In this document: piece after piece, positions 1 through 36,705 of the stretch
Numbering within the stretch: the first letter of the stretch is position 1
How the letters are laid out: the number at the start of each line of letters is the position of its first letter
Origin: a virus
Strand: one strand, 5' to 3'
Length of the DNA stretch: 36,705 bases
IMG/VR virus record: IMGVR_UViG_3300032308_001541
Coordinates: 1 to 36,705 of that record
Position numbers and translations under genes: made by a program
Notes under the pieces: generated by a model
Told to the model about the DNA's origin: nothing
The model's input: only the letters and a program-made list of their open reading frames with translations
Databases searched by the model: none

Positions 1-81
1 CTCAACAACACCAGCAATTCAACGGCCTGGTTGTGCAGTGCTACCACCTGGCAGTACACACAAACACAGGACGACAGATAA
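1..81 (+). CDS. 3' end of the nozzle-like tail protein gene (partial, redundant copy)
   Basis: This is the last 26 codons plus TAA of the gene that is complete at 35011-36663, repeated here because the window ends overlap. Its stop TAA (79-81) shares the A with the ATG of the following fibre gene (81-83), a TAATG overlap that implies coupled translation. It is not a separate gene. Confidence 0.9.
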   Translation, partial: LNNTSNSTAWLCSATTWQYTQTQDDR

Positions 82-123
82 TGACCACATTTGCTGTAGT
101 CAACAACAGCGACCTTTTACCAG
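1..123. repeat. Terminal direct repeat, left copy
   Basis: Bases 1-123 are identical to 36583-36705. The repeat spans the last 26 codons of the nozzle-like gene and the start of the next fibre gene. The ends therefore join in frame-consistent order, and the 36,582-bp unique sequence can be read as a circle. An assembler overlap is the likeliest origin. A true short terminal repeat of the packaged DNA is the alternative. Confidence 0.97.
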
Positions 124-2072
124 CAGTCAATTACCTGCTGAGCAATCTGGACACCACCGGCAGTGGCAATGTGGTGTTGCCAGGCAATGTGTTGGTGGCC
201 AATACCACCACAGGGGTGATCACCCGCAGCGGCAATACCACTCCGGTAAGTTATCTGTATCAGTATATAAATCTGCGCTACAGCAACAATGCCACAGGCA
301 CAGCAGGCTTTGACACCAACAGCAACAATTTTGCCTACTTTGGTGTGTACAACAGCCCAGGACCCACACCCAGTGCCAATCCAGTGAGTTATCAATGGTT
401 CCAGGTCAGTCCACCATTTGATTCAGCCAACTCCAGGACTCTTTACTACAGTGCCATAGGCGGTCGTCAAATACAATTTGCAGCGGCATCAAGTCCACCT
501 AGCTCAAGCTATGTGGTCACAGTGGCCAATGTGGCCATTGACCTAGACATTGTGACCACAGCCGCAGGTACGCCAGGTGAGCGTGGTCCCATAGCCATGG
601 CCTATGTGATCACCACAGCAGATCCTACCAAACCACCGGCCACAGATGCACAGTTGACCACATGGTTTGAAGCCAGCAGATCAGCCACAGTACCGCCCAT
701 AGGCACAGGACTCACACCTGTTGTGGGCGACACAGCATATTTTACCTATCCTACCACAGGTACCAGTGTAACCTACGAATACAATGGTAGTGTATGGAAT
801 TCAGTGGTTGGTCAAGTGGTATCAGGCGATACCTTGGTAGCCAACACAGTGCCTGGCACAGCCTTGCAAGCCAATACCATCACCGGTGACCGAATACAAT
901 CAGCCACAATCACCGGCAACCTTATTGCCGGCAACACCATTACAGGTAATCTGATACAAGGCAACACTATCACAGGCAATCTTATTGCTGCCAACACCAT
1001 TACTGCTACCAACATAGCCACCAACACTATCACAGCCAACCAAATTGCGGCCAACACCATTACAGCAGGACAGATAGCGGCCAACACCATTACAGCAGGA
1101 CAGATAGCGGCCAACACTATCACTGCTAACAACATAGCCACTGGTACCTTGACCACAAACCTGTTTACGGCCAACACAATCAATGCCAATATCATACAGG
1201 CCAACACATTTAGTGCCAATACCATCAGTGGTCAGGCCATCATAGCCAACACATTCACAGCCAATACCATCAACGGTCAAGCCATAACCAGTGGATCAAT
1301 AACCACTGACAAGTTGGCAGCCAATGTGCTCACAGCCAACACTGTGATTTCAACTGGTGCATTCATTGGCAATTTTGCCAGTCCAGGTTTCTGGTTGGAA
1401 GGCAACTCAGGCAATGCCCGCTTTGGCAACACACTCAGCGTTGGCAACAATCTTACTGTGGGCAACAATGCTCAAATAGGTGGCAATTTGACTGTGACAG
1501 GGTTAATCAGTAGTGGCAATTTGAATGCCAACACAGTTCAAACCAACACATTGATCAGTGGAGCCGTATCAAGTTTTACCAGTTTTCAAAGCAATAGTAC
1601 ATTTAATTTGGGAGGGCCGCCCAACAATACCTTTGTAGATTTTCCAGGTGGAACAAATTTAACCCTTACCACAGTTCAGAGTAGTCAAAGTGTTTTCTTA
1701 TGGTTTAATGCTGCTTATGTTTTTACTTTTGTTGGTGGCCCAGGTGCTTCGGTTACCGTTCCTATTACCTGCACCGCGTCGCTGTATCGACGCGATTATC
1801 CGGGTGGCACTAATTTAACTTTGATTGAAGATTTTGTGACTCTACAAGGTTTACCCAACAATGTTGGAGGAACCATAACCATACGGCCTTTACCAACGGT
1901 ATTGGTTGACACTGCTCCCACAGCAAGACAATACCAATATTTGTGGAAAATAAAATATCAAATTACTCAACTTAGCAGTGTATTGATATGCTCAAGTATT
2001 ACCATTGGGCCAAACGAAATTGCGATTGGGCAGACCCCATTGAATCTTTTGGCATTGGCATTGAAACGATGA
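81..2072 (+). CDS. Tail fibre / receptor-binding protein with decapeptide repeats (663 aa)
   Basis: The start ATG at 81 is chosen because it overlaps the upstream TAA (TAATG). An in-frame extension upstream would lie inside the preceding gene. Residues about 1-180 form a head domain, followed by a segment rich in Gly, Thr and Ser. From about residue 250 to 425 there is a regular ten-residue repeat of the type ANTITxxxI, which predicts a beta-helical or beta-solenoid shaft. A NxTVxG-type region follows and then a C-terminal globular domain (about residues 500-663) that could carry the receptor tip. Part of the repeat is duplicated exactly at DNA level (30-bp units at 1047-1106). The gene for a fibre-assembly protein overlaps its 3' end, supporting a fibre role. 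The exact receptor is not visible. Confidence is high for a fibre and low for any finer assignment. Confidence 0.85.
   Translation: MTTFAVVNNSDLLPAVNYLLSNLDTTGSGNVVLPGNVLVANTTTGVITRSGNTTPVSYLYQYINLRYSNNATGTAGFDTNSNNFAYFGVYNSPGPTPSANPVSYQWFQVSPPFDSANSRTLYYSAIGGRQIQFAAASSPPSSSYVVTVANVAIDLDIVTTAAGTPGERGPIAMAYVITTADPTKPPATDAQLTTWFEASRSATVPPIGTGLTPVVGDTAYFTYPTTGTSVTYEYNGSVWNSVVGQVVSGDTLVANTVPGTALQANTITGDRIQSATITGNLIAGNTITGNLIQGNTITGNLIAANTITATNIATNTITANQIAANTITAGQIAANTITAGQIAANTITANNIATGTLTTNLFTANTINANIIQANTFSANTISGQAIIANTFTANTINGQAITSGSITTDKLAANVLTANTVISTGAFIGNFASPGFWLEGNSGNARFGNTLSVGNNLTVGNNAQIGGNLTVTGLISSGNLNANTVQTNTLISGAVSSFTSFQSNSTFNLGGPPNNTFVDFPGGTNLTLTTVQSSQSVFLWFNAAYVFTFVGGPGASVTVPITCTASLYRRDYPGGTNLTLIEDFVTLQGLPNNVGGTITIRPLPTVLVDTAPTARQYQYLWKIKYQITQLSSVLICSSITIGPNEIAIGQTPLNLLALALKR
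1047..1118 (+). repeat. 30-bp tandem repeat inside the fibre shaft
   Basis: Two perfect 30-bp copies (1047-1076 and 1077-1106) are followed by a partial third copy. They encode the peptide unit AANTITAGQI. The near-perfect DNA identity suggests recent slippage that lengthens the shaft by one beta-solenoid rung at a time. Confidence 0.85.
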
Positions 2073-2494
2073 AAACACACACTTTATACGATAATCAAGG
2101 AAAAGTAATGGCTGTTGTGACCAGCAGCGACGACGAAATTCCAACCTTAGATCAATTTTTTATAATTGAAGGTGCATTAGATTACAATCAATATGTCAAA
2201 GACGGTCAAATCAAAACACAGGGTGCAGATCCTAGCAATGGCATGATCAAATACAAATTCAATCATGCATCTGAATCTTGGACAATTGATCATGCGGCCA
2301 CACAAAAAAACTGCAGAGATTTTAGAAATCAATTGTTGGCAACTGTTGACAAAATAAACGGTGTTTGGTATGCTAATCTCACAGCCGAACAACAACAAGA
2401 ATTGTCTGCGTATCGCCAGGCCTTGTTGGATGTGCCACAACAGGCAGGCTTTCCAACTGACACAAGTTGGCCCCCTAAACCTGAATGGTTATAA
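2069..2494 (+). CDS. Tail fibre assembly / chaperone-like protein (141 aa)
   Basis: The start at 2069 is chosen because ATGA overlaps the fibre gene's stop. An upstream in-frame start would extend well into the fibre gene. The C-terminus contains the pattern YRQALLDVPQQAGFP followed by WPPKPEW. This is characteristic of small phage tail-fibre assembly chaperones of the Phage_tail_APC/XkdW type, which sit directly behind the fibre gene and help fold or attach it. The length (141 aa) is normal for these proteins. The position directly after the fibre supports the call. Homology was judged by eye from the C-terminal motif only. Confidence 0.7.
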   Translation: MKTHTLYDNQGKVMAVVTSSDDEIPTLDQFFIIEGALDYNQYVKDGQIKTQGADPSNGMIKYKFNHASESWTIDHAATQKNCRDFRNQLLATVDKINGVWYANLTAEQQQELSAYRQALLDVPQQAGFPTDTSWPPKPEWL

Positions 2495-2502
2495 GGATCA
2501 AG

Positions 2503-2508
2503 TAAATA
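2503..2508 (+). promoter_or_regulatory. TAAATA element, 4 nt before ATG
   Basis: TAAATA lies four bases before the ATG at 2513 in the short gap after the chaperone gene. It is one of eight start-linked copies. If it works like a T4-type late -10 box, transcription would begin at or next to the start codon. An upstream AAGGA (2493-2497) is rather far (about 15 nt) for a Shine-Dalgarno site. Confidence 0.4.
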
Positions 2509-2512
2509 CATT

Positions 2513-5500
2513 ATGGCTACCAAACCTACACCACCACGCACTGGCATACAGATGTTTCAACGCCAAGAGGCCTTGAACAATCAACTCAAGGCCGCCAAGA
2601 CCCTGGCCGAATACAACAAGATCATTGAAACTGCCAGAGCAGAAAAATTAACCCTTGATGCCAAGTTGGTCCAGCAAACACAAAATACCTTGCAAAAAGC
2701 CGACATGGCCGCCAAGAGCAAGGCCTACCAAGATCAACAGGCCAAACTGGCCGCAGACAAGGCCGCTGCCGATGCCAAGGCCAAGGCCGACGCCATAGCT
2801 CGAGCCAGTGCAGCCAATGCGGCTGCTGTGGCCAAAACACAGGCTGCCGCTGATGCCAAGGCCAAAGCCGACGCTGCCAAGGCCGCCGCAGAAAAAGTCA
2901 ATGCTGACAGACTGGCCGCCCAGGTGGCCGCCGATGCCAAAAGAGATGCTGATAGACTGGCCGCCCAGGCTGCAGAAACACCTGCACAACGGACCGCCAG
3001 AGAAACTAGAGAACGCATACAGGCTGATCCCAAGGCCCTGGCAGCCAAAAAAACAGAACTAGAAGGCAGGATCCTGCGGGCCACCACCCAAGATCAGATT
3101 TCAGCTGCCTTGGTAGAAGCCCGTGAATTTGAATTGGGCATTGACCAAGGCATTGTTGACCGTGGCACTGCCATTGTGCAAAACGCAACAGCCGCACAAA
3201 AGGCCAAGAGCATACAAGAAAGAACCGCCTCTTTCCAAACTGAAGCGGTCAAGGCCACCACACAGGCACAGTTAGATGATGTGCTGGCACGGGCCAAGGC
3301 TGAAAACATAACTGTAAATCCTGGGTTTGTGAGCCAGGCACAAGCAGCAATCAAACAAAGAGAAGCACAAGCTGTTGTTGCGGCCACTGCGGCCAAGACA
3401 GCAGATTTTGAACGACAAATACAAGCAGCCACCACACCAGATCAGATTGAAAGCATTGTGGCACAGGCCAAAACGGCAGGCATAACTCCAAACGAAGCCA
3501 TTGTGGCCAAGACCCAATCAGCCATCAAGAATCAACAAATCCAAGCAGACTTTGCCAAAGGTTTGGGAACACCTGCAGGATTTGGCAACAAAATTGGTCC
3601 TAATGGTCAAGAATACATCAGCAGAGCTGATGATCCTGTCACAGGTGACAAGGGCGGGTGGTTCATGGTTGCAGGTGGCGGCCTACAAGCTGTAGGAGCA
3701 GATGGACGAGCCACTGGTCCTGTGATCCCCAATGATCAATTTGCCCAACAACAAACGCAGGCCTATAACAATTACAACACATTTGCCACAGAGCAAAAAC
3801 GGGCTGCTGATGCAGCCAAAATGGCAGAGCAGGTCAGCAAGTTTGAAAGCATGTTGCCAACTCCTGGCAGCAAAATAACACAAGCACAAAGAGATGCAGC
3901 AACCAAGGCAGGATTCAGAATCACTGCGGCAGGTGATGTTTCTGGGCCAGATGGTAGTGTGTATCTGGCCGTGCCACCAAACATGGCCACGGGCGAGGCA
4001 GCCAAATGGCTCAAATCTACAGCACCAGAAGGTGAAGGAAATCGTCCTGGGATCTATGCTGGACCAGGCAGCAAAACACCTAGTCGCGGCACAATGCAAT
4101 TCCAAGAAATGGGCAAGGCCAACGCACCTGTGGTGTCAGATCAAGCGGCGTTTGATACCTGGAATACCAATGTCATAGAAACTGAAAAGGCATTGCAAGC
4201 AAAATACAAAGCAGAATACGATAGAATACAAAAAGAAGTAAGAAAACAAAGTATCAATTATAGAGATCCCAATGCTGGTGGTGACCTGTTTGCAGATTTT
4301 GACAAACTGATCAATAAAACAGTGGGATGGAAGACCATTGCCACAATAGCAGGCAGCATAGTGGGTGGACCCTTGGGAGCTACCTTTGCCAATGCGGCAG
4401 CAGGTGCCATCAGCGGCGAAAGCATAGAAAACATTGCCAAAGGTGCGGCCCTGACCTTTGCGCTAAGTTATGGCACACAGGCCTTGAGCAAGGCCTTGCA
4501 AGAAGGTGTTGGCCAGGGCCTTGCCAACGGCACCCTAGATGCATCAGATGCTGTGTATCAGTTTGCTGATGATGTCAGCAATTTGAATGCTACAGCACAG
4601 GCCATAGATGATGTGTATCAGCTGGGTGACCTGCCACAGAGCGTGATTGACTTGGCCATGGCCACAGATGATCCCATAGCTGCACTGAATGCCGCACAGG
4701 GCTTTGGCAATGTGGATCCAGCCTATCTACAACAGATTGGTGCCACAGATGATCTGATTGCAGTGGCTGAAGCACACAACACGGTGAACCAATTCACTGG
4801 CAGTGGTGGTGGCTTTATTGGCACCGACTACAGCAATTTTGTGCCAGATGAACTTGTGGGACCACCAGCAGAACTGGCACAAGGTCCTGTGGCACTTACA
4901 CCAGTGTCTCAACCTGCTGTGCCAGAAATTGACTACTCTCAACCTATTCCTGAAGCAGGACCTATACAACCAGCTGGTCCTGCACCAAGACCAATCATAT
5001 CAGACACAGGACAAGTCATAGGTTATGAAACTCCACAAGAAATGTTGCAAGGCGTGATTGATCAAAAACCTGTGATACCAGATGAGTTTGGTCCCTTGCC
5101 CAAACCACCATCTCAACCCATTGCTAGACCTATTATCAGCGACACTGGAGAAATATTAGGATATGAAACCGCAGACGAGATGTTGGCAGGTGGTCCAATA
5201 GGACCCGCCACCAGTGGAGAAATACCTCAGAACCCAACAAAATTAGGAACCTTTAACCCTGACACAGTGCCAAATGCTAATGTGTTACAACAAGTAAGTG
5301 ATCCAACTGGAGGATCTGTTCGTCCTGGTTATGAAATTGCTCCAAATCCCATGTTAAATGCGCCGCCTGGCCAAGGTGCCGCTGGACAAGGTCTTGTATG
5401 GTCTGACACAGCAGAAACTTGGATGGATCCAAAAACTGGTCTCATATATGATCAGACTGCTAAACAATGGATACAACCATTGTCAGAAACATATGGAACA

Positions 5501-6814
5501 GGACCTATTGGGCCTGTCAATCCAGGCGCAGGTATTAGCACAGCAGGAGGTATACAACCAGGTGGCATATTAGAAACATTGACACCAGGCGAAATAGCAG
5601 CCTTGGGCGGCACAGCGGCAGCCGCCGCGGCCATCGCGGCAGCCACAGCAGGCAGCAGTGCGGCAGGTGCTCCAGGTGTGTTGACACCCACACCCACTGG
5701 TCCTGTCACACCCACAACACCACCACAGCCCAGCACACCAGTGCCAACAGCTCCTGTAGCGCCCACAACGCCCACAACGCCCACAACTCCAACAACGCCC
5801 ACAACGCCAGGCGATATTGGTCCTGTAACACCGCCACCGTCTACAATAACCAACCCACCAGTGGCTGAAGTTACTCCCAGCCCAGCAGGAGATATCATTG
5901 ATGGAATTCAAACACCAGCCAATCCTACAGCACCTGTGCCTGAACCAGTGGTTACTCCACCTATACCACCTGTTGTACCACCAGTAATTATTCCGCCAGG
6001 GGGTGCTCCTGCTCCTGTGCAACCAGGAACTCCAGGAACTCAACCAGGAACTCCAGGAACTCAACCAGGCACTCCAGGAACTCAACCAGGAACTCCAGGA
6101 ACTCAACCAGGTACTCCAAGTGGACCTGGCACACAACCAGGTACTCCAAGTGGACCAGGCACACAACCAGGTACTACTACACCTGGTGGCCCAGGTCAAG
6201 CCCCTGTAACAGATTACTCAACGCCCTATGAAGGTCCTTACAGCAATCAAAGTGTTCTGGAACGCTATCTCGAAGGCAAATTGAGTTTTGACAATATCAC
6301 AGGTTTGATAGCCGCAGGCCTGGTGCTACCCAGTGTGCTGGGTCTCATAGCAGGAGCACCACAGCCCACGATCAAACGACCCAATTATGGTCCTATACCG
6401 CCTATCAACTGGGGTGCCGCAGGTGGCTTGGTCATGCCTGGTGTCAATCCCGGCTTTATCATCAATCCTGCCCAGGAACCATTCTATCAGACCACTGATC
6501 CTGTACAGGCCAAGTATGCCTATACCCAACGGCCCTTGGTCACCAGACCAGAAGATGTGCTCAGCACTTACCAGGACAGACAGTATGCACCTGCAGTGCC
6601 GTTTGGCCTGCAACAGGGTCAACAACAGTATGATCTATCGCAGGTCCTGAATCAGATCAACACCACAGCTTTGGATCCCAATTTTGTGGGCTACAGCCAA
6701 TATCCCACAGCAGGCTATCGGCCACCCATATTCAATCCTGGCCAGGCCGTGAATCAGGCACAGTACATACCCGCGGGCTACAGCCCTGTTATGGGGCCAA
6801 TCGCACCAGGATAA
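2513..6814 (+). CDS. Giant virion / DNA-ejection protein, coiled-coil and proline-rich (1433 aa)
   Basis: I do not recognise a named family. The architecture resembles podovirus internal (ejection) proteins. Residues about 20-180 are a long Ala/Lys/Asp/Gln-rich helix that should form coiled coil. There are three hydrophobic, Gly/Ala-rich stretches that could enter a membrane, at about 606-630, 1027-1050 and 1263-1283. A duplicated motif of the form ARPIISDTGxxxGYET occurs at about residues 825 and 871, and a related copy is in the SLT protein downstream. Residues about 1075-1100 are TPTTP repeats and about 1169-1222 are PGTPGTQ repeats, giving an extended Pro/Thr linker before the C-terminal domain. 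It is the largest gene in the genome and heads the ejection-protein group. It could instead be a tape-like or tail-spike scaffold protein, but no tail-length module is present. Confidence 0.6.
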   Translation: MATKPTPPRTGIQMFQRQEALNNQLKAAKTLAEYNKIIETARAEKLTLDAKLVQQTQNTLQKADMAAKSKAYQDQQAKLAADKAAADAKAKADAIARASAANAAAVAKTQAAADAKAKADAAKAAAEKVNADRLAAQVAADAKRDADRLAAQAAETPAQRTARETRERIQADPKALAAKKTELEGRILRATTQDQISAALVEAREFELGIDQGIVDRGTAIVQNATAAQKAKSIQERTASFQTEAVKATTQAQLDDVLARAKAENITVNPGFVSQAQAAIKQREAQAVVAATAAKTADFERQIQAATTPDQIESIVAQAKTAGITPNEAIVAKTQSAIKNQQIQADFAKGLGTPAGFGNKIGPNGQEYISRADDPVTGDKGGWFMVAGGGLQAVGADGRATGPVIPNDQFAQQQTQAYNNYNTFATEQKRAADAAKMAEQVSKFESMLPTPGSKITQAQRDAATKAGFRITAAGDVSGPDGSVYLAVPPNMATGEAAKWLKSTAPEGEGNRPGIYAGPGSKTPSRGTMQFQEMGKANAPVVSDQAAFDTWNTNVIETEKALQAKYKAEYDRIQKEVRKQSINYRDPNAGGDLFADFDKLINKTVGWKTIATIAGSIVGGPLGATFANAAAGAISGESIENIAKGAALTFALSYGTQALSKALQEGVGQGLANGTLDASDAVYQFADDVSNLNATAQAIDDVYQLGDLPQSVIDLAMATDDPIAALNAAQGFGNVDPAYLQQIGATDDLIAVAEAHNTVNQFTGSGGGFIGTDYSNFVPDELVGPPAELAQGPVALTPVSQPAVPEIDYSQPIPEAGPIQPAGPAPRPIISDTGQVIGYETPQEMLQGVIDQKPVIPDEFGPLPKPPSQPIARPIISDTGEILGYETADEMLAGGPIGPATSGEIPQNPTKLGTFNPDTVPNANVLQQVSDPTGGSVRPGYEIAPNPMLNAPPGQGAAGQGLVWSDTAETWMDPKTGLIYDQTAKQWIQPLSETYGTGPIGPVNPGAGISTAGGIQPGGILETLTPGEIAALGGTAAAAAAIAAATAGSSAAGAPGVLTPTPTGPVTPTTPPQPSTPVPTAPVAPTTPTTPTTPTTPTTPGDIGPVTPPPSTITNPPVAEVTPSPAGDIIDGIQTPANPTAPVPEPVVTPPIPPVVPPVIIPPGGAPAPVQPGTPGTQPGTPGTQPGTPGTQPGTPGTQPGTPSGPGTQPGTPSGPGTQPGTTTPGGPGQAPVTDYSTPYEGPYSNQSVLERYLEGKLSFDNITGLIAAGLVLPSVLGLIAGAPQPTIKRPNYGPIPPINWGAAGGLVMPGVNPGFIINPAQEPFYQTTDPVQAKYAYTQRPLVTRPEDVLSTYQDRQYAPAVPFGLQQGQQQYDLSQVLNQINTTALDPNFVGYSQYPTAGYRPPIFNPGQAVNQAQYIPAGYSPVMGPIAPG
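6020..6163 (+). repeat. 21-bp and 30-bp tandem repeats (PGTPGTQ linker)
   Basis: Four 21-bp units (6020-6103) are followed by two 30-bp units (6104-6163) and a partial unit. They encode PGTPGTQ and its longer variant with SG. A shorter 9-bp repeat (TPT units) lies at 5761-5808 in the same gene. Such repeats are length-variable spots in virion linkers. Confidence 0.85.
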
Positions 6815-6826
6815 ACATGGCACAAC

Positions 6827-6832
6827 TAAATA
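6827..6832 (+). promoter_or_regulatory. TAAATA element, 22 nt before ATG
   Basis: TAAATA lies in the 40-bp gap between two virion genes, 22 bases before the ATG at 6855, with a strong AAGGAG site in between. Initiation about six bases downstream would give a leader of about 17 nt, just long enough to hold the Shine-Dalgarno site. Confidence 0.4.
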
Positions 6833-6854
6833 TACAACATCAAGGAGAATCACA

Positions 6855-7616
6855 ATGAGTTTTGGAAAAAGCAGCGGTGGCGGTACAACATACTCCGCAC
6901 CAGAGCTGACACCTGAGCAACGCCAACAGATCGCGGCTCAAACAGAATTTTTTACAGGAACCATTGCTCCTACCTACAAACAAGCAGTGGGCGGTGCCAC
7001 TGACCTTTACAATCTAGGTGCACCTGGCGTGACTCGTGCCGCACAGAATCTAGCAGGCACAGCAGGTCAAGTACAACAGACTGTGGGCGAAACAGGCGAA
7101 AGCGCCTTGCGCACAGGCATCAGTGGTCTACAGAATCTGTTTGGCAAGGACTACGAACAACAACAGTTGCAGGCCGCACTACTGCCAGCACAGCAACAGT
7201 ACCTACAAAACTTGTCCGCACAACAGGCTCAGTTTGGTGGCGCAGGCAATCTAGGTAGTGCCCGCAGTGCTCTAGCACAACAACAACTGGCCGGTCAAGC
7301 ACAAGCACAACAACAACAGGCAGCCGCAGGTGTCCTGCGTGACATAGCCGGTCAGCGTGCCGGTGTAGGCACTACCTTGGCACAGTTGGGTCAAGGTGGA
7401 CTTGGACAGGCACTGGGTGCCGCAGGTCAAGGTGTCACTGCCGCAATGACTCCACAACAACTTTACAATCAATATTCTTCAGTGATCTTTGGTACACCGG
7501 CTGCCAGCTATAATCCAGACTTCCGTGGCACACAAGGTTCAACTGTGACCAAGAGCGAGTATGGCACACAAATGGGCGCAGGCGGTGCTTATGGCAGTCG
7601 TCCGTTCTCTTTCTAA
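6855..7616 (+). CDS. Gln/Ala-rich internal virion protein (253 aa)
   Basis: The start is supported by AAGGAG eight bases upstream. The protein begins with a Ser/Gly-rich segment, then is mostly helical with very high Gln and Ala. Residues about 95-160 are a run of short Gln-rich repeats. The C-terminus is glycine- and tyrosine-rich (QLYNQYSSVIFGTP, then YNPDFRGTQG). This matches the general look of podovirus internal core or DNA-transfer proteins, but I do not recognise a specific family. It lies between the giant ejection protein and the SLT-domain protein, so a shared role in forming the ejection channel is a reasonable inference. Confidence 0.6.
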   Translation: MSFGKSSGGGTTYSAPELTPEQRQQIAAQTEFFTGTIAPTYKQAVGGATDLYNLGAPGVTRAAQNLAGTAGQVQQTVGETGESALRTGISGLQNLFGKDYEQQQLQAALLPAQQQYLQNLSAQQAQFGGAGNLGSARSALAQQQLAGQAQAQQQQAAAGVLRDIAGQRAGVGTTLAQLGQGGLGQALGAAGQGVTAAMTPQQLYNQYSSVIFGTPAASYNPDFRGTQGSTVTKSEYGTQMGAGGAYGSRPFSF

Positions 7617-7628
7617 CAGGAATAGTTA

Positions 7629-9947
7629 ATGTACAATCCAGAATACACTGATCCATACGGTCAAGACACATACGAAACAGAAGAAGAACGCCGTCGCAGG
7701 CTGGCAGCAGAAGCTGAAGCCAACATGCCTGTCAAACAGACTGTTACCTATGATCCAAAAACAGGTGCACAAAAGGTCAAGATTGAAGGCGGCGCTGTCA
7801 ACCTAGGCCCAGGCAATCCAGCAACTCCCACAGTGACAGGTCCTGTGAATCCCAATGATACCTATCAACGCATGCTTCAAGCTGAATCAGGCGGTCGTCA
7901 GTTCAACGCACAAGGTGGCGTGCTGACCAGTCCCAAAGGTGCCATGGGTGTGGGACAAGTAATGCCTGCCACAGCCATGCAACCTGGCTATGGTGTCACC
8001 AACATATTTGATCTGGCACAACAGCGCGGTGTGCCTGTGCCAAGTCGCGATACTGCAGGAGCACAACAGCTCTTGGGCAATGAACAACTGAATCGTGAGT
8101 TTGGTCAAAACTATTTCAACGCCATGCAACAGCGTTTCCCTCAAGATCCCAACGCCGCTGTGGCTGCTTACAATGCAGGCCCAGGCCGCGTGGGGCAAAA
8201 TATGCAGGCCAATGCTGGCCAATTAAACACAGCTCAGTTGCCAAATGAAACACAGGCTTACATACAAAAAGTCATGAACCGCATGCCACAGGCACAAGCA
8301 CAGCAACCACAGCCAATCATCGACGACCAAGGCCAAGTGGTTGGAGCAGAAACACCTGCTCAAATGGTTGCTGGAGCCCAAACAAATGCTCCAATAGCAC
8401 AGGGTCCGGTGGATCCAAATGCACAGCGATCAATGGTGCAAACACAGGCCGCCGCACCACAACCAGGTCCAGTAGGCGAACAAATGGGTCCTCCCACTTC
8501 TGCTATGACACTGCCAGGTTGGGCTGAAAGATACAGTTCTGCGTTGGACAACGCACGAAATGGTGACTTTGGTAGTTTACAAAACATGATAGGCGATCCC
8601 AACTTGCCCAAAGGTGCCAAAATGGAAGCCATTGCTACCATGGCAGACAACATGCGGTTCAAGCAGAAGGAAGACAGCATGCGCCAAGAATACACTCGCA
8701 GCCTTGAAACTGGTGATTTCAAAAGTATGCAGCGTGAAGATCGCAAAACAGATGGTGGCGGTTCGTGGTGGCGTTACATCGTGTTTGGCCTGTTGGGCAG
8801 TCCCAGTGCGCAAATTGAAAAACAGCGGCTGATGCCAGAACTGTTTGCCAAACCCGATTATGTAACATTAACAGATGGTCAAACACAAGCAGTGATCATG
8901 CGTGACGACAACGGCAATGCCATACGCGGCACCACAGCAGATGGTCGTGCTTTGACACAGAAAGAATTGGTTGAAGCCGGCGCACTTGGTGGAACACCAA
9001 AATTCAAATCTGATGTCAGTATGCAGGATGTTGAAGCCAAAATAGGTGATAAGACCATCAAGGGTCGTGTGGCAACCATTTATGACAGCAAAGGTAGAGG
9101 CAAAACTGTAGTTGAAAGTGGCGGCAAACAATATGCGTACGATGATCGTTGGAAACCAACCAGCATTGGCACAGCCGCTGAAAAAGCCACAGCACAAAAA
9201 CAAATTAACCTGGCCTACGACGGTGTTATCGAAGCAGTAAAAAAAGGTGGTGCCACTATTGGAGAAACCAATGCACGCTTTGGAACCAATATTCAAGTTC
9301 CTCGTTATGAAAACGGTCAGCCAGTAATTATCGATGGCAACACAGGACAACGCATTACAGGAACAGCAGGTGGTCAAGTCACAGTGACAGCAAACAAAAC
9401 TCCTGCAGATTTGGAAGCAGAACAAGCAGGCAAAGTGAAAAAAACAGAAACTGTTAGCAAAGCAGAAGGTGAACAAGTTGTAAGTGATATGAAAAATCAA
9501 CGGTTTGCAGACAGCACTTATGGTTTATTAAAACCAATTGATCAAGAGATTAGAAAATCTACAGGATCTGGTATAGGCACAGGCGTGGATACACTGGCTT
9601 CTGCATTTGGTAAGAGCACACAAGGAGCTCAAGCCATAGCCAAGTTAGAAGTGTATAGCTATCAATTACTCAGCAATGTTCCACGATTTGAAGGTCCACA
9701 AAGCAATTTAGATGTGGAAATTTATAAACAAGCCGCAGGTGATTTAGGCAATAGTAGCAAACCTATTGCCACAAGATTGGCCGCACTACAAGCCATAGTC
9801 ACTATTTTGAAAAAATACGACAAAGAAGGCAAAAACGATTGGTCATTTGGAGGTGGCTCAACCCCAGGGGCTCAATCAACGCCAGGGACCACACCAGGAC
9901 AACCAGGTGGATCTCCTGTGATTATCAAGCGTGAGAAAATACAATAA
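7629..9947 (+). CDS. Internal virion protein with SLT-type lytic transglycosylase domain (772 aa)
   Basis: Residues about 77-200 carry the soluble lytic transglycosylase signature. The catalytic glutamate is E86 in the QAESGG context. It is followed by SPKGAMGVGQVMPATA, then AAVAAYNAGPGRV, then a terminal NETQAYIQKV. These domains cleave the glycan backbone of peptidoglycan and let podoviruses open the cell wall during DNA entry. Residues about 228-250 contain PIIDDQGQVVGAET, a third copy of a motif found twice in the 1433-aa protein. The remaining ~500 residues have no family I recognise, and the C-terminus is Gly/Pro/Thr-rich. It is the only peptidoglycan-degrading enzyme seen in the genome, so it might also take part in lysis. 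The ORF ends in a TAATG overlap with the next gene. Confidence 0.85.
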   Translation: MYNPEYTDPYGQDTYETEEERRRRLAAEAEANMPVKQTVTYDPKTGAQKVKIEGGAVNLGPGNPATPTVTGPVNPNDTYQRMLQAESGGRQFNAQGGVLTSPKGAMGVGQVMPATAMQPGYGVTNIFDLAQQRGVPVPSRDTAGAQQLLGNEQLNREFGQNYFNAMQQRFPQDPNAAVAAYNAGPGRVGQNMQANAGQLNTAQLPNETQAYIQKVMNRMPQAQAQQPQPIIDDQGQVVGAETPAQMVAGAQTNAPIAQGPVDPNAQRSMVQTQAAAPQPGPVGEQMGPPTSAMTLPGWAERYSSALDNARNGDFGSLQNMIGDPNLPKGAKMEAIATMADNMRFKQKEDSMRQEYTRSLETGDFKSMQREDRKTDGGGSWWRYIVFGLLGSPSAQIEKQRLMPELFAKPDYVTLTDGQTQAVIMRDDNGNAIRGTTADGRALTQKELVEAGALGGTPKFKSDVSMQDVEAKIGDKTIKGRVATIYDSKGRGKTVVESGGKQYAYDDRWKPTSIGTAAEKATAQKQINLAYDGVIEAVKKGGATIGETNARFGTNIQVPRYENGQPVIIDGNTGQRITGTAGGQVTVTANKTPADLEAEQAGKVKKTETVSKAEGEQVVSDMKNQRFADSTYGLLKPIDQEIRKSTGSGIGTGVDTLASAFGKSTQGAQAIAKLEVYSYQLLSNVPRFEGPQSNLDVEIYKQAAGDLGNSSKPIATRLAALQAIVTILKKYDKEGKNDWSFGGGSTPGAQSTPGTTPGQPGGSPVIIKREKIQ

Positions 9948-10771
9948 TGGAACGAGTCACAGTTCAATACAATGGTGAAATGGTCACACTAGATGTGCCA
10001 GAAGGCATGAGTGATGACCAAATCATTGCTTTCTTGCAACAACAAGATACCAACAAGCCAAGTCCAATAGGTCAAACGCAAACACAACCATCGCTGGCTG
10101 ATCCTGCGACCCAAGTAGCAGCACAAGCCGCTGCTAAAGGATTGTTATATAATCCACAAATGTCCGTAACTTCACCAGCAGGTCCAGTAAGACCAACCGT
10201 GGTCAATCCCACCTTAGGTGGGGCAATTATAAATGATGTGGCGGATCTTGCATCAAAAGCAGGAAGAATAACACCACAAATGATAGACCAACAAGTGGTC
10301 CAAAAACCATTGTCATTTCTGGGACAACTACCCGGAGCAGTCGCAGAACGCTATTTAGGTCAAGCCAACATGCAAAAATCATTTGGTGACATGGTCAAAA
10401 GTGCAGGCAAAGCTGTGATCAATCCATCCAATTATCTAAATGCAGCCAAAGCAGTGGGTGGTGCAGTCATGGCACCAGAAAATATCTTGGCGGCTCCATA
10501 TACCATGGCAGGTTACGAAATGGACAAAATCCGTGCCAATCCCACAGCACCAGAATACGAATTCAATCCTTATGCTCAAATGACACGCGGACAAGCCGCC
10601 ACACAAGGTGCCGCGGGTGCCCAAAATCGTCGCACAGCCATAGCAGGACAACAGTATGGTGGACTTACTGCAGAACAACAACGCATGTTAGAACAAGACA
10701 AGATAGACCAAGCCATCAGACGCAAGGCCGCACAAAAAGTTTTAGGACCAGTAATACCACAAGGATATTGA
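9947..10771 (+). CDS. Ejection-region protein of unknown function (274 aa)
   Basis: The start ATG shares a base with the SLT gene's TAA (TAATG), so translation is probably coupled. The N-terminus has a small domain with the pattern VPEGMSDDQIIAFLQ, common at the ends of phage virion proteins. The middle (about residues 95-190) holds alternating small hydrophobic helices. The C-terminus is Gln/Arg/Ala-rich and helical (AGQQYGGLTAEQQRM, then QAIRRKAAQ). No catalytic motif is visible. Position directly behind the SLT protein and the Ala/Gln-rich composition suggest a third internal virion protein. Function is not established. Confidence 0.6.
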   Translation: MERVTVQYNGEMVTLDVPEGMSDDQIIAFLQQQDTNKPSPIGQTQTQPSLADPATQVAAQAAAKGLLYNPQMSVTSPAGPVRPTVVNPTLGGAIINDVADLASKAGRITPQMIDQQVVQKPLSFLGQLPGAVAERYLGQANMQKSFGDMVKSAGKAVINPSNYLNAAKAVGGAVMAPENILAAPYTMAGYEMDKIRANPTAPEYEFNPYAQMTRGQAATQGAAGAQNRRTAIAGQQYGGLTAEQQRMLEQDKIDQAIRRKAAQKVLGPVIPQGY

Positions 10772-10772
10772 A

Positions 10773-11204
10773 ATGACAACTGAAAGCCAACTTCAACAGG
10801 TATTTGCCAACAACTTTGTGGCCTATTTTAGAGCACATGTGGCACATGTAAATACGCAAGGTCGTAACTTTATGAGCGACCACAAACTACTAGGAAAAAT
10901 CTATGAAGACCTCCAAAGCCAAATTGACACCACAGCAGAGTTACTTCGTACAGTTCAAGAATTCATGCCTGCAAGCCTGGCGGAAGTTATGGAGTCTAGC
11001 CAAGTAAGCCTAGATGAAGTACTGGGTGATGCAGACCAACTGCTGGAAGATATCAAGGCTGATCTTGAACAACTCAAAGCCAGTTACGAAGAACTCATGG
11101 CAATAAGTGAAGAAGACGGTCACAAAGAAATAGCCAACCATGCACAAGATCGCATCCTGACCTTGGCCAAATATCTCTGGATGCTGGATTCAACACTGGA
11201 TTGA
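10773..11204 (+). CDS. Dps-like miniferritin (143 aa)
   Basis: The N-terminal half reads like Dps: helix A with AHVAHVNTQGRNF, then SDHKLLGKIYEDL, then QIDTTAELLR. Residues H25, H37, D52 and E56 reproduce exactly the spacing of the four E. coli Dps ferroxidase ligands (H51, H63, D78, E82: steps of 12, 15 and 4). In Dps these residues sit at a dimer interface and use hydrogen peroxide to oxidise iron, protecting DNA in a dodecameric shell. The C-terminus (AKYLWMLDS) also fits the last helix. The basic N-terminal DNA-binding tail of E. coli Dps is absent. It is the last gene of the plus-strand block, directly after the ejection genes, so it may be made late. A packaged role is conceivable but not shown. 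Confidence 0.75.
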   Translation: MTTESQLQQVFANNFVAYFRAHVAHVNTQGRNFMSDHKLLGKIYEDLQSQIDTTAELLRTVQEFMPASLAEVMESSQVSLDEVLGDADQLLEDIKADLEQLKASYEELMAISEEDGHKEIANHAQDRILTLAKYLWMLDSTLD

Positions 11205-11240
11205 GGCGACACCCTTTTGGTACTTTACGGATTAAGCACT

Positions 11241-11293
11241 CCGTGAGGAAAGCCACAAAAATCACGGATTCAGGAATAGCCTCGCGGTGGCTT
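11241..11293. other. Interleaved inverted repeats (possible H-type pseudoknot) between convergent genes
   Basis: CCGTGA (11241-11246) is complementary to TCACGG (11262-11267). AAGCCAC (11250-11256), inside that loop, is complementary to GTGGCTT (11287-11293). The two stems are interleaved and would form a pseudoknot in RNA from either strand. The 100-bp gap separates the 3' ends of the Dps gene (plus) and the acetyltransferase gene (minus), so a 3'-end stabilising or terminating element is plausible. There is no uridine tract typical of an intrinsic terminator. Confidence 0.5.
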
Positions 11294-11304
11294 GACAGCA
11301 GTAT

Positions 11305-11865
11305 TTACTTGATGATTTTGCCAGCGGCCAAATCTACATTGATTTTGTTGAGTCGCAGATACGCACAACTACCACGCACTGTGTAGCCAGCTCGTTCATG
11401 CAGGCGCAGGAATGGATCCTGGCTTTCTCTAATGGTACTGCTAAAAATGATGTTTACTTTGCAAGCCTTGGCCCACACTTCCCACATCTGTATCATCTGT
11501 GCCAACAACTGTATGCGTTGTCTGGCTGGCAAGTCCAGGCGCACATGTGCCATCCTGATGGTGACCATTTCTTCTCTGCTCCAGGCACTGTACTGACCAC
11601 GCACAGCCCAGGTATAGCCCAGCAACATGTCACCGTCATAGGCCACACTCAGCAGTTCAGTCAAGGGATTGTAGAACTGATTAACAGTGGCCAACATCAC
11701 ATTGCGACCATATTCCACAGGATCGTTCTGGAAGAAACTATCAGTTTCCTGCCCAAAACACACTAGAGCCAAGTCCACTATGTCCTGTGTGTCTGCACCG
11801 GTGGGTGGTCTCCATCGCCAAGCGTCTGCGGCAGTGTGTGCGTATTGTTGTGCGAAATTATCCAT
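11305..11865 (-). CDS. GNAT-like acetyltransferase (186 aa)
   Basis: The order of elements fits the GNAT fold. A mixed N-terminal helix region is followed by a beta strand in VAYDGDMLLGYTWA, then a strand with AHVRLDL. The long helix RIQLLAQMIQMWEVWAKA comes next, then a strand VNIIFSSTI and the typical end FLRLHERAGYTVRG. GNAT enzymes move an acetyl group from acetyl-CoA to an amine. The classic pyrophosphate loop (Q/RxxGxG/A) is not clear: PARQRIQ occupies its place, so catalysis is uncertain. It is the last gene of the five-gene minus operon and overlaps the previous gene by 8 bp. Substrate unknown. Confidence 0.6.
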   Translation of the reverse strand: MDNFAQQYAHTAADAWRWRPPTGADTQDIVDLALVCFGQETDSFFQNDPVEYGRNVMLATVNQFYNPLTELLSVAYDGDMLLGYTWAVRGQYSAWSREEMVTIRMAHVRLDLPARQRIQLLAQMIQMWEVWAKACKVNIIFSSTIRESQDPFLRLHERAGYTVRGSCAYLRLNKINVDLAAGKIIK

Positions 11866-12118
11866 TTAGAGTTTCTTCACTGTCATCTACAATCACGGGT
11901 GGTCCTTGAGACCATATCTCATGCAACCATTCGGGATGTTTCATGGCCAACCAGGTGGCTATGGGTGCTGAATCTGGCATGACAAATTCATAAAGTGCAT
12001 CCAGATCATTGGCGCCAAACCACACATTCATGCTTTGGTTTGGCTCCATGGTCAGTCCAAATTCATGGCAGGCCGCTGTGAACTTGCCCATGTGGGCACC
12101 GCGTACCAGGATCCTCAT
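11858..12118 (-). CDS. Small protein of unknown function (86 aa)
   Basis: A compact acidic protein beginning MRILVRGAHMGKF. It has several tryptophans and ends in an acidic tail (VDDSEETLNG). It overlaps the upstream glycosyltransferase stop by 4 bp (ATGA) and the downstream acetyltransferase start by 8 bp, so it is clearly part of a coupled operon. No family recognised. Confidence 0.65.
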   Translation of the reverse strand: MRILVRGAHMGKFTAACHEFGLTMEPNQSMNVWFGANDLDALYEFVMPDSAPIATWLAMKHPEWLHEIWSQGPPVIVDDSEETLNG

Positions 12119-12924
12119 TTACTGGCAGCCAAGATCTTAGTCTTGACAGGCTCCAGTGCAGCAGGTTCCGCTGGCACCTGAGGTGGTTCAGCCTGTGCCC
12201 GAAGATCCCTATACAGTTGATCTTGTGCGGCAAAGTCAAAGGTGTAAGTGCCGGTATGGCGCAACATGACTCGTGTGTCTACCCAGACCTGTCCACCCAG
12301 ATCACGCCAGTTCTCACAGAAGGTCCAATCCTCTGAGTAGTAGCGTCCATCACGCACAGCAGTGTCAAAGTAGGTCTTCATGTAGGGATCCAGTTCCACA
12401 GGCAAGCCCAGATCGTTGCGGAATGGTTTGGTAGCAGGATGTGCATTTAACTTTTCAAATACCGCACGCCGGATCAACAAGAAGCCTGTGCCTGTTTTGC
12501 TGACTTCATGCACAAAACCCTCCTGCACAGCACCTTCAAAGGTGTTGATGCACCACTTGACTGGCAAGGCCTTCATGGGGTACAGACCACCTATGACATC
12601 TTTGTCTGCGTCCAGCAACATCAACAGGTGATGTGGTTCCCAACCAATGTCTGCATCAATAAACATGAGATGCGTGCTGTTTTCATGTATCAGGAACTTG
12701 GCAGTAAGTGAATTCCTAGCTCGACTGATCAAGCTTTCATTGGTCATGGTTTCAATGGTCCAATTGATGTTGAACTCTCTGGCCGTGTTGGCCCATTTGA
12801 TAAAGCTCATAAAGGTTGATTCTGTGAGCTGTCCGCCATAGCAGGGCATCATGATATGCACATGTGTTTGACGCACACGGTCCAGATTGATCTGGGCTTG
12901 TTGTTGTTGGGTTTCGAGGGTCAT
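12115..12924 (-). CDS. GT-A-type glycosyltransferase (269 aa)
   Basis: The N-terminal strand VHIMMPCYGG, the helix start SLISRARNSL and the strand HLMFIDADIGW give a Rossmann-like GT-A fold. Its DxD metal and nucleotide-sugar motif is at D90-A91-D92. A later YYSEDWTFC (E198/D199) supplies a plausible catalytic acidic residue. H223 in VMLRHTGTY matches the conserved late histidine of family-2-like enzymes. The last ~35 residues are a Pro/Ala/Glu-rich tail. The enzyme would transfer a sugar from a nucleotide donor. The acceptor could be lipopolysaccharide, a virion protein or modified DNA. Location in an accessory operon next to an acetyltransferase-like gene favours modification of a surface or small molecule, but this is inference. 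Confidence 0.8.
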   Translation of the reverse strand: MTLETQQQQAQINLDRVRQTHVHIMMPCYGGQLTESTFMSFIKWANTAREFNINWTIETMTNESLISRARNSLTAKFLIHENSTHLMFIDADIGWEPHHLLMLLDADKDVIGGLYPMKALPVKWCINTFEGAVQEGFVHEVSKTGTGFLLIRRAVFEKLNAHPATKPFRNDLGLPVELDPYMKTYFDTAVRDGRYYSEDWTFCENWRDLGGQVWVDTRVMLRHTGTYTFDFAAQDQLYRDLRAQAEPPQVPAEPAALEPVKTKILAASK

Positions 12925-13286
12925 AGTTCCTGTCTGGCCAGTCGGGCCTGTTGGCTACTGCTACGCCAACCCCGGGCTCTGGCATGGCCTTGGGTTCGAG
13001 CGTGTTGTTCTCGGGTCACAATAATCACATTGTCTGGTGTCCATGCGCCGCTCCAGTCTCTACGGGTCATGCAAAGGCTACCGCGTTCACGACCACGGTT
13101 GTGCCATGCTTCGCCCCAGATCTCACACCACTCATCAAACGCCAGGTGCCATGGTTCTGATCTGTACAGGGCTTGATTGCGCTGTTGCAACCACACACGG
13201 TATTTCTTGTGCAGCACAGGATCTGGTCCTGAAATCCACAGGTGTGGTCTAAGACGGCCCCAACTACGGGTATGTGGTTTAGGCAT
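12921..13286 (-). CDS. HNH-like small protein (121 aa)
   Basis: The start at 13286 (MPKPHTRSW) is chosen because it overlaps the upstream stop by 8 bp. Another in-frame ATG 18 bases earlier is possible. The core reads LAFDEWCEIW, then WHNRGRERG, then CMTRRDWSGAWTPDNV and IIVTREQHAR. This order (EW, then a basic loop, then R-D-x-x-G-x-W-x-x-D-N-V and TRxxH) resembles small phage proteins related to HNH or AP2/HNH endonucleases that often sit in accessory regions. The metal-binding histidine pattern is not complete by eye, so nuclease activity is uncertain. The C-terminus is very basic (RARGWRSSSQQARL), consistent with nucleic-acid binding. Confidence 0.5.
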   Translation of the reverse strand: MPKPHTRSWGRLRPHLWISGPDPVLHKKYRVWLQQRNQALYRSEPWHLAFDEWCEIWGEAWHNRGRERGSLCMTRRDWSGAWTPDNVIIVTREQHARTQGHARARGWRSSSQQARLARQEL

Positions 13287-13683
13287 GATCAAACAGTTCA
13301 CCATAGGTTGTTTCTACAGCAGGACGACCCGACACCATGGCGATGTCATAGTCAGTGTCAGCAAACAGTCTGTTCCAACGACCCAACATGCCTGACGGCA
13401 GGTCCTTTTGTTTCACGAACTGTTCCACCATGTCTGTGACTATTTCGCTGGGTGTGTAGTTGGCACCTGCTGTTTTACGATAACCTTTTAGGGGTGTAGT
13501 CCACCAGCGATAGGTGTCCAGATCTGAATCACAAGCAGCCATGATCTCTGCAGCCACACGATATATGTGTTGGCGTAAACGAGTATATTCTGTCTGTGTT
13601 TGTTTGTAATAGGTAGTGGCAAAGCGGACTCCGGGTCTGGGTTCCATTTCTTTGCGACTGGTGTAGTGGAATTCTGGTGCCAT
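13279..13683 (-). CDS. First gene of the accessory operon, unknown function (134 aa)
   Basis: The start ATG at 13683 follows AAAGGA at a good distance (minus strand) and a sigma70 promoter at 13723-13751. The protein has a helical middle (YTRLRQHIYRVAAEIMAA) and a second part with TPSEIVTDMVEQFVKQKD and GMLGRWNRLF. No family recognised and no catalytic motif seen. As the first gene of the operon it could have a regulatory role, but no helix-turn-helix is evident. Confidence 0.65.
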   Translation of the reverse strand: MAPEFHYTSRKEMEPRPGVRFATTYYKQTQTEYTRLRQHIYRVAAEIMAACDSDLDTYRWWTTPLKGYRKTAGANYTPSEIVTDMVEQFVKQKDLPSGMLGRWNRLFADTDYDIAMVSGRPAVETTYGELFDHA

Positions 13684-13705
13684 GTCTGGTCCTTTGTTGT
13701 GTAGT

Positions 13706-13711
13706 TATTTA
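13706..13711 (-). promoter_or_regulatory. TAAATA element, 22 nt before ATG (minus)
   Basis: On the minus strand TAAATA lies 22 bases before the ATG at 13683, downstream of the sigma70 -10 box and before the AAAGGA site. The spacing equals that of the copies at 6827 and 21670. The accessory operon may therefore have two promoters. Confidence 0.35.
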
Positions 13712-13722
13712 CCGCATGTCAC

Positions 13723-13751
13723 ATTATACCATATGTTTTGTGCTAATACAA
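13723..13751 (-). promoter_or_regulatory. Sigma70 promoter of the minus-strand operon
   Basis: Read on the minus strand: TTGTAT (13751-13746), a 17-bp spacer, then a perfect TATAAT (13728-13723). The start would be near 13716, leaving a leader of about 33 nt with AAAGGA before the ATG at 13683. Confidence 0.75.
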
Positions 13752-13760
13752 GCCCTTAGG

Positions 13761-13777
13761 AGATCTCTCTGAGATCT
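13761..13777. promoter_or_regulatory. Palindrome beside the minus promoter (operator candidate)
   Basis: AGATCTC-TCT-GAGATCT is a perfect 7-bp inverted repeat centred at 13769, ten bases upstream of the -35 box of the minus-strand promoter. A second inverted repeat, ATTTGC (13778-13783) with GCAAAT (13796-13801), adjoins it. The location suits a regulator binding site, though both could be the first hairpins of the adjoining structured RNA. Confidence 0.45.
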
Positions 13778-13819
13778 ATTTGCTCGTTCGCACTCGCAAA
13801 TCTGTTTTCTAACACACAT

Positions 13820-14403
13820 GATCCACATGCAGACACCCGAGCCAAGATACCACTATCCGACAGTGGTATCCATACCAGTAGGTGTTTTTGTCTGCGTGAT
13901 CACTTTGGCTCTGCCCTTACCATACCTACAACGATTTTTAAGAGAACTCTCAGTGGTTGTGTTCTCATAGTGATTTCAATATACGCCATACCTGTACGAC
14001 AGCAAAAACCCTGCCCGTGTGGGGGCTGATTTGAGGAGCCTGTTCGGCTATGCTGAAGCCAGACTATAGACTGATCTGATTTGGTTGCCGTCACACATCA
14101 GAACGGATTCACCAGCGGAATGTCAACGGCCCGCCAACCTTGTGTCTATACTGGACTCGATGGATAGGGAACAACGCAAATGGTTGTGATTCCTACACAT
14201 CAAGTCTCCATGTGTATATATGACAATCAAGAGAAAGCCCAGGTTTTTTAGGCCTGGGCTGGGGTCCTTGCGACCTTGAAGTTGGAGACTTATAGGAACA
14301 CACAAGAAGATGTTGGGGAATCAGGAGAAAAAGGACTTACTATGGCAAGCAAGCACAAAGACCCAACTGTTTATGGGCCAAACACGAGCCATCATCCCCA
14401 ACA
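13820..14403. ncRNA. Large ornate structured RNA candidate (~580 nt)
   Basis: This stretch has no convincing gene over most of its length but many long complementary segments. Stem 13820-13835/13889-13901 (GAT, CAC, GCAGACA) encloses hairpin 13846-13854/13862-13870. GAGCCAA (13839-13845) in that loop pairs with TTGGCTC (13905-13911), a pseudoknot. ACAAC (13928) with GTTGT (13956) interleaves with GAGAAC (13942) and GTTCTC (13961), a second pseudoknot. Further helices are 14000-14003/14025-14028, 14037-14040/14046-14049 and 14059-14071/14144-14154 (CCAG and TATAGAC). Others are 14184-14210/14283-14305 (includes AAGTCTCCA) around hairpins 14236-14260 and 14262-14274, and 14311-14319/14395-14403 (TGTTGGGGA). 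The size and density resemble GOLLD and ROOL phage RNAs, but I cannot match it to either. The strand is undecided: no clear plus-strand promoter was found. Confidence 0.6.
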
Positions 14404-14449
14404 AGAATATTTAGTTGTCCGGCGTCAAAGGCCACATTTTAGGCGCTGA
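14342..14449 (+). CDS. Possible 35-aa protein at the edge of the structured region
   Basis: The ATG at 14342 is preceded by AGGAG and AAGGA. It opens a 35-codon frame beginning MASKHKDPTVYG, ending basic (VVRRQRPHFRR). It lies inside the last RNA stem and overlaps, antisense, the end of the minus-strand 94-aa frame. Composition is plausible but there is no independent support, so either frame or neither may be real. Confidence 0.3.
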   Translation: MASKHKDPTVYGPNTSHHPQQEYLVVRRQRPHFRR

Positions 14450-14695
14450 TTCACCACGCAGACCACGCAGGCACACCACCAAAAGAGCACGGCAGTACCA
14501 GGCATCATCCACAGTGGTGCCATCCAGGCTGCGCCAGGTCAGGCCCTGTTCCCATGAATCCAGGACCTGGGTCAGTTCTTCTTCGCCAGTGGTCAGCCAT
14601 ATTTCTTCAGCGGCCGCATGTATGTGTTGCAGATCCGCAGGTGAAGCCAAAAACGGTGCCACTGGACCAATATCGGTTAGGTTTACCATGAACAT
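14411..14695 (-). CDS. Small acidic protein, unknown (94 aa)
   Basis: The start at 14695 is chosen because TAAATAC plus four bases precedes this ATG, as at other starts in this genome. A second ATG six bases on is equally possible. The protein is acidic and tryptophan-rich (LDSWEQGLTW, VDDAWYCRALLVVCLRG). It has a protein-like composition, unlike the Ser/Arg-rich frame on the opposite strand. No Shine-Dalgarno site is evident. No family recognised. If expressed, its transcript would run into the structured region at 13820-14403 on the minus strand. Confidence 0.5.
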   Translation of the reverse strand: MFMVNLTDIGPVAPFLASPADLQHIHAAAEEIWLTTGEEELTQVLDSWEQGLTWRSLDGTTVDDAWYCRALLVVCLRGLRGESAPKMWPLTPDN

Positions 14696-14700
14696 GAATG

Positions 14701-14706
14701 TATTTA
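14701..14706 (-). promoter_or_regulatory. TAAATA element, 5 nt before ATG (minus)
   Basis: On the minus strand TAAATA followed by C-ATTC leads directly into the ATG at 14695, the same five-base spacing as at 15388, 17656 and 27069. Confidence 0.35.
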
Positions 14707-14731
14707 AGGTGCGGCTGAACAACCAAACAGG

Positions 14732-14760
14732 TTGACATGCCCGCGGATTTGTAGTAATAT
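14732..14760 (+). promoter_or_regulatory. Sigma70 promoter of the secreted-protein gene
   Basis: A perfect TTGACA (14732-14737), a 17-bp spacer and TAATAT (14755-14760). Initiation about seven bases downstream (14767) would fall within three bases of the ATG at 14770, so the mRNA may be leaderless. No Shine-Dalgarno site precedes that ATG. Confidence 0.75.
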
Positions 14761-14769
14761 ATGTATATT

Positions 14770-15126
14770 ATGAAATTGATCCTTGCCTTGACCCTTGCAG
14801 TGTGCATGTCAGCACAGGCTCACGCCAGCTGGGCACCCCAAACTGTGGTAGCTCAAACTGGCCACCCGCACCCTGAAGCAGTGACCTTGTTGTTGGACAC
14901 CTGCGACAGCACTGGCACCATGCGGGCACAATGGGTCACCAGAGATCGCACAGTGATCTGGGGCTGTTGGGGCTACAATCCCACAGGCGTGCAGGTGCAA
15001 TGGTCAACAGGACGCACCGAATTCATAGACTGGTGGGTGTTATGGTTCTGGCGCAACGGTGTATTACAACAGATGGGTTATCAAACCCTACATCAACGAG
15101 TGGCACTACTTAGGAGTATGCGATGA
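14770..15126 (+). CDS. Small exported protein with signal peptide (118 aa)
   Basis: The ATG at 14770 gives a textbook signal peptide: MK, a hydrophobic core LILALTLAVCM, and an A-x-A site (AHA) before SWAPQT. An ATG nine bases upstream is possible but would start before the predicted transcript. The mature part is about 100 aa, tryptophan-rich, with two cysteines (DTCDST and WGCWGY) that could form a disulphide in the periplasm. No family recognised. It has its own strong sigma70 promoter, separate from the late block, and overlaps the next gene by ATGA. Roles such as superinfection exclusion or lysis control would fit a phage periplasmic protein, but nothing in the sequence proves this. Confidence 0.75.
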   Translation: MKLILALTLAVCMSAQAHASWAPQTVVAQTGHPHPEAVTLLLDTCDSTGTMRAQWVTRDRTVIWGCWGYNPTGVQVQWSTGRTEFIDWWVLWFWRNGVLQQMGYQTLHQRVALLRSMR

Positions 15127-15293
15127 ACATAAACTTTGAACGATTAAGACTACAAATGCATTTTAGGCAACTGTATGAAGCCCTGGGTGCAATGGACGCT
15201 GAGTTGCTGATTGCTGACGCTTTTCAGCGAGAGATGGCCAGGCATGAAGCCATGCAACAGCGTCAGGGCGCATGTCATAGTGATTGCGCCTGA
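15123..15293 (+). CDS. Small helical protein, unknown (56 aa)
   Basis: The start overlaps the stop of the exported-protein gene (ATGA), so it is probably co-translated. The 56-residue product begins MNINFERLRLQMHF and looks amphipathic helical, ending with two cysteines (ACHSDCA). No family recognised. Confidence 0.55.
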   Translation: MNINFERLRLQMHFRQLYEALGAMDAELLIADAFQREMARHEAMQQRQGACHSDCA

Positions 15294-15374
15294 GACATTC
15301 CCAACGCAAGAACACACGGTTCCATTTCCAGATACCAACTGATACAGTCATAGTGACCCATATTTAACTGGACA

Positions 15375-15382
15375 TATAAATA
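15375..15382 (+). promoter_or_regulatory. TATAAATA element, 5 nt before ATG
   Basis: TATAAATA is an exact match to the T4 late promoter core. In T4 the start lies six bases after this box, which here is the A of the ATG at 15388. It is the best match among the TAAATA elements of this genome. Confidence 0.5.
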
Positions 15383-15387
15383 CTGGT

Positions 15388-15483
15388 ATGAATACCAACC
15401 AAATGGGTGCAGGCCCCGTACGCTTGCCAGGTCGCAAGACATTTCCAAACCCCAATCCAATCCCAATCCCCAACGGCAACTAA
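15388..15483 (+). CDS. Proline/asparagine-rich mini-protein (31 aa)
   Basis: A 31-codon frame starting MNTNQMGAGPVRLPG and ending in an Asn-Pro-Ile repeat. No Shine-Dalgarno site, but TATAAATA sits five bases before the ATG. Short, so coding status is uncertain; its composition resembles other small Gly/Pro/Asn phage proteins in this genome. Confidence 0.4.
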   Translation: MNTNQMGAGPVRLPGRKTFPNPNPIPIPNGN

Positions 15484-15499
15484 GGTTAGCCAAAAGGCA

Positions 15500-15528
15500 T
15501 TGACACAATCCAGGATCCTGTGTATACT
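15500..15528 (+). promoter_or_regulatory. Strong sigma70 promoter ahead of the late block
   Basis: A perfect TTGACA (15500-15505), a 17-bp spacer and TATACT (15523-15528). Initiation near 15536 coincides with the first base of the 8-bp stem of the RNA below. This is the best promoter on the strand of the packaging and structural genes. Confidence 0.8.
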
Positions 15529-15535
15529 GTACACA

Positions 15536-15630
15536 GTTGATCCAGGTTAATGTGTGATTGCAGAGTCTGAAAAGGATCAACTGCTCGTAAGCTGTACCAA
15601 AGCCCGCCTTAAACAGCGGGCTTTGTCTTT
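15536..15630 (+). ncRNA. Short structured RNA or attenuated leader (~95 nt)
   Basis: Between the promoter and an intrinsic terminator the transcript would be about 95 nt. Its first eight bases, GTTGATCC (15536-15543), pair perfectly with GGATCAAC (15574-15581), enclosing a 30-nt loop. A short spacer and the terminator hairpin follow. No start codon with a usable frame is inside. It is either a stand-alone small RNA or a leader whose terminator controls readthrough into the methyltransferase and late genes. Confidence 0.65.
15599..15630 (+). terminator. Intrinsic terminator before the late block
   Basis: AAAGCCCGC (15599-15607) and GCGGGCTTT (15616-15624) form a perfect 9-bp stem with an 8-nt loop, followed by GTCTTTCT. 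It lies 66 bp upstream of the ATG of the ParB-methyltransferase gene. Confidence 0.85.
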
Positions 15631-15696
15631 CTAGCATAAGTACAAGGCAACGGAAAAGGATTCAATAAAAATCAACCCGTATAGAAAGGTATAGCA

Positions 15697-17088
15697 ATGA
15701 AAATCACCCTCACTCCCATAGGTCAGATCAGACCCTATGAAAATAATCCCAGAAAGAATGACCGGGCAGTAGAAACAGTGACTCGCAGTCTAGAGCAATA
15801 CGGCTGGCAACAACCCATAGTGGTAGACAAGGACGGAGTGATCATAGTGGGTCACACCCGCTTCCGTGCAGCCAAACAGCTGGGATTTACGGAAGTGCCA
15901 GTGGTGGTGGCCGCAGAACTCACAGCAGAGCAAGCCCGTGCCTATCGCTTGATGGACAACAGATCAAACGAAAATGCACGCTGGGACGATGGCAAACTAC
16001 TAGAAGAGCTACAGGCCATGCTCACAGACATCAACATACAAGAGGCCAGCGACCAAACAGGATTTACAGAAAGCGAACTCAATGCCCTGTTTAGAGATGA
16101 CCGTGACCAACTGGATGATCTACAGAATCACCTTAACCCTACAACCTACAGCCAACCAGGTGATGTATGGATCTTGGGTGATCACAGGATCATCAATGGT
16201 GATTCAACTGATGCCGCAGTGATCGCCCAGGTCATGCAAAAAGACATGGTGGACCTGGTATGGGAAGATGCACCCTACGGAATCACATACCAAACACCAA
16301 ACGGCATGAATCACAGTGCAGAATACCGTGCTCTCACAAACCATATCATTGCCAACGATACCTTAGGCGGTGCAGATCTGGATGCGTTTCTGCACGCACA
16401 CATGTCAGCCATAGACCCCTATATCAGGCCTGGTGCCAGTCTTTATTGGTGCCACGACATCAGATACAATCACCAGTTCAAACAGGTGTTGGAAGCACAT
16501 GGCATACACATAGCAGACACCTTGATCTGGCGAAAGGACAAGCACTCAACCTGGCTGACAGACTATGCCAAATACTACGAACCCATCTTGTATGGCTGGC
16601 GTGAAGGTGCAGAGCATGCATGGTATGGCAAGAACATGCAACCCAATGCCTTCAGTCTGGACGAACTGGCCAACAAGACCAAAGAACAACTGATCAAGAT
16701 CATTGAAGAATGGCCCAGCAACTATCAATTGTTCCGCAAAGAACCTCGCAAGATAGCCAGCCTACACCCAACCGTTAAACCTGTTAAACTTATTGAGTAT
16801 CACATAATCAACAGCACCCGTCCAGGTCAGATAGTGTACGATGGATTCAGCGGCAGCGGCTCAACCTTGATGGCCTGTGAACACAGTGGACGACATGCTC
16901 GTTGTGTGGAGCTGGAGCCCAAGTTTGTGGACACCACCATGCGTCGCTGGCAACAACACACTGGGCTACAGGCACGCCGTGAAGCAGATGGGGTCCTATG
17001 GGATGATCTAGTAAATACCAGTGCAATGACTCTGGAACAAGAGTTGGACAATAATCTGGCAGAACTGTTTAACCTGCCACAGGACTGA
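15697..17088 (+). CDS. ParB-domain / DNA methyltransferase fusion (463 aa)
   Basis: Residues 1-90 are a ParB-like nuclease-fold domain (NNPRKND, then IVVDKDGVIIVGHTR, then RLMDNRSNE). A DNA methylase of the N4/N6 (beta-class) order follows. The catalytic motif IV is WEDAPYG at residues 189-195 (D-A-P-Y in place of the usual D-P-P-Y). The conserved HPTVKPVKLIEYHI is at 357-370, and the SAM-binding motif I is DGFSGSGST at 382-390, followed by the acidic VELEPKF. It would methylate adenine or cytosine amino groups in DNA. No cognate restriction gene is seen, so it is an orphan enzyme, useful for host-restriction evasion or marking DNA for packaging. It is preceded by AGAAAGG and heads the packaging operon, right before the small-terminase candidate. 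Confidence 0.88.
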   Translation: MKITLTPIGQIRPYENNPRKNDRAVETVTRSLEQYGWQQPIVVDKDGVIIVGHTRFRAAKQLGFTEVPVVVAAELTAEQARAYRLMDNRSNENARWDDGKLLEELQAMLTDINIQEASDQTGFTESELNALFRDDRDQLDDLQNHLNPTTYSQPGDVWILGDHRIINGDSTDAAVIAQVMQKDMVDLVWEDAPYGITYQTPNGMNHSAEYRALTNHIIANDTLGGADLDAFLHAHMSAIDPYIRPGASLYWCHDIRYNHQFKQVLEAHGIHIADTLIWRKDKHSTWLTDYAKYYEPILYGWREGAEHAWYGKNMQPNAFSLDELANKTKEQLIKIIEEWPSNYQLFRKEPRKIASLHPTVKPVKLIEYHIINSTRPGQIVYDGFSGSGSTLMACEHSGRHARCVELEPKFVDTTMRRWQQHTGLQARREADGVLWDDLVNTSAMTLEQELDNNLAELFNLPQD

Positions 17089-17089
17089 T

Positions 17090-17647
17090 ATGGAACGAGA
17101 TCTACAACAAGAAATAGAGCGTGCGGCCTCAACCCTGCTGACAGATCATGAGATATGTCTCAGTGTGGGCATAACCGCAGATGAGTTGGCCCAGTATGCG
17201 GATACCATAGAACGCACCCGAGTGCTACTCAAACAGCGTCTCAACGCCAAACGCATAAACGATGCCGCTACCACAGGTGATCCCACTGAGCTGGTGGCCA
17301 GCATACCCAGGACAAAAATATCCAGTCGCGGCGGAGCCAGACCTGGTGCAGGGCGTCCTGCAGGCACTACCAACAAAATCAGTGGACAACAACTCTTGGC
17401 CTGCATACAGGACCAAACAGGCGAGGAGTTTGGCACCCTGCTGGCCCGTGGCTATGCAGAGAGCATAGAACGCAACGACCGCAACACACGCCTGCAGTAT
17501 GAGAAACTGTTTATGAGCAAGGTAGTGGCAGACAAGATAGAAATAGATCTCAATGACAACACCGAGCAGATCGAGTTCAGACAGCGGGCATTTGAAGACG
17601 CCCTAAAAACTCTGGCACAAAAGGCCGCAGAAACATCAAAAGACTAA
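17090..17647 (+). CDS. Candidate small terminase subunit (185 aa)
   Basis: The N-terminal ~65 residues are helical and could hold a DNA-binding helix-turn-helix. A basic, glycine-rich linker follows ([19 protein letters not shown]), which is common in phage small-terminase-like proteins. The C-terminal ~80 residues are a helical, charged region fit for oligomerisation. Small terminases bind the packaging start site and load TerL. The gene starts one base after the methyltransferase stop and lies upstream of the large terminase in the same operon. The linker pattern also occurs in other DNA-binding phage proteins, and a 101-aa protein next to TerL is a competing candidate. Confidence 0.55.
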
Positions 17648-17650
17648 ATA
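17645..17650 (+). promoter_or_regulatory. TAAATA element, 5 nt before ATG
   Basis: TAAATA overlaps the stop codon of the small-terminase candidate and lies exactly five bases before the ATG of the 52-aa gene at 17656. No Shine-Dalgarno site lies between. Confidence 0.4.
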
Positions 17651-17655
17651 ACACT

Positions 17656-17814
17656 ATGCCGTTGATCAAGTCCTCAAGCAACCAAGCCCGTGGCAAGAAC
17701 ATTGCCCGAGAGATCCGTGCTGGCAAACCTCCCAAACAAGCCGCGGCCATAGCCTATTCAGTACAGCGTAAGGCCAAATCAACTGCCCCCAAGGCAAAAG
17801 GAAAGAAGAAATGA
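17656..17814 (+). CDS. Small basic protein (52 aa)
   Basis: The product starts [16 protein letters not shown] and contains [23 protein letters not shown], ending in a lysine-rich tail (KAKGKKK). Short basic proteins with this [19 protein letters not shown] pattern recur near packaging genes of aquatic phages. The role is unknown, and the charge suggests nucleic-acid contact. Its stop overlaps the next ATG (ATGA at 17811). Confidence 0.7.
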
Positions 17815-18194
17815 AATCAACACAAACAGATCACAACATGAACTTTGATGGCATGGAACAGATTGCTCCCAAACAGGGCAGCAAGTTCCGTGGCAATCAA
17901 TATTCTGGCAAACAGGACCCCAACAAGACCATCAACAAGGGTCGTGGACCAACCCGAGGCAACGACGGCTCCTGCCACCATGCCGGATTTGCCTCTACCA
18001 CATGCGGTCCTATCACAGCTGGCGTACCAGCACTGCCTGCACAAGGCTCAACCCGTGACAACATCAACCGTGGTGCACAAGTTCGCACACCAGGTGGCAC
18101 AAGATCATTTGATCCTTCAGCCACACAGAACTACAAAGGCAACAGCGACAAGATCAACATGGGCCGTGGACCAACCAAAGGGAATCAGTGCTAA
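17811..18194 (+). CDS. Gly/Asn/Lys-rich protein with internal repeats (127 aa)
   Basis: The start overlaps the previous stop (ATGA). The sequence is low in hydrophobic residues and probably disordered. It contains the repeated pattern [11 protein letters not shown] near residue 41, a looser NINRG copy near residue 83, and [11 protein letters not shown] near the C-terminus. No family recognised. The neighbours are small proteins of similar composition, and the group lies between terminase and methyltransferase genes. A minor virion or DNA-condensing role is a guess. Confidence 0.6.
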
Positions 18195-18526
18195 TGACAA
18201 CCACATCTTTCACACCTTCAGGTCCCAGTTTCAGGATCCAGTACACAGACGATTCAACTGATGTGCGCCAGCTGGAAGGCGGCGCTGTCAATTGGTTGGT
18301 GTTCAATCCTGACAACACACACGCAGTATGCGTGGACATTGGCTTCACTGAATACGGCACAGATGCCATCATGCCACAAAATGGTGTACCAGGTCGTGGC
18401 ACCGTGATTGGTCAGCGTCAAGCAGTCGTATTGCATATTCCACAGTGTGCCTATGCACAACAGGTCTGGGTCAGCGTGGCCGGCGACGGCGGCACAGGCA
18501 ATGTATTTTTAACCGCAGGAGCCTAA
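18194..18526 (+). CDS. Beta-sandwich-like small protein, possible head decoration (110 aa)
   Basis: The start ATG at 18194 overlaps the upstream TAA (TAATG). The sequence alternates hydrophobic and polar residues with strands such as AVNWLVFNPDN, AVCVDIGF, QAVVLHIP and QVWVSVAG, so a small all-beta fold is likely. Glycines increase at the end (GDGGTGNVFLTAGA). Proteins of this kind often decorate capsids or tails, but there is no recognised family. Confidence 0.55.
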   Translation: MTTTSFTPSGPSFRIQYTDDSTDVRQLEGGAVNWLVFNPDNTHAVCVDIGFTEYGTDAIMPQNGVPGRGTVIGQRQAVVLHIPQCAYAQQVWVSVAGDGGTGNVFLTAGA

Positions 18527-18527
18527 C

Positions 18528-18869
18528 ATGGCACAACAACGAGGTCAAGTATTATTAGAAAAGAACAAGAACGGTAGTGGCAAGGTCAGTGTGAAGAACA
18601 TGCAGGCCAAACCAATCAACCAAGCACAAGGTCCACGCATGGGCAATGCAGGCTCACCAGACAAGCGTGCCACCTTCGTAAAAGAAAAAGCCAGTTCCGG
18701 CAATGAGAAATCAGCCTTGGCCAACATGATCACTGACGCCCTGGAAGGACGCGGTGCCGGCATGCAAGGTAAAATTGATCCCACTGTGGAAGGCTTGCAT
18801 TCAGACACAGGTCCCAAACGCAATCCCACAGCAGGTGGCACGCATTACAAGATGACTGGCCGCCGGTAA
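18528..18869 (+). CDS. Small basic Gly/Lys-rich protein (113 aa)
   Basis: It starts one base after the previous stop. The protein is basic and glycine-rich (LLEKNKNGSGKVSVKN near the N-terminus) with a short helical middle (SALANMITDALEGRG) and a C-terminus GGTHYKMTGRR. Probably largely disordered. No family recognised. Confidence 0.6.
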   Translation: MAQQRGQVLLEKNKNGSGKVSVKNMQAKPINQAQGPRMGNAGSPDKRATFVKEKASSGNEKSALANMITDALEGRGAGMQGKIDPTVEGLHSDTGPKRNPTAGGTHYKMTGRR

Positions 18870-18880
18870 TAGAATCAACC

Positions 18881-18908
18881 ACACAGGCCGTCGGGTGATG
18901 GTCTGTGT
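18881..18908 (+). other. Intercistronic hairpin
   Basis: ACACAGGCC (18881-18889) pairs with GGTCTGTGT (18900-18908), nine pairs including one G-U, with a 10-nt loop, in the 73-bp gap before the gene at 18943. It is followed by TTGTAGT rather than a uridine run, so a processing or weak termination site is more likely than a full terminator. The downstream leader AGAAAGGTAatGCAATG matches the leader of the methyltransferase gene (15680-15699). Confidence 0.5.
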
Positions 18909-18942
18909 TTGTAGTAAAGCATAGAACTAGAAAGGTAATGCA

Positions 18943-19734
18943 ATGAAAAAGAACACCAACCCCTCCACGCCCAGCCCATGGGATGATGTGCCTGCAGATC
19001 CAGGCCCGCCAGCTGTGTCCAAACCCCAAACCCGGCAAGAAGTGATCGCCAAAGCCGCACCGCCTGTGACCGCAGAGTTTGACATGGAAGGCTTGATGAC
19101 AGACTTTCCCACTGCCAAAGAACTAGAGCGTTTTGTGTATGACCAAACAGGCCGTGTGCTGAACCTCAAAGGCCGTGCCAACAAGTTGAAATATCAAGTG
19201 GCCATGGATGTGCTCAACGGCAAACCAGTGGATGACTCGTTCATGGGCGGCGACAATCCCTACATTGAGCGTGCAGACATGGTGCCTGTGGAAGACATCA
19301 AGGCCTTGCCCGCACGAGACACCACTCTGCCAGATCACGGTCACATACAGAACCAGTTTGTTTCAAGACTGGTGCCACATCCAGATCCCGAGTTCCGTGC
19401 CAACATGCGCAGGGTGGACTGTGTGTTCCGCAAGTACAAGAACGGCATGATTAGTTACGAAGTCTTGGGTCCCATTGACCAAAGATCTGAAGGTGAAAAG
19501 ATGGACAAGTTTGGCCGCATGAGACCCGAAATCATACGCTGGGTAGACCCCCGTACAGGTGAGCAGGTCATGGTGCGTGAAGACGGCACACTGAGTCCAA
19601 TGGGCCGCAACCTGCGAGCAATGATGCAACGACAAAAGTTCAATGATAGCAACATGTGGGCTGTGTTTGTGGACCGTGAGTTTGCAGACATGGTGGGCGG
19701 TGAGTTGGCCAATCCATGGGATCTCAAAGAATGA
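18943..19734 (+). CDS. Conserved-looking phage protein of unknown function (263 aa)
   Basis: Preceded by AGAAAGG. The N-terminal ~35 residues are Pro-rich and likely disordered (PSTPSPWDDVPADPGPP). From residue 45 on there is a compact mixed domain with FPTAKELERFVYDQTG, IERADMVPVEDIKALP and a Cys-containing VDCVFRKYKNGMISYEVLGP. It ends at PWDLKE and overlaps the next gene (ATGA). I recognise no family or catalytic motif. The position just before the terminase genes suggests a head-assembly or packaging accessory. Confidence 0.6.
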   Translation: MKKNTNPSTPSPWDDVPADPGPPAVSKPQTRQEVIAKAAPPVTAEFDMEGLMTDFPTAKELERFVYDQTGRVLNLKGRANKLKYQVAMDVLNGKPVDDSFMGGDNPYIERADMVPVEDIKALPARDTTLPDHGHIQNQFVSRLVPHPDPEFRANMRRVDCVFRKYKNGMISYEVLGPIDQRSEGEKMDKFGRMRPEIIRWVDPRTGEQVMVREDGTLSPMGRNLRAMMQRQKFNDSNMWAVFVDREFADMVGGELANPWDLKE

Positions 19735-20036
19735 ATCCCAACGACAACAGGCCAGTAGACTGGCGAGACCAGGTCATTGCCACAGCCCGTGAACAGGCTG
19801 ATGAACGCCGTTATCAAGAAACCATCATAGCCCAAAAGGTTGGCGCAGCACACCGCGCGGCATTCCATGAAAAGTTTCCCGGACAGGTAGAACACTGCAT
19901 GCGGCTCATTGCTGAACGCCTGCAGAAAGGCCTGGCCAAAGATGCCGAAGTTGGCCTGAGCGATTGCAGTGCCAAAGACCTCAGCTGGGCCCTGCGTAAC
20001 CTGTACCAGATACACCAAGACCTCACCCGGGAGTAG
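19731..20036 (+). CDS. Helical protein next to TerL (101 aa)
   Basis: The start at 19731 is chosen for its ATGA overlap with the previous gene. A start 15 bases upstream is possible. The protein is almost entirely helical and charged (WRDQVIATAREQADERRYQETIIAQKV, split by polar turns), ending in LRNLYQIHQDLTRE. It lies three bases before TerL, the usual place of a small terminase, so it may be the small subunit or a packaging accessory. No helix-turn-helix is obvious. Confidence 0.55.
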   Translation: MNPNDNRPVDWRDQVIATAREQADERRYQETIIAQKVGAAHRAAFHEKFPGQVEHCMRLIAERLQKGLAKDAEVGLSDCSAKDLSWALRNLYQIHQDLTRE

Positions 20037-20039
20037 CAC

Positions 20040-21647
20040 ATGCTGGACAACAGTGTGCTGATGCGTAGAGCCCTGCGTTGGGCCTGCGAAACATCGGTTG
20101 TGGCCATTGACAACATCCATCAGTTGCCCAATGAAGCCCTGCAAAAATTGCAGGAACTAACCGAAGCTATCAGTGAGGACATGCGCTACAATGCACTCAA
20201 ATACTTCAGACCGTTTGATCATCAACGGCGGTTCTTTGAAACAGGTGCCAGTGATCGTAGAGGCATACTAGCCGCCAACCGGATTGGTAAAACAGTTTCA
20301 ACCTGTTATGAAACAGCCATGCATCTCACTGGCCAGTATCCTGCGTGGTGGACTGGCTATAGATTTGATCATGCCATCACTGCCATGGTAGCAGGTGAAG
20401 GCTGGAGCCAGGTGGCCATGGTGCTTCAAAATGAACTGCTGGGCACACAGGATGTGAAAATGGTGGACAATCTGGGCACAGGTGCCATACCAAGATCCTG
20501 CTTGGTCTTGGAAACCATGAGATCAGATGGTGCCAACGCCATGGGCGTAGAAGTGCTACATCGTTCAGGTGGCCGTAGCTACTTGGTGTTTGCCAACTAC
20601 ACACAGGAAGTGCGCCAGATGCAGGGTTTCAAACTGAACCTGGCAGTGTTTGACGAGCAACCACCAGATGACTTCTTTAGTGAGATTGTGACCAGAACAG
20701 CAACCACACAAGGCAAGATCCTGTGCAGTTTCACGCCCTTGAAAGGTCTCAACGGCTTGGTCAGCAAGTTCTGGAACCGTGAGGAAGGCTACGATTTCAT
20801 ACGAGTAGCCTGGGACGATGTGCCCGAATACGACCCATGGGGCGAAGCATTCCTGCTGAAATCAACCCGAGCTCAACTAGAGCGCGATTACTTGCCGCAC
20901 GAGCGAGAGGCCCGCATCGCTGGACGGCCTGTGATGGGTCAAGGCGCTGTGTTCCAACTACGCACATGGCCCACCTACACCACTGGCGCTTACAACTTCC
21001 GTGAAATACCCGGCATCCAGCGTGTGATTGCACTGGACCTGGGCTTGGTCAATGACAGGACAGTGATCACACTCATGTACTGGCACCCGCATGAACGCGA
21101 AGCTTGGTTGCATCGCCAGATCTGCGTGAGTGGCTTGGAAGAAGCCAACCCAACCAACTACATAAACCATTTGCTGAGACCAGAAGTGTTTGGCACACCC
21201 ATAGTGTTGCCTGCAGATGGTGGCACAGCAGGCCGCTACACCATGAGCGCCTTGAGCATCAGAGAACTGTTTGAACAGTATGAACTCAATGTGGTCTCAA
21301 AACCCATAATGAATCCACCCGACGCACAGGGTCGCACAACCAATCACAAGGCCTACGGCATCAATGTCATGCGGCAATGGCTGGAAGCAGGCACCCTACA
21401 CATCAACGAAAACTGCACAGACTTCCTGCGTGAAGCACAGAACTACTATGTGGATCCACAAGGCCGTTTCAGTGATCCCGACGACACCATAGACAGTTGC
21501 AGATACGCTGTCATGGCCTGCTTGCAAGGCATAGCAGAACCCTGGGACAACCGCACGCCGCGTGAACGCATGGCGGCACAGCGTGAACGCTATGTGTCAA
21601 GACCTGAACCTGCTGCGGCTTGGAAAAAGACTTTTGACCCAGGATAA
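20040..21647 (+). CDS. terL: Terminase large subunit, TerL (535 aa)
   Basis: The ATPase half has Walker A ANRIGKT at residues 79-85, Walker B LAVFDE at 201-206, and the coupling motif CSFTPLKG at 229-236. The nuclease half has the RNase H-like acidic residues D333 (in ALDLG), D393 (in PADGG) and D481-D485 (in DPDDTIDSCRYA). Together they power DNA translocation into the procapsid and cut the concatemer. Length is normal for phage TerL (about 500-600 aa). It is immediately followed by the portal gene, the standard order. Confidence is high. The packaging type (headful or cos) cannot be read from the sequence by eye. Confidence 0.95.
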   Translation: MLDNSVLMRRALRWACETSVVAIDNIHQLPNEALQKLQELTEAISEDMRYNALKYFRPFDHQRRFFETGASDRRGILAANRIGKTVSTCYETAMHLTGQYPAWWTGYRFDHAITAMVAGEGWSQVAMVLQNELLGTQDVKMVDNLGTGAIPRSCLVLETMRSDGANAMGVEVLHRSGGRSYLVFANYTQEVRQMQGFKLNLAVFDEQPPDDFFSEIVTRTATTQGKILCSFTPLKGLNGLVSKFWNREEGYDFIRVAWDDVPEYDPWGEAFLLKSTRAQLERDYLPHEREARIAGRPVMGQGAVFQLRTWPTYTTGAYNFREIPGIQRVIALDLGLVNDRTVITLMYWHPHEREAWLHRQICVSGLEEANPTNYINHLLRPEVFGTPIVLPADGGTAGRYTMSALSIRELFEQYELNVVSKPIMNPPDAQGRTTNHKAYGINVMRQWLEAGTLHINENCTDFLREAQNYYVDPQGRFSDPDDTIDSCRYAVMACLQGIAEPWDNRTPRERMAAQRERYVSRPEPAAAWKKTFDPG

Positions 21648-21669
21648 GCCGGGTCTGTGCTGGTCACAC

Positions 21670-21675
21670 TAAATA
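21670..21675 (+). promoter_or_regulatory. TAAATA element before the portal gene
   Basis: TAAATA lies 21 bases before the portal ATG (21697), with GAGGA in between. The spacing equals that of the 6827 and minus 13706 copies (22 bases). Confidence 0.4.
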
Positions 21676-21696
21676 AAAGACGAGGATCCCGCCACA

Positions 21697-23979
21697 ATGC
21701 TGAACATCAAACACAAAGTAGTACGCCAACTCAATACCACTAATCCTGTGTTGGACAGATTTGCCAAGCTCAAAGGTCAGCTGGATATCAAATGTGCGGC
21801 GTATCTGCGCTATTTGGGCACCAAAAATGCAGTAAACCGTGCCAGCGATTATCACTACCTGTGTTTAGCGGTCAACGAAAGCACAGCACCTGTCAACGGC
21901 ATAGATTACATACACCCAGTGGTCAAACCCTGCGTGGACTATGTGACTTCGGTCATAGTAAAAGGACTGGCCCCCAACGGCGAAATCAACTTTGAATTTG
22001 TGCCTGATACCGAATCAGATGATGTGGCTGCCCGCCAGGCCACCAACATGGTGTCCAAAGTAATCAACGAACAAAACGATCCGCACTTTGTGCTACAACG
22101 CTGGGTCATGGATGCCAACATGCACAAGAATGGCATGCTGATGATCCTGCCCAAGCGTGAACAAATAGTGCGTTATGTGGAAACCGCTGGCACCCTGGAC
22201 CAATTGCAGGCCTTTGAACGGCAAGCCGAAGAAGGCGGGCTCACTGTGTTGCGCCAAAGCCGGCGCAAGACCCGTGTGGAAATGGAAGCTGTCATGGCCG
22301 AAATTGAAGCCAGCATGCCTGATCTGGAAGCACAACAGGTGCAGGGCCAAATAGACAGAGCCATTGGTGACTTGGAAATGGCCAGTGAAACAGGTGAATA
22401 CCTGGATACCACGGCCCAAGATCCTGTGGAAGCAGCTGAACAACAGGCAGACCTGTTGGCCGATGCCATTGCACGCAACACCATCTACACAGCCAAATAC
22501 AAGCTAACAGGCTGGAGCCTGCAGATCAAGTTCCGCAACATAGCACAACACTACTGGATCTGCGATCCTACCATACAAGAAATGAAAGATCAACAGTTCT
22601 GTGGTTACTATGACCCCATGAGCATACAAGAAGCTGTGCATCTGTATCCAGACATACAAGATCACCTGGAAGAATTCATGCAGTTTGCTGAGTACAACCA
22701 AAACGGTGCCTACCAAGCCGGCTCAGTACTCAACAACTTGGCCATACATGCCAGAGACTCAGTTCCGGTCATGGGCATACCAGTGGAGTCCGGTGTGGGG
22801 CAAGATCCCTTGGCACGCCAGATCACTGTGCTGACCGTTTGGAACGCCTACGATATCGACGGTGATGGCGAACTGGAACTGGTAGAAATAGTGTTTTCAG
22901 GACAGTACATTATCAGTGCCAAGGAAGTGGAGTTTATTCCTGTGGCCAACATGTGTCCCAAGCCACTTCCCGGCAACTTCTACGGCATGAGCATTGCAGA
23001 AAGCGTGGTGCCCATGCAGGAATACGCAACTTCAGCCAGCCGTGCAGAGATACAGCTGGGCCTGCTCACAGCAACACCAAGATTGGGTGTCAAACCCGAC
23101 AAGGTCGACTTTGAAATGCTACAGGATGGCGAAGCAGCCATCTTTATCTTGGACACCAAGTTTGATCCGGCCACTGATGTGTACCCAATACCGGGACCGT
23201 CGGGCAACCTGGGCTTCTTGGACACAGCCATGAACCGTATCCAGCAGGACACCATGGCCATCATTGGCATGACACAACCCAGCGATGTGTTCAATCCCGA
23301 AGTGATGGCCGCTGGCAATTCAGGTGCCAAGCTACAAATGGCCTTGACACCCAACCAGATCATACAAGACAACGCTGTACGCAATGCCGCAGATGGACTC
23401 AAAGAAGCCATTTGGTTGGTATGGCGCACACTCATACAGTACGGCGATGACTACGGCGTGAAAAAACTGGCACAAGAATTCCATCCAGACAAGCAACCTG
23501 TGTTCTTGGACTATGCAGCCTGGGATGACATGAACTTCTGTGACCGAAAACTCATGCATCTTGAACTGGCTCTGGGCATGATGAGCGAAGAAAACCGTAT
23601 ACAGCGCCAGCAGATGATGGCCACGGTGCAACAACAACTGTACCAAAGCATCACAGGCATGGTGGCCGCCGGTACACTTACACCTGAAGGCTACAAGAAA
23701 GTGCGCAAGCCCTACGAAGACACACTTTATGTGCTGGGCGTCAAAGACGCAGATACATACTTGCCCACCGAGGACGAAGTTGTGGCAATGATTACCCAAG
23801 CACAAGAAGCTGCCAAGAACAAAGAGCCAGATCCCACTGCCAAGAAAGATCTCTCTGTGGCCGAACTAAATGCTGCCAAGACACAGCAGATCATGGCCGA
23901 AGTGGCCGGTGAAGATCCCAAGAGCCAGCTCAGCTACATGAGCATGGCACAGGGCAAAGGCAAGGACTTTTACAACTGA
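21697..23979 (+). CDS. Portal protein, P22/SU10 type (760 aa)
   Basis: A long portal of the podovirus (P22-like) class: 760 aa against 725 for P22. An N-terminal helical region leads to IDYIHPVVKPCVDYVTSVIVKGL. A wing region with a long coiled segment follows (residues about 165-260). The stem and clip region carries DIDGDGELELVEIVFSG, then PKPLPGNFYGMSIAESVVPMQE. The C-terminus is a helical barrel rich in Gln and Lys. Twelve copies form the DNA entry ring and bind TerL and the adaptor. It lies directly after TerL and its TGA overlaps the next ATG (TGATG). The call rests on size, order and the conserved patterns. Confidence 0.85.
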   Translation: MLNIKHKVVRQLNTTNPVLDRFAKLKGQLDIKCAAYLRYLGTKNAVNRASDYHYLCLAVNESTAPVNGIDYIHPVVKPCVDYVTSVIVKGLAPNGEINFEFVPDTESDDVAARQATNMVSKVINEQNDPHFVLQRWVMDANMHKNGMLMILPKREQIVRYVETAGTLDQLQAFERQAEEGGLTVLRQSRRKTRVEMEAVMAEIEASMPDLEAQQVQGQIDRAIGDLEMASETGEYLDTTAQDPVEAAEQQADLLADAIARNTIYTAKYKLTGWSLQIKFRNIAQHYWICDPTIQEMKDQQFCGYYDPMSIQEAVHLYPDIQDHLEEFMQFAEYNQNGAYQAGSVLNNLAIHARDSVPVMGIPVESGVGQDPLARQITVLTVWNAYDIDGDGELELVEIVFSGQYIISAKEVEFIPVANMCPKPLPGNFYGMSIAESVVPMQEYATSASRAEIQLGLLTATPRLGVKPDKVDFEMLQDGEAAIFILDTKFDPATDVYPIPGPSGNLGFLDTAMNRIQQDTMAIIGMTQPSDVFNPEVMAAGNSGAKLQMALTPNQIIQDNAVRNAADGLKEAIWLVWRTLIQYGDDYGVKKLAQEFHPDKQPVFLDYAAWDDMNFCDRKLMHLELALGMMSEENRIQRQQMMATVQQQLYQSITGMVAAGTLTPEGYKKVRKPYEDTLYVLGVKDADTYLPTEDEVVAMITQAQEAAKNKEPDPTAKKDLSVAELNAAKTQQIMAEVAGEDPKSQLSYMSMAQGKGKDFYN

Positions 23980-24341
23980 TGCTGACACAAGACACCATTG
24001 ATGCGTTCAACACACGCTTGACCGTGAACCTGAACAACATAAAGAGCATGACTGCTAGTGAACTGGATCGTGTGAAAAGCCACGGCAGCACAGCAGAAGC
24101 CCTGCTGAAGAACAAGGACCTGGCCCTGTTTGTGCATCAATGGAAATTTGAAGTATTAGACCAATTAACAGCCGTCAGCGGACACACCGCAGATGACAAT
24201 GCCCGTAGGATTGCCCTTTCAAACCAACTGGCAGGCATAGAAAGTTTTGTAGCAAGTCTCCAACGAGCCTTGTATATGAAAAACCGCGTGGTAACTCTGC
24301 AGACAGAGCCCACGGAGAAATTTAACAAGGAAACAATATGA
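23979..24341 (+). CDS. Helical protein between portal and scaffold (120 aa)
   Basis: Starts in the portal stop (TGATG) and ends overlapping the scaffold start (ATGA), so it is tightly coupled. The protein is all-helical (TIDAFNTRLTVNLNNIKSM, then LALFVHQWKFEVLDQLTAVSG) with a polar C-terminus. No family recognised. Its place between portal and scaffold suggests a role in procapsid assembly. Confidence 0.6.
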   Translation: MLTQDTIDAFNTRLTVNLNNIKSMTASELDRVKSHGSTAEALLKNKDLALFVHQWKFEVLDQLTAVSGHTADDNARRIALSNQLAGIESFVASLQRALYMKNRVVTLQTEPTEKFNKETI

Positions 24342-25492
24342 ACAACGATACGCCTAATGCTACCAGCACGGCCAATGCGGAAAATGCAACTGTAACAGAT
24401 CAATCAATATTGGCCAAAATGACCGCAATGAGAGAACAGACTCTGCGTAATCAAATGAACAATGCTGTGGCAGTTGAGACAGGTGAATCAGAGCAGGCAA
24501 ATGCTGAATCCCCTGTGGCACCAGACCAGCCAGAAATTGCAGAAGCCCAAACAGAACTAGACTACGCCACTGATGACGCTGAAGCCCCTGAACAAGAACC
24601 ACAGGTAAGCACAGAATCCGCAGACAGCACTCCGGACGAACTCATTGACTTTATTGAGTTTGCCGACACCAACCCCAAAGCCAAATTCAAATTCATGCGA
24701 AATGGCAAAGAGGTGGTGATTGATGCCAAAAAGGCCGCCGCTATACTGGGACAAGGTGGAGCAATACACGAAGAAGCCAGACAACTCAAGATTGAACGCA
24801 GTGAATTTGATGAATATATCAAAGATACCCGTGCCAGACAAGAAGGATTGATGTTGGCCATGGAGTTCACAATTGAGCCCAAATTGCAGGCAGCCTATGA
24901 TGAGATTGTGCGTACACAAAATTATCAAACCACATTCCAACAACAGTTACAAGGCACACAAGATGCGGCTGAACAAGCCAGGATCCGTGCCAGCATGGAG
25001 CAAAATGAGCGATACATCAACCAACAAGGTCAGATTATCAACCAATTGCGCCCTGCAGTGGACCAGTTCCGGGATGTGCGGCGTCAGCAAGTGACCCAAG
25101 TGTTGGAAACCAACCGCAAGGCATTCACAGACAAGGAGTTGCGAAACGAATATGTCTACAATGAACTGCGTGAAAAGGTTGCCAAAATGTGGCCACAGGC
25201 ACAACATGAACTCATGCCCGGCGTCAAGAACCTGGACTTGATCAGCAGTGATGAAACCCTGTTGGGTCTAGTCAGAGATGGTCTCAAATATAGAGATCGC
25301 CCTCAGACTCGGCAAGCAGGCAGTAGCATCGCTACCTTGACCAAGACTCGCACAGGATCAACTGCTGCAAAAAATCAAGAAGAGAACATCAGCAAGCTTC
25401 GTGAACAAGCCAAGGGCGGCGATAAAAAAGCCGCAGACAACCTGCTGGTAGCACAGCTCAGCAAAATCAGAGCTGGCAGAGCAGGTCGTTGA
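24338..25492 (+). CDS. Scaffold-like protein (384 aa)
   Basis: Highly acidic N-terminus (about residues 1-100, many Glu, Asp and Gln). A short globular part follows with NPKAKFKFMRNGKEVVIDAKKAAAIL at about 110-135, then long Gln/Arg/Glu-rich helices (about 140-290) of coiled-coil character. The end is basic (KLREQAKGGDKKAADNLL). Acidic and helical composition with a basic end, and location directly before the capsid gene, are typical of scaffolding proteins that shape the procapsid and then leave. No protease motif is seen, so the scaffold probably exits whole or is cut by a host or unrecognised protease. Confidence 0.75.
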   Translation: MNNDTPNATSTANAENATVTDQSILAKMTAMREQTLRNQMNNAVAVETGESEQANAESPVAPDQPEIAEAQTELDYATDDAEAPEQEPQVSTESADSTPDELIDFIEFADTNPKAKFKFMRNGKEVVIDAKKAAAILGQGGAIHEEARQLKIERSEFDEYIKDTRARQEGLMLAMEFTIEPKLQAAYDEIVRTQNYQTTFQQQLQGTQDAAEQARIRASMEQNERYINQQGQIINQLRPAVDQFRDVRRQQVTQVLETNRKAFTDKELRNEYVYNELREKVAKMWPQAQHELMPGVKNLDLISSDETLLGLVRDGLKYRDRPQTRQAGSSIATLTKTRTGSTAAKNQEENISKLREQAKGGDKKAADNLLVAQLSKIRAGRAGR

Positions 25493-25501
25493 GATTTAGC
25501 C

Positions 25502-25520
25502 TATAATATTCAAAGGAGAA
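25502..25520 (+). promoter_or_regulatory. TATAAT box and strong ribosome binding site before the capsid gene
   Basis: TATAAT (25502-25507) is a perfect -10 box without a clear -35. AAAGGAGAA (25512-25520) is the strong Shine-Dalgarno site that fixes the capsid start at 25525. The box may give extra capsid transcript, but this is weakly supported. Confidence 0.45.
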
Positions 25521-25524
25521 TAAC

Positions 25525-25879
25525 ATGGCAGAAATTACAACAAGTCAAATTGGTAATGGTACAACCGCATATGGTGCGGACATCGTTGTCAAAGACTTAG
25601 ACCTAGATGTGAGCAATCGCGTCAAAGACGATACACCTGTGTTGAACATGTGTATGACCAAGAAGCGCAAAGTAAATTCTACATTGCCCTTGTGGACCGA
25701 CGATATCTATCGTTTACCAGAAGCACAAGCTGTCAAAGAAGGTGCTGCTGTGTCCTCAACCAATGCGGAAAGCAACAGCCGCTTCAATCTTGCAAACTAC
25801 ACGCAGATTTTCCAGACCACAATCGCGGCTTCTGGCACAGCTCGTGCAGTAATGCAGTCCGGTGGAGATCCACAAGCCT
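25525..25879 (+). CDS. Major capsid protein, exon 1 (SU10-type)
   Basis: Exon 1 encodes the first 118 residues plus the first base of codon 119. It contains KDDTPVLNMCM, VNSTLPLWTDDIYRLPEA, and NYTQIFQTTIAASGTARAV, which is the order seen in SU10-type HK97-fold capsid proteins. Read straight on, the frame meets TAA at 25894-25896 and would give a 123-aa truncated product. The proposed 5' splice site is after U25879, in the codon T|AT. Joined to 26156-26973 the gene is 1,173 nt, 390 aa, a normal capsid length. Confidence 0.88.
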
Positions 25880-26155
25880 TAACAACACTTCATTAAGAAG
25901 AAGGGCCTTTCTATAGTAATATAGATCGAAGAATTCTGTGAAAACGGTGAAACTCTTAGCAAGTTAAGTTGAAGACAATACCGTGCCAAGCCCGTAAGGG
26001 AAGGTGTAACGACTAGACCGCAAGGTCGTAGGATCAAGGGATCCGAAGTGCAGAAAATCCAGAAATGGATTATGAGATAGTCTACTCTGTATAGAAATAT
26101 ACAGCAGTCCGAAAGGACGGGGATTGGAAGACCGAACCAATTTCGAATTTTTAGG
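25880..26155 (+). ncRNA. Group I self-splicing intron, ORF-less (276 nt)
   Basis: The core helices are visible. P1 is GCCU (25876-25879) with GGGC (25903-25906), placing a U-G pair at the splice site. P3 is UUCUGUG (25934-25940) with UGCAGAA (26049-26055). P4 is ACGGU (25944-25948) with ACCGU (25980-25984). P6 contains the CCC-GUAA-GGG hairpin. P7 is GACUA (26011-26015) with UAGUC (26078-26082), giving the guanosine site in AACGACUAGAC and GAGAUAGUC. Between P7 and P3 two hairpins (GACC-GCAA-GGUC and GGAUC-AAGG-GAUCC) match P7.1 and P7.2 of subgroup IA. P8 is AAUCCA-GAAA-UGGAUU. P9 hairpins are CUGUAUA-GAAA-UAUACAG and GUCC-GAAA-GGAC. It ends in G26155. Exact splice sites were chosen to restore the capsid frame; the 3' site is the less certain. 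Confidence 0.9.
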
Positions 26156-26973
26156 ATCAAGAAGTGAAACAATTAATAGAGCTGATGTTCGATGTGGAAG
26201 CTCAGTTGGTTCGTAACGATCAGATCGGTACACAGTACTCAGGTCAAAGCGGTACAGCCATCACCAACCCAGGCACAGCACAAACAGGCGGTCGTCGTAT
26301 GGGTTCGTTGAGCGCATTTGCAGGCACACAGAGTTTTAACCCCAGTGCCAACGCAGCTGCCAACATCACCACCAACACCAACAATGCGTCCAGTGACTCG
26401 TCATCGGCCAATGTGGGTAACTTGAACATTGCCGCTGACGGCACACAGTTCTACACAGGAACATTTGTGAACCAGTTGTTTTCACCAATCAACTACAAGC
26501 AGTTGGTGACCACAGCAGAACAGCGTTACAATGCCAAGATCCGCACCATGGTTGTTCCAACCAGCTTGCGCACAATGATTTCCGACCAAATTGGTACTAG
26601 CAACACAAGTATCAACCGTCGTAATGTGGAGCGTGGCGACACCATCCAAACATACGAAGGCGATTTCAACTACACATATGAAATCTTTGATTCGTGGATC
26701 ATGGACAGCGTAGGTGTGTCAAACAGCATTTACTTCCTCAACGAAGAAGTATTGCAGTGGGGCTCATTGCGCGATCTAGGACCCAACAATGAAGTGTTCA
26801 GCAATGCCGACGCATCGCTTGATCAGTTCTTGATGGAAGGTACTTTGATTGTTCGCAACCCAGCTGGCGTAGGAATGTTAAACAACATTTCCACAACTGG
26901 CGCAGCAGTCACAGCACCACGCACAAGCACATTCGTACAGCGTGTGAATGTGGGTGCCGGCGACACATACTAA
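26156..26973 (+). CDS. Major capsid protein, exon 2 (SU10-type)
   Basis: Exon 2 supplies AT to complete a tyrosine codon, giving DPQAYQEVKQL across the junction, then IELMFDVEAQLVRND. This restores the A-Y-Q and helix pattern usual in this capsid family after the SGTARAV segment. The only in-frame upstream stop is TAG at 26152-26154, in the intron. The rest contains FVNQLFSPINYKQLVTTAEQRYNAKIRTMVVPTS and ends with VQRVNVGAGDTY. A GTG at 26164 has no Shine-Dalgarno site, so separate translation of exon 2 is unlikely. A rho-independent terminator follows at 26999. Confidence 0.88.
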
Positions 26974-26998
26974 TCCATTGGATTGATATGTGCAATTC

Positions 26999-27024
26999 AA
27001 AAAGCCCCGCAAGGGGCTTTTTGT
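26999..27024 (+). terminator. Intrinsic terminator after the capsid gene
   Basis: AAAAAGCCCC (26999-27008), loop GCAA, then GGGGCTTTTT (27013-27022) and further T-rich bases. A perfect 10-bp stem with a GNRA loop and a U-run. It would limit readthrough of the abundant capsid transcript. The TAAATA element at 27058 follows and may restart transcription. Confidence 0.9.
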
Positions 27025-27057
27025 TTGGGCTCTTGACCAGGTCTATTGGGATCGCAC

Positions 27058-27063
27058 TAAATA
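27058..27063 (+). promoter_or_regulatory. TAAATA element, 5 nt before ATG
   Basis: TAAATA followed by CTACC and the ATG at 27069, just after the capsid terminator. A promoter is needed here if the terminator is efficient, which makes this the most informative copy of the motif. No Shine-Dalgarno site is present between motif and ATG. Confidence 0.5.
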
Positions 27064-27068
27064 CTACC

Positions 27069-27659
27069 ATGAGCCAAGATCCCAACAAACCCGAATATAT
27101 TGATGCACACACTGTAGAAACCAATTACGATCACCTTAGACAAGACGAGGGTGGCATTGTTACCACACACAATGGTGTAGCAGACAGGTTGCTGAGCAAA
27201 AACAACGATCTTTATCGTGCCATGAAGGGCGATTGGAAGCGCGAAGGCTGGAACTTGAGCCACAATATCAAGACCACCACAGGACGCGAAAACGGCAAGT
27301 TCTACATCACCCGAGAACAGATGAATGCCGAAGCTGTGGCACGCCGTTGCCAAGAATACAGAAAAGCCGCAGAAGCCGGACATCATGATCCACTTGCTCC
27401 ACTCATGCCCGATGGCAAATTGGGTTACAAATGGATGGACTTGCCGGATGTGGTGGCCATACGCATCAGCGACCAATACTTTGGTGGCATGCCCTGGGCA
27501 GTGCTCAAAAATGATCGCACACTCAAAGCACAGTTTTATCGTGTGGTGCAACAAGAATACGCACAGTATGTGTGCTATCCCGGCGGCCAGTTGCCTATAC
27601 CTATTGATGTGCCATACCCTGCCCGTGCAGGCGAAACTAAATTTTTTAAGGGACACTAA
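27069..27659 (+). CDS. Head/neck-region protein of unknown function (196 aa)
   Basis: The start at 27069 is chosen because an upstream in-frame start would place the capsid terminator inside the coding region. The protein is mixed and hydrophilic: IDAHTVETNYDHLRQDEGG near the N-terminus, ITREQMNAEAVARRCQEYRKAA in the middle, and WMDLPDVVAIRISDQYFGG with PYPARAGETKFFKGH at the end. No family recognised. It lies between the capsid and adaptor genes, a usual place for head-completion or head-decoration proteins. Confidence 0.6.
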   Translation: MSQDPNKPEYIDAHTVETNYDHLRQDEGGIVTTHNGVADRLLSKNNDLYRAMKGDWKREGWNLSHNIKTTTGRENGKFYITREQMNAEAVARRCQEYRKAAEAGHHDPLAPLMPDGKLGYKWMDLPDVVAIRISDQYFGGMPWAVLKNDRTLKAQFYRVVQQEYAQYVCYPGGQLPIPIDVPYPARAGETKFFKGH

Positions 27660-27661
27660 TC

Positions 27662-28396
27662 ATGTTCGTAATACCAGATGCAGACACCCTTGTAAGCTAT
27701 CTTAGAGATTTCACCGGCTCAACCAACGACGACGAAATCAAGCAGTGCATATTCCAAGCAGAATTGACCATGCGCAACATTGAGTTGCCGGCCCTGAGAA
27801 CCAATCCTTATGAAACATTTGGCACAGTGGGTGAAGATCAACTCATGCCCATACCACAGGACATGAACAAGCCCATCTTGTTCTTCCAACAAGGCACCAA
27901 TGCCATGCCATCAAACACAGGTCCTTGGATCGTGTATGACCGTATTGGTGATAGAGACATCATCACCCAGAGCTTGATAGCACAGTTGTATCTGCAACCT
28001 GTGAATGTGCCCATGGTGATCCGCGGCAAGTTTGGTGAAGTGGGCGACAAGTATCAGTTCTTGCCATATCTGGGTGAAGGCACCCTGCTGAACCTGTACT
28101 ACTACAAGGCCTGGAATCTCTTGTTTACTCCCATCTTTGATGGTCCTACTCAAGTGGGCACAGTGCAGACCAATGCTGTGTTACAGACCTGGCCAGAAGG
28201 CTACATCTATGCCAGCCTGCATGAATACTATGTGAAACGGCACAATGCAGAAGATGCTGCCATCTACCGGGCCAAATACGACAATGCCTGGGCCACTGTG
28301 AACAATCAAAACAATCTGGGCAAATGGTCTGGTGGTCATACCAGATTGACTAGCATATTCCAGCCCCGTCGTGACCGCCAGTACGCGGTCAAATAA
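27662..28396 (+). CDS. Head-tail adaptor (SU10/P22 gp4-like, 244 aa)
   Basis: The N-terminus ([43 protein letters not shown]) is a helical bundle typical of podovirus adaptors that bind under the portal. The rest has strands such as [12 protein letters not shown] and an end with [30 protein letters not shown], a long amphipathic helix common to phage adaptor proteins of the SU10/P22 gp4 class. Length matches (about 160-260 aa). The gene follows the capsid module and precedes the fibres, as expected. Homology was judged from pattern and order. Confidence 0.7.
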
Positions 28397-28410
28397 CAAG
28401 GAACACACGC

Positions 28411-29931
28411 ATGGCCAATACCATACCAGCCAACAACAACACCAGTCTGTACAATGCCACTGGCAATGCAGTGCCCACCTCAGGTAATATACAGACCAAC
28501 AACATCAGTGCCACCGGCAATGTCACAGTGGATGGATTCATCATTGCCGACGGTTCAATCACTACCCTCAGTAACTTTGTGGGCAATCTTGTTGGCAATG
28601 TCACCGGCAACATAAGTTTGTTTGGTGGCAACACCGAAGTAATCTATAACAATGGGGGTGTGACTGGCAGCGATCCCAATTTTACTTACAATCAAGCCAA
28701 CGGTGTGCTCACAGTTGCGGGCAATATTGTCAGCACAAGTTATTTGTTTGGTAACGGCAGCCAACTCACAGGCATCACAGCCAATTACAGCAATGCCAAT
28801 GTGGCCAATTTCTTGCCTACCTACACCGGCAACATCACAGCCAATACAATCAGTGCCACTGGCAACATCACCGGCAGTTACATCCTGGGCAACGGCAGTT
28901 TGCTGAGTGGTATCACAGCAAATTACAGCAATGCCAATGTGGCCAATTTCTTGCCCACTTACAGCGGCAACATCACTGCCAATACTATCAGTGCTTCGGG
29001 CAATGTGTCATCGGCCACATTTGTAACTTCTGGAGTTACCGGCAACATCACCGGTGCAAACTATGTTAATGCCAACTTTTATCTGGGCAATGGTAGCCTG
29101 CTTACTGGTCTCAGTAGTTTTGCGGGTGCCACTGGACCACAAGGACCAACCGGACCACAAGGACCTGCCGGAGTCAACGGCGCCACTGGTGCTACAGGGC
29201 CTGCTGGAGTCAACGGAGCAACAGGTGCTACCGGACCTGCTGGCGCAAATGGAGCCACTGGTGCCACTGGTGCTACTGGTCCTATTGGAGCCACTGGCAG
29301 TTTCAGCGGCAATCTCACTGGCAATGTGAATGGACAGGGTTTTGACATTTCAAATGTCACAACTGTGACAGCTACCACTTTCAATGGCACTGCCACAGTG
29401 GCCAATTTGGTCAATGTCAGCAACGCCAATGCGGCCTCCAGCAGTGGACAGTATGTGTTGTTCACATCTCAAACAGCTCCGGGCAACAATACCATCAGCA
29501 TGGATGACAGCGGCAGCGGTTTCTCATACATACCAGACACAGGAACTATATTTGTCACAGGTGTCAGTGCCACTGGCAATGTCTCAGGTAGTTTTTTCCT
29601 TGGCAACGGCAGCCAGCTCACAGGATTGAGCAGTCTCACTGGTGCCACTGGACCACAAGGCCCAACTGGACCACAAGGACCCACAGGTGCCACGGGTGCC
29701 ACAGGTACAGCTGGCACAAATGGCGCCACAGGTGCAAGTGGACCACAAGGCCCACAAGGACCTGTTGGACCACAAGGACCAACTGGACCCACAGGACCTG
29801 TGGGTGCTACTGGAGCCACAGGAGTGGGTGCATCAGGACCACAAGGACCACAAGGACCCACAGGTGCCACAGGACCGTCTGGCAGCGGTGGCGGTGGTTT
29901 AGAAGCAATTTTAATGTTAGGAGGTATGTAA
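28411..29931 (+). CDS. Fibre protein with GNGS and collagen-like repeats (506 aa)
   Basis: Preceded by AAGGA. It has repeats of the type [20 protein letters not shown] and GNGSQLTGI in the first ~235 residues. Two collagen-like G-x-y blocks (about residues 237-297 and 411-496, [14 protein letters not shown] style) are separated by a beta-rich segment. The very end is a short hydrophobic sequence ([10 protein letters not shown]). Collagen-like blocks form triple helices and act as rod segments in phage fibres. The GNGSQLTGI repeats are shared with the 471-aa fibre at 32714. It is the first of seven consecutive appendage genes. Confidence 0.8.
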
Positions 29932-30261
29932 ATGCCAACAGTTTATAAAGTATTGGGGCAAGCAAACCCCTCAGCGGCCAGTGACAGCACACTGTACACC
30001 GTGCCAGCGGCCAATGCCGCAGTGGTCAGCACCATCAGTGTGTGCAATTTGGGCACAGCATCAACCACATTCAGGATCGCTGTGAGACCAGATGGCAATG
30101 CCATAGCCAATGTGCAATATGTGGCCTATGAAACCACGGTCAGCAGTTATGATACCATATACTTGACCATCGGTGCCACCATGCAGGCCAACAGTGTGAT
30201 CACTGTGCGTGCAGCCACAGCCAATGTGGCATTCAGTGCATTTGGATCAGAGATCTATTAA
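29932..30261 (+). CDS. Small beta-rich virion protein (109 aa)
   Basis: Starts directly after the fibre stop. The alternation of hydrophobic and polar residues (VVSTISVCNLG, STTFRIAVRPDG, IANVQYVAYETTVSS, TIYLTIGATMQANSVITVRAA) predicts a small beta-sandwich. Small proteins of this size and look are often found beside fibre genes of aquatic phages, perhaps as fibre bases or head fibres. No named family is recognised. Confidence 0.65.
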   Translation: MPTVYKVLGQANPSAASDSTLYTVPAANAAVVSTISVCNLGTASTTFRIAVRPDGNAIANVQYVAYETTVSSYDTIYLTIGATMQANSVITVRAATANVAFSAFGSEIY

Positions 30262-30263
30262 CA

Positions 30264-32348
30264 ATGACAGCCGCTTATCTAAGCCCGCGTACTACTACCA
30301 ACAAGGATGTGTTGCAAGTTGGACGGCCCTTGTCTAGTACTGCCAGCACTGCCTGGACCAGACCCGCAGATTGGTTGGCCTTTCCATCAGTGTTGACTGC
30401 TAGTGATGTCAAGATGTTTGGCCTGTTGGCCATTTTTGATGGCGGCACAAACTTCATCAGTTTTGCTGTGTCAGGTTCAGCCGGTTACACAGTGGACTGG
30501 GGCGACGGCGGTGCTACAGAAAACTTTGCCACTGGAGTCACAGCCAGCCATACCTATGATTACAGCACCATCAGTGGTGCCACCACTACCACAGAAGGCT
30601 ACAGGCAGGTCATTGTGACCGTCACAGCACAAAGTTCAGGTACCATTACCGCTGTAGATCTACAAAAGAAAAATGCCAGCTTTACCCAGAGTGGTAGCCC
30701 CACAGCACCTTGGTTGGATCTGGACATTGCCACCAACAGTCAGGGCACAACTTTTACTATTGGCGGCGCAACTCCCACAGTGAGATTGGGTTATTTGCAA
30801 CAGGTCAAGATACGCAGTTGGGCTAGTTCAGGCATCAACACTCAAATGTTTTACAATGCCATTGCCTTGCAAAGCGTAGAGTTGCCCACAGGCAGCACAG
30901 CGTTCAGCGGTAACAGCACAAGTCAAATGTTCCAAGGTTGCACGGCTCTGCAAGTAGCACCCGAAATGACACCATCTGGATTGACTACCATGGACAACAT
31001 GTTCAGCGGTTGCAGCAACCTACGCAGTGTGCCTGCTTACGCCAGTTCAAGTGTGACCAATTTTTCCAACATGTTTGTGAACTGTTTTAGTCTGGAACAG
31101 GCTCCTGCGTTTGATACCAGTGCGGCAACCACCACCAGTGCCATGTACCAAAACTGTAGAAATCTTGTCAGTGTGCCCAATTACAACCTGTCTAGTTTTA
31201 CGGCATCAGGCAGTAGCTGTGCCAACATGTTTGAAGGTTGCCGTAGTTTGGTAGTGGCACCATTCCTGCAGTTTCCAGCCACGGCTGCGGCCAATCGATT
31301 TACGGCCCTGAACATGTTTGTGTTCTGCGGCAGCCTGACCACTGTGCCCTTGTACAACATGGTCAACTGCAACAATGCACAGAGCATGTTCAACTCCTGT
31401 AGGAGTTTGCGTAGTGTGCCCTTGTTTGATTTCAGCAATGTCACAGACTCACAAACCTTGTTTAGTAACTGTAGCGATTTGCAAACCATACCACCATTCA
31501 ATTTTGCCAGTGTGACCAATGCCCTGCAGACATTCAGCAACTGCGACAGTCTGCAAACAGTGCCAGCACTGAATTTCAGTGCGGCCACCACATTCAGTGG
31601 CCTATTCCAAAATTGTTTTAGTCTGCGTAGTGTTGGTACCATAACCACAACCACGAGCCTTCTCACTACGGCCACCATGTTTTCAGGTTGCGCGGCCTTG
31701 ATCACAGCACCCACCATAACCACCATGACAGCAGTGACCACTACCACCAGCATGTTTATCAACTGCGTGGCCCTGGAAACTGTGCCCACTTATGTGACCA
31801 CCAACAATGCCAACACAGTCAGCATGTTCAGTGGATGTACTGCACTAAGATCAATTCCAGTGTTGGACACTGCCAATGTGACCAATTTTGGCAGCATGTT
31901 TATCAACTGCACAGCACTAGAAGTGGCACCTGCTCTCAACACCGGCAAAGGCACCAATGTGAATGCAATGTTTTCAGGTTGCACCAGTCTTACACGGGTA
32001 CCAAACTTGAACACGGCCAATGTGAACGCTGCCAGCTCCATGGTCAACCTGTTCAACGCTTGTAGCAGCCTGGCCAACATTGGAACCATAGTGGGCAACG
32101 CTGTGCCAAACACTGCCGCTTATGCCACCATGTTCAGCACCTGCACCAGCCTGGCCCGTGCAGACCTGCAACAGTTTGATTTTACATTTACCTTGGCCAA
32201 TTGCAGCCTAGGTGCTGCACAACTCAACAACATATTTTCAAACTTGGCCACAGTGGTTTCTCAGACCATTACTGTCACAGGCAATCCTGGAGCGGCCACA
32301 GCCAACACAGCTATAGCCACAGGCAAAGGATGGACGGTCACAACATGA
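30264..32348 (+). CDS. Appendage protein with PKD-like domain and BspA-type leucine-rich repeats (694 aa)
   Basis: Residues about 60-105 contain YTVDWGDGG and ASHTYDY, the signature of a PKD-like domain. From about residue 190 to 630 there are roughly 17 repeats of the pattern MFxGCxxLxxVP, with Met/Phe, Asn/Gly-Cys and Ala/Ser-Leu at fixed places (for example MFSGCSNLRSVPAY, MFINCTALEVAPAL). This is the BspA / DUF285 type of leucine-rich repeat, best known from surface adhesins of Bacteroidetes, mycoplasmas and protists. It forms a long solenoid for ligand binding. The end (VVSQTITVTGNPGAATANTAIATGKGWTV) is short and beta. It is embedded in the fibre cluster, so a receptor-binding appendage is the likely role. 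Confidence 0.8.
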   Translation: MTAAYLSPRTTTNKDVLQVGRPLSSTASTAWTRPADWLAFPSVLTASDVKMFGLLAIFDGGTNFISFAVSGSAGYTVDWGDGGATENFATGVTASHTYDYSTISGATTTTEGYRQVIVTVTAQSSGTITAVDLQKKNASFTQSGSPTAPWLDLDIATNSQGTTFTIGGATPTVRLGYLQQVKIRSWASSGINTQMFYNAIALQSVELPTGSTAFSGNSTSQMFQGCTALQVAPEMTPSGLTTMDNMFSGCSNLRSVPAYASSSVTNFSNMFVNCFSLEQAPAFDTSAATTTSAMYQNCRNLVSVPNYNLSSFTASGSSCANMFEGCRSLVVAPFLQFPATAAANRFTALNMFVFCGSLTTVPLYNMVNCNNAQSMFNSCRSLRSVPLFDFSNVTDSQTLFSNCSDLQTIPPFNFASVTNALQTFSNCDSLQTVPALNFSAATTFSGLFQNCFSLRSVGTITTTTSLLTTATMFSGCAALITAPTITTMTAVTTTTSMFINCVALETVPTYVTTNNANTVSMFSGCTALRSIPVLDTANVTNFGSMFINCTALEVAPALNTGKGTNVNAMFSGCTSLTRVPNLNTANVNAASSMVNLFNACSSLANIGTIVGNAVPNTAAYATMFSTCTSLARADLQQFDFTFTLANCSLGAAQLNNIFSNLATVVSQTITVTGNPGAATANTAIATGKGWTVTT

Positions 32349-32566
32349 CACGAGCATTTTACAAACTTGACAACGGCATTTTGCTGTCAGCACCCAATTC
32401 AGTGCTACATGCCACCTATGAACTGCATGCAGATCAACAGGCGACCTATACCTATCCTGTAGATGGATGGACCTGGTTTGAATCTGTTGAAGCGGCCCGA
32501 GCCTATTTTGGTTTGCCAGAACCTGAACCAGAACCTGTTCCGGGTGCCACAGGACCTGTGCTATGA
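32345..32566 (+). CDS. Small fibre-associated protein (73 aa)
   Basis: The start overlaps the previous stop (ATGA at 32345). It encodes MTRAFYKLDNGILLSAPNSV, a central WTWFESVEAARAYFGL and a Pro/Glu-rich tail with PEPEPEPVPG. Its place just after a fibre suggests a chaperone or adapter. No family recognised. Confidence 0.6.
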   Translation: MTRAFYKLDNGILLSAPNSVLHATYELHADQQATYTYPVDGWTWFESVEAARAYFGLPEPEPEPVPGATGPVL

Positions 32567-32709
32567 TTGAAATAGGCGGCGGAATAACCATTGGTGCCGG
32601 CATAACCATAGGTCCTGTGCCTGTGTTTGTAGAAACCAATTTTTTTGTCACACAAAATGATGTTGACAACTTGGTCACTGAAACCAATGACCCATTTATA
32701 GAGGAATAG
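32563..32709 (+). CDS. Mini-protein in the fibre cluster (48 aa)
   Basis: ATGA overlap at 32563 with the previous stop. The product starts MIEIGGGITIGAGITIGPVP, a short Gly/Ile repeat of beta-helix type, and ends acidic (NDPFIEE). Likely real because of the coupled start and spacing to the next gene. Function unknown. Confidence 0.5.
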   Translation: MIEIGGGITIGAGITIGPVPVFVETNFFVTQNDVDNLVTETNDPFIEE

Positions 32710-32713
32710 CCCC

Positions 32714-34129
32714 ATGGCCAATGTAAAATTTACAGACCTACCCAATCTAGCCAGTATCACGGCCAACACCATCATACCTGTGGTCGACGCCAATGTCAAC
32801 TACAGTGTGACCACTGCCAACCTGCAGAGCTTTGTAAACAACAGTACTGGCAACATCAGCACCACTGGCAATGTCACTGGCAACTATTTCATAGGCAACG
32901 GTAGCCAACTCACAGGCATAGTCAGCAGTTATGGCGACAGCAATGTATCTGCGTTCTTGCCTACCTACACTGGCAATATCAGTGCCAGTAATTTTACAGC
33001 AGTGGGCAATGTGTCTGCACTGAATTTTTCAGGCAACGGTAGCCAGCTCACCGGCATTGTCAGCAGTTATGGCAATGCCAATGTGGCTGCATACTTGCCT
33101 ACTTACACGGGCAATTTGAATCCCAATACGGTCAGTGCCACTGGCAATATCACAGCACCTTTCTTTTTTGGCAACGGTAGCCAACTGACTGGCTTGCCTG
33201 CTACCTACAGCGACAGCAATGTTGTGAATTTGCTCAGTGCTTTTGGCAGCAACAACATATCCACCACAGGCAATGTCACATCAGGTAGCTTTTTTGGCAA
33301 TGGTGCAGGATTGACCAACTTGCCAGCAGGTATCTTGTCTGGTAATTTGACAGGCAACATCACGGGCAACGGATTCAGCATGTTGAACATTGCCACCATT
33401 ACCAGCGCAGGCAATATCACAGGCGCCAATATCACTGGCACACATTTTGGCAATGGCGCTCAACTCAGCAACATTGTGACCAGCATAGTGGCAGGATCTG
33501 GTATCAGTGTGAACAATGCAACTGGTGTTGTCACTGTGACCAACAACAACCCCACACCTTATACCAATGCCAATGTGGCTGCGTTCTTGCCTACCAACAC
33601 CAGCAATGTGTCTGGCAATTTCTTTATTGGCAATGGTAGCCTGTTGACCGGTATCAGTAGCACTTATGGCAACGCCAATGTTGTGAGTTTGTTGAGTGCA
33701 TTTGGCAGCAACACCATCAGCACAACAGGCACTGTGACTGCCGGTAATCTTCGCACAACAGGCACAGTCAGTGCAGGCGGCAATGTGACCCTGAGCAGTA
33801 ATCTCTTGGCCTATGCTGAACTGACCACTGGTCCGGTCAATACCAGTAGCAGCTTTACACCAGTTTACAACAATGGCATAGTGCAACGAATCACAGCCAC
33901 GGCCAATTTTACACTAAATGCGCCCACTGGCATGGTCACTGGCAGCAGTATCACTTTGGTAATCACCCAAGATGCCACTGGATCAAGACTTATGACACCC
34001 AATGGTGTGTATCGTTTTGCCTATGGCGTTAAAACACTCAGTACTCCAGCCAACAGCATAGACATGCTTAGTATCTTTTATGATGGTAATAATTATCTGT
34101 GCAACTTGGTCAAAGGATATGTTGTCTAA
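32714..34129 (+). CDS. Fibre protein with GNGSQLTG repeats (471 aa)
   Basis: Consists mostly of repeats of about 45 residues carrying [28 protein letters not shown] and ISTTGNVT patterns. It ends in a compact C-terminal domain from about residue 370 (TGPVNTSSSFTPVYNNGIVQRITA). The repeats are clearly related to those of the 506-aa fibre at 28411, so the two are paralogues that may exchange repeats by recombination. The N-terminus (MANVKFTDLPNLASITANTIIPVVD) is a typical phage fibre trimerisation or attachment start. Its stop overlaps the next ATG (TAATG). Confidence 0.8.
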   Translation: MANVKFTDLPNLASITANTIIPVVDANVNYSVTTANLQSFVNNSTGNISTTGNVTGNYFIGNGSQLTGIVSSYGDSNVSAFLPTYTGNISASNFTAVGNVSALNFSGNGSQLTGIVSSYGNANVAAYLPTYTGNLNPNTVSATGNITAPFFFGNGSQLTGLPATYSDSNVVNLLSAFGSNNISTTGNVTSGSFFGNGAGLTNLPAGILSGNLTGNITGNGFSMLNIATITSAGNITGANITGTHFGNGAQLSNIVTSIVAGSGISVNNATGVVTVTNNNPTPYTNANVAAFLPTNTSNVSGNFFIGNGSLLTGISSTYGNANVVSLLSAFGSNTISTTGTVTAGNLRTTGTVSAGGNVTLSSNLLAYAELTTGPVNTSSSFTPVYNNGIVQRITATANFTLNAPTGMVTGSSITLVITQDATGSRLMTPNGVYRFAYGVKTLSTPANSIDMLSIFYDGNNYLCNLVKGYVV

Positions 34130-34998
34130 TGCCATTTGTTCATAATCAAACCTATTTGGGTGTCACGCCTCAAGGGTCAGGCGGCATTTATGAAATCATC
34201 AACATTGGTGGAATCACTTATGCTGTACACACTTTTGTAAGTCTTAACAATCAGAACCGCAATATCAATTTTACAATTAGTGACACTATCACATGTCAGG
34301 TCTTAATTGTAGGCGGTGGCGGTGGCGGCGGTGGCAGCGAAGGTGGCGGTGGCGGCGGTGGTCAGGTCACTGAAAACAGTTATAGTTTAACAGGTGGCGT
34401 CAATTACACCGTAACAGTAGGTGGTGGTGGCAATGGCAGTACAACAGGCCTAGCAAGCAATGGTAATTTTTCCAGAATTTTTAGCAATAGTGGCAATGTA
34501 GTTGTGGCCATTGGTGGTGGAGCAGGTGCCGGATATGGTATAGGTGTGCCCAATAATGGAGCTGCTGGCGGCAGTGGCGGTGGCGGATCTGCACTAGGTT
34601 CTGGAGGCACAGCCACCGGAGGTGGTGGCAACGGCGGATCAAGCATATATGGTTCTACCGGTGGCGGCGGTGGCGGTGCAGCACCGCAAGCAGGATTTGA
34701 TGCCCTGAGCAACAATGGTGGCAACGGCGGTGCAGGAAAAACAAGTTCAATTACAGGAACCACGCAATATTTTAGTGGCGGTGGTGGTGGTGGTTATGGA
34801 TCCAGTACTACCACACACAGTTTTGGTGGCATTGGCGGTGGCGGTGACGGTGGTTCTCGTTTGGTTCAGGCAGTTGCAGGAACTACAAGCACAGGCGGAG
34901 GTGGTGGCGGAGCATCGGACGGTTCTGGTAGTTTTCAAGTTGGACAATCAGGCGGCAGTGGCATTGTTATAATACGCTACCCATTAACTATAGTATAA
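34129..34998 (+). CDS. Glycine-rich adhesin-like tip protein (289 aa)
   Basis: The start at 34129 is chosen for its TAATG overlap with the fibre stop. After a ~65-residue beta domain the protein is dominated by Gly-rich runs (GGGGSGG and GGNGG type, about residues 70-270). It ends with SGGSGIVIIRYP, a terminal pattern that recurs in phage tail-tip proteins. Glycine-rich sandwiches (polyglycine II type) form the variable tips of phage adhesins such as T4-group gp38. The role as receptor-binding tip is inferred from composition and from the place after a fibre. Confidence 0.7.
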   Translation: MPFVHNQTYLGVTPQGSGGIYEIINIGGITYAVHTFVSLNNQNRNINFTISDTITCQVLIVGGGGGGGGSEGGGGGGGQVTENSYSLTGGVNYTVTVGGGGNGSTTGLASNGNFSRIFSNSGNVVVAIGGGAGAGYGIGVPNNGAAGGSGGGGSALGSGGTATGGGGNGGSSIYGSTGGGGGGAAPQAGFDALSNNGGNGGAGKTSSITGTTQYFSGGGGGGYGSSTTTHSFGGIGGGGDGGSRLVQAVAGTTSTGGGGGGASDGSGSFQVGQSGGSGIVIIRYPLTIV

Positions 34999-35010
34999 CA
35001 AGGAACAACC

Positions 35011-36663
35011 ATGGCACAGCGCTACGAAGAAAACAAAGTACCTTTTACCAACATGACCTTCCATCCGGATGTGCCAAGCAGTGCGCTGGGCCCCAATGAA
35101 TACAATTCTGGATTCAATGTAGAAACTGACATACGCGGCATCAGGTCAGTGCTGGGCGACGAAGAGATCCTGGACAACCTCACAGGCACACCAATCTATG
35201 TCACAGGCGGCTACCGAGCCAACAATGTTTGGTGGTTCGTAGCAGCCACATCAGCAGGTCGTTGGTATGCCAACAATGGTGCAGGTGCCTGGACAGAGGT
35301 CACGCCAGGTGGTGTAGCACTTTCGGGCTACGGCCTAGACACCAATATCACAGAAGCCTGGAACGGTACCACCCTGTTTATCAACGACGGTCTACATCCG
35401 CCCATGTACCTGACCGCCAGTGCCGCTGCGTTTATACAATACTCCGACGATCCCCTGGCAGCGCCACCTGCTTATGTGTGGAACTACAATCCTTCTTGGT
35501 CAAGTCTGACCGCAGGTTGGATGAGAATGTACAATACTCCCAATGTGGGAAGTATCTTGATTGCCGGCAATCTTCGCAGTGTGGATGCCAACACCAGCAT
35601 AGTCACAAACTTTGCAACCACTGTGCGTTGGAGCCAGGCATTTGGCATCAACGATGGACCCACAACCTGGGCACCCACAGCACAGAATGTGGCCAACGAA
35701 CTGGAAGTACCAGTGCGTGGTCCTGTGGTAGATGGCTTCCCCAGCAACGGCAATTTTTATGTGTGTAGCTACTGGGACACAGTGGTATTTTCACCAATCA
35801 ATTTCCAAGGCACCAGCAACCCTGTGCTGGGTGTGCGCCTGTTCAATCAAGGACGCGGCCTGCTCAATGCCAACTGCTGGGCCAATGCAGACAGCGATGT
35901 GTATGGTGTAGATGCCAGAGATATCTGGGTGTTCAATGGCCAAGAATTTGCAGGCCTGGGCAGTCAAAGAATCAGAAACTATTTCTTTGAAAATCTCAAT
36001 GTGGGCTACAGCAGCCGTGTGTTTGTGGAAAACAACACTAAAAAAAGTCAAATAGAAATCTACTATCCAGATCTCAACAGCACCGGCTGGTGCAACAAAA
36101 TGATCAGTTACAACTATCTGTTAAAAGTTTGGAATGCACCCAGAGATGTCAGCAATGCCAGCATGGCTTGTGAAGCACCTGTGTATGGACCGTGGCCCGA
36201 TTCAAGTGAACTGTTTGATCCTGCCAGCAGGACCATGGTGTATAGCCGTGGTGTGGCCAACACAGCCCTGGTACAAAAAGATCAAGGCTATACATTTTTG
36301 GGCAACACAGCCATTGCCAGTGAATTCCGTAGAGACAATATACAGTTGCTCAAAGACTATTCAGGACACCTGTTGGTGCACCGCATCCTGCCCGAAGTGG
36401 TCAACCTGGATACAGGAGGCTTGCCCTTGGCCAACAGCACAGGCAATATCACTGTGGCTGTGGGCGGCTCAAACAGCGTGGGGCAACCACCAGATTTCCA
36501 AGCCAATGTGACCATAGCTTGCAACACCAACAGTCCTTGGACACAGATTGATCAAAATGCCTATCGCATCAATTCAATCCGGCTCAACAACACCAGCAAT
36601 TCAACGGCCTGGTTGTGCAGTGCTACCACCTGGCAGTACACACAAACACAGGACGACAGATAA
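35011..36663 (+). CDS. Tail nozzle / stabilisation protein (P22 gp10 or T7 gp12-like, 550 aa)
   Basis: Preceded by AAGGA, with a leader almost identical to that of the 28411 gene (ATAACAAGGAACA). The N-terminus (MAQRYEENKVPFTNMTFHPDVPSSALGPNEY, split by the domain start) leads into WD-like beta sheets with VWWFVAATSAG, WNGTTLFINDG, YVCSYWDTVVFS and DIWVFNGQEF. These features fit the beta-propeller nozzle proteins that extend the podovirus tail below the adaptor. It is present in one copy, is large and sits at the end of the appendage block. Its 3' end forms the window's terminal repeat. Assignment rests on pattern and order, not on a search. Confidence 0.65.
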   Translation: MAQRYEENKVPFTNMTFHPDVPSSALGPNEYNSGFNVETDIRGIRSVLGDEEILDNLTGTPIYVTGGYRANNVWWFVAATSAGRWYANNGAGAWTEVTPGGVALSGYGLDTNITEAWNGTTLFINDGLHPPMYLTASAAAFIQYSDDPLAAPPAYVWNYNPSWSSLTAGWMRMYNTPNVGSILIAGNLRSVDANTSIVTNFATTVRWSQAFGINDGPTTWAPTAQNVANELEVPVRGPVVDGFPSNGNFYVCSYWDTVVFSPINFQGTSNPVLGVRLFNQGRGLLNANCWANADSDVYGVDARDIWVFNGQEFAGLGSQRIRNYFFENLNVGYSSRVFVENNTKKSQIEIYYPDLNSTGWCNKMISYNYLLKVWNAPRDVSNASMACEAPVYGPWPDSSELFDPASRTMVYSRGVANTALVQKDQGYTFLGNTAIASEFRRDNIQLLKDYSGHLLVHRILPEVVNLDTGGLPLANSTGNITVAVGGSNSVGQPPDFQANVTIACNTNSPWTQIDQNAYRINSIRLNNTSNSTAWLCSATTWQYTQTQDDR

Positions 36664-36705
36664 TGACCACATTTGCTGTAGTCAACAACAGCGACCTTTT
36701 ACCAG
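36583..36705. repeat. Terminal direct repeat, right copy
   Basis: Identical to bases 1-123. It contains the end and stop (36661-36663) of the nozzle-like gene and the first 43 bases of the fibre gene that is complete at 81-2072. Confidence 0.97.

Follow-up and report, generated by a model that had tools for sequence, protein, structure and literature searches.

The region between positions 13820 and 14403 of the window (the whole 36,705-nt stretch of DNA analyzed, corresponding to the 36.7-kb phage record IMGVR_UViG_3300032308_001541) encodes, on the minus strand, a large structured RNA whose fold includes two pseudoknots. Comparison of related sequences established the homology, the two-pseudoknot secondary structure, the strand, and the distribution of this RNA, whose family occurs in phages, both T4-like and small, and in integrase-bearing islands on the chromosomes of freshwater bacteria. 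We consider it probable (roughly 0.6) that the RNA is a free-standing, trans-acting molecule serving as a scaffold or particle, in which a pseudoknotted 5′ domain related to the Rfam family RF01718 is joined to one of several 3′ domains.

Setting, extent, and strand of the RNA

The window originates from a freshwater phage. Since a 123-bp direct terminal repeat was present at both ends (1-123 and 36583-36705), the record probably represents a complete genome. Elsewhere in it, a group I intron (RF00028, 70.4 bits) was located at 25881-26104 (+) between the ORFs 25525-25896, which matches a major head protein family, and 26164-26973.

The RNA lies within about 730 bases between the genes 14722-14411 (-) and 13683-13279 (-), both of which are on its own strand. 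An earlier sequence-only reading had seen no convincing gene here, and this was borne out: for the plus-strand ORFs overlapping the region, the search for gene homologs returned none except one 23-residue piece following the conserved RNA block. One overlapping minus-strand ORF comprised 64 aa, and a search of the window for tRNA and tmRNA genes found none. Minimum-energy folding was unremarkable (z = -1.2 for the plus and -1.8 for the minus strand), and the argument was therefore built on the comparison of relatives. Related phage loci were gathered via the terminase and a ParB/methyltransferase-type protein, and the intergenic region aligned with those of L015, L012, L025, L081, L020, and L172.

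The interval 13820-14403 was found to span two minus-strand RNAs, a large one of about 400 nt (RNA-B) and a small one (RNA-A), which are listed with their parts in Table 1. The proposal of one RNA across the interval was thus right about a large structured RNA, but it merged two transcription units and gave no strand. RNA-B runs from about 14160 to about 13759, both ends being estimates, and its 5′ end may perhaps lie near 14210. The strand was assigned as minus because G-U pairs outnumbered A-C mismatches on it (60 vs. 19, p = 4e-6) and RNAalifold scored minus above plus in every sequence set; the former bias ruled out a plus-strand RNA.

Table 1. Features of the two RNAs in the window (positions on the window, all read on the minus strand)
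Feature	Positions	Strand	Evidence
Large structured RNA (RNA-B), ~400 nt	13759..14160	-	Homologs aligned; match to covariance model R1 at 14049-14153 (-), 91.5 bits, the window belonging to the training set of R1
Pseudoknot 1, 5′ strand UAUAGAC	14144..14150	-	≥5 bp in 48/56 sequences; 36% when swapped
Pseudoknot 1, 3′ strand GUCUAUA, within loop of hairpin A	14065..14071	-	Same arm-swap test
Helix P_B, 14134-14131 / 14118-14115	14115..14134	-	99.5% of cells paired; four of four pairs covary
Helix P_2, 14114-14111 / 14085-14082	14082..14114	-	R1 model and alignment
Near-invariant hairpin CCGUUCUGAUGUGUGACGG	14088..14106	-	Motif scans in viral and bacterial contigs; R1 alignment
Hairpin A, 14078-14075 / 14063-14060	14060..14078	-	96.9% of cells paired; four of four pairs covary
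Hairpin F, GCCC/GGGC (L015: GUCC/GGAC)	14013..14026	-	Alignment of phage relatives
Helix X, AUCACU 13974-13969 / AGUGAU 13904-13899	13899..13974	-	≥5 bp in 16/17; 13% swapped
Helix G, GAGAAC 13966-13961 / GUUCUC 13947-13942	13942..13966	-	≥5 bp in 14/17; 12% swapped
Helix Y, GUAGGU 13929-13924 / ACCUAC 13883-13878	13878..13929	-	≥5 bp in 15/17; 39% swapped
Hairpin UACCACU-GUCGGAU-AGUGGUA, conserved loop UCGGAUA	13848..13868	-	Alignment and sequence
Twin 3′ hairpins UUUGC/GCAAA and AGAUCUC/GAGAUCU	13761..13800	-	Recur in 12 phage members
Small structured RNA (RNA-A)	14231..14415	-	TAAATA box; closing helix 14403-14395/14319-14311; terminator 14260-14233

Homologs in phages and bacteria

Distant blastn searches of named phages and plasmids left the RNA unmatched. 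A scan of viral contigs with the conserved plus-strand motif TRCCGTCAC-N6-GAACGGRTTY returned at least 119 stretches, all but eight chance hits having a common flanking structure, so that viral homologs occur in more than 100 contigs. The same motif was found in 54 stretches of bacterial genomes, about 30 of which were true homologs; true and false stretches were sorted by their flanks according to our own judgement. The bacterial hosts included many Polynucleobacter, as well as Limnohabitans, Pseudorhodobacter, Loktanella, Erythrobacter, and others. The distribution was sporadic, with three copies in one Polynucleobacter genome and the RNA present in 8 of 300 genomes of the family. The named host isolates of Polynucleobacter, Limnohabitans, Pseudorhodobacter, and Loktanella make the RNA open to testing.

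The 5′ domain and pseudoknot 1

The covariance model of the 5′ domain, R1 (106 positions), was trained on 34 sequences, none of them from the T4-like group. When 99 sources were searched with it, 99 matches resulted, the T4-like group among them. In the resulting alignment 96.1% of cells were paired (69.4% in shuffles), changes on both sides of a pair occurred in 402 cells (113 in shuffles), and the covariation score was 0.620, compared with 0.133 for shuffled alignments and at most 0.103 when partners were slid, a value reached in 0 of 500 shuffles; these figures are biased towards the structure, to which the alignment had been fitted. More weight falls on the slid controls and on the T4-like group, which stood outside the training set.

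Pseudoknot 1 arises where the loop of hairpin A base-pairs with a strand located some 78 nt upstream, in the same position in nearly all sequences. At least 6 bp could be formed in 42 of 56 sequences, compared with 11% when the arms were swapped between sequences, and the excess over both controls was kept when this pseudoknot was added in fixed columns. The near-invariance of the hairpin CCGUUCUGAUGUGUGACGG partly reflects how the sequences were found, since the first scan used the conserved motif; four copies that the model alone recovered carry changes in it.

Ribosome targeting through complementarity of CUGAUGUGUGACGG to 16S rRNA was considered and rejected, as matches of at least 9 nt arose in 18% of shuffles (16S locus plus flanks). 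The segment was also changed in 6 of the 99 aligned copies, which counts against such a role, and the 16S decoding-site string gave no match to the one exact pattern tried.

The 3′ domain and pseudoknot 2

Window-type relatives have in common a module around UUAAAAAUC. Helices X, G, and Y all covary, and Y crosses X to form pseudoknot 2. Farther downstream, L012, L025, and L020 carry another stem around the same UCGGAUA loop, and the first stem of the twin 3′ hairpins varies by compensatory change. The bacterial members have a different 3′ domain, likewise structured and conserved to about +480, and the T4-like phages have a third type. The 3′ domain of the family is therefore of at least three types.

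The complementary segments that had been pointed out from the sequence are indeed present, and the expectation of at least two pseudoknots was correct in number (14150-14144/14071-14065, and X crossing Y), but the pairs named for it were mostly not conserved. One of the four, 13942/13961 (GAGAAC/GTTCTC), strongly covaries and corresponds to helix G. The stem 13829/13889, the pseudoknot 13839/13905, and the pair 13928/13956 are broken in L012, L025, L020, L081, and L172, where the alignment is less certain.

The covariation of the helices bears on two explanations that dispense with an RNA. Chance complementarity or an unrecognized protein gene would agree with the weak folding z-scores and the overlapping 64-aa minus-strand ORF, but in view of the covariation, and of plus-strand ORFs whose only homologous piece was so short, we give it practically no weight. 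A conserved DNA element, such as an origin, an attachment site, or protein-binding palindromes, would account for upstream inverted repeats and for the location in mobile DNA; it is very improbable, since interleaved helices with compensatory changes and the excess of G-U over A-C on one strand fit an RNA rather than sites in DNA.

Relation to known RNA families

At the Rfam cut-offs no match was obtained in the RNA region of the window, and no large-RNA family appeared at E values up to 5; the search of covariance models suggested by the sequence-only reading thus yielded no large RNA that could be named. RF01718 (Polynucleobacter-1; Weinberg 2010, PMC2864571) likewise gave no match on the window at E values up to 5, so its gathering cut-off (37 bits) was not reached, and Rfam missed all 13 of the other phage and bacterial loci tested. 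However, RF01718 matched a T4-like subset on the same strand as the RNA, some relatives scoring 45-79 bits, and gave a weak 16-bit match at the right place in L095. Conversely, R1, trained without the RF01718-matching group, found its members (L118 at E = 2.5e-11, L146 at 2e-6), and this group also has pseudoknot 1. The RF01718 hits L161 and L118 share the strand, the near-invariant hairpin, hairpin A, and the freshwater setting.

On this comparative evidence the 5′ domain of the window RNA is related to RF01718, but the RNA is not callable as RF01718. The RF01718 model comprises 141 nt without pseudoknot 1, and its core hairpin is poorly paired in L161 and L118, whereas the RNA family described here is 400-550 nt long, with further domains and a second pseudoknot. 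The databases hold only a short piece of it. The earlier suggestion of a new class or a distant member therefore came close: this is a large RNA class, the 5′ domain of which has a relative already in Rfam. A little-studied entry thereby becomes a widespread class whose strand is defined, whose two pseudoknots are backed by covariation, and which occurs in three genomic settings.

Identity with GOLLD, ROOL, HEARO, or OLE was rejected, as none gave an Rfam match, and GOLLD and ROOL gave none at any E value tried. GOLLD, found in phages and prophages, is a large, ornate RNA, one half of which is conserved and the other variable (PMC12286853), and the family of the window RNA is also large, ornate, and phage-borne with two such halves, but its conserved half is the 5′ one, as opposed to the 3′ one in GOLLD. 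ROOL has a similar size, several pseudoknots, and an association with phages (PMC12286853); the multiple pseudoknots and phage location of the window RNA, which also differs from ROOL in sequence, make this likeness an analogy only. Neither family's covariance model matched, and tRNA islands were absent around the RNA family, where 4 of 56 loci had one tRNA each according to ARAGORN; GOLLD, which assembles into a 14-mer RNA nanocage, often adjoins tRNA genes. The earlier comparison with GOLLD and ROOL accordingly holds for a large phage RNA with several pseudoknots but not for membership in either family. HEARO and OLE are similar in being large structured bacterial RNAs, and neither an HNH/IscB-type gene nor an OLE-associated protein was recognized among the identified recurrent neighbor families.

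Genomic context and proposed mode of action

In bacteria, a small tyrosine recombinase (PF00589) was located near 25 copies and DUF6641 near 27, with DUF6876 also nearby. Genes recurring near the RNA in the islands L210-L261 were DUF6641, DUF6876, DUF6626, and an unnamed family with the motif YYWWAFLR; the recombinase of these islands had about 190-220 aa, and only its catalytic domain was matched. In T4-like phages, the RNA directly follows a SegE-type GIY-YIG gene and has an SbcC-like recombination gene and a baseplate-hub gene as neighbors.

A TAAATA box, which we take to resemble the T4 late promoters (TATAAATA), was found upstream of 25 of 27 bacterial copies (2.8 expected), 10 of 36 window-type copies, and none of 38 T4-like copies. 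For the bacterial copies, there is support for independent transcription. TAAATA boxes also stand shortly before several start codons of the window on both strands (e.g., 2503, 6827, 21670, 13711, and 14706), which suggests a T4-late-like promoter in a small phage.

According to the favored reading of a free-standing RNA, it would be transcribed separately while the phage grows or the element is induced, often from a TAAATA box, and would fold on its own. It might then act in trans as a scaffold or particle helping the phage or element, as proposed for GOLLD and ROOL, with the near-invariant hairpin possibly contacting a host factor or a second copy of the RNA. It is by analogy with those RNAs that we infer late expression, action in trans, and any formation of a particle. 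Counting against this reading, the T4-like copies lack TAAATA, directly follow SegE, and lie at a nearly constant distance ahead of a same-strand gene; in that group the RNA could therefore be part of an mRNA.

An unlikely explanation is that the RNA is a cis-acting leader or riboswitch-like element for the same-strand downstream gene (13683-13279 in the window). The two flanking genes of the window lie on the RNA's strand, of the 39 T4-like loci with an assigned downstream gene, 35 had it on the same strand as the RNA, with a median start of +454, and the 2010 survey marked Polynucleobacter-1 with "y" in a column taken to be cis-regulatory (PMC2864571). However, such a constant co-oriented gene was found within the T4-like group only, and the genes downstream of the RNA are unrelated between groups. 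Among loci where a downstream gene could be assigned, it faced the RNA in 11 of the 25 bacterial ones and in 5 of the 34 of window type, which argues against a leader role there.

The RNA could also function within a mobile element, either being used by a recombinase or GIY-YIG endonuclease or hitch-hiking along with it. The recombinase beside the bacterial copies, the three copies in one genome, and the sporadic distribution speak for such a role, as does SegE, which adjoins the RNA in 46 non-redundant phage loci and lies on the opposite side in L094. Yet most of these loci come from a single phage lineage, and the linkage may therefore reflect common descent; in the window, neither gene was observed next to the RNA, and a tyrosine recombinase requiring such an RNA is not known to us. 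We regard this role, too, as improbable.

A more specific form of the free-standing reading is put forward tentatively, at somewhat less than even odds: the RNA would form a separate class of phage RNA, large, self-folding, and similar in kind to GOLLD and ROOL, in which the pseudoknotted 5′ domain is universal and the 3′ domain of several types; it would be carried by lytic phages and by recombinase islands that use phage-late-type promoters. If so, islands switching the RNA on from such promoters would suggest satellites of T4-like phages; that the islands are phage satellites is possible. Independently of this proposal, the RNA joins GOLLD and ROOL as a third example through which to ask what large ornate RNAs do for the phages that carry them.

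The neighboring small RNA

The closing helix of RNA-A covaries among the window, L015, L013, and L005, and its hairpin has the loop UANACAGU. A "Betaproteobacteria toxic sRNA" match at 14229-14290 (E = 0.77, 18 bits against a required 50) was rejected as a chance match around the terminator. RNA-A also contains AGUCUCCA, the complement of a UGGAGA that is located where the next transcript starts in several relatives.
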